From NCBI RefSeq assembly GCF_026421305.1, contig NZ_JAPJBQ010000003.1, positions 62,001-126,000 of the forward strand: a stretch of DNA of 64,000 bases, in the 5' to 3' direction. A program made the position numbers and the translations under genes. The stretch's first letter is position 1; every line of letters begins with the position of its first letter. This document shows, one piece after another, positions 1 through 64,000 of this stretch. The notes under the pieces are model-generated. The model was given only the letters and a program-made list of their open reading frames with translations. It was not told where the DNA came from and did not search any database. Origin of the DNA: Dyella silvae (GTDB taxonomy: Bacteria; Pseudomonadota; Gammaproteobacteria; Xanthomonadales; Rhodanobacteraceae).

Positions 1-2
1 AC

Positions 3-326
3 CTGCAATGTATGCAGGCATGGTTATTGGAGGGACAGAAGCCGATCTTTGTTTCCGACTTTCCCACCGCAGCGGCGCTGATTGGCCGTAATGCGGCCAT
101 CGGTTACATGCCGAGCCATCTCTATCGCTCGCACAGCGGCCTGCCACTGGTGAGAAAGGTCATACGGGAACAGAAGCACGCTACTCGTTTGTTTTTGGCT
201 TATCGGCCCGATGGTATGGGCAAGGCGCGGCGTTGGGCTGTGGACTATCTGTCCCAGCCTGAGCGACGCGATGGACTTTGCGGTGTCGCCCGTAGTTCCT
301 GCAAAGAGCACGCACTGACACCTTAA
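3..326 (+). CDS. LysR-family transcriptional regulator, C-terminal fragment
   Basis: The reading frame is open through the left edge of the window, so only the last ~108 residues are present. The visible part looks like the end of a LysR effector-binding domain: a stretch reading AAALIGRNAAIGYMPSHLY matches the usual 'gxGia.lP.' segment, followed by a conserved-looking block RRWAVDYLSQ. No DNA-binding domain is visible because it would lie upstream. Its ligand and targets cannot be deduced. The porin gene just downstream on the same strand could be a target, but that is only inference from position. Confidence 0.6.
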   Translation: MQCMQAWLLEGQKPIFVSDFPTAAALIGRNAAIGYMPSHLYRSHSGLPLVRKVIREQKHATRLFLAYRPDGMGKARRWAVDYLSQPERRDGLCGVARSSCKEHALTP

Positions 327-451
327 GTACTGAGTTTTTCAACCCGGCAACGCACGGGATACCGCATCGCTTGCGATCGTGGCAGGACCCGTTTGTCCGC
401 AGGAAGGCGGATTCTGGTGCGTTTGTCTCGACATCCAATGGAGTGGATATC

Positions 452-1537
452 ATGAAAACGTTCACCGTCTTCGGTTTCAGGCGAGCATGGTGCGCCGTGC
501 TACTGGGTTGGGCGTGTGTCTCGCCCGCGTTTGCAGAAACCGACCTGCCCGCGCCCAAAGTGCATTTCTATGGGCTGGTCGACGTGTGGGGCGGCGCTCA
601 AAAGTTCCCAGGGGGAAACAGCGAGTCGCTGATTTCCGATGGCGGCATGTCGACCTCGTACTGGGGTGTCGGTGCGAGTGAGCAACTTGCGGAAGGTTAT
701 AAGGCCGTCGTGACGCTCGAAGGCTTCTTTCGTCCCACGGATGGCGCGTATGGCCGATTCGATGGCGATACCTTCCTTTCGCGCAGCGCCTATGCCGGTA
801 TCGAGTCTCCATACGGATCGCTGTACATCGGGCGCGTGACGACCCCGCTCTTCATCTCCACGATTCTGTTCAATCCGTTTGTGGACTCCTACGGGTTCTC
901 ACCGATGATTAAGCAGACCTATCTCGGCGTGGGCTCTTATCCGAGTTATGCGACCGATCAAGGCGTGGCGGGCGACTCCGGCTGGAGTAACGCGCTGCAG
1001 TATCAATCGCCGGAATTTCACGGCCTGAAAGGCAATGTCACCTATGCCTCGGGCAACTCGTCGGAGCATCACGGTGCCAAGAAGGTCGCCGCACAGCTGA
1101 TGTACGCCCACGGTGCCTTTGCGGCCACCGGTGTCTACCAGTACATCAACTACAACGGCCAGCCGGGCGACCTCGGCCAGATTGTGCCGGGTTGGACCAG
1201 TCAAAGCGTGGCGCAGCTTGGCGCCTCTTATGACTGGAAGGTGGTGAAGTTGTTTGCGCAATACATGCATACACATAATCAGGCCAACCAGGGTCACTGG
1301 AACGTCAATACCGGGCAGGTGGGCGTATCGGTTCCGGCCGGCAAAGGTTCGGTGCTGGCGTCTTATGCATATTCCAACGACTCGGGCGGCATGGGACAGA
1401 CACGACGCACCTGGTCGCTGGGCTACGACTATCCGTTCACCAAGTACGTCGATGCTTATGCAGCCTATATGAACGACAAGATCAGCGATCAGTCAGGTGG
1501 GTACACCGTCGGCGTGGGTTTGCGCGTGAAGTTCTGA
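452..1537 (+). CDS. Gram-negative porin (trimeric, general type)
   Basis: 361 residues. The N-terminus is a clear signal peptide ending VSPAFA, with likely cleavage after Ala28. The mature part starts with KVHFYGLVDVWGG, typical of Neisseria/Burkholderia-type porins (Porin_4). It is rich in alternating polar/aromatic beta-strand segments such as GSLYIGRVTTPLF, and it ends in Phe (LRVKF), the standard outer-membrane insertion signal. The ATG at 452 was chosen over an upstream in-frame start at 371 because it directly precedes the signal peptide. It probably forms a diffusion channel in the outer membrane; substrate preference cannot be read from sequence. It stands alone, with a hairpin downstream and convergent genes beyond. 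Confidence 0.88.
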   Translation: MKTFTVFGFRRAWCAVLLGWACVSPAFAETDLPAPKVHFYGLVDVWGGAQKFPGGNSESLISDGGMSTSYWGVGASEQLAEGYKAVVTLEGFFRPTDGAYGRFDGDTFLSRSAYAGIESPYGSLYIGRVTTPLFISTILFNPFVDSYGFSPMIKQTYLGVGSYPSYATDQGVAGDSGWSNALQYQSPEFHGLKGNVTYASGNSSEHHGAKKVAAQLMYAHGAFAATGVYQYINYNGQPGDLGQIVPGWTSQSVAQLGASYDWKVVKLFAQYMHTHNQANQGHWNVNTGQVGVSVPAGKGSVLASYAYSNDSGGMGQTRRTWSLGYDYPFTKYVDAYAAYMNDKISDQSGGYTVGVGLRVKF

Positions 1538-1553
1538 TGCGCTTCTGACGCCC

Positions 1554-1583
1554 GCATGCCGGCACCTTGCGTGCCCGGCATGC
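1554..1583. terminator. Hairpin between convergent genes (possible bidirectional terminator)
   Basis: GCATGCCGG at 1554-1562 pairs with CCGGCATGC at 1575-1583 around a 12-nt loop. It sits between the porin stop and the stop of the leftward flhB-like gene. There is no T-run on either side, so efficient intrinsic termination is uncertain. Confidence 0.4.
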
Positions 1584-1594
1584 AGCCATGGGGA

Positions 1595-1870
1595 TTATTC
1601 GGCGCTTGCGTCGGCCGCGTCGTAAACGCACGAAAGCACCGCCGCCGCTGCGGCATACAGCGTGGCGGGTATCTCTCGCCGCAATCGCAACGAGGCGAGC
1701 AGGGCTGCCATCTGCGGATCGTGATGCAACGGAATGCCCAGTGCGCGTGCGCGCGCCAAGAGGGTTTCCAGCGATTCTGGCGGGAGGCTGGCGGGTGGTG
1801 CGGCGTCGCTTGGGCCGCCTGACAGGCGGAGGGAGACACGGCGCTGGGCGGGCGGAAGGGACGTGGTCAT
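1595..1870 (-). CDS. FlhB C-terminal domain paralogue (EscU/YscU/HrcU family)
   Basis: 91 residues resembling the cytoplasmic C-terminal domain of the flagellar export switch FlhB. The block ARALGIPLHHDPQMAALLA followed by REIPATLYAAAAAVLS corresponds to the FlhB segment after the NPTH autocleavage site; the membrane part and the NPTH motif itself are absent. Such stand-alone FlhB-C proteins (FlhX-like) are known in several proteobacteria and can partly replace the cleaved FlhB domain. The start overlaps the stop of the FliK-like gene by 4 nt (ATGA), so the two are translationally coupled. Pairing with a FliK-like hook-length protein, the partner of FlhB in substrate switching, supports a role at the flagellar export gate. 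Confidence 0.8.
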   Translation of the reverse strand: MTTSLPPAQRRVSLRLSGGPSDAAPPASLPPESLETLLARARALGIPLHHDPQMAALLASLRLRREIPATLYAAAAAVLSCVYDAADASAE

Positions 1871-3012
1871 GCCATGGTCTTCAACAGAATGGCGCTATGC
1901 GGACTGCTCGACTGCGGCAGTCCTTGCTGGCAGCTGAGCTGATCCAGAATCAGCCCGACGGTATTGAGCTGCTGGCGCAACGCACCGAATTGCTGCTCCA
2001 GCCGCTGCACGGTTTCACCGCGTTCGGCCCACAGGCGTACGGCAAGCCGAAGGTCGCGCAGCTGTAGCTCTCCCTGCACCGGACCAAGTGCTGGCAGATC
2101 GAGCGCGAATCCCAGTGTCCAGGCCGTGGCGCCGCTGTCGGGGTCTACGGTCTGTTGCAGTTGGATCTGCAGGATGTCGCGTCCGCCTTCGCCCTGCAGC
2201 GGTATCTCAATCATCCACGCCGGTACCGTGGTGGCCTCCAGCTGGGCGACTTCGACTCGCGCCAGGGCCGCGTGTACTTCGCCGTGGAGCCGGCTAAGCA
2301 AAGCGTCGACGTCGTCGTTGAGCAAGGCGGCCGGCAGCATCACGCGCGGTTGCGCCTGCGGTCCGCGCTGTTGCAGTGGCGGCGGTGTCTCGCTGCCGCT
2401 GTCGACAGCGGGGCGGCGGGCGGGCAAGTAGTCGTCGAGCAGGCTGGCCAGGCGCAGTAAGGCACCTTTCCAGTCCTCTTCGCTCAGTACGGCCATGTCG
2501 ACCTGTGGTTGTGCCAGCTGCGATTCAAGGAACAGACCGCTGCGATGGATGGCTTCCTCGAGCCCCTCGCCGCGTGTGACCTCAGCCGGCGTGCGCACGC
2601 CGTGCTCCAGTAAAGCCAGCGCGGGGCGCAGATACGCGGGAAGCTGGCGCAGGGCGGGGCGTTGGGCGAGCGCATCGAGCGTGGCCAGCAGTGGGGCATA
2701 GCCGTTCTGCTGCGGCAGGCGCTCGCGTAGCGCCACTTGCATGGCGGGCTCGGCCGTCTGCGGCGCGATCACTTCCAGCTGTGGCTGCGCGCCAAGCGTG
2801 AGTACGCGCACCTGAAACTGCGAAGGCAGTTGGCTTCGCGGCGCTTCCGTCTCCACCGCCAGCGCGCCGATCTGCAGCACCAGCATGCCTTGCGGATTGA
2901 TCCCCAGCGGGCGCGCGGCCAGCACGGTGCCAATGCGCCAGCTCTCCGCTGCGCTGCCAGAGGCAGCACCGGCCCAGGTAAGGGCAGCGAAGCTGGTGGG
3001 TTGAATGATCAA
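1867..3012 (-). CDS. fliK: FliK-like flagellar hook-length control protein
   Basis: 381 residues when begun at the TTG at 3012, which has an AAGGAG Shine-Dalgarno six bases upstream. Upstream in-frame sequence does not look like protein. The C-terminal ~130 residues resemble the FliK C-terminal domain: LPALGPVQGELQLRDLRL, then AVRLWAERGETVQRLEQQ and a final helix. The middle is Gln/Ala/Pro-rich, as usual for FliK linkers. FliK measures hook length and switches FlhB export specificity. It is co-transcribed with the downstream FlhB-C paralogue (ATGA overlap) and sits behind a sigma-28-like promoter. It may be a second FliK-type protein rather than the main one, because no other hook genes are adjacent. 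Confidence 0.72.
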   Translation of the reverse strand: MIIQPTSFAALTWAGAASGSAAESWRIGTVLAARPLGINPQGMLVLQIGALAVETEAPRSQLPSQFQVRVLTLGAQPQLEVIAPQTAEPAMQVALRERLPQQNGYAPLLATLDALAQRPALRQLPAYLRPALALLEHGVRTPAEVTRGEGLEEAIHRSGLFLESQLAQPQVDMAVLSEEDWKGALLRLASLLDDYLPARRPAVDSGSETPPPLQQRGPQAQPRVMLPAALLNDDVDALLSRLHGEVHAALARVEVAQLEATTVPAWMIEIPLQGEGGRDILQIQLQQTVDPDSGATAWTLGFALDLPALGPVQGELQLRDLRLAVRLWAERGETVQRLEQQFGALRQQLNTVGLILDQLSCQQGLPQSSSPHSAILLKTMA

Positions 3013-3063
3013 GCAAGGCTCCTTGCGGATGGAGCGTCGCGCATGCGCCCGTCCGTGCTTTGG

Positions 3064-3090
3064 GCATCGGCCCGTTCGGCGAGAACTTGA
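3064..3090 (-). promoter_or_regulatory. Sigma-28 (FliA) promoter for fliK-like operon
   Basis: Read on the minus strand, TCAAGTTC (3090-3083), 11 bases, then GCCGATGC (3071-3064). The known enterobacterial FliA consensus is TAAAGTTT-N11-GCCGATAA, so both boxes and the spacing fit. The TTG start of the FliK-like gene lies about 50 bases downstream. Confidence 0.7.
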
Positions 3091-3137
3091 GCGGATTTTT
3101 GTCGGGCGCGTCACAGGCTCACGGAGCATGTGGCGGC

Positions 3138-3164
3138 TAAAGCGCCGCCTGCTATGGCCGATAA
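3138..3164 (+). promoter_or_regulatory. Sigma-28 (FliA) promoter for chemotaxis operon
   Basis: TAAAGCGC (3138-3145), 11 bases, then a perfect GCCGATAA (3157-3164). This is the FliA promoter layout with exact spacing. It lies ~45 bases before the ATG at 3208 of the first STAS gene and divergent to the promoter at 3064-3090. Its position rules out the upstream start codons at 3130 and 3154 for that gene. Confidence 0.8.
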
Positions 3165-3207
3165 ACCACCCGTAGACGTCCACACGGTGGACCGGGGAAC
3201 AGGTGCG

Positions 3208-3528
3208 ATGGGCAGCAAATCGGTGCAGAGCAAGGGTGGTGGCCAGGCGCGCGTGATCGCGCTGCCGGCCGATTTTCGTCTCGCCGGTTTGGCCGACGTC
3301 AAAGCCAGCCTGCTCGAAGCGCTGGACGCGCCGGCAGTGCAACTCGATGGCACCGCTGTAGAGCGCGTGGATACCGCCGCGCTGCAGCTGCTGCTGACCT
3401 TCCGCCGCGGTGCGGCGGCGAACGGAAAAACGCCGACCTGGTCGGGCGTAAGCGACGTCATGCGTGACGCGGCCGGGGTGCTCGGCCTGGTCAAGGCTCT
3501 GGAATTGCCGGCAACGATGCCGGCCTGA
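3208..3528 (+). CDS. STAS-domain protein, first gene of chemotaxis operon
   Basis: 106 residues from the ATG at 3208, preceded by GGGGA. Earlier in-frame starts at 3130 (GTG) and 3154 (ATG) fall within the sigma-28 promoter and are unlikely. The fold pattern is STAS: beta-strand ARVIALPADF, helix LADVKASLLEAL, then QLDGTAVERVDTAALQLLL, the position where SpoIIAA-type proteins carry the phosphorylatable DS motif. Here the motif reads D-T rather than D-S. STAS proteins bind partner kinases or transport domains; in this context it could modulate the chemotaxis kinase or a receptor, which is inference. It is followed 14 bases later by cheY. Confidence 0.75.
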   Translation: MGSKSVQSKGGGQARVIALPADFRLAGLADVKASLLEALDAPAVQLDGTAVERVDTAALQLLLTFRRGAAANGKTPTWSGVSDVMRDAAGVLGLVKALELPATMPA

Positions 3529-3542
3529 AACTGAGGTGGAAG

Positions 3543-3905
3543 ATGGCAAAGATTCTTGCGGTGGACGATTCGGCTTCGATGCGCGGCATGGTGGCTTTCA
3601 CCCTGCGTGGCGCCGGTCATGATGTGAGCGAGGCCGAGAACGGCCAGTTGGCACTGGACGCGGCTCGCGGCAGCAGCTTCGACCTGGTTCTGGCCGACGT
3701 GAACATGCCGGTGATGGACGGCCTCAGCATGGTGCGCGAGCTGCGCACGATGCCTGCTTACAAGGGCGTACCCATCCTCATGCTGACCACCGAGTCGCAT
3801 ACGGACAAGAAGATGGAAGGCAAGGCAGCTGGCGCCACGGGCTGGCTGGTGAAGCCGTTCGATCCCGAACAGCTGCTGGCTACCGTCAAGCGCGTGCTGG
3901 GCTAA
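3543..3905 (+). CDS. cheY: Chemotaxis response regulator CheY
   Basis: 120 residues, a single receiver domain. The acidic pocket is Asp8/Asp9 (AVDDSASMRG), the phospho-acceptor is Asp52 (LADVNMPVMDG), the switch Thr is in MLTTES (82/83) and the conserved Lys is Lys104 (LVKPFD). No output domain is present. CheY~P made by CheA binds the flagellar motor switch FliM and changes rotation direction. A Shine-Dalgarno GAGGTGG lies just before the start. It precedes cheA by 24 bases in the same operon. Confidence 0.95.
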   Translation: MAKILAVDDSASMRGMVAFTLRGAGHDVSEAENGQLALDAARGSSFDLVLADVNMPVMDGLSMVRELRTMPAYKGVPILMLTTESHTDKKMEGKAAGATGWLVKPFDPEQLLATVKRVLG

Positions 3906-3929
3906 GCGTTTCCTTCAGAGAGCATCACC

Positions 3930-5924
3930 ATGAGCAAGGCCGGTCTGGCGCAGTTCCAACAGGTATTCATCGAGGAGAGTCTGGAAGGACTCGATACGAT
4001 GGAGTCGTCGCTGCTCGCGCTGGACAACGGTGGCGATGCGGAGCTGGTACACACCATTTTCCGCGCGGCACATTCGATCAAGGGCGGCGCGGCCACCTTC
4101 GGTTTTCCGGAGATGTCCTCGTTTACGCACGAGGCCGAGTCGTTGCTCGACGAGGTGCGCAGTGGCAAGCGCGCGATCGACGGCAGCATCATCGAGCTGT
4201 TGCTGCGCACGGTGGATTGCCTGCGCGGCATGTTCGCCCGCGCCCAGGCCGGCGAACCATTGAACGATGCGGTGGCCGAAGGCCTGCGCAACGAGCTGGC
4301 CGTTGCTATGGGCCGCGGCGTGCCTGCCGGTGACGTGCAGGCTCGTCGCGCCGAGGATCAGGCCGACGCCTGGATCGTTCGTTTTCGCCCCCACCAGGGC
4401 ATGCTGGCGGGCGGCAACGATCCGTTGCGCCTGATCCGTGAATTGGCTGGGCTGGGCGAACTCGACGTGACGCCGGAGTTCGACCGGCTGCCGGCCTCAC
4501 TGGCAGCGCTCGAGCCTACCGAATGCCATCTTGGCTGGACCATCGAACTGAAGGGCCCGGTCAAGCGCGCGGATATCGTCGCGGTGTTCGACTGGGTGGA
4601 AGGCGAATGCGATCTCGCCATCGAGGCAAAGCACGTCGTTGCGCCGGTCGCACCGGCCGCTGCGGCTGCGCCGGCAGCAGCCGCACCTGCAGCGAATGTC
4701 GCTGATGCGGGCGCGGCTCGCGCGCAGCGTGAGGCAAGCGCGGAGTCCAGCTCGGTGCGCGTGTCGATCGACAAGATTGACGGACTGATCAATCTGGTGG
4801 GCGAGCTGGTGATTACCCAGTCCATGCTCGACACCTTCCGCGAAGGCGATATCGACGCCTCGCGGCTGGCCATGCTCGAGCATGGCCTGGCGCAGCTGGC
4901 GCGTCATACGCGCGAGTTGCAGGAAAGCGTCATGGGTATCCGCATGCTGCCCATCGCCTCCGTCTTCAACCGCTTTCCGCGCATGGTGCGCGATATCAGC
5001 CAGAAGCTCGGCAAGCAGGTAAAGCTGGAGCTGATCGGTGAACAGACCGAGCTGGACAAGACGGTGCTGGAGAAAATCGGCGACCCGATGGTTCACCTCG
5101 TACGCAACGCCATCGACCACGGGTTGGAAACGCCGGACAAGCGCCGTGCCGCCGGCAAACAGGATACCGGCACGCTCACGCTGCAGGCCTCGCATCGCGG
5201 CGGCAGCATCGTGGTGGAAGTCTCCGATGACGGCGCCGGCCTGAACCGCGATGCCATCGTCGCCAAGGCGATCCAGCGCGGCATCATCGCCAGCGGCGAG
5301 GGCATGAGCGACGAAGCGGTGGCTGATCTGATCTTCCAGCCGGGGTTCTCCACTGCCTCGGTCACCACCGATCTTTCGGGGCGCGGCGTGGGCATGGACG
5401 TGGTTCGCCGCAACGTGGCCGACCTGGGCGGTGCTGTCACTATTCGCAGCACGCAGGGCAAGGGCAGTGTATTCACCATCACCTTGCCGCTGACGCTGGC
5501 CATCATCGATGGCCTTACCGCGGCGGTGGGCGATGAGCGCTACATCGTGCCGCTGGTGTCCATTGTCGAGTCGGTGCAGCTGAAGGGTGAGGCGGTGCGC
5601 AGCGTGGCAGGCGGCGGCGAGCTGTTCCGCTTCCGCAACGACTACCTGCCGGTGATCCGTCTGCACGACATGTTTGGCTGCGAAAACGCCGTACACGCCA
5701 TCGATGAGGGTCTGATGGTGGTGGTGGAAGGTGAAGGTACGCGCGTCGGCTTGTTTGTCGACGGGCTGATTGGCCAACAGCAGGCGGTGGTGAAGTCGCT
5801 GGAGGCCAACTATCGCCGCGTGCAGGGTGTATCGGGCGCCACCATTCTGGCGGATGGCTCGGTCGCGCTGATCGTGGATATCGCGGGTCTCGTGCGCATG
5901 CAGGGGCGCCGCAAAGCGGCCTGA
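3930..5924 (+). CDS. cheA: Chemotaxis histidine kinase CheA
   Basis: 664 residues. P1 HPt domain with phospho-accepting His48 in RAAHSIKGGAATFGF; an Ala/Pro-rich linker around residues 245-265; P3 dimerisation (LVGELVITQSML); ATPase P4 with N box HLVRNAIDHGLE, G1 DDGAGL and G2 GRGVGMDVVR; C-terminal CheW-like P5 ending MQGRRKAA. CheA autophosphorylates under receptor control and passes phosphate to CheY and CheB, both encoded nearby. The P2 region (residues ~150-235) is present but divergent. Start ATG at 3930 follows AGAG. It is the core kinase of the cluster and is followed by a receptor gene. Confidence 0.96.
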   Translation: MSKAGLAQFQQVFIEESLEGLDTMESSLLALDNGGDAELVHTIFRAAHSIKGGAATFGFPEMSSFTHEAESLLDEVRSGKRAIDGSIIELLLRTVDCLRGMFARAQAGEPLNDAVAEGLRNELAVAMGRGVPAGDVQARRAEDQADAWIVRFRPHQGMLAGGNDPLRLIRELAGLGELDVTPEFDRLPASLAALEPTECHLGWTIELKGPVKRADIVAVFDWVEGECDLAIEAKHVVAPVAPAAAAAPAAAAPAANVADAGAARAQREASAESSSVRVSIDKIDGLINLVGELVITQSMLDTFREGDIDASRLAMLEHGLAQLARHTRELQESVMGIRMLPIASVFNRFPRMVRDISQKLGKQVKLELIGEQTELDKTVLEKIGDPMVHLVRNAIDHGLETPDKRRAAGKQDTGTLTLQASHRGGSIVVEVSDDGAGLNRDAIVAKAIQRGIIASGEGMSDEAVADLIFQPGFSTASVTTDLSGRGVGMDVVRRNVADLGGAVTIRSTQGKGSVFTITLPLTLAIIDGLTAAVGDERYIVPLVSIVESVQLKGEAVRSVAGGGELFRFRNDYLPVIRLHDMFGCENAVHAIDEGLMVVVEGEGTRVGLFVDGLIGQQQAVVKSLEANYRRVQGVSGATILADGSVALIVDIAGLVRMQGRRKAA

Positions 5925-6092
5925 CGCGACATCGCAAGCGGCGGCAGGAACAGGGGGCCGCCCGCAACAACCTCAAAAAAAGATTCAGTCGCGACAGGAA
6001 GCCGCGACCGCCGGCCTGCGTGCCGGTGAAGAGCAGTGCAGGGAATGAATCCGGGCAATCGCATCCCGCCCTTTCATTCTGAAGGTTTCCCT

Positions 6093-7772
6093 ATGAAGTC
6101 CCCGTGGCAAATCGTCGATCACCTTGGCCTTCGCGCCAAGGTGTGGCTGGTAGTCGCCTTTGTGGTGGCCGGGTTGTTGACGCTGACGATTATCTCGGCC
6201 GTGGATAGCCGCCGCCTGCAGATGGATGCACGCGTGCGTGCACTGGCTGACGAAGTCGGCACGGCAGAGAGTCTGGTGGAAAGTTTCCACGACCGCGCAC
6301 AAGCGGGTGAATTCAGCGATGAAGAAGGTCGCCGGCGCGCCATGATCGCGCTGTCGGCGTTGCGCTGGAACGACGGCAAGGGCTACGTGTTCGTCTTCGA
6401 CTCGAACTACGTGATGCGGATGCACCCCATCATGCCCAAGCGCGTGGGTACCAACATCGAAAACGATGCCGACGTCACGGGCAAGCATTTCTATCAGTAC
6501 ATGCTGGCGTCTGATCGGAAGGATGGCCACGGCGCCACCGAGTACATCTGGCCGATCCCTGGCAGCAAGGAGCCCGAGCACAAGATCACCTACACCGCCT
6601 GGTACAAGCCATGGGATCTGCACATCGGTGCCGGTGCCTATTTCGTCGACATCGACGCGCAGTTTCGTCAGGCGCTGGAAGGCAGCTTGCTGCGTGCTCT
6701 GCTGGTCGGGCTGTTGGTGATTGGCGTGGTCTGGCTGTCGATGCGCAGCATTCGTCGCAGCATCGGTGGCGAGCCGTCGTTCGCGCTGGCCATGGCGGCG
6801 CGCATCGCTGATGGTGATTTGACGGGCAAGGACGGCGCCCATGCCTTTGCACCGGGCAGCATGCTCGATGCGCTGCAGCGCATGCGCACCAAGCTCGTGG
6901 AGATCGTGCGCGAGGTACAACAGGGTTCGCAGGTTGTATCCACGGCTGCGCAGCAGATCTCGCGTGGCAACGATGATCTTTCACAGCGCACGCAAGAGCA
7001 GGCCTCCAGCCTGGAGGAAACGGCAGCCTCGATGGAGGAAATGACCTCCATCGTGCGCCAGAGTGCGGATAACGCGAGCCACGCCGATCAGCTGGCGCGC
7101 ACCGCGAGGGCGCAGGCGGAGCGGGGCGGGGAAGTGGCCGGCCGGACCAGTGGCGCCATGCGCGAGATCGAGTCGGCGAGCCGCCAGATCACCGATATCG
7201 TGCAGCTGATCGATGAGATCGCCTTCCAGACCAACCTGTTGGCCTTGAATGCCGCAGTGGAGGCAGCGCGTGCGGGCGAACAGGGGCGCGGTTTCGCCGT
7301 GGTAGCGGGCGAAGTGCGCAACCTGGCACAGCGCAGCGCCAGCGCAGCCAAAGAGATCAAAAGCCTGATCGGCGATACCGTCGAGAAGGTACAGGCCGGT
7401 TCCGCGCTGGTGGCGGAGTCCGGCGAGGTGCTGGCAGGCATCGTGGTCAGCGTAAAGCAGGTCACCGATATCGTGGCCGAGATGGCGGCTGCCGCGCAGG
7501 AGCAGTCTTCCGGCATCGATCAGGTCAATCGTGCGGTGATGCAGATGGATGAGGTCACCCAACAGAACGCCGCCCTGGTGGAGGAGGCCGCCGCCGCTGC
7601 GCGCGCCATGCAGGAGCAGGCTGATGAGCTGGCGCAGCAGATCCGCTATTTCCGCCTGCATGAGCAGGGCCTCAATCCCCCGCGCCTCAAACCCGCATCG
7701 CCGGTGATGCCCAGGACGCCCACAGCGTCGCGCCCGGTGGCCGCTGTCGCGACTGGCTGGAACGAGTTCTGA
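6093..7772 (+). CDS. Methyl-accepting chemotaxis protein with Cache sensor
   Basis: 559 residues from the ATG at 6093 (GAAGG upstream). TM1 spans about residues 15-35; the periplasmic part resembles a single Cache domain ([18 protein letters not shown], then [18 protein letters not shown]); TM2 is about 197-217, followed by a short HAMP-like segment with GGEPSFA and IADGDL. The cytoplasmic signalling hairpin has the usual tip ([19 protein letters not shown], then [18 protein letters not shown]). The protein ends GWNEF, which fits the xWxxF tether that recruits CheR/CheB. Cache domains of this type often bind small organic acids, but the ligand here is unknown. It lies between cheA and cheW. 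Confidence 0.92.
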
Positions 7773-7818
7773 AAGGCTGCGCTCCTGCAGGGCAGCCCAT
7801 CGAGACCGCGTTTCCCGC

Positions 7819-7845
7819 TCAAGTTTCCCTGTTTTCCGCCGAATC
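7819..7845 (+). promoter_or_regulatory. Internal sigma-28-like promoter before cheW
   Basis: TCAAGTTT (7819-7826), 11 bases, then GCCGAATC (7838-7845). The first box differs from the FliA consensus at one base and the second keeps GCCGA. It lies in the 119-base gap between the first receptor gene and cheW, 46 bases before the cheW ATG. It would give the downstream cheW-mcp-cheR-cheD-cheB block its own flagellar-class transcription. Confidence 0.6.
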
Positions 7846-7891
7846 AGCTTTTGAAAGGGGCCCGGCAGTTGGCCCCGACCACGAGGCAACC

Positions 7892-8398
7892 ATGTCCGAT
7901 AACACCCGGAGCGAGGCGCTCCCGACGCAGTACCTCACCGTCAACCTCGCCCATGAGGAATACGGCATCGACATTCTGGCAGTGCGCGAGATCCGCGGCT
8001 GGACGCCGGTCACCCGCATTCCTCAGGCGCCGCATTACGTGTTGGGCGTGCTCAACCTGCGTGGCGCCATCGTGCCGGTGATCGACATGCGCCTGCGATT
8101 CGGCCTGGCGCGCGAAGCCTACGGCGCCACCACCGTCACCGTGATCATCACCGTCGCCGGCCGCAACTTCGGCGTCGTGGTGGATGCCGTGTCCGACGTG
8201 CTGGATGTGGACGCCGCCGCCATTCGGCCGGTGCCTGACATGGGCACCACCGTGGACACCGAATACCTCAAGGGACTGACCTCGGCCGGCGAGCGCATGG
8301 TGCTGCTGCTGGACGTGGACAAGCTGTTGCAGCCGCAGGATGCCCAGATGCTGGAAGCGGCACTGCCTGCCGCCTCCGATGTGAAAGCCGTGGCCTGA
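7892..8398 (+). CDS. cheW: Chemotaxis coupling protein CheW
   Basis: 168 residues, one CheW domain. Characteristic segments are TVNLAHEEYGIDILAVREI near the start, PHYVLGVLNLRGAIVPVID in the middle and MVLLLDVDKLL towards the end. CheW links receptors to CheA in signalling arrays. The ATG at 7892 follows GAGGCAACC. It lies behind an apparent internal sigma-28 promoter and is followed after 27 bases by a second receptor gene. Confidence 0.95.
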   Translation: MSDNTRSEALPTQYLTVNLAHEEYGIDILAVREIRGWTPVTRIPQAPHYVLGVLNLRGAIVPVIDMRLRFGLAREAYGATTVTVIITVAGRNFGVVVDAVSDVLDVDAAAIRPVPDMGTTVDTEYLKGLTSAGERMVLLLDVDKLLQPQDAQMLEAALPAASDVKAVA

Positions 8399-8425
8399 TC
8401 GTTACCGCAGAAAAGTGGAATCATC

Positions 8426-10141
8426 ATGAAGAAATTCGCACTCAAAGTCCCCGCATTGTCCGTCCGCAACCGGATGCGCGCCGTGCTTGGCCTGCTGGGC
8501 CTGATGCTGATCGGTGGCGCCATCGTTGGCCTCGGCGGCATGCAGCTGCAGAACGATGGCATGGGCAAAATCTACGACGAAGAGATCGTGCCTGCGCAGC
8601 TTATTTCGCGCATCTCGCAGCGCTCGCAGATGTCCTTCATTCTGTTGGGCGAATCCGGCACGCTGCTCGGTAAGCCGGACCAGGTGAAGGCCAAGCTGGC
8701 CGAGTACGACAAGCTTCAGGTGGAAGTCGAAGACCTTAAAAAGCAGTTCGACGCCGTACCGATGAGCGACGCCGTAAAGAAGAATTACGCCGACTGGCGC
8801 TCCACGGATGCCGACTACAAGGACGCCAAGGATTCGCTGATTGATGGGCTCAAGCAGGGCGACACCAGTGCTCCCGAGCTGCTGGAGATGCAGGTGCGTC
8901 CGCTCATGATGCAGCGTCAGGACGCGCTGGCGAAGCTGGTGGACGCACAGCGTGCCGATGCCAAGGCCATCTACGATGCGCAGGTCTCGCGCTACCACCT
9001 CATCCGCGCGGTCAGCATCGTCGCGCTGCTGGCTGGCCTGGCGGTGGCGGCTGCCATGGCTCTGCTGATGATGCGCTCGATCATGAGTGCACTGGGCGTG
9101 GCCGTGAAGGTCTCGCACGAAATCGCCGGTGGCCGCCTGGGTCATGACATCCAGGTGAGCAGCAAGGACGAACTGGGCGAACTGTTGACCGCGCTGCGCA
9201 CCATGGACGAGCGCCTTGGCACCATCGTGGGCGAGGTACGCCACGGTGCCGGCTCGGTGAGCTCGGCCGCGCAGCAGATCGCGCGTGGCAACGATGACCT
9301 GAGCCAGCGTACCCAGGAGCAGGCATCGAGCCTGGAAGAAACCGCCTCGTCGATGGAGGAGATGACCTCCACCGTCAAGCAGAACGCCGAGAACGCCAGC
9401 CACGCCAACCAGCTCGCCGCCGCTACGCGCCGTCAGGCCGAGCACGGAGGCGAAGTGGCCTCGCAGGCCAGCGCGGCGATGCGCGAGATCAACGACTCCA
9501 GCCGCAAGATTTCCGAGATCGTCAGCCTGATCGATGAGATCGCGTTCCAGACCAACCTGCTGGCACTGAATGCGGCGGTGGAAGCGGCACGTGCCGGCGA
9601 GCAGGGTCGCGGGTTCGCGGTGGTGGCGACCGAAGTGCGCAACCTCGCACAGCGCAGTGCGGGTGCGGCCAAGGAGATCAAGGGACTGATCAACGACAGC
9701 GCGGAAAAGGTGCGCGTGGGTTCGTCGCTGGTGGACCAGTCGGGCAAGGCGCTGGCCGATATCGTGGACAGCGTGAAAAAGGTCACCGACATCGTGGCCG
9801 AGATCGCCGCGGCCAGCCAGGAGCAGTCCGCTGGCATCGATCAGGTGAACCACGCCGTGCTGCAGATGGACGAGATGACTCAGCAGAACGCTGCGCTGGT
9901 GGAAGAGGCGGCCGCTGCGGCCCGTGCCATGCAAGAACAGGCGGGTGAGCTGGCCCGTCAGGTGAGCTTCTTCCAGCTAGGCCAAAGCGGCGCCGAGACG
10001 GTGTCCGAAGCGGCTCGCTCCAAGACAGTGATGGCCGAGGCCGAGGCCGTGTTCGCCGCCGTGCGCAGCACCAGCGCGGCGCCGGCGCGTGCGCCGCGTG
10101 CTGCAGAGGCCGCTGACGCTGGCGTCTGGAAGGAGTTCTGA
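8426..10141 (+). CDS. Methyl-accepting chemotaxis protein, four-helix-bundle sensor
   Basis: 571 residues. TM1 is about residues 20-38; an all-helical periplasmic domain (~40-190), probably the Tar/Tsr-like four-helix bundle; TM2 about 195-216; HAMP ([32 protein letters not shown]); then the signalling hairpin with the tip [19 protein letters not shown]. The extreme C-terminus reads VWKEF, again an xWxxF tether. Its cytoplasmic part closely resembles the other receptor of the locus, suggesting duplication with exchange of sensor domains. Ligand unknown. It is followed two bases later by cheR, fitting the need for methylation. Confidence 0.92.
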
Positions 10142-10143
10142 GC

Positions 10144-11022
10144 ATGACCGTGTCCGCCACGATGGATAACAACACCGCCGTGGCGGGCATGAATGGCCCG
10201 ACCTTGGGCGACAGCGAGTTCGGCTTTCTGCGTACGTTTGTGTACGAGCATTGCGGCATCTCGCTGGGTGAGCACAAGCGGCAGCTGGTGCAGGGGCGCC
10301 TTCTGCGCCGCCTGCGCGCACTGAAGCTACGCGACTTCCAGAGCTACTGCGAATTGCTGAAGCGCGATCCGCACGGTGAGCTGGGCGAACTGGCCAGCGC
10401 CATCAGCACCAACGTCACCGCCTTCTTTCGCGAGTCGCATCACTTCGATCTGCTTACCAACGAACTGCTGCCGCAGTGGATCGCCGAAAAGAAGAAGCAG
10501 GGTGGCCGCCTGCGCATCTGGTCGGCTGGCTGCGCTACGGGCGAGGAACCTTACACGCTCGCCATCGTGCTGGCCGAGGCGCTGGAGAAGCACGGCAACA
10601 TCGATGCGAAGATTCTCGCCACCGACCTGTCGCCGCAGGCATTGGAAACCGCCAAGAAGGGCGTGTATCCGATTGAACGCCTGGAAGGGGTGAGTGCTGA
10701 ACGCCGCCGCCGCTGGTTTCTCCGTGGCGAGGGCGAGTATGACCAGTTCGCCTGTGTACATCCGCGCTTGCGCGAGCTGGTAACCATTCTGCCGCTGAAT
10801 CTTCTGCACGACTGGCCGATGCAAGGTCCGTTCGACGCGATCTTCTGCCGCAACGTCGTCATCTATTTCGACAAGCCCACCAAGCAGCGGCTGTTTCAGC
10901 GATACGCTGGTTTGCTGCCTGAAGAGGGTTATCTGTTCCTTGGCCATTCTGAGTCCATGTATGGACTCAACGACAGCTTCGACCTGATAGGACGCACGGT
11001 CTACCGGAAACGCAGTGCATGA
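10144..11022 (+). CDS. cheR: Chemotaxis methyltransferase CheR
   Basis: 292 residues. An all-alpha N-terminal domain (SEFGFLRTFVYEHCGISLG) is followed by the SAM-binding domain, with motif I WSAGCATGEEPYTLAIVL, a later TDLSPQALETA, and FCRNVVIYFD. CheR methylates receptor glutamates with S-adenosylmethionine, opposing CheB. Receptors next door end in xWxxF, the known CheR docking tail. Its 3' end overlaps the start of cheD by four bases (ATGA). Confidence 0.95.
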   Translation: MTVSATMDNNTAVAGMNGPTLGDSEFGFLRTFVYEHCGISLGEHKRQLVQGRLLRRLRALKLRDFQSYCELLKRDPHGELGELASAISTNVTAFFRESHHFDLLTNELLPQWIAEKKKQGGRLRIWSAGCATGEEPYTLAIVLAEALEKHGNIDAKILATDLSPQALETAKKGVYPIERLEGVSAERRRRWFLRGEGEYDQFACVHPRLRELVTILPLNLLHDWPMQGPFDAIFCRNVVIYFDKPTKQRLFQRYAGLLPEEGYLFLGHSESMYGLNDSFDLIGRTVYRKRSA

Positions 11023-11678
11023 GCGTCCCTGCAGTAAATTTTCCCGCCGGCGCCAGTTATGACCCGGCGCGCGTGTTGCCTGGTTTCGAGCATCTGCGCC
11101 GCTTCTGGGATCCGGCGCAGGCCTGCGTCACCGTCAAGGTGTTGCCGGGTGAGTACTACGTAAGCAAGCAGAGCGAGATGATCTCTACGGTGCTCGGCTC
11201 TTGCGTGTCGGCGTGCATCTACGACCGCCAGCGTGGCATCGGTGGCATGAATCACTTCATGCTGCCCGAGCCGATGGGCGGCGAGCGGGGCGGTTGGGCC
11301 GATACCGTGGGCCGTGCGGCACGTTACGGCAACGACGCCATGGAGCAGCTGATCAACGCCATTTTCAAGGCGGGTGGTCAGCGCGCAGACCTGGAGGTCA
11401 AGGTATTCGGTGGGGGCCGTGTGCTGGCCACGATGACCGACATCGGCCAGCGCAATATCGCCTTCGTCCGGCGTTATCTGGAAGCCGAACGGCTGGCGGT
11501 GCGCGCGGAAGACCTGGGCGATGTGCACCCGCGCCACGTGCAGTTTTTTCCCACCACCGGCAAGGTCCGCGTGCGCCAGCTGCGTGGCCGCACCGATGGG
11601 GTGCTGGTGGATAGCGAGCGGTTGTATCTCAAGCGTTTGGCAAACGATCCGATAAAGGGAGAGGTGGAACTGTTCTGA
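11019..11678 (+). CDS. cheD: Chemoreceptor glutamine deamidase CheD
   Basis: 219 residues. The CheD active-site pattern is visible: nucleophile Cys62 in [14 protein letters not shown] and His79 in [10 protein letters not shown]. CheD deamidates specific receptor glutamines to glutamates, creating methylation sites, and in some species stimulates a CheC phosphatase; no cheC or cheZ is seen here. The start overlaps the end of cheR (ATGA), implying coupled translation. A 109-base gap follows before cheB. Confidence 0.95.
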
Positions 11679-11787
11679 CGCGCCGGGCGCGAGGCAGGTT
11701 CACCAGGCAAGTATCCGGCGCCGGCACGGGCCAGCAAGTGGGGGCGTCATGCACCCACGTTGCACGACGAAGGCGAGACGAATAGCA

Positions 11788-12885
11788 ATGGAAAGAGTAC
11801 GTGTCCTGGTGGTTGATGATTCCGCACTGGTGCGGAAGCTGCTGTCGACCATGCTTTCGTGCGATCCGGGCATCGAAGTCGTCGGTACGGCGGCGGACCC
11901 GCTGATTGCCCGCGAAAAGATCAAGCAGCTCAATCCCGACGTGCTCACGCTCGATGTGGAAATGCCGCGCATGGATGGCATTACCTTTCTCGAGAACCTG
12001 ATGCGTCTGCGCCCGATGCCGGTGGTGATGGTGTCGTCGCTCACTCAGGAAGGCGCGGAAGTCACCCTGCGCGCGCTGGAGTTGGGCGCCGTGGATTTCT
12101 TCACCAAGCCCAATACGGATCTGGCCAGCACGTTTGCCGAGGGTGCTCAGGAGATCTGCGGCAAGGTGAAGCTGGCCGCGCTGGCCAGGCCGCGTCAGCG
12201 TACCGCGGTACGCAAGCTCGACGTGCCGCCGCGCCTTTCGGCGGATGCCGTGTTGCCACGCGCGCAGAGCGCCGGCACGCGCGGCGGCAGTCCGATCATT
12301 GCCATTGGTGCATCCACCGGTGGCACCGAAGCGATTCGTGTGGTGCTGGAGGCGATGCCGCCCGATGCGCCGCCGATCGTCATCACCCAGCACATTCCAG
12401 CCGCTTTCAGTGGTCCGTTTGCAGCACGCATGGATACCTGCTCGGCGATGCGCGTGTGCGAGGCACGCGATGGCCAACCGATCCAGCAAGGCCATGCGTA
12501 CATCGCACCGGGCAGCCAGCACCTGCTGGTGATGTGGGACGGCGCCAAGTACGTATGCCGCCTGCATGACGGCCCGCCGGTGAATCGTCACAAGCCGAGT
12601 GTGGACGTGCTGTTCCGCTCCATGGCAGCCAGCGTCGGCAGAGCCACGGTAGCGGCGTTGCTTACCGGCATGGGCGATGACGGCGCGCGCGGTCTGCTGG
12701 AACTGCAGCAGGCGGGCGCGCGCACGCTGGTGCAGGACGAAGAATCGTCCGTGGTGTGGGGTATGCCGGGTTCGGCGTGGAAGCTCGGCGCCGCCAACGA
12801 AAAGTTGCCTCTTGATCACATCGCCGCGCGCCTGCTCGCGCTGGCGCATCAACCCATTCCCCGGGCCGTTGCAGCGGCCACCTGA
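11788..12885 (+). CDS. cheB: Chemotaxis methylesterase/deamidase CheB
   Basis: 365 residues from ATG 11788; an earlier in-frame ATG at 11749 would add 13 unlikely residues. N-terminal receiver domain with [11 protein letters not shown] and phospho-acceptor Asp56 ([11 protein letters not shown]). After a linker follows the CheB esterase domain with the catalytic Ser in [11 protein letters not shown], His in [11 protein letters not shown] and Asp in [11 protein letters not shown]. Phosphorylation by CheA activates demethylation of receptors for adaptation. The gene is followed 15 bases later by a receptor-like gene. Confidence 0.95.
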
Positions 12886-12900
12886 TCTGCGGATATCTTC

Positions 12901-14085
12901 ATGGACGCTTTCTTCTCCTTCCTGCGCGTGCGCCCGGTCATGGGCCTGATCGCCAGCGCCGTGGCGCTGGTGCTGACGCTGCTGTGGCCATCGGCGTGGT
13001 TGGCGCCGGTGCTGATCGTGTTGCTCGCGGCGACGTGGATCGTCGAGCTGCGCCGCGCGGCGCCGGGCGCCGAGCCGGTGATCGAGGCGTCGCTGGAACA
13101 CCATGCGCCGGTGCGTGAGGCGCTGGAAGAAGTGCGCAGCTCGCTGGTCGACGAACTCGGCCATGCCACGCGCGAACTGCATCAGGCGCTGGATCTGCTG
13201 CGCGATGCCGTGTCCGAGCTCGGTGGCGGCTTTGACGGTCTCTCACGCAAGACGGGTATGCAGCAGTCGCTGCTGCGTCAGATCATCGATGCGCAGAACG
13301 AAGGCGTGTCCGTGCAGGACTTCGCCGCACGCACCGGCGACCTGCTCGAGCATTTCGTGGGCATGGTGGTGCAGATGTCGCGTGAAAGCCTGCGCATCGT
13401 CTATCGCATCGACGGCATGGCCAAAGAAATGGATGCGGTGTTCGGCCTGTTGAAGAACGTCAACACCATCGCCGAAGAAACCAATCTGTTGGCGCTCAAT
13501 GCCGCGATCGAGGCGGCGCGTGCCGGGGAATCCGGCCGCGGCTTCGCGGTGGTGGCGGGCGAGATCCGCAATCTTGCCAGCCATTCCAATCAGTTCAATG
13601 AGCAGATCGGCAGCCACGTCGAGCGCGCTCGTACGGCGATGGAGCAACTGCGCGGTCTGGTCGGCACGATGGCTTCGCAGGATCTCAACGTGGCGCTGTC
13701 CGCCAAAGGCGGTATCGACGCCATGATGGCCCACGTTACCGAGAGCGACGCGCGCACCAGCGCCGTGGCTGATCAGGTGGTGGAGATCAATCGTGGTCTC
13801 GGTACTGACGTGTCGACGACCATCCGCTCGCTGCAGTTCGAGGACATTCTCAGCCAGCTCATCAACCAGACGCGCGTGCGACTGGTGGAGCTGCAAGAGA
13901 TCACCACGGAATGCACGCGCGATATCGAAGAGCTGGCCTGCAACCCCATCGACGCCGAGCTGCTGGCGCAGCGCGCCGAACGTGTGCGCAACCGTCTGGC
14001 CATCCAGCGCGAGAAGGCGCGCCTCCGCTCGCGCGGCCCGGCGCTGCAGAACTCCATGGATGCGGGCGAGATCGAACTCTTCTAA
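12901..14085 (+). CDS. HAMP-less methyl-accepting chemotaxis-like protein
   Basis: 394 residues. Two hydrophobic stretches lie close together at residues ~12-48, separated by a few residues (a membrane hairpin with no periplasmic sensor). No HAMP motif is seen. The cytoplasmic part contains the conserved receptor tip ([20 protein letters not shown], then [18 protein letters not shown]), but the region after it diverges from classical receptors and ends [15 protein letters not shown] plus a terminal helix to DAGEIELF. It lacks an xWxxF tail. It could sense an internal or membrane state or act as an adaptor of the array. It is paired with a STAS gene 11 bases downstream, suggesting a functional couple. 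Confidence 0.8.
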
Positions 14086-14096
14086 GGATGTAAGCC

Positions 14097-14399
14097 ATGA
14101 GTCTGACTGTTCACCACGATCACGAGCTGGATTGCGTCACCCTGCAACTGGGCGAACGCTTTGATTTCACGGTGCATCGCGATTTTCACGATGCCTGCCT
14201 TGGTGGTACTGCCGCACGCAGCTACGTCATCGATCTGGGCGAAGTGTCGAGCATGGACAGCTCCGCGCTGGGTATGCTGCTGCTGCTGCGCGAACACGCG
14301 GGCGCCGACCGTTCGGAAATCCGTATCGTGAACGCCGGGAGCAGTCTGCGTGGCACGCTGCGCGTGGCCGGTTTCGACAAGCTGTTCGTCCTGCACTGA
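14097..14399 (+). CDS. STAS-domain protein, last gene of chemotaxis operon
   Basis: 100 residues, essentially a bare STAS domain of the anti-sigma-factor-antagonist type. The signature is YVIDLGEVSSMDSSALGML; it has the D-S-S pattern in which the first Ser is phosphorylated in SpoIIAA-like proteins, unlike the D-T of the STAS gene that opens the operon. No kinase/anti-sigma partner gene is seen nearby. Location directly behind the HAMP-less receptor-like gene suggests it acts with that protein. Function otherwise unknown. Confidence 0.82.
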   Translation: MSLTVHHDHELDCVTLQLGERFDFTVHRDFHDACLGGTAARSYVIDLGEVSSMDSSALGMLLLLREHAGADRSEIRIVNAGSSLRGTLRVAGFDKLFVLH

Positions 14400-14736
14400 A
14401 GAGCGGGTGATGTCGCTCTGTCTTTTGTTCGATTGACGCTACCCACCGGCGGGCGTAGCTTGCGCCCGCCAGAGTGACTGCGCCTCCTGCTGGGCGCCTG
14501 GCATGTCCATGCAGGCGCAAGCCTCGCCGCCCTCGCCCCGCGACTTGCGTATGCGCGTTACCCACGCGCAAGGTTCGCCGTTTGCGGATTCGCCACGCCG
14601 CCCACGGCTCAGGTCGCTGGAGCGTATTGGGCGAAATCAGTCACTCGCCGACGCAGGGAATGCCCACACAGACGGCCTCTGAGGGCAATGCCGCCTTGGG
14701 GTTATCGATGACCTGGCAGGTAACGGAGGGTGTGTC
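14400..14736. other. Intergenic region between chemotaxis operon and cupin gene
   Basis: 337 bases without a convincing gene. It holds a strong hairpin, GGCGGGCG (14448-14455) pairing with CGCCCGCC (14463-14470), ~50 bases after the last chemotaxis stop; this may end that transcript although no T-run follows. Open frames crossing the region are Arg/Pro-rich and look like GC-rich noise. I see no clear promoter for the cupin gene. Confidence 0.5.
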
Positions 14737-15114
14737 ATGGCAAAAAGCATTCGGTTCGGCGTCACGTGCGCGGCGACGATGTTTGCCTTGGTGTGCGCCG
14801 GGGCAGTGTTTGCCCAGGACATGGTCAAGGTCGCGCCGAAGAACAGCAAGGTATTGCTCGACAACGACCAGGTTCGCGTCATCGAGGTTTCGTTGAAGCC
14901 GGGAGACACGTTGCCCATGCACTCCCATCCGGCGAACGTGGTCTATTTCATCACCGGTGGCAAAACCAAGACGACAACGTCAGAAGGCAAAGTGACCGAG
15001 ACGGAGCACAAGGCCGGTGAGGCGATATGGAGTGAGCCGATAACCCACAGTAACCAGAACACCGGTGCGGCGCCGGAGCGGGCGCTTGTTGTAGAGCTGA
15101 AGACGGCCAAATAG
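14737..15114 (+). CDS. Secreted cupin-domain protein
   Basis: 125 residues with an N-terminal signal peptide (to about AGAVFA, residue 27), so probably periplasmic. The cupin core shows motif 1 as GDTLPMHSHPANVVYFITGG (two His of the metal site, but the usual Glu is replaced by Val) and motif 2 as PITHSNQNTG. The family binds metals and has many functions; no specific substrate is indicated. The start has GGAGG seven bases upstream (taacggagggtgtgtc). Stand-alone gene. Confidence 0.75.
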   Translation: MAKSIRFGVTCAATMFALVCAGAVFAQDMVKVAPKNSKVLLDNDQVRVIEVSLKPGDTLPMHSHPANVVYFITGGKTKTTTSEGKVTETEHKAGEAIWSEPITHSNQNTGAAPERALVVELKTAK

Positions 15115-15282
15115 ACCTGTGACGCCGACGGGCGGTCGACTCGGGCAAACCGTGTCGGCCGGCCCACTGCGGCTCGCTGATGCCAGTCGGGACGCGTTGC
15201 GGCACACATTTCACGCTGCATTTCCGGATTATGCTCGCTGCCCAGGGGTGGTCTTGGGACCATGGATACCGAGGGGCAGGAC

Positions 15283-16851
15283 ATGACGTCACGAGTGTGG
15301 TGGTTGCTGGCGGCTGGCGGTGTGGCGATCTGCGGCGTGTTGGGTTGGTCTGTTTATCTGTCGCGCGCAACGCCGGCAGTGCGGGTGCAGGCACCTCACA
15401 TGGTGCGAACAAGACCGATGAAGCCGGCTTTCACGGAGGTCGAGCTGCAGACGTTCTTGCAGGAAGCACGTCAGGCAGAGGCGATAGCTGATCCATTGCA
15501 GCGCTGCCTGGCCTACCCAGAGCCACCGGGGGTGAATTGGTCAAAGGATGTCACGGCGGCGTATTGCCACTATGGGCTAGACCCTGCCATCAATGGAAAG
15601 GACGCGCGTGAGTTGATCGAGCACGGGCGTGTCCACGAGCTTGAGGAACGGCTTGCCGACATCAAGCGGGCTCAGTTCTCCGAGCCGGGCGCACAGAACA
15701 AGCTCGACCGCACCTATAACATCGTCTTTGCTGATGGCTCGGATGGCGCGCGCGCTCTACTGGACGCATGGAAGCGCCAGTCACCCGACAATCCGTATGC
15801 GTTGGCCGCGAGTGGCTCGGCTTACGTGGCCATGGCGCAACGCCAGCGTGGCTCCGGTTATGCCAAGGACACCCCTCAAGCGTCTTTTGAAGCGATGCAC
15901 CGGTTGATCGAACTCGGGCGCGACGATCTTGATCGCGCGGCCGCGCTGGATCCGCAGATGACGCCTGCCTACAACGCCATGCTTATGGCTGCGGGGCTCG
16001 ACAGCGACGGCGCCTACGCAGCCGATGCAGCGAAGCGTGCGCTGAAGGTGGACCCGGCAAGCTACCCCGTGTATGCGCGGCTAGCATGGATGAGCCAGCC
16101 GAAATGGGGTGGCACGGTGCCCCAGATGCAACGCGTGATCGATCAGGCGCAGCAGCATGCCTCGCAGAATCCGATGCTGCGTCTGCTGCTTTCAGAGCGT
16201 AGTGGTGGCGAAGAGTATGTGGAGAACTGCGCTTGCGATCCATTCGCTGAGGCGGAGATGTATCGGCATGTTTTTGCCGAGGCCGCGCCAACGCGCATGC
16301 TGATGAGGGCGGGCTGGGCTGCGCAAGAAAGGAGAAACATCGCCTTATCCGCGATTTATCGATCGGAACTGTTGCGCTTTGATCCCAGCGAGCTGGATCA
16401 ACGGCAAAGCCGTGCCTTTCTTCTCATCGAGCTTGGCCAGACGGAATGGGGACTTGCCGAAGGCAATACACTGGTCAAGCTGGCACCGCGTGAAGAGGAT
16501 TCCTACGACGTACGCGGCCAGGCTTATCGCGCACTGGGTGACGCGGCCCATGCGGCAGAAGATTTCGAGCAAGCCCTACGCCTCAATCCTACCGACACGT
16601 GGACGCTCTCTGCGCTGGGTGACCTCTACGTCAACGTGACGCATGAGTGGGACAAGGGCTGGGTCATCGCTAATCGCCTTTTGCAGCAGTCACCGGATGA
16701 GCCACTGGGCTGGATCTTGCGAGCCACAATCCAGAAGTCGCAGCCACGCGATGGCCTGGATGAGACGATCCGCCAGTTCACCGAACGATACGGCAACGAT
16801 CCGACCAAGCAGCCAGTGCTTCAGCAGCTGCAGGCGATGAAGTCGCCTTAA
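15283..16851 (+). CDS. Membrane-anchored TPR-type protein, unknown function
   Basis: 522 residues from ATG 15283, chosen for the GAGGGG six bases upstream; an ATG at 15262 is also in frame. One N-terminal hydrophobic segment (WWLLAAGGVAICGVLGWSV) anchors it in the inner membrane or serves as an uncleaved signal. Helical repeats follow, with recognisable TPR-like units such as YALAASGSAYVAMAQRQRG and AYRALGDAAHAAEDFEQAL towards the C-terminus. The middle resembles DUF4034-type proteins, a tentative match. Probably a periplasmic scaffold. No operon partner. Confidence 0.6.
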   Translation: MTSRVWWLLAAGGVAICGVLGWSVYLSRATPAVRVQAPHMVRTRPMKPAFTEVELQTFLQEARQAEAIADPLQRCLAYPEPPGVNWSKDVTAAYCHYGLDPAINGKDARELIEHGRVHELEERLADIKRAQFSEPGAQNKLDRTYNIVFADGSDGARALLDAWKRQSPDNPYALAASGSAYVAMAQRQRGSGYAKDTPQASFEAMHRLIELGRDDLDRAAALDPQMTPAYNAMLMAAGLDSDGAYAADAAKRALKVDPASYPVYARLAWMSQPKWGGTVPQMQRVIDQAQQHASQNPMLRLLLSERSGGEEYVENCACDPFAEAEMYRHVFAEAAPTRMLMRAGWAAQERRNIALSAIYRSELLRFDPSELDQRQSRAFLLIELGQTEWGLAEGNTLVKLAPREEDSYDVRGQAYRALGDAAHAAEDFEQALRLNPTDTWTLSALGDLYVNVTHEWDKGWVIANRLLQQSPDEPLGWILRATIQKSQPRDGLDETIRQFTERYGNDPTKQPVLQQLQAMKSP

Positions 16852-16866
16852 GGCCTTGCGCGGCGG

Positions 16867-18063
16867 CTAGCAACGCGAGTCACCCGCCTCAGCGAGACCC
16901 ATGTCATCGGCATCCGCTGAGCTAACGCCGTTGCGTCCATCGAACTTGGTGCGGTACATGGCTTCGTCGGCCTGGCGCACCAGAAGCTCGAATCGCGAAT
17001 CGGCGCGCGCCATGGCGACGCCGATGCTGGCCGTGACCGGAATGGGTTGGTTATCGATGCGCGCATGGGAGTGCGCCAGGGTGTGGCGCAGGCGTTCGGC
17101 GACATCCAGGCCTTGAGCCAGAGTGGCGCCGGGCAGGGCCAGTACAAACTCTTCGCCGCCGTAACGGCTGGCGAGATGGCCGGGCCAGTGGGTAACGTCG
17201 CGCAGAACGGCGGTAACGTGGCGAAGCACTGCGTCGCCCGCGTCATGGCCCCAGCGGTCGTTGATCTGCTTGAAGTGATCCAGATCGAAGATCAGCAAGG
17301 TGAATGGCTGGCCACGCTGCTGGCATCGCGCCAGACTCGCGCGCCCTTCGGCCACAATGGCGCTGCGATTAAGCAGGCCGGTAAGTCCGTCAGTGCGCGC
17401 GGCGCGATTCAGATCCACCATCAGCCGCTCGGTGATCAGTTGCAGCAGCGCAAAGTACGAGGCCAGTCCGGTGAGTATGCCGATCACATAGGTGGCTGCG
17501 ACTGGCGTGCCGGCCAGCATGATGTCCTGACCCGAGCTGGGGTCGAGCGGCATAAAGGAGCGCACCAGGTAAAACATGCCGTTGCACAGCATCACCGCGG
17601 CGGCGATGCGGCAGCTGATCCGGATGGCGGGCGCGCAGTAGCGCAACAGCAGGTAAGCATAGGCAAAGTTGAAGGCCATGGCCTGCAGGCTGCCTATCAT
17701 CAGGCGCGTGCCGAGACTGGGGGTGACGTAGGCAAACCACGCCATGCATCCTGCGTAGGCAATCACCAGGCAGCCCGGCCACCGCCAGCGCCATGGCAAG
17801 CCAAGGTGGTGGGCGATGCCCCTGAGCGTGAGCACGTTGGCCAGCACCAGCAGGCCGTTACCGAGCACGATCGATAAGCTATTGGGGATGTGGTTCCGCA
17901 GCCCGATGAGCGTGATCCCGACCGTGCCGATCCAGATGCTGGCCACCCAGATGCGCAAGACGGTCTGGGTGTACAGAACGGTCATCAGTGACGTGAAACC
18001 GATCGAGGCGCCTATGCCCATCAGAAGACTGACAAGGGTCAGGGTCGGTATGTCTAGATGCAT
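16867..18063 (-). CDS. Membrane diguanylate cyclase (GGDEF)
   Basis: 398 residues starting at the ATG at 18063, which follows GGGAGC. The N-terminal ~210 residues hold about six or seven hydrophobic segments (a MASE-like membrane sensor), then a GGDEF domain: DGLTGLLNRSA, LLIFDLDHFKQINDRWGHDA, and the active-site loop RYGGEEF at about residues 300-306. It should make cyclic di-GMP from two GTP. The RxxD inhibitory site expected five residues before GGEEF is not present (HWPG there), so product inhibition may be missing. It converges on the TPR gene and is transcribed alone. c-di-GMP output could link to the motility locus upstream, by inference. Confidence 0.88.
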   Translation of the reverse strand: MHLDIPTLTLVSLLMGIGASIGFTSLMTVLYTQTVLRIWVASIWIGTVGITLIGLRNHIPNSLSIVLGNGLLVLANVLTLRGIAHHLGLPWRWRWPGCLVIAYAGCMAWFAYVTPSLGTRLMIGSLQAMAFNFAYAYLLLRYCAPAIRISCRIAAAVMLCNGMFYLVRSFMPLDPSSGQDIMLAGTPVAATYVIGILTGLASYFALLQLITERLMVDLNRAARTDGLTGLLNRSAIVAEGRASLARCQQRGQPFTLLIFDLDHFKQINDRWGHDAGDAVLRHVTAVLRDVTHWPGHLASRYGGEEFVLALPGATLAQGLDVAERLRHTLAHSHARIDNQPIPVTASIGVAMARADSRFELLVRQADEAMYRTKFDGRNGVSSADADDMGLAEAGDSRC

Positions 18064-18225
18064 GGCGCTCCCTTTTGCCAGCACGCCCCCTGTGGCCCAT
18101 GGGGTGCGCCGGGCCTCGGCCGAGGCTGGCGGATCGACGTGACCGTCATTGGTCAAGAAGCATATCGGATCGAAGAGCAAAAACTTGAACTGCGTCACAC
18201 AACTGACGTCACTGGCGGGTGGGCC

Positions 18226-18251
18226 AAAAAAAAAGGCCCCTTGCGGGGCCT
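18226..18251 (-). terminator. Intrinsic terminator (leftward)
   Basis: AGGCCCC/GGGGCCT stem of 7 pairs with a TTGC loop, preceded on the + strand by nine A residues, hence a U-run for leftward transcripts. It most likely terminated the gene at 18543-18905; the 269-bp repeat element now lies between that gene and this terminator. Confidence 0.75.
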
Positions 18252-18268
18252 CAAGCAAAGCAATGGGT

Positions 18269-18537
18269 TAGGGCCTGCTCACACTATCCGTGTGGCCCGC
18301 GCCGGGAGCTTTTTGCCCGCCAGACAAGGAAGAGTGAGGAAGTGTATGTCGATACACGCCCGAGCGATGACGCAGGATGGCGGGCAAAAAGACCCGGCCC
18401 TACGGGTTGCTTGTGCGTGGCCGTCATGCGGCAGCGCGCGGCTTGACCTGGCAGCCAGCCAGGCCTGCGCCACGCACTACCACCTGACGGCCACGCACAA
18501 GCAACGCGGGCTACACGGATAGTGTGAACAGGCCCTA
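18269..18537. mobile_element. 269-bp MITE-like element with 33-bp terminal inverted repeats and nested hairpins
   Basis: The ends 18269-18301 and 18505-18537 are 33-base inverted repeats differing at two positions; the outer part reads TAGGGCCTG. Inside, CTTTTTGCCCGCCA (18309-18322) pairs exactly with 18378-18391, enclosing a small GTGTAT/ATACAC hairpin (18342-18357). A 21-base segment at 18406-18426 pairs exactly with 18485-18505. There is no coding capacity. If the repeat proper begins at GGGCC, it is flanked by TA on both sides, as expected for a TA-targeting (IS630/mariner-like) element, but TA could equally be part of the repeat. It begins 6 bases beyond the stop of the downstream leftward gene, separating it from its terminator. 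Confidence 0.75.
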
Positions 18538-18542
18538 GGGCA

Positions 18543-18905
18543 TTACCAGGTACGCACGTCGGCCACGCCGACGGTGTACGACTGCATGTCCGGATCGAAA
18601 CGGAACAGGCGGCCAAGGTCGAAGTCGACCGACTGGCCCGGTGCAATGTTGGTGGTACCTGCCGGCCAGCCCTTCTTGGACTGCAGCACCTTGCCGGTGC
18701 CGTCCTTCGCGTCGATGGAAATCTGCGCGGCGGCGGGCTGCGCGCAATGGTTAACCAGCTGGCCGCTCAGGCTCAGGCGGGCGCTCATGCCGCTGCCGAC
18801 GACCTTCATCTTGAAGTCCTGCACGGCGAAGTCGGTGGGGGCGCAGGCAGCGTGGGCAGCCAGCGGGGCAAACAGGAACAGGGCGGAAGCGATCAGGGTC
18901 TTCAT
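18543..18905 (-). CDS. Small secreted protein, unknown function
   Basis: 120 residues with a clean signal peptide (MKTLIASALFLFAPLAAHA). The mature part has two cysteines (ACAPTDF and NHCAQP) that could form a disulfide. It reads like a small beta-sandwich of the FxLYD/DUF-type envelope proteins: SARLSLSGQLVNHC, APGQSVDFDLGRLFRFDP. I do not recognise a specific family. It is probably periplasmic. The 269-bp repeat element begins six bases beyond its stop codon. Confidence 0.65.
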   Translation of the reverse strand: MKTLIASALFLFAPLAAHAACAPTDFAVQDFKMKVVGSGMSARLSLSGQLVNHCAQPAAAQISIDAKDGTGKVLQSKKGWPAGTTNIAPGQSVDFDLGRLFRFDPDMQSYTVGVADVRTW

Positions 18906-19002
18906 GGGCGGAATCCGTCGATGGGGTCAAGTCGAAAAGAGGAACGACAAGACAGGCATCGGCGCTTCCGCCGGAATCTTTAACGGAGCTAACGCTTTGC
19001 GT

Positions 19003-19578
19003 TCAGCTTTGCGCGAGCAGGTCGGTGTGTTCGATAAACCACAGGCCGGCGAATAGCTTGGGATCGATCGAGTAGCCTTCCGCTGCGCGGGCGAACAGCC
19101 AGGAGCCCGCCTCTTTGCGCGGCACTTCGTGCACGACGATGTTCTCGCTCTCATCGCCGCCGCCGGGGCCGACCTTGACCAGATCCCAGGCGCGCACGAA
19201 GGCAATCATTTCCGTGCTCATGCCTGACGACGACGGGCCCTCGTGCACGAATTGCAGCCGTCCACAGCGGTAGCCGGTTTCTTCTTCCAGTTCACGGCCA
19301 GCAGCGAGCAGGGCGTCTTCGTCGCCGTGCTCGTGCAAATCACCCACCAGGCCGGCCGGCATTTCGATCGTGTGCTTCAGGATGGATACGCGGTACTGCT
19401 CGACGAACAGCACGTTGTCTTCCGGCGTCACCGCCAGAATGATCACGGCGCCACCCGGATTGTTGCGCTCGGCATACTCCCAGCGGCCGCGCTTGCGCAG
19501 GCTCAGCCATTTGCCGGCATAGAGGGTTTCCACCGGTGCATCGGCATCGACGGGAGCATGAGCGTGGGGGTGATTCAT
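19003..19578 (-). CDS. Nudix hydrolase, ADP-ribose pyrophosphatase-like
   Basis: 191 residues. The Nudix box is recognisable as GRELEEETGYRC with an upstream E spaced as in the consensus; the loop between the first Gly and that Glu is a few residues longer than usual (GDLHEHGDEDALLAAG). The preceding strand (NVLFVEQYRVSILKHTIEMP) matches ADP-ribose pyrophosphatase (NudF-like) enzymes, which cleave ADP-ribose to AMP and ribose-5-phosphate. Substrate is not certain. Gene stands between a small secreted protein and a transporter, all leftward with gaps of ~70-100 bases. Confidence 0.8.
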   Translation of the reverse strand: MNHPHAHAPVDADAPVETLYAGKWLSLRKRGRWEYAERNNPGGAVIILAVTPEDNVLFVEQYRVSILKHTIEMPAGLVGDLHEHGDEDALLAAGRELEEETGYRCGRLQFVHEGPSSSGMSTEMIAFVRAWDLVKVGPGGGDESENIVVHEVPRKEAGSWLFARAAEGYSIDPKLFAGLWFIEHTDLLAQS

Positions 19579-19650
19579 CGGCGTGGCCGCTGGGCAAGAG
19601 GAGAGTCCTGCATGTTGCCGCTTCGATATGTCAGCGACAACCGCGCGCTG

Positions 19651-20616
19651 TCAGTCGGCCACAGCAAGTTCGATGGGGCGCGGCCTGATACGCACAGCCC
19701 AACTCACGCCGGCCACCAGCAAAGCGATGCCGGCGAAGGTGAGCGAGCCGGGTGCATGGCCGCGCAGGGCAAAGGCGTAGCCGAGCGCAGCAAGCGTTTC
19801 GAACACAATCAGCTGACCGGCCAGCGCGGTGGGCAGGCGCTGGCTCGCTGCGTTCCAGCACAGCGTGCCCAGCCAGGAAGCGAACAGGCCGATCGCTGCC
19901 ATCAGCCCGACGAAACGCCATGGATGGGGGCCAAAGGGCATGGCGAATGGGCTGTCGCTCAATCCCATGAACAACCACACCATCGCGTAGCCCGCCAACG
20001 CGAGCGGCAGTGTGGCGATGCCTTGTGCGGTAGCCCAGGTGCGCGGACTGCGTTCGGCATGCTGGCGTAGCCAGTCGGCGTTACGCAGTGGGTACCACGT
20101 CCAGCAGGCCACGGCGCCGCAGGCCAGCAACGCGCCGCGCGCGTAGCGCCACAGATCGCCGGGAGCATGCTGATTCAGCGCGGCGAGCTCGGCGCGATTG
20201 ACACAGGCGATGCCGGCGCCAATCAACACTAGTGAGGGCACGAGCTGGCCCCATGGCAGCCGTCCATCCCGACGGGCGTCCCGGACGTTGGCGGTGATCG
20301 CGATCACCACAGGCAACGTGCCGATGATCATGGTGGGCAACGGCGCACCGGCGAGCTGAATCGCGCTGGCAAGGCACACGTAGTACAGCAGGTTGCCGAT
20401 GGCGGCGAGCTTGAGCGCTTCCATCCAGTCGGTGCGGGACAGTGTGCGCAGGGCACGACGGTCGATCCACGCCAGCGGCAGCGCAATGAGGCCAAAGGCG
20501 AGATAGCGCCCCACCGATTGCAGCGCCGCCGGATACTCCGGCAGCAGCAACGGGCTGATGAATACCAGACCCCACATCAGGCCGGCAGTGAGTGCGTAGA
20601 GAATGCCTGTCCACAT
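19651..20616 (-). CDS. DMT-superfamily (EamA) transporter
   Basis: 321 residues with about ten hydrophobic helices in two similar halves, the drug/metabolite transporter layout. The N-terminus MWTGILYALTAGLMWGLVFI is typical of EamA proteins, as is the later GTLCWNAASQRLPTALAGQL. Substrate is unknown; relatives export amino acids, metabolites or drugs. An inner-membrane protein. A 12-bp hairpin and an exonuclease gene lie upstream on the same strand, with no obvious functional link. Confidence 0.82.
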   Translation of the reverse strand: MWTGILYALTAGLMWGLVFISPLLLPEYPAALQSVGRYLAFGLIALPLAWIDRRALRTLSRTDWMEALKLAAIGNLLYYVCLASAIQLAGAPLPTMIIGTLPVVIAITANVRDARRDGRLPWGQLVPSLVLIGAGIACVNRAELAALNQHAPGDLWRYARGALLACGAVACWTWYPLRNADWLRQHAERSPRTWATAQGIATLPLALAGYAMVWLFMGLSDSPFAMPFGPHPWRFVGLMAAIGLFASWLGTLCWNAASQRLPTALAGQLIVFETLAALGYAFALRGHAPGSLTFAGIALLVAGVSWAVRIRPRPIELAVAD

Positions 20617-20682
20617 GGGGATAGCGTGATGGAATCGAGCGACGCTGTCTTGTATCAGATTGCGATCTTCTCGCGACTAACC

Positions 20683-20709
20683 TGTGTCGCGCACAGGGTG
20701 CGCGACACA
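20683..20709 (-). terminator. Hairpin downstream of exonuclease gene
   Basis: TGTGTCGCGCAC (20683-20694) and GTGCGCGACACA (20698-20709) form a 12-pair stem with a 3-base loop, 15 bases past the exonuclease stop on the minus strand. No T-run follows, so termination is likely but not certain. Confidence 0.5.
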
Positions 20710-20723
20710 AGCTGCCTCAGTGC

Positions 20724-21614
20724 TTAACTCAGCAGAGCCTTCAGACGCGTACGCGTCAACGGACCGAAGCGAAGGCGTTCACACAGCGCGTCCATCGTCG
20801 CCATCTCACCCTGACGGCGACGCCATGCATCCACTTCCGGCGCCACCGGCGCATCCAGCGCAATGCGCGTCAGCCGGCGATAGAGCCGCGCCGCTTCGGC
20901 ATGTTCACGCAGTTTGGCCGCGCAACTGGCGGCGCCGCGAATACGCAGGAAGGGCACCTCATCCACGCGATCGAGCAAGGCATCAAGGTTGCCGAAGTGC
21001 GCCAGCAGCGCGGCTGCCGTCTTCGCGCCGACCCCGGGGACACCGGGAATGTTGTCCACCGCGTCGCCGCACAAGGCGAGGTAGTCGGCCACCTGATAGG
21101 GATGTACGCCCATGCGTTCGTGGACGCCTGCCGGTCCCCAGCGGGTGCCGCGCGCGTAATCCCATTGCTCGTCGTACTCGCCCAGCAGCTGGCCGAAGTC
21201 TTTGTCGGCCGACACGATCACGCTGCGGAAACCATGGCCGCGCAGGCTCCAGAGTGCGCTGCCAATCAGGTCGTCAGCCTCGTAGGTGTGGTCGATCAAC
21301 ACCGGTACGCCCAGCGCCTCGGCCACTTCACGGCACAGCACGAACTGGCGTTCCAGGTCGGGTGGCGGCAATTCGCGGTTGGCTTTGTATGCCGGGTAGA
21401 TGGCGTTGCGGAACGACGTGGTCAGCGATGCATCGAATGCCACCGCCAGATGCTCGGGCTTCACACGCTCAAGCAGTTCACACAGAAAGCGCGTGAAACC
21501 ATGCACGGCGTTGACGGGATGACCTTCCGCATCCTGGAACTCATCCGGCATCGAATGCCAGGCACGGAACACGTACAGGCTTCCGTCGATCAGATGGACG
21601 GCTGGACGGCTCAT
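20724..21614 (-). CDS. 5'-3' exonuclease / flap endonuclease-like protein
   Basis: 296 residues from ATG 21614; a GTG three codons upstream is also possible. It matches the 5' nuclease domain found at the N-terminus of DNA polymerase I and in ExoIX. The metal-binding acidic clusters are visible: LIDGSLYVFRAW, VAFDAS, YEADDLIGS, VSADKDFGQLL, then the helix-hairpin-helix VDNIPGVPGVGAKTAAALL. It probably removes 5' flaps or RNA primers. No polymerase domain is attached. The start overlaps the stop of the upstream nitroreductase gene by four bases (ATGA), implying coupled expression. Confidence 0.9.
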   Translation of the reverse strand: MSRPAVHLIDGSLYVFRAWHSMPDEFQDAEGHPVNAVHGFTRFLCELLERVKPEHLAVAFDASLTTSFRNAIYPAYKANRELPPPDLERQFVLCREVAEALGVPVLIDHTYEADDLIGSALWSLRGHGFRSVIVSADKDFGQLLGEYDEQWDYARGTRWGPAGVHERMGVHPYQVADYLALCGDAVDNIPGVPGVGAKTAAALLAHFGNLDALLDRVDEVPFLRIRGAASCAAKLREHAEAARLYRRLTRIALDAPVAPEVDAWRRRQGEMATMDALCERLRFGPLTRTRLKALLS

Positions 21615-22180
21615 GGCGTCCACGTGCGCAGCACGTCGGCCAGTTCGGGGCGATCGCGGTCGGGCACGTCAATTTGCGGCGTACCGATGTGCACAAAACC
21701 CACCACGTGTTCGTTGTCCGCCAATCCCAGGATGCCCGCTGCCTCTCTGTTGTACGCGGCCCAGCCGGTGAGCCACTGCGCGCCGTAACCCAGGGCCTGC
21801 GCGCCGAGCAACAGGTTGTAGGCCACGCAGCCGACACTGAGCTTCTGCTCGATCACCGGCACAGTGCTGGATTCGTCGATATGCGCAATCGCGGCCACGA
21901 CCACCGGTGCGAAGTCATAGCGCGTGCGGTCCTTCTCGCGCTTGGATTCGGGCATGTTCGGATTCACGCGCAACGAGAGCTCAGCCAATCGTGCGCCGAA
22001 CGCGAGCTTGGCCTCGCCTTGCAGCAGGATCAGCCGGAACGGCACCAGCTTGCCGTGGTCGGGCACGCGGATGGCCGTTTGCAGCAGCGTCTGCAATTCA
22101 TCGCCAGAGGGGCCCGGGCCGCCGAGCTGGCGGGACGGGACCGAATGGCGCTGCTGCAAGAAGGAAAGGGGATGGGACAT
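21611..22180 (-). CDS. Nitroreductase family protein (YdjA-like)
   Basis: 189 residues, the compact single-domain nitroreductase size. The N-terminal FLQQRHSVPSRQLGGPGP is the FMN-phosphate-binding start of the fold; LGYGAQWLTGWAAYNREA and GFVHIGTP are the usual C-terminal elements. Such enzymes use NAD(P)H and FMN to reduce quinones or nitro compounds; the physiological substrate is unknown. Translationally coupled to the exonuclease gene downstream. A GAAGTGAG-type repeat lies ~55 bases upstream of its start. Confidence 0.85.
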   Translation of the reverse strand: MSHPLSFLQQRHSVPSRQLGGPGPSGDELQTLLQTAIRVPDHGKLVPFRLILLQGEAKLAFGARLAELSLRVNPNMPESKREKDRTRYDFAPVVVAAIAHIDESSTVPVIEQKLSVGCVAYNLLLGAQALGYGAQWLTGWAAYNREAAGILGLADNEHVVGFVHIGTPQIDVPDRDRPELADVLRTWTP

Positions 22181-22234
22181 GGGGTGGTCCGTAGTGCAAA
22201 GCGTCCATGCTACGCCCCCCGGGGGAGTGGGGGT

Positions 22235-22254
22235 AGAAGTGAGGCGTGAGAGAG
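22235..22254. repeat. Half copy of dispersed GAAGTGAG-type repeat
   Basis: AGAAGTGAGGCGTGAGAGAG resembles the arms of the two longer inverted repeats at 45785-45881 and 49142-49237. It lies in the gap between the nitroreductase start and the cytidine deaminase stop. Only one arm is recognisable. Confidence 0.45.
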
Positions 22255-22279
22255 GGCGGGCCTCTTCGTTGGTGCTCTA

Positions 22280-22714
<435 letters not shown>

Positions 22715-22840
22715 TCACGATGCACTCGTCGCCGGTGGCGGGCCAGTTAACCCCGTTCGGCCGGTGAGCTGCAAGTGCACCCTTGCCGAATGGATCACCG
22801 CCTCCCTACGATGGGCGGACCTATCCGCAGGGGATGCACG

Positions 22841-23941
22841 ATGCCAATCACCGTGGCTGCATTGCGCGAAACCGCCGCCGGCGAACGCCGGGTGGCGATC
22901 ACGCCGGAGGTGGCTAAGAAGCTGCGCGGCAAGGGCGTGCGTGTGCTGCTTGAGCGCGGCGCTGGCGCCAGCGCCGGGTTTCCTGACGACAGCTACGCCG
23001 AGGTGGATTTCGCCGATGCCGATAGCGTGCTGGCCCAGGCCGATGTGCTTGCCTGCGTGTTGCCCCCCGATGACGGCATGTGGTCGAAACTGCGCGAAGG
23101 CACCACCGTCGTCGGCCAGCTTCGGCCTTACGGTGCGGCCGCCCGCATCGTGGCGATGGGCAAACGCAAACTCACGGCTTTTTCGCTGGAGTTGCTTCCG
23201 CGTACCACGCGCGCGCAGGCGATGGATGTACTGAGTTCGCAGGCCGCGGTAGCGGGTTATCGCGCCATGCTCATCGCCGCCGAGTCGGCACCCAAGTTCT
23301 TCCCCATGCTCACCACCGCCGCGGGCACCATTCGCCCCTCGCGCGTGCTGGTCATCGGCGCCGGCGTGGCCGGTCTGCAGGCAATCGCTACAGCACGCCG
23401 ATTGGGTGCGCAGACCGAAGGTTATGACGTGCGCCCGGAAACTCGGGAGCAAATCGAATCGCTCGGCGCAAAATTTGTCGACGTTGGGGTGAGTGCGGCC
23501 GGTAGTGGCGGCTATGCGCGTGAGTTGTCAGCGGAAGAACGCGCTGCGCAGCAGCAGGCGCTGGCTGAGCATCTCAAAGCGGTGGATGTGATTGTGACGA
23601 CCGCTGCCGTGCCGGGGCGGCCGTCGCCCAAGATTCTCACTACTGCCATGGTCGATGGCATGAAACCCGGCGCACTGATTGTCGATCTCGCCGCCGAGGG
23701 CGGTGGCAACTGCGAACTCACCAAGCCAGGGGAGCGCGTGGAGCATCGTGGCGTGGTCATTCTTGGTCCGCTCAACCTGCCGGCGGGTGCGCCGCTCCAT
23801 GCCTCGGAAATGTTTGCCCGCAATGTCTACAACTTCCTCGAGTTGCTCATACAGGGCGATGCGCTTGCGCCCGACTTCCATGACGAGCTGATCGCCAAGA
23901 GCTGCGTTACGCGTAACGGCGAGCCGCACTTTCAGGGCTGA
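22841..23941 (+). CDS. pntAA: NAD(P) transhydrogenase subunit alpha part 1 (soluble dI)
   Basis: 366 residues, the NAD(H)-binding domain I of proton-translocating transhydrogenase in the split form. Signature segments: ERRVAITPEVAKKLRGKGVR, the Rossmann loop VLVIGAGVAGLQAIATARRL followed by YDVRPETREQ, and MVDGMKPGALIVDLAAEGGG. Start ATG 22841 was chosen because alignment-like features begin there; the in-frame upstream ATG at 22775 adds unlikely sequence. It acts with PntAB and PntB to make NADPH from NADH using the proton gradient. The partner genes are 1.7 kb downstream on the same strand, separated by an opposite-strand sigma-factor operon. Confidence 0.93.
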   Translation: MPITVAALRETAAGERRVAITPEVAKKLRGKGVRVLLERGAGASAGFPDDSYAEVDFADADSVLAQADVLACVLPPDDGMWSKLREGTTVVGQLRPYGAAARIVAMGKRKLTAFSLELLPRTTRAQAMDVLSSQAAVAGYRAMLIAAESAPKFFPMLTTAAGTIRPSRVLVIGAGVAGLQAIATARRLGAQTEGYDVRPETREQIESLGAKFVDVGVSAAGSGGYARELSAEERAAQQQALAEHLKAVDVIVTTAAVPGRPSPKILTTAMVDGMKPGALIVDLAAEGGGNCELTKPGERVEHRGVVILGPLNLPAGAPLHASEMFARNVYNFLELLIQGDALAPDFHDELIAKSCVTRNGEPHFQG

Positions 23942-23964
23942 CGGGTAACTCTTGAATACAGGCG

Positions 23965-23996
23965 AAAAAAAACCCCGCAAATGCGGGGTTTTTTTT
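23965..23996. terminator. Bidirectional intrinsic terminator
   Basis: Eight A residues, CCCCGC, loop AAAT, GCGGGG, eight T residues: a symmetrical stem with A/T tracts on both sides. It serves pntAA (rightward) and the DUF3106 gene (leftward), whose stop codon overlaps the T tract. Confidence 0.9.
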
Positions 23997-24549
23997 AGTG
24001 TCGTGGCTGGCCGCCATGAGGGGCCGAGCCGTGGAAAGGCGGCGGCGGTCTGTCGTGCATTTCCTGGTGAAACTGGCGCTGCAATTGTTGGCGCTGTTCC
24101 GGCGGCAGCTGCTGGTAGTGCTGGAACGCGTCGTGCAGCCGCTGGCGTTCGGCAGGCGGCAGCTCCTGGAAACGGCGGCTGTTTTCGCGCGCCTGTTCAC
24201 GCTGCTGTGGCGTCATCTTCTGCCACTGATCGATGCGCTGACGGATCTCGTCGCGCTGTTCCGGCGGCAGCGATTTCCACTGTTGGGCGCGCTGAAGCAT
24301 CCTGGCCTGCCGCTCCGGCGGGAACGAATCCCACTTGCCAGCGAGTGGCGACAGCACGTCGCGCTCTTCCGGTGACAGGCTCTGCCACGGACGCGCGGCC
24401 GGGGGCGGCCCCGGTGGCATGCCCGGAGGCGGGCCAGGCGGAAAGGCGCCCGCCGGCGGGGGCGGAGCGTTCTGTGCCAGGCTGGGAGTGCCGATGCCGC
24501 CTAGCCAAACGGCCAGAAACAGCAGCACGAAAATACGGCATCGACGCAT
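23995..24549 (-). CDS. DUF3106-type secreted, Pro/Gln-rich repeat protein
   Basis: 184 residues from ATG 24549; a GTG two codons earlier overlaps the upstream stop as GTGA. A signal peptide (to about SLAQ) is followed by a proline-rich stretch, then tandem ~20-residue units of the pattern W..L.PE.R....: WQSLSPEERDVL, WDSFPPERQARML, WKSLPPEQRDEI, WQKMTPQQREQ, FQELPPAERQRL, YQQLPPEQRQQL. This repeat type is the DUF3106 hallmark. Function unknown; predicted periplasmic. Third gene of the ECF sigma operon, which suggests an envelope-stress role by inference. Confidence 0.8.
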   Translation of the reverse strand: MRRCRIFVLLFLAVWLGGIGTPSLAQNAPPPPAGAFPPGPPPGMPPGPPPAARPWQSLSPEERDVLSPLAGKWDSFPPERQARMLQRAQQWKSLPPEQRDEIRQRIDQWQKMTPQQREQARENSRRFQELPPAERQRLHDAFQHYQQLPPEQRQQLQRQFHQEMHDRPPPPFHGSAPHGGQPRH

Positions 24550-24551
24550 GA

Positions 24552-24941
24552 TCACCTGCTCGCCTGGCTATCGCCGTTCTTGGCTAGCCATCCGTAGAAG
24601 TCCATGTTCTGGTAAAGCGTCGGGTCGGCTGCCGCCGCATCCGGCGGGAGATCGCTGTCGGATTCAGCGGTGGGCGCCGACATGACGCCAGCGGGCGCCG
24701 TTCCGGACGGCCCCTGTACCGGGGACGACAGCATCAACGCGGCAAACGCAATGGCCGCAAACGCGCCGGCCGGCAGCAACAGCTGCAGCAGTCGATGGGC
24801 AAGCGACGAGTCGTCGGCGCCAGCCAGCGCGGTGCGGCGGGCCGCCCGCAGGCGCGCGGCGGTGGCCGGGTCGAGCTGACGCGCAGCTTCACGGTAAAGC
24901 TCGCGAGCACGACGTTCGAGGTGGTTATCGGGCGCATTCAT
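24552..24941 (-). CDS. Putative anti-sigma factor, single TM protein
   Basis: 129 residues from ATG 24941, preceded by GGAGG and overlapping the sigma-factor stop by four bases (ATGA). The N-terminal part is a charged cytoplasmic helix region (ERRARELYREAARQLDP), then one TM segment (LLLPAGAFAAIAFAALMLSS) and a short acidic periplasmic tail. Size, topology and coupling to an ECF sigma gene fit a membrane anti-sigma factor, and it resembles DUF3619-type proteins. No zinc-binding anti-sigma motif (HxxxCxxC) is visible, so the assignment rests on context. Confidence 0.65.
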   Translation of the reverse strand: MNAPDNHLERRARELYREAARQLDPATAARLRAARRTALAGADDSSLAHRLLQLLLPAGAFAAIAFAALMLSSPVQGPSGTAPAGVMSAPTAESDSDLPPDAAAADPTLYQNMDFYGWLAKNGDSQASR

Positions 24942-25567
24942 CGCCAGTCCTCCAGTTGGTCGCGCAGCCGTTGCAGAGCGCGCGACAGGTGTGTTTTTAC
25001 GCTCCCTTCCGAACAACCCATGGCCTGCGCGGTCTCCGCCACGTCTAGGCCTTCCAGCACGCGCAGCATGAACGCTTCACGCTGGCGCCGGGGCAGCAAT
25101 TTCACGGCTGCTGCCATATCTGCGAACGATTGCGAGTCGGTCAGCCGCTCCAGCGGGCCCGGTGCGGTGTCGGCCGGCTCCCAAGCGGGCAATTCGTCGC
25201 CATCCTCGTCGCGGCCACCTAGCCAGCCCACCATGATCGAGCGCACCTTGCGGCGGCGCTGCAGATCCACGATGCGCCGGCGCAGAATGCCCCAGAACAG
25301 CGGAGTCCATTCCTGTGCGGGTTTGTCGCTGTAGTGCTTGACCAGGCGAAGCATGGCGTCCTGCACGGCATCGAGCGCGTCTTCCCGATGACCCAGGTTC
25401 AGCTCGGCCATACGAAACGCACGCCGCTCCACCTGCGCCAGGAAGGCATCCATCGAGGCGGGTACCGCGCGGACATCTTCGGTCAGCAGGTCGGCATCAA
25501 GGGAGGAGACGACGCTGCTCATAGCGTCATCATCCAATTCGCCGGGTCGCGCATCCTGGGACTCCAT
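24938..25567 (-). CDS. RNA polymerase ECF-type sigma factor
   Basis: 209 residues from ATG 25567 (AAGGA seven bases before). Region 2 is recognisable in RREDALDAVQDAMLRLVKHY-like sequence (GHREDALDAVQDAMLRLV) and WGILRRRIVDLQRR; region 4 reads LPRRQREAFMLRVLEGLDVA then GCSEGSVKTHLSRALQRLR, the helix-turn-helix binding -35 elements. The ~30-residue insert between (GGRDEDGDELPAWEP) is acidic. It directs RNA polymerase to a small regulon, presumably under the downstream TM protein. Divergent from pntAB with ~90 bases between. Confidence 0.9.
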   Translation of the reverse strand: MESQDARPGELDDDAMSSVVSSLDADLLTEDVRAVPASMDAFLAQVERRAFRMAELNLGHREDALDAVQDAMLRLVKHYSDKPAQEWTPLFWGILRRRIVDLQRRRKVRSIMVGWLGGRDEDGDELPAWEPADTAPGPLERLTDSQSFADMAAAVKLLPRRQREAFMLRVLEGLDVAETAQAMGCSEGSVKTHLSRALQRLRDQLEDWR

Positions 25568-25660
25568 AGGATCGTCCTTGTGCATCAACGCTCAAGGCTC
25601 GCGCAGGTTGACCCACGCCCGTATGATGCGGGGACAACGGTGTCCTGGCAGGGAGGGGTC

Positions 25661-25966
25661 ATGATCGACGGGTTCCTGGCGCTTTACATCTTTATGCTGG
25701 CCGCATTCACGGGTTACGAAATCATCGCCCGGGTGCCGGTCATTCTGCACACGCCGTTGATGTCCGGTTCGAACTTCGTTCACGGCATTGTGCTGGTCGG
25801 CGCCATGATAGCGCTAGGCCACGCTCAGACCACCTTTGAGCTGGTCATTGGTTTTATCGGGGTACTGCTTGGCGCCGGCAACGCGGCCGGTGGCTATGTG
25901 GTTACCGAACGGATGCTGGAGATGTTCAAGGCCAGCAAGCCTGCCGCAAGCAAGGAGGCGAAGTGA
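25661..25966 (+). CDS. pntAB: NAD(P) transhydrogenase subunit alpha part 2 (membrane)
   Basis: 101 residues from ATG 25661, directly behind GGGAGGGG. Three or four hydrophobic helices; the segment TPLMSGSNFVHGIVLVGAM is the usual PntAB signature. It forms part of the proton channel domain II with PntB. It overlaps pntB (TGATG). It is separated from pntAA by the leftward sigma operon, so it probably has its own promoter in the gap 25568-25660. Confidence 0.93.
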   Translation: MIDGFLALYIFMLAAFTGYEIIARVPVILHTPLMSGSNFVHGIVLVGAMIALGHAQTTFELVIGFIGVLLGAGNAAGGYVVTERMLEMFKASKPAASKEAK

Positions 25967-27396
25967 TGGCCTGGCTTCTGGTGGTTATCAAGGCCTGTTA
26001 CTTCCTCGCTGCCCTCCTGTTCATTCTCGGTCTCAAGCGCATGAGCTCGCCCCGTACGGCGAGGGACGGCATCCTGTGGGCGGGCGTAGGCATGCTGGTG
26101 GCGGTGCTGGCCACCTTTGCCCTGCCGGACATGCACAACCGCGGACTGATCCTGGCAGCCGTGCTGATCGGCGTGGCGGCCGCCTGGTGGTCGGGCCGCC
26201 GGGTAGCCATGACCGCCATGCCGCAGATGGTGGCGCTCTATAACGGTATGGGTGGCGGTGCGGCAGCGGCCATCGGCGCGGCCGAGCTGTTCAGTTACGC
26301 GGGTCAGGCCATCACCCTGCTCGACGGTGGCGAGTTCACCGCCAACGGCGCGGCCACCCCCGGAGCGGCTCAGCTGGCGCTGGCCGTCCTGGGTGCCCTG
26401 ATCGGATCGGTGAGCTTTTCCGGCTCGCTGATTGCCTTTGCCAAGCTGCAGGGCTGGCTGGACAAGCGCTTCGTGTTCCCCGGCCAGCGTGTGGTCAACC
26501 TGCTGGTACTGGCTGGCGCGGTGGTGCTGGGTGCGATGATCGCGAGCGGTCAGCTGAGTATTCCGTTGATCGTGGTTTTCTTTGTGCTGGCATTGGCGTT
26601 CGGGCTGATGATGACCTTGCCGATCGGCGGCGCCGATATGCCGGTGGTGATCTCCCTGTACAACGCGTTCACGGGTCTGGCCGTGGCGTTCGAAGGTTTC
26701 GTGCTGCAGAACGAGGCGATGATCATCGCCGGCACCGTGGTGGGTGCCGCCGGTACCTTGCTGACCCAGTTGATGGCCAAGGCGATGAACCGCTCGATTG
26801 GCAACGTCTTGTTTGGCAGTTTCGGTGCGACCGGTACCGCGGCTCAGGCCATTGGTGGTAGCCAGAAGCCGATCGAAGCCAGCGACGCAGCAGTGATGAT
26901 GGCGTATGCCGAGCGCGTGGTGATCGTGCCGGGTTACGGCATGGCCGTGGCGCAGGCGCAGCACAAGGTGTGGGAATTCGCCAAATTGCTGATCGATCGC
27001 GGCGTAAAGGTGAAGTTTGCCATCCATCCGGTGGCGGGCCGCATGCCCGGCCACATGAACGTGTTGCTGGCCGAGGCGGGCGTGCCTTACGACCTCATTG
27101 CCGACATGGACGACATCAACCCGGAGTTTCCCAATACCGATGTGGCGCTGGTGATTGGCGCCAACGACGTGGTGAATCCGTTGGCCAAGACCGATCCGTC
27201 ATCACCGATCTACGGCATGCCGATTCTCGACGTGGCCGCGGCGAAGCAGGTGATTGTGGTCAAGCGTGGCAAAGGCACCGGCTTCGCAGGCATCGAGAAT
27301 GCGCTGTTCTATGCCGACAATGCGCGCATGCTGTACGGCGATGGTCAGGCGGCAGCGGGCCAGTTGGTAAGCGAGCTGAAAACGCTGGAGACCTAG
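25966..27396 (+). CDS. pntB: NAD(P) transhydrogenase subunit beta
   Basis: 476 residues from the ATG at 25966 (AAGGAGG upstream). N-terminal eight-or-so TM helices (e.g. NGMGGGAAAAIGAAELF; IGGADMPVVISLYNAFTG), then the soluble NADP(H)-binding domain III: IVPGYGMAVAQAQHKVWEFA, HPVAGRMPGHMNVLLAEA, VIGANDVVNP. With PntAA and PntAB it couples hydride transfer between NADH and NADP+ to proton movement. The stop lies within a 10-pair hairpin. Confidence 0.95.
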   Translation: MAWLLVVIKACYFLAALLFILGLKRMSSPRTARDGILWAGVGMLVAVLATFALPDMHNRGLILAAVLIGVAAAWWSGRRVAMTAMPQMVALYNGMGGGAAAAIGAAELFSYAGQAITLLDGGEFTANGAATPGAAQLALAVLGALIGSVSFSGSLIAFAKLQGWLDKRFVFPGQRVVNLLVLAGAVVLGAMIASGQLSIPLIVVFFVLALAFGLMMTLPIGGADMPVVISLYNAFTGLAVAFEGFVLQNEAMIIAGTVVGAAGTLLTQLMAKAMNRSIGNVLFGSFGATGTAAQAIGGSQKPIEASDAAVMMAYAERVVIVPGYGMAVAQAQHKVWEFAKLLIDRGVKVKFAIHPVAGRMPGHMNVLLAEAGVPYDLIADMDDINPEFPNTDVALVIGANDVVNPLAKTDPSSPIYGMPILDVAAAKQVIVVKRGKGTGFAGIENALFYADNARMLYGDGQAAAGQLVSELKTLET

Positions 27397-27417
27397 GAGC
27401 TCGGGTCGAGCTCCTAG
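27393..27417. terminator. Hairpin between convergent genes
   Basis: CTAGGAGCTC (27393-27402) and GAGCTCCTAG (27408-27417) form a perfect 10-pair stem with a 5-base loop, overlapping the pntB stop codon. No T-run; may act in both directions for pntB and the leftward gene ending at 27428. Confidence 0.55.
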
Positions 27418-27427
27418 CCGGTCGACC

Positions 27428-27868
27428 TTACGGGCCTGCCTTGGCCGGACGATGGGCACGCATCGCCACAAAAGCGGCGATGCCCATGCCGAGCACGTAA
27501 AACACGTCGTCCATCGAACCCTGCGCGAGCTCGGCCAACTGCAACAGCAGATCGAAGCCGGCGGTACGCAACGCATCGACCAGGCCCAGGCCCATCAGGC
27601 CGGCAATGCGAGCCCCAGCCATCAGCAGGTTCACATAGAAGGCGGCGGTCAACGTCGCCAGCGCGGCCAGCAACGCCGCGTTGCTGCCGGCAGGTCGCAC
27701 CCATCGGCGGATGGCTTTGCCCAGCAGCCAGCCGGCGGGCAGGGCAAGCCATGGCATGGCCTGCTGGAGATACAGCGTAGGAACCATCCAGACAGCGCCT
27801 GCGGCCATGCCCAGCATCACCGCGCTGAAGGCGGCGAACAGCAGAGAAAGGGCAGCCCGTGCGTTCAT
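27428..27868 (-). CDS. Small membrane protein, unknown function
   Basis: 146 residues from ATG 27868. Four hydrophobic stretches (e.g. ALSLLFAAFSAVMLGMAAGA; NAALLAALATLTAAFYVNLL; DVFYVLGMGIAAFVAMRAH) indicate an integral inner-membrane protein. I do not recognise the family. A longer upstream frame exists but lacks protein character. It converges on pntB and is divergent from sufT. Confidence 0.6.
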   Translation of the reverse strand: MNARAALSLLFAAFSAVMLGMAAGAVWMVPTLYLQQAMPWLALPAGWLLGKAIRRWVRPAGSNAALLAALATLTAAFYVNLLMAGARIAGLMGLGLVDALRTAGFDLLLQLAELAQGSMDDVFYVLGMGIAAFVAMRAHRPAKAGP

Positions 27869-28103
27869 GAACAGGCGAAAACGAGCAGGGCAGCGGACAC
27901 GGTTCTTCTCTGGCGTAAAACCCCCATCATAACGCGGCACGCCGGGTCGCTGCCCGCTGCCAATCGGTCTGTCGCAGGCGTCACCCCTTGAGATTGGCCT
28001 GTGTTGGCCTGATGTCGGCGGGCAAGAGTGGCCGCCAAGCGGCATAATAGAGAGCTAGGCGCGGTCCCTTTCCGCGCCATCGATGAGATTCGTCAGGATC
28101 GGC

Positions 28104-28661
28104 ATGAGCGGTTTCAGTCTTAGCAGCGAACCTTTCACCCTTGAGCGTGACTGTCAGGCAGTCATGGTGCCGCAGGGCGACGTGGTGAGCCTGCCGGCCG
28201 GTCAGATTGGCTATATCACCCAGGCGTTGGGTGGCAGCTTTACGGTGTACGTCGAAGGCAATCTGTTCCGCATTGCCGGCAACGATGCCGACGCGCTGGG
28301 CAAGGAGCCGCCGCCGCCGATCGAGCTTTCGGTGGATGCCACCGACGCCGATGTCGAGGCGCTGGTGTGGCAGCAGCTGCGCACCGTGTTCGACCCGGAA
28401 ATCCCCATCAATGTCGTCGAGCTCGGCTTGGTCTACGACGTGAGCATCGAGCATCGCGGGGCTGACGAGCGCAAGGTGTACGTGAAGATGACGCTGACCG
28501 CACCCGGCTGCGGCATGGGCGACATTCTGGTGGATGACGTGCGCACCAAGCTGGAACTCATTCCTACCGTGGCCGAAGCGGACGTGGATCTGGTGTTCGA
28601 TCCGCCGTGGAACCATTCGATGATGTCCGACGTGGCCAAGCTCGAAACCGGCATGCTGTAA
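28104..28661 (+). CDS. sufT: Fe-S cluster assembly protein SufT
   Basis: 185 residues from ATG 28104 (AGGATC upstream); an in-frame ATG at 28083 is possible. The N-terminal ~80 residues (QAVMVPQGDVVSLPAGQIGY, GSFTVYVEGNLFRIAG) form the small domain found in SufT proteins; the C-terminal half is the MIP18/DUF59 domain with FDPEIPINVVELGLVYDV and TLTAPGCGMGDILVDDV including a conserved Cys. SufT aids maturation of Fe-S proteins. It is not accompanied by the main suf genes here. Confidence 0.88.
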   Translation: MSGFSLSSEPFTLERDCQAVMVPQGDVVSLPAGQIGYITQALGGSFTVYVEGNLFRIAGNDADALGKEPPPPIELSVDATDADVEALVWQQLRTVFDPEIPINVVELGLVYDVSIEHRGADERKVYVKMTLTAPGCGMGDILVDDVRTKLELIPTVAEADVDLVFDPPWNHSMMSDVAKLETGML

Positions 28662-28746
28662 AGAAGCTCTGATTCAGATCAAGATTGCTGATTCCATGCG
28701 ATGCGAGGCTGCTTGGCCGTTTGTTATTCGCACCTGGAGTCATGGC

Positions 28747-28965
28747 ATGTTTCCCGAATATCGCGATCTGATCAGCACGCTGAAAGGCGAGGACCCCCAC
28801 TTTGCTCGCCTGTTCCACCTCCATAACGAGCTGGATCAGGAGATCAAAAACATGGAGATGGGTCTGCAGCCAGCCAGCGACATGGCCATCGAGCAGCTGA
28901 AGAAAGAAAAGCTGCACCTGAAAGACCAGCTCTACATCCTTCTGCGCAAGGCTTCGGTGGCCTGA
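28747..28965 (+). CDS. DUF465 (YdcH-like) small helical protein
   Basis: 72 residues from ATG 28747. The sequence FPEYRDLISTLKGEDPHFAR, then FHLHNELDQEIKNME and a terminal block LKKEKLHLKDQLYILLRK, matches the DUF465 family, a two-helix coiled-coil hairpin. Function is not established for the family. Start follows GGAGTCATGGC. Confidence 0.85.
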   Translation: MFPEYRDLISTLKGEDPHFARLFHLHNELDQEIKNMEMGLQPASDMAIEQLKKEKLHLKDQLYILLRKASVA

Positions 28966-29753
28966 GCGCCGCTGGTGCTTTCTTGAGTCGCGCTGCAACG
29001 GCGCGACTCGTTTTCCACGTACCCGAGTGGATGCCATCGAGGCATCTGGCCAGCCAGTGACGTCGAACACTCAGCGCCATGGCGCATCCGTCATGCGTGC
29101 CTTCGCCCAGAGAAATTTAGCTGTCATTTATTTTCAATCACGACCCTTACGCAGGGTTGCCGGGTTGTCCATCGCGAGTTCTTTCGAAAAGCGGCTAATG
29201 TAAATCGTGACAAATGCGATTGGATTTAATTGTCCGATTATTTCGAAAATCCGCATAAGGACGTCTTTCGGGTTTTGCTGTTTGAATTATCTTGATCGCG
29301 ACAATTCGCACAATACATTGATTTAAAGGAGATAACTGGCCGGATATGGGCTTACCTGGCCTTGCGTAAGCTAGTCGCAAGAAACGCAATAATTGGCGTT
29401 TAAAACCTTTCTTCGCATTAATTTGCTTGCGTGACGGTCGTCTGCAAAAGCGAATTAACAGCATTGACGGTTCGCATTTTCTTGAATACGGTCAATTAAT
29501 CCGTTAGCGGGAGGGTTGACGGATGGTCCTTTAGCGGCGCGAGCATCGGCCATCGCCGGGTGTGCGTCGTTTAGCGAATCTGCGTCGGGTTAGGCCGTTC
29601 CATGGAATGGCAGGGGGAAGGCGAACCCGGCGCCTATCGGATCGCAACACAGTCACGACATCTGAAGCCGTGCATTCACGGCAACCCCAATTCATGTGGC
29701 GCGCAGCGCCGCATCGGGGCGGTTTGTTCTCAAAAAACGTCAAGGAGACAAGA
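28966..29753. other. AT-rich intergenic region upstream of secreted protease
   Basis: 788 bases with no convincing gene. From about 29105 to 29520 the composition becomes clearly AT-richer than the rest of the window, with runs such as TCATTTATTTTCAATC and GATTTAATTGTCCG. A short inverted repeat ATTGAC...GTCAAT lies at about 29463-29496. The last ~230 bases return to high GC. The region probably holds the promoter and regulatory sites of the S53 protease; I cannot place a confident -35/-10 pair. Confidence 0.5.
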
Positions 29754-32405
29754 ATGACTGTTCGTTTCGATTTGCGGGAAAAGGCACTGCGTAAGGCGCT
29801 GCTGCCGCTTGCGATGTCGTTTGCCATGGCGGGCTCGGTGCACGCGGCGGCGACGGATGCGTGGGTAGGCACGCGCACCCAGGCTGCCATGGCCAGGACT
29901 ACGGCTCCGGCAACGGCAGCGACCACGGCGGTAACGCATGCCACCTGGACGCTCAGCATGCATGGCGCGCCCAAGGTCGATGCCGCCACGGTGTCGCCAC
30001 TGGAGGCGAGCAAGCCCGTGCATGTGGAGCTCAGCCTGAATCTGCGCAACGTGGATGAGCTGAAGGCGTTTCTGCATGCCGTCAACGATCCGGCTAGCCC
30101 TCAGTTCCACAAGTTTCTGACCCCTGCGCAATTCAAGGCACGCTATGCGCCAACCGATGCGGATGTGGCCCAGGTGACGGCGCATTTGCGCCAGGCCGGC
30201 TTCACGCATGTCCAGGTGGCTGGCAACAACATGCTGGTGTCGGCCGATGGCAACGCCAATACGGTGAGCACGGCCTTCCGCACCACCATGCGCACATTTG
30301 CCTATGGCGGTAAGCAGCGCATTGCCAATGATTCGCCCGCACAGGTGCCGCAGGCGCTGGGTGGCATCGTCGATGCCGTGCTTGGTCTGCAGAACCTCAA
30401 TGTGCCGCACACCATGCATCACATTCTTGGGCCCTCCCAGCACGCCAGCACCAACACGGTGGGTGTCATGGCCACGGGCAGCCAGGTCGCACACAACCCG
30501 ACTGACTTCCCTGCGATCTACGACGTGGGCAGTACGCCCAGCGCGTCGAATACGACCGTGGGCATCGTGACCTGGGGCGACATGACCCAGACCATCACCG
30601 ACCTCAACACCTTCACCAGCAATGCCGGCATGAGTCAGGTGAATGCGCAGGTGGTGAAGACGGGTACCAGCGCCTACGCGGATGACCCGAACGGCGATGG
30701 CGAATGGAATCTCGACAGCCAGACCATCACCGGCACCTCGGGCGGTGTGGGTACGCTGATCTTCTACGCCACGCCCAACTGCGACGCGAACGACAGCTGC
30801 CTTACCGATGCAGGCATCACGGCCTCGTACAACCGCGCCGTGACTGACAACGTGGCGAAGGTGATCAACGTCTCGCTCGGTGAAGACGAATCCGCTGCGA
30901 ATACCTCGGGCACCCAGGCAGCCGACGACAAGATCTTCGCCCAGGCCGTGGCACAGGGGCAGACCTTCTCCATCGCTTCCGGTGATGCGGGTGTCTACCA
31001 GTGGTCCAGCGATCCGACGGAGGGTGGGCCGGGCTATGTGGCGAACTCCTCTGGCCAGGTGCAGATCTCACTGAGCCACTACTCGGTGAGCGAACCGGCC
31101 ACCTCGCCGAACGTCGTGGCCGTTGGCGGCACGACGCTCAGCACCAGTGGTACGACGTGGACGGGCGAGACGGTGTGGAACGAAGGCCTCGCAGCCATCG
31201 ATCCGACCAACAGCGATAACAACGAACGCCTCTGGGCGACCGGCGGCGGCGTCAGCCTTTACGAGACAGCACCTGCGTGGCAGACCACGGCGCTGGGTTC
31301 CTCGGTGACCAACCGCCAGGTGCCGGATGTGGCGTTCGATGCGGCCCAATCTACCGGCGCCAACATCATCATCAATGGTCAGAGTTATCAGATCGGCGGC
31401 ACCAGCCTGGCCTCCCCGATTTTCGTGGGCATATGGGCTCGCATTCTCTCGGCAAACAACAACAGCCTGGGTCTGCCGACGCAGAACATGTACAAGTACT
31501 TCCCGACGGATGCCTCGCCATTGCACGACGTCACCTCGGGTAACAACGGCTACAACGGTTACGGTTTTGCCGCGAAGGCCGGTTACGACAACAGTACGGG
31601 CTGGGGCAGCCTGGACATCGCCAAGTTCAATGCCTACGTCAGCAAGTATTGGGGCGGCGGTGGCAGCACCGGCGGTACACCCACGGCCAACTTCGGTTAC
31701 ACGACGAGTGGCCTGACGGCAACCTTCACCGATAGCTCCACCGACACTGGCGGCAGCATCTCTTCGTACTCGTGGACCTTTGGCGATGGCGGAACTGCCA
31801 CCACGGCCAGCCCAAGTCACACCTACGCCGCTGCAGGCACCTACAGCGTGACCGAAACGGTGACGGATGGCGTCAGTGGCAAGTCGTCGAGCAAAACGGC
31901 CTCGGTCGCGGTGACCTCCAGTGCGCCCACGCAAATCCTGGGCAATCCTGGCTTTGAAACCGGTACCGCCAGCCCGTGGTCGATGAGCTCGGGCGTGTTG
32001 TGCAGCAACAGCACGTGCAGCGGCGAGACGGCGCACGGCGGCAGCTGGTTTGCGTGGCTTGATGGTTATGGCACCACGCATACGGATACGGTGTCGCAGA
32101 AAGTCGCCATCCCAAGCGGCAAGACGTCGGCCAAGCTGACGTTCTATCTGCACATCGATACCGCCGAGACCACCACTACCACGGCTCACGACAAGCTGAC
32201 GGTGCAGGTGCTCAATAGCAGTGGAACCGTGCTCAAGACGCTGGCGACGTACTCGAACCTCAATGCGGCTTCGGGTTACAGCCAGGCCAGTTTTGACCTC
32301 AGCGCGTATATCGGCCAGACGGTGACGCTGAAATTCACCGGTACCGAGAATGCGTCGCTACAGACCTCGTTCGTGCTCGATGACGTGAACCTCACTGTGC
32401 AGTAA
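29754..32405 (+). CDS. Secreted S53 (sedolisin) protease with PKD domain
   Basis: 883 residues from ATG 29754 (AAGGAG upstream). Signal peptide to about residue 28 (MAGSVHAA); pro-kumamolisin activation domain ~85-220 ([20 protein letters not shown]); then the S53 catalytic domain: Glu317 and Asp321 in GEWNLDSQT, oxyanion Asp411 in [11 protein letters not shown], nucleophile Ser551 in [12 protein letters not shown], and a calcium loop ([21 protein letters not shown]). A PKD domain follows (~643-720, [18 protein letters not shown]), then a C-terminal beta-sandwich ([10 protein letters not shown]...LDDVNLTVQ). An acid-acting serine-carboxyl endopeptidase secreted for protein degradation, as in xanthomonalisin. 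It ends before a strong terminator. Confidence 0.93.
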
Positions 32406-32448
32406 GTGAGGCCGTGCGCATCGCGTCATGCGCTGCGCTGTAACGCAA

Positions 32449-32476
32449 AGGGCCCGGTCAGCGATGACCGGGCCCT
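32449..32476. terminator. Bidirectional intrinsic terminator
   Basis: AGGGCCCGGTCA (32449-32460), loop GCGA, TGACCGGGCCCT (32465-32476): a perfect 12-pair stem between the protease and the convergent asparaginase-like gene. Confidence 0.8.
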
Positions 32477-32500
32477 TCCTTATGCCAAAGACAGTTGGCG

Positions 32501-32992
32501 TCAGCCGTTGCTTTCTTCGAAGCGATTGGCTTCGCGGTTCTTGCGCACCTTGGACGGGTCCCACACGCGGCCGTTCATGGTGATGTAGACGCCATCGGGC
32601 AGCGTCTGCACAGCAGCCACGGCGCAGCCGATGTTGAACACGGCATCCGAACCCTGGAAGCGGGCCGGATTCAGCGCGCCAGTGAGCACGATGACCTTGC
32701 CCTTGATGTGAGCCAGTTCGCGGGCGGTTTCCACCATGGTGTCGGTGCCGTGGGTCACCAGCACGTGACGGTGCGGCTGCGCCTCGATGGTGGAGCGCAC
32801 CAGTGCGCGATCCTCATCGGTCATGTGCAGGCTGTCCTTGCGCAGGATCGGAATCACGTCGAACTGGAAGGCCACGCCGAGCTGGCCGAGGATGTCGCCG
32901 ATCTGCGGCGAGCCGATCTTGTAGTCCGACTTGTCGTCGAAATAGATCTTGTCGATGGTGCCGCCGGTGGTGACGATGGTCAGATGCTGCAT
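32501..32992 (-). CDS. Asparaginase-domain protein (short, N-terminal domain only)
   Basis: 163 residues from ATG 32992. It matches the N-terminal domain of L-asparaginases: TIVTTGGTIDKIYFDD contains the first catalytic Thr, and VLVTHGTDTMVETAREL the second Thr-Asp pair. The C-terminal domain of full-length (~330-residue) asparaginases is missing, but the gene ends cleanly (WDPSKVRKNREANRFEESNG), so this is a single-domain family rather than a truncation. Activity is uncertain because the active site of full-length enzymes uses dimer contacts. Confidence 0.8.
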   Translation of the reverse strand: MQHLTIVTTGGTIDKIYFDDKSDYKIGSPQIGDILGQLGVAFQFDVIPILRKDSLHMTDEDRALVRSTIEAQPHRHVLVTHGTDTMVETARELAHIKGKVIVLTGALNPARFQGSDAVFNIGCAVAAVQTLPDGVYITMNGRVWDPSKVRKNREANRFEESNG

Positions 32993-33107
32993 GGTCGGGA
33001 GTCGCCAAGGTGGGGAAGTAGGGATTTTAGGGCCTCGACAGCCTTCGTGCATGTTCCGACACGCCCAAGCCGGCGGTGTGCTGCGCTCCCACCTTGGTTT
33101 GGGCAGC

Positions 33108-34754
33108 TCAGTGGGGGCCCAGCAGCAAGGCGGTATCGGTCGCGTCAGCCGTGGACAGGCGCGACAGCCCGTGCGCCACGAAGCGGCGCAGCGCGGCGCC
33201 AGCGTGGGCATGACCGAGCGGGGCGGACCAGCTGTCGTGGCGTGCCAACAGCGCGGCCGCGGCACAGCGTGCCAGGGTGAAGGCCAGGCCGCGGGCGCCG
33301 GCTTCCAGCGTTTCCCGGTGACTGGCATGGGCAGCGATATAAGCGGTGGCGGCATCCAGCGTCACATGGATCTGCCTGCGCGCATGGGCATCGATGCTGT
33401 CGGCCAGCCAGCCTTCGACGGCGGTGCGTAGCGCCGTAAGGTTGTCGCCGGCCTGGGCGCGCAGACTATCCAGCGAGAGGACGTTGGTGGTGCCTTCCCA
33501 GATCGCGTAAACCTGCGCGTCGCGCAGCAACTGGGGCAGGCCGGTGTCCTCGATGTAGCCTGCGCCGCCGAAGCACTCCAGGGCTTCAGAGCACAGCTCG
33601 GTGGCCATTTTGCCGGTCCATAGTTTGGCCAGCGGCGTAAGCAGCCGCAGCAGCGCGGCTTCATGCGGTTGCGCGGCACCGTTTTCCACGCGGCCCAACA
33701 GGTGGGCGACTTCGAAGGTGAGCGTGAAGGCGCCCTCGAACTCCGCCTGCATATCCGCCAGTGTTTGCGCATGCAGTGGTTGTTCGATAAGCCGCTTGCC
33801 GAAAGCACTTCTTCGCGTGGCGTAATCGCGCGCCAGTGTCAGCGCACGCGCCATGCTGGCGGTGGCGCCCACCGCATTCCACGTGCGAGTGATGTTGAGC
33901 ATCGGCGCTACCTGGCGCACGCCGTTGGCGAGTTCGCCCAGCGGCCATGCCGGCAGACCATCCAGATGGATTTCTGCTGTGGGTAGCTCGTGCGTACCAA
34001 GTTTGTCTTTGAGTCGATCGATGATGAGTTCCGGTTTGCGCTGCGGACCGTCCATCGTTTCGACATAGAAGAGTGCGAGCGCGCCGGCGCCCACGCCGGC
34101 GCCTTCGGGGCGTGCCAGTGCCAGCGCCATTTCGCCAACGACGGCGGAGCTGAACCACTTGCGGCCATACAGGCGCCACTGCCCTGAAGCATCCTGACGC
34201 GCCACGGTTTCGGTGTTGCCCACGTCAGAGCCGCCGGTGGTTTCGGTCATCCACTGGCCGCTGAGCCAGAAACTGGCAGCATCGCGGCTGAGCAGATGGG
34301 GCAGGGCACGTTCCATCAATGCCTTGTTGCCGGAGGCTTTCAGTGCGGTGGCAGCGCCGTCGGTCATCGCGAGCGGGCAGGTATAGAACTCGCTGGCTAC
34401 GTGATAGAGATAGGCGCGCGCGAACTCTTCCAGGCGCGCGTGCTCGTTGGCTTCATGGCCTGCCGCAAGCACGGCATGTGTCGTGGTGATGCGCGGGCCT
34501 TCTTGCCAGGCTTCGGTCAGCTCAATGCGGTCGACGCGGTTGCCCCAGGCATCCCACTGCGTAAGCACCGGTTTGCGTCGGGGAGTACGGCAAGCGCGTT
34601 GCCAGGCCATGAGGGCGTAATCGCCCAGCGCCTGCAGATCGGCGTCGAGTGCGGCGCGGTGTGCTGGAGGTAAAGCCCTGTCCAGCGTGGCGCGCAATAA
34701 ACGGTCTTCACGATACGGATGAGCGAGCTGCGGCGGATCTTGCACGAATCCCAT
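33108..34754 (-). CDS. AidB-like acyl-CoA dehydrogenase family protein
   Basis: 548 residues, the length of AidB-type proteins rather than ~380-residue acyl-CoA dehydrogenases. Flavin-binding segments: SGQWMTETTGGSDVGNTETV and GRKWFSSAVVGEMALALA; the C-terminal half has FGKRLIEQPLHAQTLADMQ, CFGGAGYIEDTGLPQLLRDA and IWEGTTNVLSLD. AidB of E. coli is an alkylation-response flavoprotein that binds DNA; whether this homologue does so is unknown, and an isovaleryl-CoA-dehydrogenase-like activity is possible. Monocistronic by appearance. Confidence 0.85.
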   Translation of the reverse strand: MGFVQDPPQLAHPYREDRLLRATLDRALPPAHRAALDADLQALGDYALMAWQRACRTPRRKPVLTQWDAWGNRVDRIELTEAWQEGPRITTTHAVLAAGHEANEHARLEEFARAYLYHVASEFYTCPLAMTDGAATALKASGNKALMERALPHLLSRDAASFWLSGQWMTETTGGSDVGNTETVARQDASGQWRLYGRKWFSSAVVGEMALALARPEGAGVGAGALALFYVETMDGPQRKPELIIDRLKDKLGTHELPTAEIHLDGLPAWPLGELANGVRQVAPMLNITRTWNAVGATASMARALTLARDYATRRSAFGKRLIEQPLHAQTLADMQAEFEGAFTLTFEVAHLLGRVENGAAQPHEAALLRLLTPLAKLWTGKMATELCSEALECFGGAGYIEDTGLPQLLRDAQVYAIWEGTTNVLSLDSLRAQAGDNLTALRTAVEGWLADSIDAHARRQIHVTLDAATAYIAAHASHRETLEAGARGLAFTLARCAAAALLARHDSWSAPLGHAHAGAALRRFVAHGLSRLSTADATDTALLLGPH

Positions 34755-34852
34755 GATCGGCTCTCGACGGATCGGTGCCGTCGAGTATAGGCCGAGTACA
34801 CCGCAGTCACCGTTGCCGCCTGGCCTTCCTGCGCATCAAAGGGCCGGCGCCA

Positions 34853-34889
34853 CTGCGCGCCTTCGCCGGTAGGGGCCGAAGGCGCGCAG
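34853..34889 (-). terminator. Strong hairpin downstream of methyltransferase gene
   Basis: CTGCGCGCCTTCG (34853-34865) pairs with CGAAGGCGCGCAG (34877-34889), a 13-pair stem, about 35 bases beyond the methyltransferase stop on the minus strand. No clear T-run. Confidence 0.5.
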
Positions 34890-34922
34890 CGGGGGGACGG
34901 TGACGTGCGCCGGTTAAGTGAA

Positions 34923-35684
34923 TTACGGTTTATGAAACTTGTAGATGAAGCGATCGGTGTGACCTTTGATCGACGCGTCGTAGATCCCCTTGCTGTGATC
35001 GTCGGCGGGATTGCGCAGCGCATCACTTTCACTGTCGAAGGTGAAGCCCGCGGCGATGAGCTCGCTTTTCACCGCAGCCGGGTCGATGCGATGCAAGTCA
35101 TCGGTCTTGGCTACACCGGTGCCCGCTGCCGCTGCGTGATCGAGCACGATCAGCGTGCCGCCTGGCTTCAGCGCATCGAACAAACGCTTGTCGAGTTTTG
35201 CCATGTCCGGTGAGCCCATGAAGGGATCGTGCAGGTCGTGGTAGTTCTGCGATGTCCAGATGGCGTCTACGGGTTCCGGCAGCTTCAGGTCTTGGGTGGG
35301 CTGCACCAGCACGACGACGTTGGGGTAATCCGCCGTTCCCGCAAAGCTGTGCAGGCTTTCCAATCCTTTCGGCGCGGCCTTGTCCATCTCAGTCGGCTGC
35401 AAGGCGTAGACCTTGCCCTTGGGGCCGACCATGTGGCTGAGCAGTCGCGTGTAGTAACCCTTGCCGGGCATCAGATCGACCACGATGTCGCCGGGCTTGA
35501 TGCCGGTGAAGCCGAGCACCGCCGCGGGATGGCGCTGATCATCGAGTGCACGGTCGTCGGCCGGGCGGTTTTTGTCGGCGATGGCCAGGCCGACAAAGCT
35601 CGGCAATGGATGGGTCTGTGCGACGGACCAGGTGGCAGTGAACGTCAGCAGGGCAGAGGCGGCAATCAGGCATAAGCGATTCAT
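34923..35684 (-). CDS. Exported class I SAM-methyltransferase-like protein
   Basis: 253 residues. The N-terminus is a typical signal peptide (MNRLCLIAASALLTFTATW, then SVAQ). The rest is a class I methyltransferase fold: motif I region DIVVDLMPGKGYYTRLLSHM, acidic strand KVYALQPTEM, motif IV-like VDAIWTSQNYHDLHD, and LKPGGTLIVLDHAAAAG. Related exported proteins occur in other proteobacteria. Because SAM is a cytoplasmic cofactor, the location and real activity are puzzling. It lies 12 bases downstream of the leftward beta-barrel gene, so the two are probably co-transcribed. Confidence 0.8.
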   Translation of the reverse strand: MNRLCLIAASALLTFTATWSVAQTHPLPSFVGLAIADKNRPADDRALDDQRHPAAVLGFTGIKPGDIVVDLMPGKGYYTRLLSHMVGPKGKVYALQPTEMDKAAPKGLESLHSFAGTADYPNVVVLVQPTQDLKLPEPVDAIWTSQNYHDLHDPFMGSPDMAKLDKRLFDALKPGGTLIVLDHAAAAGTGVAKTDDLHRIDPAAVKSELIAAGFTFDSESDALRNPADDHSKGIYDASIKGHTDRFIYKFHKP

Positions 35685-35696
35685 GGCGTCACTTCC

Positions 35697-36692
35697 TCAA
35701 TGCACGTAGTTGAGTGCGATGGCGGGCGTGATAGAAGACGGCGTGCGGTTGCCCGAAGGAATGACACGCACACCCAAAAGCAGTCCGATGTTCGGTGACC
35801 AGTTGTATTCCACGGCCGGCGCGAAACCGATGTAACGGTTTGAGTGTGAGCCCAACGACTGGTCCGGTGGAAACGGGTCGCCGTTGGCATACTCCTGTCC
35901 ACTCACGTGCGTGCTGCTGTTGTGGTTGTAGATCACGTCGAGTGCGAGGACCCAGCGGCGCGTGAGGCTGTATTCCAGCGAAGCATCGCCGAAGACGTTG
36001 TTGCCCGGGCGCGCGTGGCCGCGGAAGTTGGCGTCGGTGCCATAGACGCTGACACCTTGCACATCCGTGCTTGAAGAAAACGAGGCTGACACATTGAGGC
36101 GCACGCGCAGAATGCGGCCGTTTGGCAACCACAGATAGGTCTGCGAATTGATGCCGATGGTGGTGGTGTAAGCGCCGGTGCCCAGGCCATTGGCGGGTCG
36201 ATTGCCCAACTGGTCGTATTTGCCGGTGGGCAAGGTTTCCTGCAACTGGATGGCCACGGTCGGTAGCCAGCTGCCTTCATGAAATTGCCGCAGACGAAAT
36301 TGCGCCTGCAGGGTGATATCGCCGGTCTGTACGCCATCACTGTTCGGCTGGCCGCTGACCCGGTTGTAACCGAACACCGGGATGATGCCGACGGTGAACC
36401 GATCCGCGAGCCCGTAGTTCACATACGTGCGTGACCCGAAGCTGTCCGAGCCATGGCTCATCACGTCGTACAGGTAGGGCTCGAGCAGCATGTGGCCCTG
36501 CGGCAGCGTCTCGGCCGAATTGGCCATCATGGGGCCGGTCCACCAGGCGTCATCGCGGCTTTGCAAGGTGGGTGCGACCGGCGCCTCCTGGCCATGCGCC
36601 ATGGGCGGCGTACCGAGCCACGCCATCAGGCAAGCCAGGCAGAACGTGGCTGCGTAGCGGTGAATAAGACGTCCTGGCAGGTAGCGCTTCAT
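35697..36692 (-). CDS. Outer-membrane beta-barrel protein (transporter-like)
   Basis: 331 residues with an N-terminal signal region (LACLMAWLGTPPMAHG). The mature protein resembles the 'MetA-pathway of phenol degradation'/transporter type of outer-membrane channel: LPQGHMLLEPYLYDVMSHG, YGLADRFTVGIIPVFGYN, VAIQLQETLPTGKYD, VYGTDANFRGHARPG, then repeated amphipathic strands and a C-terminal ALNYVH. Substrate unknown. It is divergent from a MocR regulator whose operator-like boxes lie in the shared 102-base gap, and followed after 12 bases by the exported methyltransferase gene. Confidence 0.72.
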   Translation of the reverse strand: MKRYLPGRLIHRYAATFCLACLMAWLGTPPMAHGQEAPVAPTLQSRDDAWWTGPMMANSAETLPQGHMLLEPYLYDVMSHGSDSFGSRTYVNYGLADRFTVGIIPVFGYNRVSGQPNSDGVQTGDITLQAQFRLRQFHEGSWLPTVAIQLQETLPTGKYDQLGNRPANGLGTGAYTTTIGINSQTYLWLPNGRILRVRLNVSASFSSSTDVQGVSVYGTDANFRGHARPGNNVFGDASLEYSLTRRWVLALDVIYNHNSSTHVSGQEYANGDPFPPDQSLGSHSNRYIGFAPAVEYNWSPNIGLLLGVRVIPSGNRTPSSITPAIALNYVH

Positions 36693-36731
36693 GGTTGCCC
36701 TAGGGGTATTCCGGGGCGCAAGCTATGCCGA

Positions 36732-36782
36732 AAAGTGGTCAGCTGAAATAACCACTTTGCCTTAGCTTGATATAGCCACTTT
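36732..36782. promoter_or_regulatory. MocR-type operator: repeated CCACTTT boxes
   Basis: AAAGTGGT at 36732-36739, ACCACTTT at 36751-36758 and GCCACTTT at 36775-36782. The first two are an inverted pair; the last two are direct repeats 24 bases apart. Such direct-plus-inverted arrangements are known for MocR/PdxR regulators. The boxes lie between the outer-membrane gene and the MocR gene and end 12 bases before the latter's ATG, suggesting autoregulation. Confidence 0.65.
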
Positions 36783-36794
36783 GGAGCGGCCTTC

Positions 36795-38273
36795 ATGCAG
36801 CGCATTCCGCCTGGTTTTCTGCCTCCGGTCGCGATGGACCCGGACAGCGACGTGCCGATGTACCAACAGCTGTCCGAATGGTTTCGGCTGGCAATCAGCG
36901 GCGGGCAGCTGCGGCCAGGGCAGCGCGTGCCGTCCACCCGCAGCCTGGCGGTGGAGCTTGGCATCTCGCGCATTCCGGTACTGGGCGCGTATGAGCAATT
37001 GCAGGCAGAGGGCTTCCTGGAAACCTTCACGGGAGCCGGTACCTGCATCGCCCGCTCGATCCCTGCCGATCTTTCGATGCAGAAGGTGAGTAACGCGGGC
37101 CAGTTGTCGGATGCGCCCGGACAAAGCACGTCGCGTCGCGTATCGCGCCGCGTCGCCCAGATGCGCCAACCCGAACAAACCTGGCTGGGCAACATGGGCG
37201 CGTTTCGGGTGGGCTTGCCCGCACTGGATCATTTTCCCGTGGGTTTATGGTCGAAGCTGGTGAACCGGCACGCGCGACGCTTGTCGCCCGAAGCCATGGC
37301 CTATGGCGATCCGATGGGGCATCTGCCGCTGCGTGAGGCCATTGCCGAATACGTCGGTGCGGCGCGCGCGGTGCGTTGCGATGCCTCGCAGATTCTCATC
37401 ACTACGGGCTCGCAGCAGGCGCTGCAGATCTGCGCCCATGTGCTGCTGGATCCCGGTGATCGCGTGTGGATGGAAGATCCCGGCTATCCCGGTGCCCATC
37501 AGGCGCTGCGCACGGCGGGTGCTGAACTGGTGCCGGTGCCTGTCGACCGGGAGGGTATCGATGTGGAGCAGGGCGCACGCCTTGGTGCAGACGCGCGCGC
37601 GGTGTACATCTCGCCGTCGCACCAGTTTCCCTTGGGCATGGCGCTGAGCGCATCGCGCCGGATGCAGTTGCTGCAATGGGCGGCGCGCCATGAGGCGTGG
37701 ATCATCGAAGACGACTACGACAGCGAATACCGCTTTGGCAGCCGTCCACTCTCGTCACTGCAAGGTACCGACAGAGATGCTCGGGTGATCTACCTGGGTA
37801 CTTTCAGCAAGGTGATGTTTCCCTCGCTGCGCCTGGGGTATCTGGTGGTGCCGAAGGATCTCGTGTCCGATTTCCATGCGGGGCGCGATGCCATCGACAC
37901 GTTCTCTTCCATGCTTCATCAGGCGGTGATGACGGACTTTATTCGCGAGGGTCATTTCGCGCGGCATATCCGCAGCATGCGCACGCTTTACATGGCGCGC
38001 CGCGAAGCGGTTCTGGAGGCGACCGAGCGTTATCTCGGCGATCGTCTGGAAGTGATCGGGACGGAAGCGGGCATGCAGCTTGCCGGTTTGTTGCCTGAAG
38101 ACGTCGACGACGTCGGTGTGTCGCGCAAGGCGGCGCGGCATGGCGTTTCGGTGCGCCCGTTGTCGCCGTGTTACCTCGGGCCGGCGGCCCGCAGCGGTTT
38201 GATCCTTGGCTACGGTGGCGTCAGTCCGGAACAGATCCACGACGGCGTGCGCAAACTCGCCCTGTGTCTGTGA
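36795..38273 (+). CDS. MocR/PdxR-family regulator (GntR HTH + aminotransferase-like)
   Basis: 492 residues. N-terminal GntR winged helix (PMYQQLSEWFRLAISGGQLR, PSTRSLAVELGISRIPVLGA), then a fold-type I aminotransferase domain: LITTGSQQALQICAHVLLDP, EDPGYPGAHQALR, IIEDDYDSEYRFG, and the PLP lysine Lys339 in LGTFSKVMFPSLRLGY. Members use pyridoxal phosphate as effector, activating for example PLP synthesis, GABA or taurine genes. Which pathway is served here is unclear; the obvious candidate target is the divergent beta-barrel/methyltransferase pair. GGAG precedes the start by eight bases. Confidence 0.92.
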   Translation: MQRIPPGFLPPVAMDPDSDVPMYQQLSEWFRLAISGGQLRPGQRVPSTRSLAVELGISRIPVLGAYEQLQAEGFLETFTGAGTCIARSIPADLSMQKVSNAGQLSDAPGQSTSRRVSRRVAQMRQPEQTWLGNMGAFRVGLPALDHFPVGLWSKLVNRHARRLSPEAMAYGDPMGHLPLREAIAEYVGAARAVRCDASQILITTGSQQALQICAHVLLDPGDRVWMEDPGYPGAHQALRTAGAELVPVPVDREGIDVEQGARLGADARAVYISPSHQFPLGMALSASRRMQLLQWAARHEAWIIEDDYDSEYRFGSRPLSSLQGTDRDARVIYLGTFSKVMFPSLRLGYLVVPKDLVSDFHAGRDAIDTFSSMLHQAVMTDFIREGHFARHIRSMRTLYMARREAVLEATERYLGDRLEVIGTEAGMQLAGLLPEDVDDVGVSRKAARHGVSVRPLSPCYLGPAARSGLILGYGGVSPEQIHDGVRKLALCL

Positions 38274-38283
38274 ATGGGGGTGT

Positions 38284-38311
38284 CGTCATCCCAGCTTTTG
38301 CTGGGATGACG
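38284..38311. repeat. REP-like palindrome between convergent genes
   Basis: CGTCATCCCAGC (38284-38295), loop TTTT, GCTGGGATGACG (38300-38311): a perfect 12-pair hairpin just past the MocR stop and ~35 bases before the end of the convergent peptidase gene. Similar in style to the REP doublet at 44793-44951 (both start CGTCATxCC). It may also act as a terminator. Confidence 0.55.
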
Positions 38312-38347
38312 GTGTGGCAATAACGAAACCGCGTTGAGGACGGGCTC

Positions 38348-40846
38348 TCAGGGAGCGGCCTTTTTCTTCGTTACCGTTTCGGTCTTCTCCGCCGCGTTCT
38401 TCACGTAGCGGTCGAACCAGGTAAGCATTTCGTACACCTCTTGCTCGTTCGATTCCATCGCGGTGTACCAGTGCGGCTCATGCGGCAGCATGACCAATCG
38501 CGTCGTGCCGCCCAGGCCACGAATCGCCTGGAACAGCTTCTGCGACTGAATCGGTTCGGTGCCCGGGTTGGCGTCGTCCATGCCATGCATGATGAGCAGC
38601 GGCGTCTTGATCTTGTCGGCCTGGAAGAACGTCGACGCCTTCTCGTACACCGTGGGTGCTTGCCACAACGAGCGGCGTTCGTTCTGGAAGCCGAATGGCG
38701 TCAGCGTCTTGTTGTAGGCGCCGCTGGTCGCCACGCCTGCGCGGAACAGGTCGGTGTACGCCAGCAGGTTGGCGGTCATCAGCGCGCCGTGACTGTGGCC
38801 CGTGACGCCAATGCGGTTGCGGTCGACCACGCCCAGCTCAACGGCTTTGTCCACGGCGGCCTTCGCATCCATCACCAACTGATCGACGTAGGTGTCGTAG
38901 GCCGTGCGCGGATCGCCCACGATGGGGAATGCCGCGTTGTCGATCACGGCGTAGCCCGCGAGCAACAGCAAGCGATGTCCGCGCAGCACGTCGAACTTCT
39001 GCTGAGAGCCGCTGATCTGGCCGGCCTGGCTGGGATCGGCGAAGTCCTGCGGATAGGCGTACAGGATGGCAGGCAGACGCGTGCCTTCCTTGTAACCCGG
39101 TGGCGTGTACAGCGTGAAGGAGAGTTCCACGCCGTCCTTGCGCTTGTAAGTCACCAACCGCTTGCCGATGCCGCGCACTTGTGGGGTCGGATCGGGGATT
39201 TGGGTGATCGCCGCCGCCTTGGACGCAAATGCCGCCTCGCCCGCAGTCGGGTCACTGACCGAAGCCCCCAGCGTGTACATGAAAAGATTCGGCGGCTCGA
39301 CCGGTGACTGCCGCGCGGTGATAAAGCGCTCGCCGCCGGTGAGCACAGTCAACGGACGCTCATACGTGTCCACACTGCTACGGAACAGGCGTTCGGTGTG
39401 TCCACTGGACAGGTTGTAGCGATCGAGGAAGGGGCGATCACCCTTGGGCGTACCGCCGGGGCCCGCGAGATACACCGCGTCACCATCCTGCCGCACTACC
39501 GAGGCGCCGTTGGGCAGGGTCTGGCTCAGCAGCGAACCTGGGTTGTTGTAGATCTCGTTGGCCGAGTAATCCCAGATCGTGCGCGCCGCCTTGGCCGGAT
39601 TGGAGACATCCACGCGGCTCACGTGGATCCACTGGCGATTGGCGTCGTACTCGTACACGAATGGCTCATTGCCCTGGGCCAGCCAGCGCATGCCGCTAAA
39701 GCGCTGCGCGGTACGCGCCACTTCATGCGGTTTGCCGTTGAAAGGCGCACTCCACATCAGCACTTTGTCGCGCTTGGGTACGTTGACCTTCCAGTCGCCC
39801 TGATCGAGCGCCTCCGGCCAGATCAGCGTGGCCGGCGCGTTTGCACGCCATTCGAAATCGCGTGGGCCGACGGGCACGCCGCGAACCGGCACGCGGTCGG
39901 CCACCGGCAATGAGGCGATGGGCGAGGCTTTCCCGCTTTGCACATCGAGCACGGTGACATCGCGAGCGAAGCGTTCGTAGGTCGTGACGTAGGAGTAGGG
40001 CTTCTTCAGTGTTTCGACCAGCACATGCTCGCCGTCAGGCGCGCCGGAGACACCGGCGATCACACCCGGTTTCCCGAGCGTGCGCACCTGACCGCTGGCA
40101 GCGTCGACCACCGCGAGCTGCGCTGTCGCGTAGTAATCGAACAAGGCTTCGTCGTCGGGACTGGAGAGTGTGTCGCGCGCCTCGTAGGTGCTGCTCTCGC
40201 CCTTGCCTTCGATCGACTGCTTGATCTCCGGGCCCGCGCCCGCGCCGGCTTCAGGCGCCGGCCCGAGGTTGGCCGGCACCTGCTTGACCAGCAACGAATC
40301 GCTGTCGTGCAGCCACTGCACGCTATTTTCCATCACCGTATTGAGCGACACGCCATCCACGCGCCGCGTCTTGCCGGTGAATGCATCGCCCAGCCACAGC
40401 TCCGTGCCTTCGTCGGTGGTGTTGGTGAAGGCGAAACGACGGCCATCTGGCGACCAATGGGGCGCACCGGGGCAGGCGTTGGCCGGCAGTGCCACCGGCG
40501 TCTGCTGATGACTGGCCTCGTCTTCCAGGGTGAAATTCTTCAGGCAGGCGCGTATGCCGTAGCCACTCGACGCATCGTGACGGCTGCGGTTGCGCGGCTC
40601 GATGCGCAAGCCGGCGAGCTTCACATAGGGTTCGGCCACGCGTTCGATCGACGGATACTGCGATTGCTCGATCAGCAGCATGCGTTCCCGCGTGGGATCG
40701 AGCATGGGCGTCGCCGGCAAAGGCGCGTGCATCACGCCGAGCAAAGGCTCGGGCGGTTTGTCGTAACCGGCCAGCGTGGCGGCAGGCAGCAGGGCCATCA
40801 GGCCCGCAACCAGGGGCAGTCTCTTACCGAATAGCGTGAGGCGCAT
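38348..40846 (-). CDS. Exported S9 family peptidase (glutamyl endopeptidase-like)
   Basis: 832 residues with a signal peptide (LVAGLMALLPAATLAG). The first ~560 residues are a beta-propeller-like region (GAPHWSPDGRRFAFTNTTD); the C-terminal alpha/beta hydrolase has nucleophile Ser in GVTGHSHGALMTANLLAYTD, Asp in MHGMDDANPGTEP and His in LPHEPHWYTAMES. The segment TLTPFGFQNERRSLWQAPTV is characteristic of the S9D glutamyl endopeptidase group. Likely a periplasmic peptidase. The Lys-rich C-terminus (TVTKKKAAP) is noteworthy. Monocistronic. Confidence 0.9.
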   Translation of the reverse strand: MRLTLFGKRLPLVAGLMALLPAATLAGYDKPPEPLLGVMHAPLPATPMLDPTRERMLLIEQSQYPSIERVAEPYVKLAGLRIEPRNRSRHDASSGYGIRACLKNFTLEDEASHQQTPVALPANACPGAPHWSPDGRRFAFTNTTDEGTELWLGDAFTGKTRRVDGVSLNTVMENSVQWLHDSDSLLVKQVPANLGPAPEAGAGAGPEIKQSIEGKGESSTYEARDTLSSPDDEALFDYYATAQLAVVDAASGQVRTLGKPGVIAGVSGAPDGEHVLVETLKKPYSYVTTYERFARDVTVLDVQSGKASPIASLPVADRVPVRGVPVGPRDFEWRANAPATLIWPEALDQGDWKVNVPKRDKVLMWSAPFNGKPHEVARTAQRFSGMRWLAQGNEPFVYEYDANRQWIHVSRVDVSNPAKAARTIWDYSANEIYNNPGSLLSQTLPNGASVVRQDGDAVYLAGPGGTPKGDRPFLDRYNLSSGHTERLFRSSVDTYERPLTVLTGGERFITARQSPVEPPNLFMYTLGASVSDPTAGEAAFASKAAAITQIPDPTPQVRGIGKRLVTYKRKDGVELSFTLYTPPGYKEGTRLPAILYAYPQDFADPSQAGQISGSQQKFDVLRGHRLLLLAGYAVIDNAAFPIVGDPRTAYDTYVDQLVMDAKAAVDKAVELGVVDRNRIGVTGHSHGALMTANLLAYTDLFRAGVATSGAYNKTLTPFGFQNERRSLWQAPTVYEKASTFFQADKIKTPLLIMHGMDDANPGTEPIQSQKLFQAIRGLGGTTRLVMLPHEPHWYTAMESNEQEVYEMLTWFDRYVKNAAEKTETVTKKKAAP

Positions 40847-40950
40847 CGAACAGTCTCCTTCTGAACCGTTCGACCTTACCTCGCCAGTGCGCCGAGACCT
40901 CCCTGCTGAAAGTCACGGCATCGCAAATACTTTCGGGTGCGTACGAGCCC

Positions 40951-43301
<2,351 letters not shown>

Positions 43302-43305
<4 letters not shown>

Positions 43306-43781
43306 ATCTGTTGAAACCGCTGGCCGTCGCAGCGCTGGCGCTTGGTTTCGCAGGCATGGCCCACGCAGCCATGCCCGAGCAGCCGTCGCTCAACATCACC
43401 ACTTTCGATGGCAAGACGTTCGATCTGTCGGCACAGCGCGGCAAGTGGGTGATCGTCAATTACTGGGCCACCTGGTGCATACCGTGCATCAAGGAGATGC
43501 CCGATATTTCGAAATTCGTCGCGGCACATCAGGACAAGGTCGCTGCCATCGGCCTGGCCTATGAAGACAGCGACAAGGCAGATATCGAAGCCTTTCTTGC
43601 CAAGCACCCGGTGAGCTATCCCATCGCGCAGGTGACGGTGGACAAACCGCTCAAGGATTTCGACGAGCCGCGCGGCTTGCCCACCACCTGGTTGATCAGC
43701 CCCGATGGCAAAGTGGCCAAGCGCTTCGTGGGGCCGGTAACCGACGCCTCGCTCGGCCAGGCGATGGGTATCGGCAAATAA
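43302..43781 (+). CDS. TlpA/ResA-like periplasmic thioredoxin
   Basis: 159 residues. Signal peptide (AVAALALGFAGMAHA), then a thioredoxin fold with the redox motif WATWCIPCIKEMPD and the cis-proline loop RGLPTTWLISPDG. It likely reduces disulfides of periplasmic proteins such as cytochromes, receiving electrons from a DsbD-type donor. Start overlaps yihY (ATGA); acylphosphatase begins one base after its stop, so the three genes form an operon. Confidence 0.88.
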
Positions 43782-43782
43782 C

Positions 43783-44049
43783 ATGAGCGCAGCACGTTTC
43801 CTCGTCAGCGGCAGGGTGCAGGGCGTGTTCTATCGCGCCAGCACCCGTGAGCAGGCGCAGGCACTGGGGCTCTCCGGTTACGCGAAAAATTTGCCGGATG
43901 GCCGTGTGGAAGTCGTCGCCAGTGGCGAGGACGCTGCCATCGACGCACTGGAACGGTGGCTGTGGCGTGGACCGATGGCGGCAGAAGTTACCCAGGTGAC
44001 GCGCGAGCATTGCGTCGCGCCGGATGGCGATGGTTTTCGCACCGCCTGA
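43783..44049 (+). CDS. acyP: Acylphosphatase
   Basis: 88 residues. Active-site loop GRVQGVFYRASTREQA with the catalytic Arg, and the Asn in SGYAKNLPDGRVEVVASGE. It hydrolyses carboxyl-phosphate bonds of small acyl phosphates. Third gene of the yihY-thioredoxin operon. A 212-base stretch follows with no clear gene. Confidence 0.92.
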   Translation: MSAARFLVSGRVQGVFYRASTREQAQALGLSGYAKNLPDGRVEVVASGEDAAIDALERWLWRGPMAAEVTQVTREHCVAPDGDGFRTA

Positions 44050-44261
44050 AGGTGACGAATGATGCCGGGGCGCTGATCGCTTCGGCCACCGGATTGATAG
44101 CAGCCATCTTCACGCGTCATCGACTTCGATCCAACCTTGCAAGGTCCATAGCACCTGTCGAATCCTCGGCGCCTCGTTCGTCGATGGCTTGAAGCGCCTG
44201 CTTCACAAGCTTGCCCTAACCGACAGGGTGCCAACGGCCCCGGCATGACAGGAGATGTTCC

Positions 44262-44759
44262 ATGACCGCTCGTTTTCAGCGCATCACCCCATTTCTCTGG
44301 TTCGATAACCAGGCGGAAGAAGCTGCGTCGTTCTATGTCTCGATATTCGAGAACTCGCGCATCCTCGCCACTACCCGTTACACCGCGGAAAGCGCCGCTG
44401 CGACAGGACGCTCACCGGGTTCCGTGATGACGGTGGACTTTGAGCTGGATGGCCAGTCGATGGCTGCGCTCAACGGTGGCCCGGTGTTTCGCTTCAACGA
44501 AGCGGTGTCGTTGGTCGTTCACTGCCACTCGCAGGACGAGGTGGACTACTACTGGGACAAGCTGCTGCAAGGTGCCGACGACAAGAGCGGGCAGTGCGGC
44601 TGGCTCAAGGATCGATTCGGTTTGTCGTGGCAGGTGGTGCCGGATGAAATGATCCGCCTGCTGACCGACCCTGATCCTGGCAAGGTGGCACGTGTCACCG
44701 CCGCTCTCATGCAGATGAAAAAACTCGATCTGCACGAACTGCGACGCGCGGCTGCGTAA
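44262..44759 (+). CDS. VOC-family (PhnB/3-demethylubiquinone methyltransferase-like) protein
   Basis: 165 residues from ATG 44262 (AGGAGATGTTCC upstream). It matches the '3-demethylubiquinone-9 3-methyltransferase' domain, which is in fact a VOC fold: ITPFLWFDNQAEEAASFYVS, GSVMTVDFELDGQSMAALNG, CHSQDEVDYYWDKLLQG and FGLSWQVVPDEMIRLL. It has no SAM motif, so it is not a methyltransferase. Function unknown. Confidence 0.85.
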   Translation: MTARFQRITPFLWFDNQAEEAASFYVSIFENSRILATTRYTAESAAATGRSPGSVMTVDFELDGQSMAALNGGPVFRFNEAVSLVVHCHSQDEVDYYWDKLLQGADDKSGQCGWLKDRFGLSWQVVPDEMIRLLTDPDPGKVARVTAALMQMKKLDLHELRRAAA

Positions 44760-44792
44760 ACGGGGTTCGCCCAACAAAGTTTCGCAGTAATT

Positions 44793-44951
44793 CAAGCTCG
44801 TCATTCCGGCGCAGGCCGGAATCCAGTGGCGTTATCGCCGGATCTTCGCGATGCGCTTTGACGGCATGTGGTTGGAGGGAGCGATGACCGCCATGCAACA
44901 ACCGCGCGTTACGGTGACTGGATTCCGGCCTGCGCCGGAATGACGAGCTTG
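44793..44951. repeat. REP doublet: perfect 35-bp inverted repeat
   Basis: The 35 bases 44793-44827 are the exact reverse complement of 44917-44951. Each arm contains its own palindrome, CATTCCGGCGCAGGCCGGAAT. The two arms enclose 89 bases. It lies between convergent VOC and ppk2 genes, the usual position of REP/BIME elements mobilised by RAYT transposases. No RAYT gene is in the window. Confidence 0.85.
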
Positions 44952-44979
44952 AGACGGGACGAGTGTGTATGGACAGCGC

Positions 44980-45759
44980 TTACTCGCCGCAGGTGTCCGG
45001 CACCCACACGGCCTTGCTGGTCACCTGTTCGGTTTTGAGCTTGCCCTTGAGCTTGGGCAATTTCGGCTCGGGAATGCCTTCCTCATGGCGCGGCACTTGT
45101 TCGAGCAGATGCCTGATCAGATTGATGCGGCCGCGCTTCTGGTCGTTGAAGTCGACCACGAACCATGGCGCATGGGGCCGGCTCGTGCGATCGATCATGA
45201 CGTCGCGCAATTCCCCGATATCGGCGTACTTCTCGCGGGAGGCCAGGTCGTTGGGCGACAGCTTCCAGCGCTTCAGCGGATCTTTGGCGCGGTCCGCGAA
45301 ACGCTCTTCCTGTTCTTCCTGATCCACCGCCAGCCAGTATTTGATCAGGATGATGCCGTCATCAGTCAGCAGCTTTTCAAACGCCGGTACGGCGCCCATG
45401 AAGGCCTTGTACTGCGACTTGGTGCAGAAGCCCATGGCCGGCTCGACCACGGCGCGGTTGTACCAGCTGCGATCGAACAGAACGATCTGGCCGGCGCTGG
45501 GCAGGTGCTCCACGTAGCGCTGGAAGTACCACTGAGTGGTTTCGATATCGTTTGGCTTGGGCAGCGCGGCGATGCGATAGCCGCGTGTGTCCATCGATTC
45601 GGTAATGGCCTTGATGGTGCCACCCTTGCCGGCCGCGTCACGGCCTTCGAACACCACGACCAGTCGATGGCCACTGCGTTGCAGCCATCGGTGCAGTCCA
45701 ACCAGCTCCAGCTGAAGCTCCTCCATCAAGCGGCGGTAGGTCTTGTCCTTCTTGGCCAT
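44980..45759 (-). CDS. ppk2: Polyphosphate kinase 2
   Basis: 259 residues, a one-domain class I PPK2. Walker A VFEGRDAAGKGGTIKAITES, Walker B-like VLFDRSWYNRAVVEPAMGF and the lid region with DRTSRPHAPWFVVDFNDQKR are all present. PPK2 enzymes phosphorylate nucleoside diphosphates (often GDP or ADP) with polyphosphate. C-terminus VPDTCGE. A dispersed inverted repeat lies ~25 bases upstream of its start. Confidence 0.92.
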   Translation of the reverse strand: MAKKDKTYRRLMEELQLELVGLHRWLQRSGHRLVVVFEGRDAAGKGGTIKAITESMDTRGYRIAALPKPNDIETTQWYFQRYVEHLPSAGQIVLFDRSWYNRAVVEPAMGFCTKSQYKAFMGAVPAFEKLLTDDGIILIKYWLAVDQEEQEERFADRAKDPLKRWKLSPNDLASREKYADIGELRDVMIDRTSRPHAPWFVVDFNDQKRGRINLIRHLLEQVPRHEEGIPEPKLPKLKGKLKTEQVTSKAVWVPDTCGE

Positions 45760-45784
45760 GACGGAGGTCTCCTTGCTGGTGCTG

Positions 45785-45881
45785 GAAGTAAGTGAAGAGA
45801 AGCGAGGAGTGAGAGAAGAGCGGCGCGCTCAAACACATGGCGATGCCACCCTCACTTCACACTCTTCGTTTCTCACTTCTG
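45785..45881. repeat. Dispersed GAAGTGAG-type imperfect inverted repeat, copy A
   Basis: Left arm 45785-45820 (starts GAAGTAAGTGAAGAG) and right arm 45851-45881, whose complement begins CAGAAGTGAGAAACGAAGAG. The arms can pair imperfectly. Same family as 49142-49237 and the half copy at 22235. It fills the gap between ppk2 and the glycosyltransferase gene. Confidence 0.6.
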
Positions 45882-45884
45882 ATT

Positions 45885-47990
45885 TTACAGATCCAGATCC
45901 ACCGGGTTGCGTCCGATGCGATGGCGCGCGCTCATCGCCTGCACGGCGCGGCGGAAATCGCTGGCGAAACCCCGCATGTCGAACAGCGAACTCTGCGTAC
46001 GTTGCTGCGAGAGATGCTGACGCAGCGTGACGAGCGCGTCGCGATCGTTGCCCAGCTGGGTGGCCATGGCGATAAACGATTCCTCGTCTTCGCAGGTCAG
46101 TTCGGGCAGACCGAGCTGAAGCAGCAGGCTGGTAGCCACGCGCCCGGCAAAGGTGCGGCCGGTACAGGTGAGCACAGGGCAGCCTGCCCATAGCGCGTCC
46201 GACGCCGTGGTGTGCGCGTTGTAGGGCAGGGTGTCGAGGAACAGATCGGCGTGCTTGTAGCGGGCCAGGTACTCGGCGTGCGGAAGGCGCGGCAGGAACA
46301 CCAGCCGCTCCGGAGCAATGCCTGCGGCGGTGGCCGCGGTGCGCAGGCGCTCGTCAGCGCCGTCCGGCCCGCTGAGCAGCCACAGCACGCTGCCCGGCAC
46401 TTGCTGCAACACCAGCATCAGCCGGGCGAAGGCGGCCGGGTTGAGCTTGTAGCTGTTATTGAAGCAGGCGAATACCGTGCCCTGCTCGGGAAGACCGCAT
46501 TCAGCGCGCGAGGGCGGCTCGGCCACGATGCGCGTATTGTCGTTGGGCTGATAACAGCGCGGCAGGCGCAGTAGTTTTTCGCTGACCGTTGCACGGAGGC
46601 TGTCAGGCAGCACGACCTTGTCGGCGAGCAAATAGTCCATCCATGGCGCGCCGGTGCTACCGGGATAGGCAAGCCAGTTCACCTGCACAGGCGCGGGACG
46701 CAGCGCGAGCAGTTCGGCATTGTCGCGGCCCGAATAACCGTTGAGGTCGAACAGAATTTCGACGCCGGTGTCGTGGATGCGCTCGGCCACATGCGCATGG
46801 TTGAGCGGCGATACGTCGTGGAGCGTGGTGGCACTGGCCAGGCGGCGGCGAATCGAGCCACCGTCATCTGGCGTGGTGGCGAACAAGTGCAGGTCCAGAC
46901 TCTCGTCATCGGCCAGTGCTTCGAGCATGGCCACCATCAACAAACCGGTGGCGTGATCATTGAAGCCATCGGCGATGAAACCGATACGGATGGGCGCATC
47001 GGGCGCCGGTTTGGCATAGGTGAACGCTTGCTGCTTGCGCAGCGGGGCGACTTGTTTGTCGATGGAGGCGGCAAAGGCGCTGGCGCAGCGAAGTTGCAGC
47101 GCAGCGTCGGCGTCTTCAGCCAGCATCACAAAGGGGCTGACAACAGCGCTGTTGTCGATCACGGCTTGTTGCAGGCGTGCGCTCAGATCGTCTAGTTCGC
47201 GCCAATCGCACAAGCGCCGGCGCAGGAACAGGAGTTGGCTGAGCGCGCGGCCGTCGTTGGGATTGAGTCGCAGGGTGCGCGCGTACGCGTCGGCGGCGTC
47301 GGTGAGCTGTCCGGCGTCTTCGAGCGACTGACCTGCGGCGAACGGATAAGCGGGGTTGTACGGCGAGAGCACCTCCGCCTGCAGCCATGCCTGAGTGGCC
47401 TGGCCGGTCTGCCCCAGTTTGTGCAGGATGCGACCGCGCAGGGCATGGGCGGCATCGAAACGGGGGTGCAGCTGCAGCGCCTCTTCCATATGCACCTGAG
47501 CCTGGTCGACGTGGCCGAGCTCCAGCTCGGCGGCGGCCAGATTGAGTCGCAGGCCTGGGTGTGTCGGTGCGCCGTGGGTGGCCATGGCGTATGACTCGCG
47601 GGCGTGAGCATAGCGAGCGGCAGCCATCAGCGCATTGCCCAGCGTCAGCAGCACGGCCGGGTGGCCGGGTGCCATGCGCAAGGCGGCGCGCAACCGTTCG
47701 ATGGCACCGTCGGCATCGCCGCTGGCCAGCTGGGCACTGCCCAGATTGCACTGCACTTCAATGCTTTGCGGGGCCAGCCTGGCGGCATGCTCCAGCGCCT
47801 GCAGGGCGTCCGCGTGTCGGGCAAGCTGCATCAGGGCAATGCCATGCAGCCGCGCCAGCTCGGCGTCGTCCGGGTAGTTTCCGCGAGCCTGGGCCGCCGC
47901 CTGTTCGGCTTCCTGGTACGCGCCACGTTCGATCTGGACGACGATTTGTTGCGCCAGAGCCTGAGAGGAGGGGGTAAAGAGATCAGTCAT
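45885..47990 (-). CDS. TPR O-GlcNAc transferase-like (SPINDLY, GT41) protein
   Basis: 701 residues. The first ~270 residues are tandem TPR units (GIALMQLARHADALQALEHA, GSAQLASGDADGAIERLRAA, AAAELELGHVDQAQVHMEEA). The C-terminal ~370 residues match family GT41: IRIGFIADGFNDHATGLLM, LFDLNGYSGRDNAELLALRP, QVNWLAYPGSTGAPWMDYLL, FACFNNSYKLNPAAFARLM, LPYNAHTTASDALWAGCPVL. Eukaryotic relatives add GlcNAc or fucose to Ser/Thr of proteins; bacterial targets are mostly unknown, with flagellin and adhesins as reported cases. No glycan operon is nearby. Upstream gene is prfA, 70 bases away. Confidence 0.87.
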   Translation of the reverse strand: MTDLFTPSSQALAQQIVVQIERGAYQEAEQAAAQARGNYPDDAELARLHGIALMQLARHADALQALEHAARLAPQSIEVQCNLGSAQLASGDADGAIERLRAALRMAPGHPAVLLTLGNALMAAARYAHARESYAMATHGAPTHPGLRLNLAAAELELGHVDQAQVHMEEALQLHPRFDAAHALRGRILHKLGQTGQATQAWLQAEVLSPYNPAYPFAAGQSLEDAGQLTDAADAYARTLRLNPNDGRALSQLLFLRRRLCDWRELDDLSARLQQAVIDNSAVVSPFVMLAEDADAALQLRCASAFAASIDKQVAPLRKQQAFTYAKPAPDAPIRIGFIADGFNDHATGLLMVAMLEALADDESLDLHLFATTPDDGGSIRRRLASATTLHDVSPLNHAHVAERIHDTGVEILFDLNGYSGRDNAELLALRPAPVQVNWLAYPGSTGAPWMDYLLADKVVLPDSLRATVSEKLLRLPRCYQPNDNTRIVAEPPSRAECGLPEQGTVFACFNNSYKLNPAAFARLMLVLQQVPGSVLWLLSGPDGADERLRTAATAAGIAPERLVFLPRLPHAEYLARYKHADLFLDTLPYNAHTTASDALWAGCPVLTCTGRTFAGRVATSLLLQLGLPELTCEDEESFIAMATQLGNDRDALVTLRQHLSQQRTQSSLFDMRGFASDFRRAVQAMSARHRIGRNPVDLDL

Positions 47991-48059
47991 CCGCCCAAAC
48001 TAACGCAGGGCGGGGTGGCTGCCAATCCGCGGCAGCCAAAAGCCGCTGTTTTGAGCGGG

Positions 48060-49139
48060 TTAGCCCGCGGTGAGCGCTTTCAGCTCGTCAGCCTGGTTCT
48101 CGCGGGTGAGGGTGTCGACCAGTTCATCCAGATCGCCCTGCAGCACTTCCGGCAGGCGGTAGAGCGTGAGGTTGATGCGGTGGTCGGTGATGCGGCCCTG
48201 CGGGAAATTGTAAGTGCGAATACGCTGGCTACGATCGCCCGAGCCCACCTGCAGGCGGCGCGATTCGGCCTGCGCGGCAGCCTGCTTGCTGCGCTCGTCA
48301 TCGAGCAGGCGTGCCTTCAGCAGGCTCAGCGCACGGGCGCGGTTCTTGTGCTGGCTGCGCTCGTCCTGGCACTCCACCACGATGCCGGTGGGCAGGTGGG
48401 TGATGCGGATGGCGGAATCGGTCTTGTTGACGTGCTGACCACCGGCGCCCGATGCACGGAAGGTGTCGGTCTTCAGGTCTGCCGGATTGATCTCGATGTC
48501 GCCGATCTCATCCATCTCCGGCAGGATCGCGACCGTTGCCGCGGAGGTATGGATGCGCCCCTGCGATTCCGTTTCCGGCACGCGTTGCACGCGGTGCGTA
48601 CCGGATTCGAACTTCAGGCGCGAATACGCACCCTTGCCCTCGATGCGTGCCACGATTTCCTTGTAGCCGCCGTGCTCGCCCGGGTTTTCGCTGAGCACTT
48701 CGACATGCCAGCGACGTCGTTCGGCGTAACGCGCGTACATGCGGAACAGGTCGCCCGCGAAGATGGCCGCCTCGTCGCCGCCAGTACCGGCGCGCACTTC
48801 GAGAAACAGGTTGGCTTCGTCGCGCGGATCCTTGGGCAGCAGCAGAATCTGCAGCTCGTCATCGAGTTGGGATAACCGCTGCTCCAGACGGGCGATGTCG
48901 TCCTGCGCCATGTCGCGCATTTCCGGATCGTCCAGCATGGCGCGTGTTTCGCCCAGCTCGCGCTCGGCGTGATCGTGCTCGCGAAGCGACGCCGCTACCG
49001 GTTCGAGCTGCGCGTATTCACGCGACAGCTCGCGAAAGCGGTTGTTGTCGGCAAGCACGTCAGGCTGCGCGAGCAGCAGGCCGATTTCTTCGTGACGTTC
49101 GGCGAGAGACTCGAGCTTGCGGCGAATGGAAGGCGTCAT
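48060..49139 (-). CDS. prfA: Peptide chain release factor 1
   Basis: 359 residues. The catalytic GGQ loop is [16 protein letters not shown], and [16 protein letters not shown] precedes it. The stop-codon-reading tripeptide, usually PAT in RF1, reads PET here ([18 protein letters not shown]). There is no frameshift, as expected for prfA. It terminates translation at UAA and UAG. The classical hemA-prfA pair is kept, although the two stretches are separated by a repeat that overlaps the hemA 3' end. Confidence 0.95.
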
Positions 49140-49141
49140 GG

Positions 49142-49237
49142 GCGAGAAGTGAGTTAAGAGGAGTGAGAAGTGAGAGAAAGCAATCTGCTTCGTAAGGGCG
49201 TTCTCTGCTTTTCTCGCTACTCTTCGCTCACTTCTGG
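49142..49237. repeat. Dispersed GAAGTGAG-type inverted repeat, copy B, overlapping hemA 3' end
   Basis: Left arm 49142-49178 begins GCGAGAAGTGAGTTAAGAGG; the right arm 49201-49237 read on the other strand begins CCAGAAGTGAGCGAAGAG. The arms are ~37 bases each and largely complementary. The right arm encodes the last six HemA residues (PEVSEE) and its stop codon. Confidence 0.65.
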
Positions 49238-50491
49238 TTTTTCATCGATGCCGTACAGGCGCCCTGCAGCGAGCAGCAGATCCATGTCGCCGCTGAGTGC
49301 CGCCTCGCGCAGGCGGGCGCTGGGGTGGTGCAGCAACTTGTTGGTCAGCGTATTGGCCAGAAAGGCCAGGGCCTCGTCGGGCGACTTGCCGCGCGCGAGC
49401 ATGGCGCGAGCCTTCTCCAGCACTTCGTCGCGATAGACCTCGGCATGTTGGCGCAGGTCCACCGCCGGATTGCGCAGCGTCAGCGCGCGACGCCAGGCCA
49501 TGTAACGATCCACCTGCAAGTCGATGATGGCATCGGCCTCGCGGGCGGCCGCTTCGCGGGAGCGACGGTTGTCATCGATGACCTGCCGCAGATCGTCGAT
49601 GCCGTAGAGGAACACATCGTCGAGTTCGCCCACGGCGGGTTCGATGTCGCGCGGCACGGCGATGTCCACCATGAACATCGGCTTGCGCCGGCGCACTGCC
49701 ACGGCTTTCTCCACCATGGCGTGCGTCACGATGGGCTGGCGCGCCGCGGTGGAGCTGATGACGATATCCGCCTCGGCCAGATGCTGCGGCAGGTCGTTGA
49801 GCGAGACCGCATAGCCGCCATACCGGCTCGCAAGTTCCTGAGCGTTTTCCAGTGTGCGGTTGGCCACGATCAGGCGGCGCACCTGCTTGTCCACCAGGTG
49901 ACGCGCAGCGAGTTCGATGGTGTCTCCCGCGCCGATCAGCAATACGCAGGCCTGGCGCAAGTCGGCAAAGGCCTGCTCGGCCAGACGCACGGCAGTGAAG
50001 GCCACCGACACGGTGTGCGCGCCGATGCGGGTGTCCGTGCGCACGCGCTTGGCCACGGCAAAGGTGTGCTGCAGGAGGCGCTCCATCGGCGCACGCAGCG
50101 ACTGGGCATCGCGCGCCTGCTGGTACGCATCCTTCACCTGCCCGAGGATCTGTGGCTCGCCAAGCACCATCGAGTCCAGACCGGTGGCGACGCGGAACAT
50201 GTGACGTACCGCAGCGTCTTCGTCGTGCCGGTAGAGGAACTCGTCGAGCTTTCCCGCAGTCAGGTGATGGTGACGGCGTAGCCATTCCTCAGGAACGCCC
50301 TCGGCTCCTGCCGAGACGCTCACATAAAGTTCGGTACGGTTGCAGGTGGAGAGGATCATGGCCTCTTCCACGCCGGGTTCACGGGCAAGCGCCAGCAGCG
50401 CGGGCCCAGTGGACTCCGCATCGAATGCCACTTGCTCGCGCAGGTTGACTGGCGCGGTGAGGTGATTGAGCCCTAGGGCGATCAGCGTCAT
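49217..50491 (-). CDS. hemA: Glutamyl-tRNA reductase
   Basis: 424 residues from ATG 50491. Catalytic Cys in [16 protein letters not shown], substrate loop [16 protein letters not shown], Rossmann segment [20 protein letters not shown], and [19 protein letters not shown]. It makes glutamate-1-semialdehyde from Glu-tRNA, the first step of C5 haem synthesis. The C-terminal residues PEVSEE are encoded within a dispersed repeat. Divergent from the TPR lipoprotein/lolB operon. Confidence 0.95.
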
Positions 50492-50606
50492 GGTTAAGGG
50501 CAATTCGAAGCGGGAAACATCCGGCGGCGTAAACTAGGCTTTGGCAACGGCCGTTCTACTTTGATGGGCGGCAACGGCTGTGACAGACGGATGAGCGGAG
50601 AATAGT

Positions 50607-52346
50607 GTGCTGAGCACGTGGTTCAAGTTCAAGCAACTGCGGCATTTTGCGGTGGGCGGCATGGCGGCGTTGGTGCTGGCCGGCTGCGCCACGGTATCAG
50701 GCGGGTCGGGGCACCGGACAGAAGCCTCCAACCAACCGCTGGGTCGGCTGGTCGTGGCCACCCCGGATGAAGACCATGACCTGATGGCTCAGCTACTTGC
50801 GGGCGAAATGGCGCTCACCCGCACCGATCTCAAGGCATCTTCGGCGGCGTACTCCAGCGCCATGATGCTTTCGAACGATCCCAAGGTGGCCGAGCAGGCA
50901 GCGGCCCTTGCCATTGCCATACGCGACACCGCTGCCGCACAAGCGGCCATCGCCCGTTGGCAGGCGCTGGGCGCCAAGCCCGCCGGGTTGGCCCAGGCGA
51001 GAGCCCAGCTGGCACTGAGTCAGGGCAATACGGATGAGGCACGCCGGCAGCTGGAGCTGCTGGTGAGTACCGGCGACCCGGACGCTTGGCGTCAGTTTGG
51101 GCGAGTGCTGGTGGGCAGCCGCGATGCCGCCCAGGCCTCGCAATTACTCGAGGCCGTGGCGACGCCGCAGCGGCTGCCAGCCGACCCGCAAGCCTGGCTG
51201 GCCATGAGCGAGCTGGGCGACAAGCTGGGGCGCCATGCCTATGCCATGCAGATAGCCGAAGCGGCCGTTAAGCGGTTCGGCACGGCTGAGACCTACGCCT
51301 GGCTGGGCCAGATGAAATTCCGCAATGGCGACAAGGTCGGTGCCAAAGCGTTGTTCGACAAAGCGTTGACCAAGGACCCGAAGAACACGCATCTGCGTCT
51401 TGCCTACGCCACCTTGCTGGGGCAGGGCGGGGATTACGCGGGAGCGGCCCGTTTACTGGACAACGGGCCGCAGGATGCCGACACCTATTCCCTCCGGGCG
51501 GCGCTGGCGGCGCGGGCCAACGACACCAAGACCATCAATCGTCTGTATAGCCAGCTGCAGCGCTCTCCGGAAGACGTGCGCCAGGGCGCTACGTATCTGT
51601 TGGGCCAGCTGGCTGAAATGCTGAATCGCAAGGAAGAGGCGCTGAAGTGGTATGACCAGGTCACCGATGACGACGATCACGCCTTTGACGCCGATCTGCG
51701 CAGCGCCGTGCTGTTGCAGGACCTGGGGCGTAGCGCCGAGGCGCACGAACAGCTGGCGCAGATGCAGACCGATTATCTGGATCAGCCCCAGCTGTTGCGT
51801 CGCGCCTACGAGGTAGACGCCGAGCTGTACATGGATGAGCAGCAGTACGGGCAGGCCGAGCGTGCGCTTTCGCGCGCGCTGCAGGTGACCCCGGACGATC
51901 CGGGGCTGCTTTACAGCCGAGGTCTGGTTTACGCGGAAGAGGGCCAGATCGATCAGGCCGTCAGCGATTTCCATCGTCTGTTGGAAATCAAGCCAGACGA
52001 CACCGACGCCAGCAACGCACTGGGTTACACCCTGGCCGATGCCAATCGTGACCTGGCGGAGGCGCAGCGACTGATTGAGGCCGCTCGTGCGGCGCGCCCC
52101 GACGACCCGGCCATTCAGGATTCCTGGGGCTGGCTGCAGTACCGGCTGGGCCATCTGGACCTGGCGGAAAAGACGCTGCGCGGGGCATGGGCGGCACACA
52201 AGGACGCCGATGTCGGCGTGCATTTGGGCGAGGTGCTGTGGAAGCAGGGTCGTCAGCAAGATGCGCGGCGCGTTTTTGACGAAGTGCGTAAGATCGATCC
52301 GCAAAGCAGTAACCTCAACAACACTCTCAAGCGCCTCAATCCATGA
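50607..52346 (+). CDS. TPR-repeat lipoprotein
   Basis: 579 residues from a GTG at 50607. Lipoprotein signal with lipobox LAGC (Cys27), so it is probably attached to the outer membrane. The rest consists of TPR units, clearest at the C-terminus: DPGLLYSRGLVYAEEGQIDQ, ASNALGYTLADANRDLAEAQ, DSWGWLQYRLGHLDLAEKTL. Such a TPR lipoprotein immediately before lolB is common in this group. It overlaps lolB by four bases (ATGA), hinting at a joint role in lipoprotein handling, though its function is not established. Confidence 0.85.
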   Translation: MLSTWFKFKQLRHFAVGGMAALVLAGCATVSGGSGHRTEASNQPLGRLVVATPDEDHDLMAQLLAGEMALTRTDLKASSAAYSSAMMLSNDPKVAEQAAALAIAIRDTAAAQAAIARWQALGAKPAGLAQARAQLALSQGNTDEARRQLELLVSTGDPDAWRQFGRVLVGSRDAAQASQLLEAVATPQRLPADPQAWLAMSELGDKLGRHAYAMQIAEAAVKRFGTAETYAWLGQMKFRNGDKVGAKALFDKALTKDPKNTHLRLAYATLLGQGGDYAGAARLLDNGPQDADTYSLRAALAARANDTKTINRLYSQLQRSPEDVRQGATYLLGQLAEMLNRKEEALKWYDQVTDDDDHAFDADLRSAVLLQDLGRSAEAHEQLAQMQTDYLDQPQLLRRAYEVDAELYMDEQQYGQAERALSRALQVTPDDPGLLYSRGLVYAEEGQIDQAVSDFHRLLEIKPDDTDASNALGYTLADANRDLAEAQRLIEAARAARPDDPAIQDSWGWLQYRLGHLDLAEKTLRGAWAAHKDADVGVHLGEVLWKQGRQQDARRVFDEVRKIDPQSSNLNNTLKRLNP

Positions 52347-52966
52347 AGCTTTCCATTCGTCTTCTCGCGGCAGCATTGCCGCTGCTGCTGGCTGCGTGCG
52401 TCCACAAAGAAGCAGTGAAGCCCCAAGCGGACTACGCCGTGTTGCTCAACGAGCAGCGTGCCCGCGAGCACTTGCTCGCCAAGACCGATCATTGGGTTTT
52501 GCAAGGCAAGATCGGTGTCTCCGGTGAGGTCAATGGCAAGAAAGATGGCGGCAGCGGCACGCTGACCTGGACCCAGAACGGCGACAACTACGAGTTTGTG
52601 GTGCGCGGGCCAGTGGGTAGCAAGAGCTTCCGCCTGAGTGTGACGCCGGACGGCGCCACGCTTGAAGGGCTCGATGGTGGTCCCCTGCGCAGCCCCGACG
52701 CCGAATCGCTGGTACAGAGCGCCCTGGGCTGGCGCGTGCCGCTGCGCAATTTGCGAGCCTGGGTGCTTGGCATGCGCGCCGATAGCGGCCCGGCTGAGCT
52801 GAAGTTCGGCGCCGATGGCCTCCCCGTGCAGCTGACCCAGGACGGCTGGAACGTGAACTACCCGGCATGGGACACCACGCGCCAACCGGCTGTGCCTTCC
52901 AAGGTGTTTGCGGACAATCCGCCTTATAAGGTGCGGTTGTCGGTGGAGTCCTGGAGCTTCCAGTAA
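52343..52966 (+). CDS. lolB: Outer-membrane lipoprotein receptor LolB
   Basis: 207 residues. Lipobox LLAAC with Cys19. The LolB fold pattern is visible: HWVLQGKIGVSGEVNGKKDG, GTLTWTQNGDNYEFVVRGPV, then ALGWRVPLRNLRAWVLG and NVNYPAWDTT. LolB accepts lipoproteins from LolA and inserts them into the outer membrane. It overlaps the TPR lipoprotein gene and is followed by a repeat element and the GNAT-IspE gene. Confidence 0.92.
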   Translation: MKLSIRLLAAALPLLLAACVHKEAVKPQADYAVLLNEQRAREHLLAKTDHWVLQGKIGVSGEVNGKKDGGSGTLTWTQNGDNYEFVVRGPVGSKSFRLSVTPDGATLEGLDGGPLRSPDAESLVQSALGWRVPLRNLRAWVLGMRADSGPAELKFGADGLPVQLTQDGWNVNYPAWDTTRQPAVPSKVFADNPPYKVRLSVESWSFQ

Positions 52967-52978
52967 CGCCGGCTCTTT

Positions 52979-53110
52979 CCCTCTCCCCTCCGGGGAGAGG
53001 GTAGGGTGAGGGGCCAAGCTTGCGATAAGGCCGCAAAAATCCGGCTCTATCGTCACGCTTCCGCGAGCACCCACCCCTCACCTCGGTCCTCTCCCCTCCG
53101 GGGAGAGGAG
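52979..53110. repeat. BIME-like repeat pair with CTCTCCCCTCCGGGGAGAG palindromes
   Basis: The palindrome CTCTCCCCTCCGGGGAGAG occurs twice, at ~52981-52999 and ~53090-53108. The first is followed by GGTAGGGTGAGGGG and the second preceded by the near-complement CCCCTCACCTCGGT, so the pair forms an imperfect ~33-bp inverted repeat around ~60 bases. It occupies the gap between lolB and the GNAT-IspE gene, and the second copy ends 17 bases before the start codon. Confidence 0.75.
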
Positions 53111-53126
53111 GAAACAGCGAGATCCC

Positions 53127-54521
53127 ATGACGTTCCACATCGAACGCGCCCGCCCCGATCAGGTCGACGCCCTTTGCGCCATCGAACGCGCCGCGGTGGA
53201 GCTGTTCCGCGGCCATCGCGCCTGGCCTTCCTACCGCCGTGTATCGGTGCCGCCCGAAGTGCTGCGCGAGGCGATCGCGCGCGGGTTGGTGTGGGTGGCG
53301 GTGATCGGATCCGGCGAGCCGGTGGGGTTCGTCTGGCTGGACGCGGAAGAAGGCGGCGATGCCATCGGCGTGGCCGAAATGGATGTGCTGCCATCCCATG
53401 GCCAGCGCGGCATCGGCGCGGCCCTGCTCGAGCATGCCTGCGGCTGGGCGCGAATGGCGGGCTACCATCGTGTCGATCTGGGCACGCTGTCGGATGTGCC
53501 CTGGAATGCGCCGTTCTACGCGAAACACGGTTTCGCCGTCGTCGACAAGAACCGCCCCGAATTCGCTTTTGCCCGTGAGCGCGATATCGAAAACGGATTC
53601 CCCGACGACTTGCGCGTGTTTATGAGCCGCCCGTTGGCGCCGCCAGATCTGATGGACTGGACGGTCTGGCCGGCGCCCGCCAAGGTCAACCTGTTCCTGC
53701 GTATCACCGGGCGGCGAGCCGACGGCTACCACGAGCTGCAGACCGTGTTCCGATTGCTCGATTGGGGCGATGAAATTCGCCTGCGCGTGCGCCGGGATGG
53801 TGAGATCCATCGGCTAACCGAAGTGCCCGGCGTACCTGCCGACAGCGATCTGGTGGTGCGTGCCGCCCGCCTGCTTCAACCCCATGCCCCGGAAGGGGCT
53901 GGGGCTGACATCGAGATCGAAAAGCGCATCCCGATGGGCGGCGGCCTCGGTGGTGGCAGCTCTGACGCGGCCACCGTGCTGGTGGCGCTGAACCTTCTCT
54001 GGGGTGTCGGCCTGGACGAAGACACCCTGGCTGAGCTGGGCCGCCAGCTGGGCGCGGACGTGCCTGTGTTCGTGCGGGGACGTTCGGCCTGGGCCGAGGG
54101 GATCGGCGAAAAACTGACGCCAATGGCCCTTCCGGAGCGTTGGTACGTGGTGCTTGACCCCCATGAACACGTGCCGACCGGCGCACTTTTTCAAGCATCT
54201 GAATTGACACGAAATGCGCCGCCAGCGACAATTTCATCCTTTGCTTCGGGCGAAACGGTCGAGAACGCGTTCGCGCCCGTGGTTCGCGCGCGACATTCGC
54301 GTGTGGCTGCGGCGCTGGACTGGCTCGACGGCTTCGGCCGGGCAAGGCTTTCTGGCAGCGGTGCGTGTGTGTTTCTGGAGACGGACTCTCCGGAACGTGC
54401 CGAGGCCATTGCGGAGCGCTGTCCTGCCAGATTCACGGCCCATGTGGCCAGGGGCGAGGATGTCTCTCCGTTACATGTCGCCCTGGCGCGCCATCGCGGC
54501 GTCGACGGGAACGGCAGGTAG
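53127..54521 (+). CDS. ispE: In-frame fusion: GNAT acetyltransferase + IspE (CDP-ME kinase)
   Basis: 464 residues. Residues 1-175 are a GNAT acetyltransferase: [20 protein letters not shown], then acetyl-CoA loop [19 protein letters not shown] and [14 protein letters not shown]. Residues 176-464 are a full-length IspE beginning [18 protein letters not shown], with GHMP loop [18 protein letters not shown] (~270-285) and C-terminal [11 protein letters not shown]. IspE phosphorylates CDP-methylerythritol in non-mevalonate isoprenoid synthesis. No stop separates the domains. The ATG at 53652 where IspE would normally begin has no evident Shine-Dalgarno, and a TGA in another frame (53650-53652) overlaps it, suggesting an ancestral TGATG junction fused by a small indel. 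GAGG lies before 53127. tRNA-Gln follows. Confidence 0.88.
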
Positions 54522-54538
54522 CAAAATCCAGTTATTAC

Positions 54539-54615
54539 TGGGGCGTCGCCAAGCTGGTTAAGGCACAGGATTTTGATTCCTGCATGCGAAGGTTCGAATC
54601 CTTCCGCCCCAGCCA
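54539..54615 (+). tRNA. tRNA-Gln (anticodon TTG)
   Basis: Acceptor stem TGGGGCG/CGCCCCA, anticodon loop TTTTGAT in stem CAGGA/TCCTG giving TTG, T-loop GGTTCGAATCC, encoded GCCA end. It lies between ispE and prs, as in many gammaproteobacteria. Confidence 0.95.
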
Positions 54616-54644
54616 TTTCACACATGGCTCATCAGGTTTAAAAA

Positions 54645-55607
54645 ATGACTGTCGACACGTCCGGCCCGATGCTTTTCACCGGTAATGCCCATCGCGCTCT
54701 CGCCGAAGACGTGGCTCAGCGTCTTGGCGTGCCGCTTGGCAAGGCCCTCGTCAGTACGTTCAGCGACGGCGAAGTGCAGGTGGAAATCGAGGAAAACGTC
54801 CGCCGCCAGGAAGTATTCGTGTTGCAGCCCACTGGCGCACCGAGTGCGGAGAATCTCTTTGAACTGCTGGTGCTGGTGGATGCGCTCAAGCGCGCCTCGG
54901 CAGCCAGTGTTACAGCGGTGATGCCGTACTTCGGCTATGCCCGCCAGGATCGTCGTCCGCGTTCGGCTCGCGTGCCGATCACGGCAAAGCTGGCAGCCAA
55001 GCTGATCGGCACCGCCGGCGTGGACCGCGTGCTCACGGTGGACCTGCACGCTGACCAGATCCAGGGTTTCTTCGACATCCCGGTGGACAACGTCTATGCC
55101 TCGCCGGTGCTGCTGGCGGACATCTGGCGCAACCACAGCATGGATGACCTGATCGTGGTCAGCCCGGACGTCGGTGGTGTGGTGCGTGCCCGCGCGATGG
55201 CCAAGCGCCTCGACGATGCCGATCTGGCAATCATCGACAAGCGCCGCCCGAAGGCGAACGTGGCCACGGTGATGAACATCATCGGTGATGTCGACGGCAA
55301 GACCTGCGTGCTGGTCGACGACATCGTGGATACCGCCGGCACCCTGTGCGCGGCTGCTGCGGCTCTCAAGGAGCGCGGCGCCCGCAAGGTGGTGGCGTAC
55401 TGCGTGCATCCGGTGTTGTCAGGTGCGGCGCTGAAGAACATCGAGGGCTCCCAGCTCGACCAGCTGGTGGTCACCAACACCTTGCCGCTGCGTCCTGATA
55501 TCGCCGCGTGCAGCAAGATTCGCCAGCTTTCGGTCGCCGAGCTGCTGGCGGAAACGATCCGCCGTATCGCCTTTGGCGAGTCGGTGAGCTCGTTGTACAT
55601 CGACTGA
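54645..55607 (+). CDS. prs: Ribose-phosphate pyrophosphokinase
   Basis: 320 residues. PRPP synthetase signatures: [20 protein letters not shown], the flexible-loop region [39 protein letters not shown] and the PRPP-binding loop [20 protein letters not shown]. It makes PRPP from ribose-5-phosphate and ATP for nucleotide, His and Trp synthesis. Located directly after tRNA-Gln. Confidence 0.96.
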
Positions 55608-55714
55608 GTTTTAAGGCGGCGGGCGCGAGCCTGCCGCTGTATTACGACTCCTCTGGTCGCGGGGGAGTCGCCAGACTGCCGCGAGGCAGCTCACTACTGA
55701 TAGGCAATACCAAC

Positions 55715-56362
55715 ATGGCTATGACTCACGAAATTAAGGCTACGAGCCGCAACGACGAGGGGAAAGGTGCGAGCCGCCGCCTGCGTCGCTCTGGCTTCGT
55801 TCCTGCCGTTGTCTACGGCGCCAACCAGGATCCGCAGAGCATCCAGATCGAGCACAACACCATCCTTCTGTCGGCCAAGCACGAGTGGTTCTTCTCCTCG
55901 GTGCTCGACCTGAACGTCGATGGCAAGGTGCAGAAGGTGCTGGTGCGCGACTGGCAGAAGCATCCGTACAAGCTGCAGATGCTGCACATGGACTTCCAGC
56001 GCGTTGACGAAAACGCCGCCATCCACCTGCGCGTGCCGGTGCACTTCCTGAACCAGGACAAGTCGCCCGCTGCCAAGACCTCGGGCGTGGTGATCTCGCA
56101 CAACGTCACCGAAGTGGAAGTCTCCTGCCTGCCGAAGGACCTGCCGGAGTTCATCGAACTCGACCTGTCCGACCTGAAGCCGGGCGACATCATCCACCTC
56201 TCGCAGCTCAAGCTGCCGAAGGGCGTGGAAATCGTCGCGCTGCACCTCGGTGCGGATCACGACATCGCCGTCGTCACCGCCAATGCGGTGAAGGAAGAGG
56301 CTGAAGAAGCCCCGGCCGCCGAAGGCGAGGCCGCTCCGGCCGCTGAAGCTCCCAAGAAGTAA
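55715..56362 (+). CDS. rplY: 50S ribosomal protein L25/general stress protein Ctc
   Basis: 215 residues from ATG 55715 (an ATG two codons later is possible). The long L25/Ctc form: N-terminal 5S rRNA-binding domain (GASRRLRRSGFVPAVVYGAN, MLHMDFQRVDENAAIHLRVP) plus the C-terminal TL5-like domain (EVSCLPKDLPEFIELDLSDL), ending in an Ala/Glu-rich tail. Follows prs by 107 bases. Confidence 0.94.
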   Translation: MAMTHEIKATSRNDEGKGASRRLRRSGFVPAVVYGANQDPQSIQIEHNTILLSAKHEWFFSSVLDLNVDGKVQKVLVRDWQKHPYKLQMLHMDFQRVDENAAIHLRVPVHFLNQDKSPAAKTSGVVISHNVTEVEVSCLPKDLPEFIELDLSDLKPGDIIHLSQLKLPKGVEIVALHLGADHDIAVVTANAVKEEAEEAPAAEGEAAPAAEAPKK

Positions 56363-56407
56363 GTCGCAGCGGCCCGCGTTCATCACGAGCGCGGGCCGCA
56401 CGATCTT

Positions 56408-57007
56408 ATGGCGGGTCTTCGACTCATTGTCGGGCTGGGCAACCCCGGTGCCGAATATCTCCGAACCCGGCACAACGCCGGGTTCTGGTTTGTTGACGCC
56501 CTGGCGTCAGGGCAGAGCGAGCGCTTCGGTTTCGACGGCAAGCTGCATGGCGAAACCTGCAAGGTGCGCATCGGCGGTCAGTCGGTATGGCTGCTCAAAC
56601 CTTCCACATTCATGAACAAGAGCGGCATCGCCGTTGCTTCGGCGCTGCGCTATTACAAGATCGAGCCCGACGAGTGCCTCGTGGCGCATGACGAGCTGGA
56701 TCTCGACGCCGGCACGGTGCGTATGAAGTTCGATGGCGGCCATGGCGGCCAGAATGGGTTGCGCGACATCATTGCGCACCTGGGGCACGCCAAGTTCCAT
56801 CGCATGCGCGTCGGCATTGGCCACCCGGGTCACAAAGACAAGGTGACGCCATGGGTGCTCGGGCGCCCGTCCGTGAAGGACGAGGACGCTATCATCGACG
56901 GCATTGCGCGTGCGCTCGACGTGCTGCCGCTGGCGGTCGATGGCCAGTTCGACAAGGCCATGCAACAACTACACACCCCGGGAACGGGCAATACGGCCGC
57001 TCGCTGA
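56408..57007 (+). CDS. pth: Peptidyl-tRNA hydrolase
   Basis: 199 residues. GLGNPGAEYLRTRHNAGFWF contains the catalytic His and Asn; further motifs are LLKPSTFMNKSGIAV, AHDELDLDAGTVRMKFDGGH and FHRMRVGIGHPGHKDKVTPW. It recycles tRNA from prematurely released peptidyl-tRNA. Part of the rplY-pth-ychF group. Confidence 0.95.
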   Translation: MAGLRLIVGLGNPGAEYLRTRHNAGFWFVDALASGQSERFGFDGKLHGETCKVRIGGQSVWLLKPSTFMNKSGIAVASALRYYKIEPDECLVAHDELDLDAGTVRMKFDGGHGGQNGLRDIIAHLGHAKFHRMRVGIGHPGHKDKVTPWVLGRPSVKDEDAIIDGIARALDVLPLAVDGQFDKAMQQLHTPGTGNTAAR

Positions 57008-57067
57008 TCGCATCAGCCGGCGCTTTGCATCAACCCCTTTCCCTGATTACAGCTTCGCGGAGTTCCC

Positions 57068-58159
57068 ATGGGCATCAAATGCGGCATCGTCGGCCTGCCT
57101 AACGTCGGCAAGTCCACCCTGTTCAACGCGCTGACCAAGGCGGGTATCGCTGCGGCCAACTTCCCGTTCTGCACCATCGAGCCAAATGTGGGCGTCGTGC
57201 CGGTGCCGGATCCGCGCCTGAACGCGTTGTCGGACATCGTCAACCCGCAGAAGGTGATTCCGACCGCCGTCGAATTCGTCGACATCGCGGGCCTGGTGGC
57301 CGGTGCGTCGAAGGGTGAAGGCCTGGGCAACAAGTTCCTGGCGCACATCCGCGAAGTGGATGCCATTACGCACGTCGTGCGTTGCTTCGAGCATACCGAC
57401 ATCATCCATGTGGCCGGCAAGGTCGATCCCATTGCCGACATCGAAACCATCGATACCGAGCTTGCGCTGGCTGACCTGGATTCCGTCGAAAAGGCGCTGA
57501 ACCGGGCCGAGCGCGCTGCCAAGGCCAACGACAAGGAAGCCGTGGCGAAGAAGCCCGTGCTTCAGAAGCTTGCCGCGGGCCTCAATGAAGGCAAGTCCGC
57601 TCGCAGCCTGGGTCTGGATGAGGAGGAAAAGGCACTCGTGCGTGACCTGTTCCTGCTCACGCTGAAGCCACTGATGTATATCGCCAACGTGCGCGAAGAC
57701 GGCTTCGAAAACAATCCGCATCTCGACGCGGTGCGTGCTCGCGCGGTCGTCGAAGGGGCTGAAGTGGTGCCGGTGTGCGCCGCGATCGAGGAGGAGCTCT
57801 CGCAGCTCGACGACGCGGACCGCGACGAATTTCTCAAGGATCTGGGTCTGGACGAGCCGGGCCTCAACCGCGTGATTCGCGCGGGCTACAAGCTGCTCAA
57901 TCTGCAGACCTATTTCACGGCTGGCGTGAAAGAGGTGCGCGCCTGGACGATCAGGCGTGGGTTTACCGCACCGCAGGCGGCGGGTGTGATCCACACCGAC
58001 TTCGAGCGCGGCTTCATTCGTGCGGAAACCGTCAGCTACGACGATTTCATCCAGTACAAGGGTGAGTCGGGCGCGGCTGCCGCGGGTCGTCTGCGCAAAG
58101 AGGGCAAGGACTACGTTGTGAAAGATGGCGACGTGCTGCACTTCCTGTTCAACGTCTGA
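57068..58159 (+). CDS. ychF: Redox-regulated GTPase/ATPase YchF
   Basis: 363 residues. Obg-like ATPase: P-loop [20 protein letters not shown], switch region [15 protein letters not shown], then [20 protein letters not shown], and the C-terminal TGS domain ([30 protein letters not shown]). YchF hydrolyses ATP in preference to GTP and associates with ribosomes in stress responses. A strong terminator follows. Confidence 0.95.
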
Positions 58160-58176
58160 TCGGTTGCTGCATTTCC

Positions 58177-58208
58177 AAAAAAAAGCCGCGCACTGCGCGG
58201 CTTTTTTT
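58177..58208. terminator. Intrinsic terminator after ychF
   Basis: Eight A, GCCGCGC-ACT-GCGCGGC stem, seven T: a 7-pair GC stem with A/T tracts on both sides. Confidence 0.9.
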
Positions 58209-58293
58209 GTGCCCGGTCAAAAGGCCTTTCGAACATCAAAGCGCCCGCCGATATGGCTTGTCGCTCCGAGGGCCGCATGTTGTTATGCGGGGC

Positions 58294-58773
58294 ATGAGCG
58301 AACTGCGATTTCGATTGGCACACATCGATGACGCTCCGGCTATCGCTGTGCTGGCGCGCCGGGTAGTGCGTCGCTGGATCATTCCCGAGCAGCCACCCGA
58401 GGGCGTCGCAGTCATTGAGGCGGGGCTGGTCACGCCGGTCATTCGCGAAAAGATCCGCACGGGCGAGCGCTTCCACCTGGCCTTTGTGGATGGCGTGCTG
58501 GCGGGTATCGCCGCAGTGCGCCATGACAGCCATGTGTTCCTGCTGTTCGTCGGTACGCGTCATCAGGGGCGAGGCATCGCCAGCAAGCTCTGGCGCCGCC
58601 TGCGCCTCGATTGCATGCGCCGGGCCGGCACCCGGATATTCACGCTCAATGCGGCTCGGGGGGCCATACCGGTCTACCTGCATCTCGGGTTTGTTTATGA
58701 CCGGGATCCTGCAAGAAGGCGTGGGAAAGTCGTCAGTACGCCGATGATCTACCGAATGGATGATCATGCTTAA
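58294..58773 (+). CDS. GNAT-family N-acetyltransferase
   Basis: 159 residues from ATG 58294; an in-frame ATG at 58285 is also possible. GNAT acetyl-CoA-binding pattern: HVFLLFVGTRHQGRGIASKL then ARGAIPVYLHLGFVYD. The N-terminal segment RFRLAHIDDAPAIAVLARRV is the usual first strand and helix. Substrate is unknown. It lies alone between the ychF terminator and the thioesterase gene. Confidence 0.85.
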   Translation: MSELRFRLAHIDDAPAIAVLARRVVRRWIIPEQPPEGVAVIEAGLVTPVIREKIRTGERFHLAFVDGVLAGIAAVRHDSHVFLLFVGTRHQGRGIASKLWRRLRLDCMRRAGTRIFTLNAARGAIPVYLHLGFVYDRDPARRRGKVVSTPMIYRMDDHA

Positions 58774-58847
58774 CGCGTGTCAGTCGTGTGCGGCCATGCG
58801 ACGCAGCGCATAATGACGACTTTCCCGTACTCCGGAGTCCCCGCGCC

Positions 58848-59336
58848 ATGCCCGGCAAGCAACACGAAGTGAATTTCCGTTTCCTGGCCCAGCCGACCGA
58901 CGTCAATTTCGGTGGCAAGGTGCACGGCGGCATGGTGATGAAGTGGATCGACCAGGCGGGCTATGCGTGTGCGGTGGCTTGGAGCGGGGCGTATTGCGTC
59001 ACGGCAGCGGTGAGCGGCATTCAGTTCGTGGCCCCGATTCTCATTGGTGACCTGGTGACTGTGCGGGCACGCGTCATTCACACTGGCCGGTCGAGCATGC
59101 ATATGGCGGTGGACGTACTGGCACGTGATCTGCGCAAGGACGAACTCCATCTGGCCACCAGTTGCGTCATGGTGTTCGTGGCGCTGGACGCGCCGGACGG
59201 CAAGCCCACGTCAGTGCCGGCCTGGCAGCCTCGCGACGACAAGGAGCGCCTGCTGCAGGAGCAGGCCATGAAGCTGATGAACCTGTCCAAGGAGATGGCG
59301 CAATTGGTCGATGCGCACGTTGCCGAGGGCGTTTGA
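58848..59336 (+). CDS. Acyl-CoA thioesterase (hotdog fold, YciA-like)
   Basis: 162 residues from ATG 58848. Hotdog-fold acyl-CoA hydrolase pattern: DVNFGGKVHGGMVMKWIDQA with the catalytic region, CVTAAVSGIQFVAPILIGDL, then VRARVIHTGRSSMHMAVDVL. Likely hydrolyses acyl-CoA esters in the cytoplasm. Preceded by a GGAG about nine bases upstream. Confidence 0.88.
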   Translation: MPGKQHEVNFRFLAQPTDVNFGGKVHGGMVMKWIDQAGYACAVAWSGAYCVTAAVSGIQFVAPILIGDLVTVRARVIHTGRSSMHMAVDVLARDLRKDELHLATSCVMVFVALDAPDGKPTSVPAWQPRDDKERLLQEQAMKLMNLSKEMAQLVDAHVAEGV

Positions 59337-59397
59337 CGCACGAATGCGGCGCAGTGAAAAAAATCGCGAAAAACCGTCAATTTTTCCGTGATAGGTG

Positions 59398-59426
59398 TTG
59401 ACAGCTTCGAGGCTGATCCACACAAT
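59398..59426 (+). promoter_or_regulatory. Sigma-70 promoter for tRNA-tuf operon
   Basis: A perfect -35 TTGACA (59398-59403), 17-base spacer, -10 CACAAT (59421-59426, 4 of 6 matches). The tRNA-Tyr gene begins 15 bases after the -10 box, as expected for a stable-RNA promoter. Confidence 0.75.
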
Positions 59427-59440
59427 AGCCGTTCTTTGTT

Positions 59441-59526
59441 GGAGGGATACCCAAGCGGCCAACGGGGGCAGACTGTAAATCTGCTGGCTTACGCCTTCGG
59501 TGGTTCGAATCCACCTCCCTCCACCA
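59441..59526 (+). tRNA. tRNA-Tyr (anticodon GTA)
   Basis: Class II tRNA with long variable arm. Acceptor GGAGGGA/TCCCTCC, anticodon loop CTGTAAA in stem CAGA/TCTG, T-arm GGTGGTTCGAATCCACC, encoded CCA at 59524-59526. First gene of the tRNA-tuf cluster. Confidence 0.95.
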
Positions 59527-59556
59527 GACGATTTCCGCGAAGGCTGATTCAACCAG

Positions 59557-59630
<74 letters not shown>

Positions 59631-59656
59631 TTGAAGTCGTCTCAGGTGTTTTTTGT

Positions 59657-59732
<76 letters not shown>

Positions 59733-59797
59733 TCTCACCGCGGTCCGCGGGTACCATTTCACTTTTCATCATTTGACTCCATCGGGGTTTTAGACGT

Positions 59798-60988
59798 ATG
59801 GCAAAGGGTAAATTCGAACGCACCAAGCCGCACGTCAACGTCGGCACGATTGGTCACGTGGACCACGGCAAGACGACGCTGACGGCAGCACTGACCAAGG
59901 TGGGTGCAGAGCGCTTCGGTGGCGAATTCAAGGCGTATGACGCGATCGACGCGGCGCCGGAAGAAAAGGCACGTGGTATCACGATTTCGACCGCGCACGT
60001 CGAATACGAATCGCCGAACCGCCACTACGCCCACGTGGACTGCCCGGGCCACGCCGACTACGTGAAGAACATGATCACGGGTGCGGCGCAGATGGACGGC
60101 GCGATCCTGGTGTGCTCGGCCGCTGACGGCCCGATGCCGCAGACCCGCGAACACATCCTGCTGTCGCGTCAGGTGGGCGTGCCGTACATCGTCGTGTTCC
60201 TGAACAAGGCCGACATGGTGGACGACGCCGAGCTGCTCGAGCTGGTTGAGATGGAAGTGCGTGAGCTGCTGTCGAAGTACGAGTTCCCGGGCGACGACAC
60301 CCCGATCATCAAGGGTTCGGCCAAGCTGGCGCTGGAAGGCGACCAGTCGGAAATCGGCGTGCCGGCGATCATCGCCCTCGTCGAAGCGCTGGACAGCTAC
60401 ATTCCGGAGCCGCAGCGCGCGATCGACCAGCCGTTCCTGATGCCGGTGGAAGACGTGTTCTCGATCTCGGGCCGCGGCACCGTGGTGACCGGTCGTATCG
60501 AGCGCGGCATCATCAAGGTGGGTGACGAAGTCGAAGTGGTCGGTATCCGTCCGACCCAGAAGACCACCGTCACCGGCGTGGAAATGTTCCGCAAGCTGCT
60601 GGACCAGGGTCAGGCAGGCGATAACGCCGGTCTGCTGCTCCGCGGCCTGAAGCGCGACGACGTCGAGCGTGGTCAGGTGCTGGCCAAGCCGGGCACCATC
60701 ACCCCGCACACCGACTTCGAAGCTGAAGTGTACGTGCTGTCGAAGGACGAAGGTGGTCGTCACACCCCGTTCTTCAAGGGCTACCGCCCGCAGTTCTACT
60801 TCCGCACGACCGACGTGACCGGCGCGATCGAACTGCCGGAAGGCGTCGAGATGGTCATGCCGGGCGACAACATCAAGATGGTTGTCAGCCTGATCCACCC
60901 GATCGCCATGGACCAGGGTCTGCGCTTCGCTATTCGCGAAGGCGGCCGTACCGTCGGCGCCGGCGTGGTGGCCAAGGTCATCAAGTAA
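59798..60988 (+). CDS. tuf: Translation elongation factor Tu
   Basis: 396 residues. GTPase motifs [34 protein letters not shown]; switch I has [13 protein letters not shown]. Domain 3 ends [12 protein letters not shown]-Tu carries aminoacyl-tRNA to the ribosome. Position behind tRNA-Tyr/Gly/Thr matches tufB of E. coli. Confidence 0.98.
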
Positions 60989-61056
60989 GCTGTACACTGG
61001 GAAGTCGCCCGCTCTGCGGGCCGCAAGGATCCAGGGTGGGGTGGTTTAGGCCTCCT

Positions 61057-61089
61057 CACCTTCGGAAAGGTGCCGAAAGGCACCACCTT
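61057..61089 (+). promoter_or_regulatory. Mutually exclusive hairpins between tuf and tRNA-Trp
   Basis: CACCTT (61057-61062) can pair with AAGGTG (61067-61072) around CGGA. The same AAGGTG can instead pair with CACCTT at 61084-61089, and GGTGCC (61069-61074) pairs with GGCACC (61079-61084) around a GAAA tetraloop. The structures exclude each other. They could be a processing or attenuation site; no U-run is present. Confidence 0.45.
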
Positions 61090-61127
61090 GTGGCGGCAAA
61101 GCGAGCGACTTCACCTATTTTCTGAAT

Positions 61128-61203
<76 letters not shown>

Positions 61204-61284
61204 TCTTCCCGAGGATCCACGACGGGTGGTGGATGGCATGCAGACCGTAACCCGGTCGATGCCTCTCTCATCCGATCACGTCGC

Positions 61285-61680
61285 ATGAATACGAAGGCAG
61301 AATCGACCAAGGGCACCACTGGTGCCGATATCGCCAAGCTGGTGCTGGCCGTGATCGTGCTGGCAGCCGGCATTTTTGCGTATTCGTGGTTTGGCAGCGA
61401 TGGCTCGGTGCCGCAATCGGTGCGCCTGCTTGGCGTAGTGGCTGCACTGGCTATCTCGCTGGCCATCGGTGCGTTTACGGCACCGGGGCGCCGCGTGCGC
61501 AGCTTCCTCGGTGAATCGCAGTTCGAACTGCGCAAGGTGGTCTGGCCCACGCGCGACGAGACGCTCAAGACGACCGGCATCATCATTGTCGTGGTCATTG
61601 TTCTCTCGTTGCTGTTGGGTCTGATCGATCTGATCCTGAAGTCGGTCGTGCTCGACTGGCTGCTCAAGCTTGGTACGTGA
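61285..61680 (+). CDS. secE: Preprotein translocase subunit SecE
   Basis: 131 residues from ATG 61285. Three TM helices as in the long gammaproteobacterial form: LVLAVIVLAAGIFAYSWF, LGVVAALAISLAIGAF and IIIVVVIVLSLLLGLIDLIL; the conserved cytoplasmic stretch is SQFELRKVVWPTRDETLKT. It stabilises SecY in the SecYEG channel. NusG follows nine bases later. Confidence 0.94.
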   Translation: MNTKAESTKGTTGADIAKLVLAVIVLAAGIFAYSWFGSDGSVPQSVRLLGVVAALAISLAIGAFTAPGRRVRSFLGESQFELRKVVWPTRDETLKTTGIIIVVVIVLSLLLGLIDLILKSVVLDWLLKLGT

Positions 61681-61689
61681 GGTGATGGC

Positions 61690-62250
61690 ATGAGCAAGCG
61701 TTGGTATGTGGTGCACGCCTATTCGGGCTTCGAAAACCAGGTGAAGCGTTCGCTCGATGAGCGGATCCGTCGCGCTGGTATGGAAGAGAAGTTCGGCGAA
61801 GTGTTGGTGCCGACCGAAGAGGTTATCGAAATGCGCAGCGGCCAGAAGCGCCGCAGCGAGCGCAAGTTCTTCCCGGGTTACGTCCTCGTGCAGATCGAGA
61901 CGGACACCGAGGGCAAAGCGCCCCGCATCGATGACGAGTGCTGGCATTTGGTTAAGGAAACCCCGAAAGTCATGGGGTTCATTGGCGGCACGGCGGATCG
62001 CCCGCTGCCGATCCGTGACTCGGAGGCTGATGCCATCCTGAGTCGCGTCCGTGAAGGCGTCGAGAAGCCCAAGCCCAAGGTGCTGTTTGAGCCGGGCGAG
62101 ATGGTTCGCGTCACCGACGGCCCGTTCAACGATTTCAACGGCGTGGTCGAAGAGGTCAACTACGAAAAGAGCCGCCTGCGCGTCGCGGTGCTCATTTTCG
62201 GCCGCTCGACGCCGGTCGAGCTCGAGTTCGGTCAGGTCGAAAAGGCCTGA
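61690..62250 (+). CDS. nusG: Transcription termination/antitermination factor NusG
   Basis: 186 residues. NGN domain ([37 protein letters not shown]) and C-terminal KOW domain ([39 protein letters not shown]). It links RNA polymerase to Rho or the ribosome. Follows secE in the usual pair. Confidence 0.97.
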
Positions 62251-62281
62251 TCTGGCTCTACAGCAAGCTTCGGCACGGGGC

Positions 62282-62310
62282 TTGCTTAAAACTTGATCAG
62301 TCTCTATAGT
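62282..62310 (+). promoter_or_regulatory. Sigma-70 promoter for rplKA operon
   Basis: -35 TTGCTT (62282-62287), 17-base spacer, -10 TATAGT (62305-62310). A small hairpin (AGCAAGC 62262-62268 with GCTTGCT 62280-62286) overlaps the -35 box and may be the nusG terminator. rplK begins 134 bases downstream, leaving a long leader. Confidence 0.72.
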
Positions 62311-62443
62311 ATGCGGTTCACGCTGGGATTTTAGCCCCGGCGTGTCCGTGTTTTGGGGTTCGCGGGACAGCGGGCCTTCCTCTTTCAGGGAACGACAACA
62401 CTGCGAGGAGCCGCAAGGCGCTTGAACTCGCGAGGAAAATTCA

Positions 62444-62872
62444 ATGGCAAAGAAAGTTGTTGGTTACATCAAGCTGCAGGTCAAGGCCGGTCAGGCCAAC
62501 CCGTCGCCGCCGGTGGGTCCGGCCCTCGGTCAGCGCGGCCTGAACATCATGGAATTCTGCAAGGCGTTCAATGCCGCCACGCAGAAGATGGAGCCGGGTC
62601 TCCCGATTCCCGTGATCATCACGGCCTACTCGGACCGTAGCTTCACCTTTATCACCAAGACCCCGCCGGCATCGATCCTGATCAAGAAGGTCACGGGCAT
62701 TGCCAAGGGTTCGTCCAAGCCGAACACCGATAAGGTCGGCAAGATCACCCGCAAGCAGCTGGAAGACGTTGCGAAGCAGAAGGAGCCGGATCTCACGGCT
62801 GCTGATCTGGACGCCGCGGTGCGCACCATTGCCGGTAGCGCGCGCAGCATGGGCTTTGTGGTGGAGGGCTAA
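62444..62872 (+). CDS. rplK: 50S ribosomal protein L11
   Basis: 142 residues. [20 protein letters not shown] is the L11 N-terminal thiostrepton-region motif; the C-terminal RNA-binding domain includes [20 protein letters not shown] and ends SMGFVVEG. Component of the GTPase-associated centre needed for RelA activation. rplA starts three bases later. Confidence 0.97.
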
Positions 62873-62875
62873 GAG

Positions 62876-63583
62876 ATGGCAAAGATCACGAAGCGTATGA
62901 AGGCGGCCCAGGCCGCAGTGCAGCCGGGCAAGCTCTATGGCCTGGAAGAAGCCCTGAACATCGTCAAGAACAACGCCAAGGCCAAGTTCGCTGAGTCCGT
63001 GGACGTTGCCGTCCGCCTCGGCATCGACGCCAAGAAGTCCGACCAGGGCGTGCGTGGTTCGTCGCTGCTGCCGCACGGCACCGGCAAGACCGTCAAGGTC
63101 GCCGTGTTCGTGCCGGCCGGTGAGAAGGCCGAGGCCGCCAAGGCCGCCGGCGCTGACGCCGTCGGTATGGACGATCTGGCCGAGCGCATGCAGGCTGGCG
63201 ATCTCGACTTCGGTCGCGTCATTGCCACGCCGGACGCCATGCGCGTGGTCGGTAAGCTCGGTCAGCTGCTCGGCCCCCGCGGCCTGATGCCGAACCCGAA
63301 GGACGGCTCGGTCACCGCCGACGTCGCCACGGCCGTCAAGAACGCCAAGGCCGGCCAGGTGAAGTTCCGCAACGACAAGGCGGGCATCATCCACGCCACC
63401 ATCGGCAAGGCCAGCTTCGACGCTGCCCAGCTCGCGGACAACCTGAACGCGCTGGTCAACGACCTGCTGAAGGCCAAGCCGGCGACCGCCAAGGGTCAGT
63501 ACCTGCAGAAGGTCGCTCTGTCGTCGACCATGGGCGTGGGCGTTCCGGTCGATGCATCGACCCTGTCGGTGTCGACCAAGTAA
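62876..63583 (+). CDS. rplA: 50S ribosomal protein L1
   Basis: 235 residues. L1 signatures: [40 protein letters not shown], and [24 protein letters not shown] sequence ([20 protein letters not shown]). L1 forms the E-site stalk and, in E. coli, represses its own L11-L1 mRNA; the long rplK leader could serve that here. Followed by a terminator-like hairpin. Confidence 0.97.
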
Positions 63584-63593
63584 GAGTTGAAGT

Positions 63594-63629
63594 CCTGCAC
63601 CGTCTCAATGGCGGTGCGGGCAAGTTTTT
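63594..63629 (+). terminator. Terminator/attenuator hairpin between rplA and rplJ
   Basis: CCTGCACCG (63594-63602) pairs with CGGTGCGGG (63612-63620) including one G-U, then CAAG and five T. It separates the L11 operon from the L10 operon; the spacing of four bases before a short T-run suggests partial readthrough. Confidence 0.6.
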
Positions 63630-63938
63630 GAAGGCAGGCCCTGGTGTTTCACCGGAGTCGCCGTCAAAGACCGCAGGCGCGATCAACGCGTCACGACGAC
63701 GAGCAGGGAGCTCGTGTTGGCAAGGAAACGCCGTCGTGGCTAGCGGGTTCGCTTAATCGGATTCCTCGTGAATCTGGCCTGCGTAGATGGTGCTGCCCCT
63801 TCTGGAATCCTGATGTTCTAGGAATGTGTTCTGGAAAGGCCACCACCCGGGATCTCGCGATCCCCGACGTCATGGAAGGCGTCGCTCAGGACCGCAAGCG
63901 GCAGGAGTCGCAAGCGGATTTCATAGTGGAGGAGTGAT
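63630..63938 (+). other. Long 5' leader of rplJ (candidate L10 autoregulatory leader)
   Basis: About 310 bases with no gene. In bacteria the L10(L12)4 complex binds a structured leader upstream of rplJ and represses translation; this is the expected position. I can see small inverted repeats (for example GGGATCTCGCGATCCC at 63849-63864) and a strong Shine-Dalgarno GGAGGAG just before the ATG, but I cannot fold the region, so the leader assignment is positional. Confidence 0.4.
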
Positions 63939-64000
63939 ATGGCTCTGAATCTCTCTCAGAAGCAAGAAGTAGTCGCCGAACTGGCAGAAGTTGCCGCGAA
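63939..64000 (+). CDS. rplJ: 50S ribosomal protein L10, 5' fragment
   Basis: Only the first 20 codons are in the window: MALNLSQKQEVVAELAEVAA, the standard L10 N-terminus. GGAGGAG lies five bases before the ATG at 63939. Its position after rplA fits the conserved rplKAJL order; the frame runs off the right edge. Confidence 0.93.
   Translation, partial: MALNLSQKQEVVAELAEVAA

Follow-up and report, generated by a model that had tools for sequence, protein, structure and literature searches.

A conserved fusion of a GNAT acetyltransferase to the isoprenoid enzyme IspE in Rhodanobacteraceae, most likely of single origin and with halves most likely independent in function

Does the joining of two enzymes in one reading frame mean that they share a function? 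The question is raised by a gene of Dyella silvae found in a stretch of 64,000 nucleotides (the window, which denotes the whole stretch analysed), where a GNAT acetyltransferase runs without interruption into IspE, the 4-diphosphocytidyl-2-C-methyl-D-erythritol kinase of the MEP pathway. IspE is essential where the MEP pathway is the only route to isoprenoids. Bifunctional MEP enzymes are represented by IspDF, both halves of which belong to the pathway; the present gene resembles IspDF in that an MEP-pathway enzyme is involved in the fusion, but differs in that the partner is an acetyltransferase which outlives the pathway. The initial annotation knew of no described GNAT-IspE protein, and literature searches covering titles and the beginnings of abstracts likewise found no earlier report of an IspE carrying an acetyltransferase.

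The translation of positions 53127-54521 (forward strand) confirmed a single open frame of 464 codons with no internal stop, composed of a GNAT domain and a complete IspE as originally annotated, and closed by the stop codon at 54519-54521. The GNAT half (residues 1-175, 53127-53651) scored over the gathering cut-offs of Pfam Acetyltransf_1 (residues 45-136, 46.4 bits versus 20.7) and Acetyltransf_7 (residues 53-137, 47.9 versus 27). At the junction (53622-53663), which was read in 30 loci, its C-terminus (M)SRPLAPPDL passes in frame into the beginning of IspE. The IspE half (residues 176-464, 53652-54518) contains GHMP_kinases_N (242-318) and GHMP_kinases_C (382-436), both over cut-off, and matches the equivalog model TIGR00154 over residues 179-453 with 274.4 bits (cut-off 138.7). 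It also retains the glycine-rich GHMP loop and the catalytic residue 186 and D311, the loop and the catalytic Lys/Asp being taken by us to have their usual roles.

A structure model of the fused protein, based on 11 sequences, falls below pLDDT 50 in some stretches of the IspE half. The best structure matches of this half were the IspE enzymes of E. coli (1oj4) and Klebsiella (8ckh), with which it shares the full-length domain, the active-site residues and the GHMP loop; unlike stand-alone IspE, it lacks a conserved start codon at its beginning and carries the 175-residue GNAT at its N-terminus. The predicted model of the acetyltransferase half matched several GNATs, the nearest solved structure being PA2271 of P. 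aeruginosa (PDB 9cr5; E 6.6e-21, TM 0.90 by target length, 33% identity), which is a stand-alone chain of 174 residues and not fused to IspE. A literature search naming PA2271 together with acetyltransferase found no paper. The element QRGIGA at residues 93-98 is presumably the acetyl-CoA loop.

This IspE was the only match over the TIGR00154 cut-off in the genome of the window, in which IspF and dxr are present and HMG-CoA reductase (HMGR) is absent; the gene should therefore be the sole source of CDP-ME kinase in the cell. Two dxr-type matches were noted in the same genome (G000:C11:489147-489533 and G000:C16:197577-197963).

The fused gene is preceded on the same strand by lolB (52343-52966) and followed by tRNA-Gln (ttg, 54539-54615), which lies between it and prs. 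A promoter-like site, TTGACA-17-GACAAT, occurs inside the IspE half at 54204-54232 (+), upstream of the tRNA and prs, and is one of two such sites in the region against a mean of 0.2 after shuffling. A motif matching it by eye has remained after deletion of ispE in all six relatives that carry the GNAT alone, and this sigma-70-like promoter may drive tRNA-Gln and prs. The interval from lolB to the fused gene holds two copies of the palindromic repeat CTCTCCCCTCCGGGGAGAG, at 52981-52999 and 53089-53107; with at most one mismatch it was found in the genome 74 times in forward and 68 times in reverse orientation.

The fused frame was present in all 20 searched genomes of the genus Dyella, the other 19 being 87-93% identical to the window. 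Among 233 genomes of Rhodanobacteraceae, both halves stood in one frame in 137, as counted from the rows of the search; two of these genes (G036 and G144) are cut by contig ends and one (G214) was reported in two pieces, although it is open in the DNA. Seven of the 137 rows reported one stop (G108, G117, G121, G124, G186, G189, G207), which on reading the DNA proved to be the gene's own end in the first four. In all, the frame was read from the DNA at 58 distinct loci (62 rows, four of them repeats), and G108 also reads through. Six further genomes of the family have the GNAT alone or, in G035, with a remnant of IspE, and 19 showed no match to the fused protein at 1e-25. The remaining 71 matching genomes were obtained by subtraction; all 13 matches listed for them start no earlier than residue 156, and the E-values of the others are not strong enough for a match covering both halves. 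No other fused protein appeared among the matches listed for 24 genomes of the order outside the family, nor among those listed for 369 genomes of the class.

The gene order TPR-lolB-[GNAT]-ispE-prs is common to the loci that reach that far. In unfused relatives, which share the lolB-ispE-prs neighbourhood, ispE directly follows lolB, and in 17/17 unfused loci 5-54 bases separate the aligned end of LolB from the start of the aligned IspE. A FastTree tree was calculated from LolB, Prs, TPR and IspE (the last omitted for eroded or broken copies), after removal of 14 near-identical Dyella loci, of repeat entries of a genome and of G036, which is cut by a contig end. It grouped all 50 GNAT-bearing loci as a single clade (support 0.95) that excluded the unfused loci, 17 in number, of which 14 came from the family and three from the outgroup. 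The support for this one clade indicates that insertion and fusion of the GNAT most likely happened a single time. The fusion is real, old and conserved, and most likely of single origin.

We consider it probable that the GNAT-IspE protein is bifunctional and that its two halves work independently of each other, the fusion having formed when the GNAT was inserted once between lolB and ispE and the frames became joined. The insertion would have taken place in an ancestor of many Rhodanobacteraceae genera, and with the frames joined, IspE would be made only by translating through the acetyltransferase. The IspE half would produce the CDP-ME 2-phosphate of the MEP pathway, and the GNAT half would acetylate, from acetyl-CoA, a substrate unrelated to isoprenoids. 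The gain may be shared expression, or the fusion may be a fixed accident, rather than a means of channelling or regulation.

That the halves are most likely independent is suggested above all by relatives that have turned to the mevalonate route. HMGR without IspF was found in 32/233 genomes of the family, distributed over four genera (g17, g37 and those of G095 and G224), and 12 more genomes have both. In the genus g17, whose members are mostly named Dyella, HMGR is present in 16/16, IspF absent in 16/16 and dxr absent in 9/16. They include D. acidiphila (G106), D. acidisoli (G107), D. choica (G109), D. dinghuensis (G110), D. flagellata (G111), D. flava (G112), D. lipolytica (G113), D. mobilis (G114), D. 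monticola (G115), D. nitratireducens (G116) and D. psychrodurans (G117), as well as G035, G108, G118 and G119. G224, a Rhodanobacter MAG of another genus, likewise has HMGR and lacks IspF. The HMGR gene of D. acidisoli sits with diphosphomevalonate decarboxylase, IPP isomerase and a gene resembling phosphomevalonate kinase below cut-off. HMG-CoA reductase and mevalonate kinase were themselves seen there in one frame of 764 residues (L102:4147-6438; TIGR00532 and TIGR00549 both over cut-off, with a radical-SAM gene nearby), and a frame of 759 residues, putatively of the same make-up, occurs in G035 (L103).

All 17 genomes of the fused clade with HMGR and without IspF (16 of g17 and G224) have kept the GNAT half, while their IspE half looks near intact in three (G113, G118, G120), is eroded in eight and is gone in six. 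The active site is eroded in G106, G108, G110, G112, G114, G119 and G224, and least so in G117; the GHMP loop is altered in eight relatives having HMGR and lacking IspF. In the six GNAT-only genomes the acetyltransferase has a stop of its own where the junction used to be, giving it 173-179 residues, and G035 still carries a fragment of ispE, out of frame. On the tree of g17 these six losses represent about two separate events, so the independent evidence from truncation is small.

The GNAT half has remained constrained throughout. Of its 57 near-invariant columns across 47 fused loci, 52-56 are kept in the 17 genomes. Pairwise dN/dS values (GY94 estimates) of the GNAT-only copies were 0.04-0.09 in 15/15 pairs, each rejecting 1, although the five pairs with G035 have dS of 2.4-4.1. 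In the best 26 of 45 g17 pairs, chosen for lowest combined dS, the values were 0.05-0.14 for GNAT and 0.10-0.36 for IspE, the latter being 0.04-0.08 in 5/5 pairs of the genus Dyella. A branch model of 20 taxa, excluding G224 and the GNAT-only genomes and with the optimiser held to 80 iterations, gave for IspE 0.139 on the background, 0.173 on g17 internal branches and near-intact tips and 0.286 on eroded tips; the corresponding values for GNAT were 0.131, 0.098 and, on the tips with eroded IspE, 0.092. Since the GNAT is constrained after the loss of both IspE and the MEP pathway, its function should need neither, and its survival beyond IspE favours a role outside isoprenoid synthesis.

The persistence of a full-length IspE frame in 11 of the 17 genomes could also mean that in the mevalonate-switched clade the eroded half is now a pseudoenzyme, serving GNAT as a structural or regulatory partner, and we regard this as rather unlikely. 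Each of the eight eroded copies retains 57-77 of the 88 IspE columns that are near-invariant among 64 functional sequences, and their losses concentrate in 16 active-site columns (72/128 cells versus 121/576 elsewhere). These columns, which we assume on the basis of E. coli IspE structures, were picked after the alignment had been seen, and the cells are not independent, so that the enrichment is only indicative. Outside the active site the losses amounted to 101/400 in the first 150 residues and 20/176 after them. The catalytic Lys is kept in 7/8 and the Asp in 4/8 of these copies, so that loss of kinase activity is itself inferred. The dN/dS of 0.286 on the seven eroded tips does reject 1 (2dlnL 218.6), but tip rates may include time before function was lost.

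A comparison with dxr, which is not fused, bears on the same point. In five of the same genomes (G106, G108, G110, G112, G117; L189-L193, no IspF) the dxr frame is still open but its presumed catalytic motifs are eroded; in G113 the gene looks intact, and in G118 (L195) a frame change splits it. The dN/dS of dxr was 0.075-0.25 in 12/15 pairs, the other three being saturated and ignored, and slow decay is thus not special to the fusion; nor does an open but eroded IspE half prove a role by itself. In 11/11 pairs given for both genes dN of dxr exceeded that of the IspE half, in favour of the pseudoenzyme, but the normal rates of the two enzymes may differ. Moreover, six relatives do without the IspE half. 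It is doubtful that, after the mevalonate takeover, this half became a selected, catalytically dead partner of GNAT, with all stages from live kinase to loss still extant.

The idea that fusion shields IspE from loss was also considered. HMGR-bearing, IspF-lacking genomes keep the frame in 11/17 cases of fused and 0/15 of unfused ancestry (Fisher 1e-4), the latter being 14 genomes of g37 and G095, none of which gave an ispE match at 1e-25; in G061 and G075 of this group a TIGR00154 search likewise found nothing over cut-off. Because each side amounts to only about two lineages and unfused dxr also persists in eroded form, shielding is not claimed.

Functional coupling appears improbable, whether the GNAT were to modify IspE or a different MEP component by acetylation or to adjust the isoprenoid flux by sensing acetyl-CoA. 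Retention of the fusion in 137 genomes and the presumed essentiality of IspE where MEP is the sole route would be in its favour, but strong constraint on GNAT has continued after the loss of IspF, often of dxr, and in six genomes of IspE. In addition, a stand-alone GNAT 39-42% identical occurs outside the family in G048 and G057, which belong to another family of the order; there it adjoins a gene resembling glmU by eye. The initial suggestion that acetylation is tied to the MEP pathway is thus not supported, given that 17/17 genomes keep the GNAT, six of them without complete IspE. It is nevertheless possible that GNAT has an isoprenoid link in the fused, MEP-using majority, which would be compatible with the losses in the pathway-switching minority.

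IspE might also, or mainly, be produced as a separate protein from an internal start within the fused frame, for which the conserved Met166 (VFM-SR) is the candidate. An in-frame ATG no more than 45 nt upstream of the junction exists in 62/62 rows (58 distinct loci). The same Met is, however, kept in 6/6 GNAT-only genomes with no in-frame IspE downstream, so that GNAT itself explains its conservation. Pairing with the anti-SD at this Met is on average (-2.5) not stronger than at background codons (-3.7) and does not support the start, a test of little power because the pairing at the GNAT start is also weak (-2.8). We consider such a start highly improbable.

The initial annotation had also pointed to a TGATG overlap at 53650-53654, with no Shine-Dalgarno sequence before it, as a coupling signal. 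The overlap is present in the window, but it is a coincidence private to that genome: a start codon stands at this place in 1/58 distinct fused loci (1/62 rows, including four repeats), and in the first reading, where the frame was kept in 30 loci, the junction codon was not a start in 29. In contrast, the GNAT start is ATG in 56/58 distinct loci. That two genes coupled in translation were joined recently by a frameshift, or by an error of sequencing, as the overlap might suggest, is practically out of the question, because the fused frame occurs in 20/20 genomes of the genus and, beyond it, in 15 more genera and some genomes of g17, the junction codon varies among relatives (GCC, GGC, ACC and others), and dN/dS is far below 1 for both halves in the five genus pairs tested; an indel or assembly artefact is rejected as the cause. 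The search for the same architecture in relatives and the comparison of junctions that had been proposed at the outset thus found the fused frame family-wide and no conserved start at the junction. Of the alternatives first offered, the real bifunctional protein is borne out as far as sequences can tell, and neither the recent indel nor the tie of acetylation to the MEP pathway has stood.

The ispE model of NCBI still passes an eroded copy, that of D. acidiphila scoring 150 bits against the cut-off of 138.7, and pathway reconstructions for these species can therefore be wrong. The interest of the locus lies mainly in the graded natural experiment of IspE decay beside a retained GNAT. The family offers a natural series, in which the IspE half is fused and working, fused and eroded, or gone, and this makes it directly testable whether fusion means shared function; the evolutionary answer here would be mostly no.
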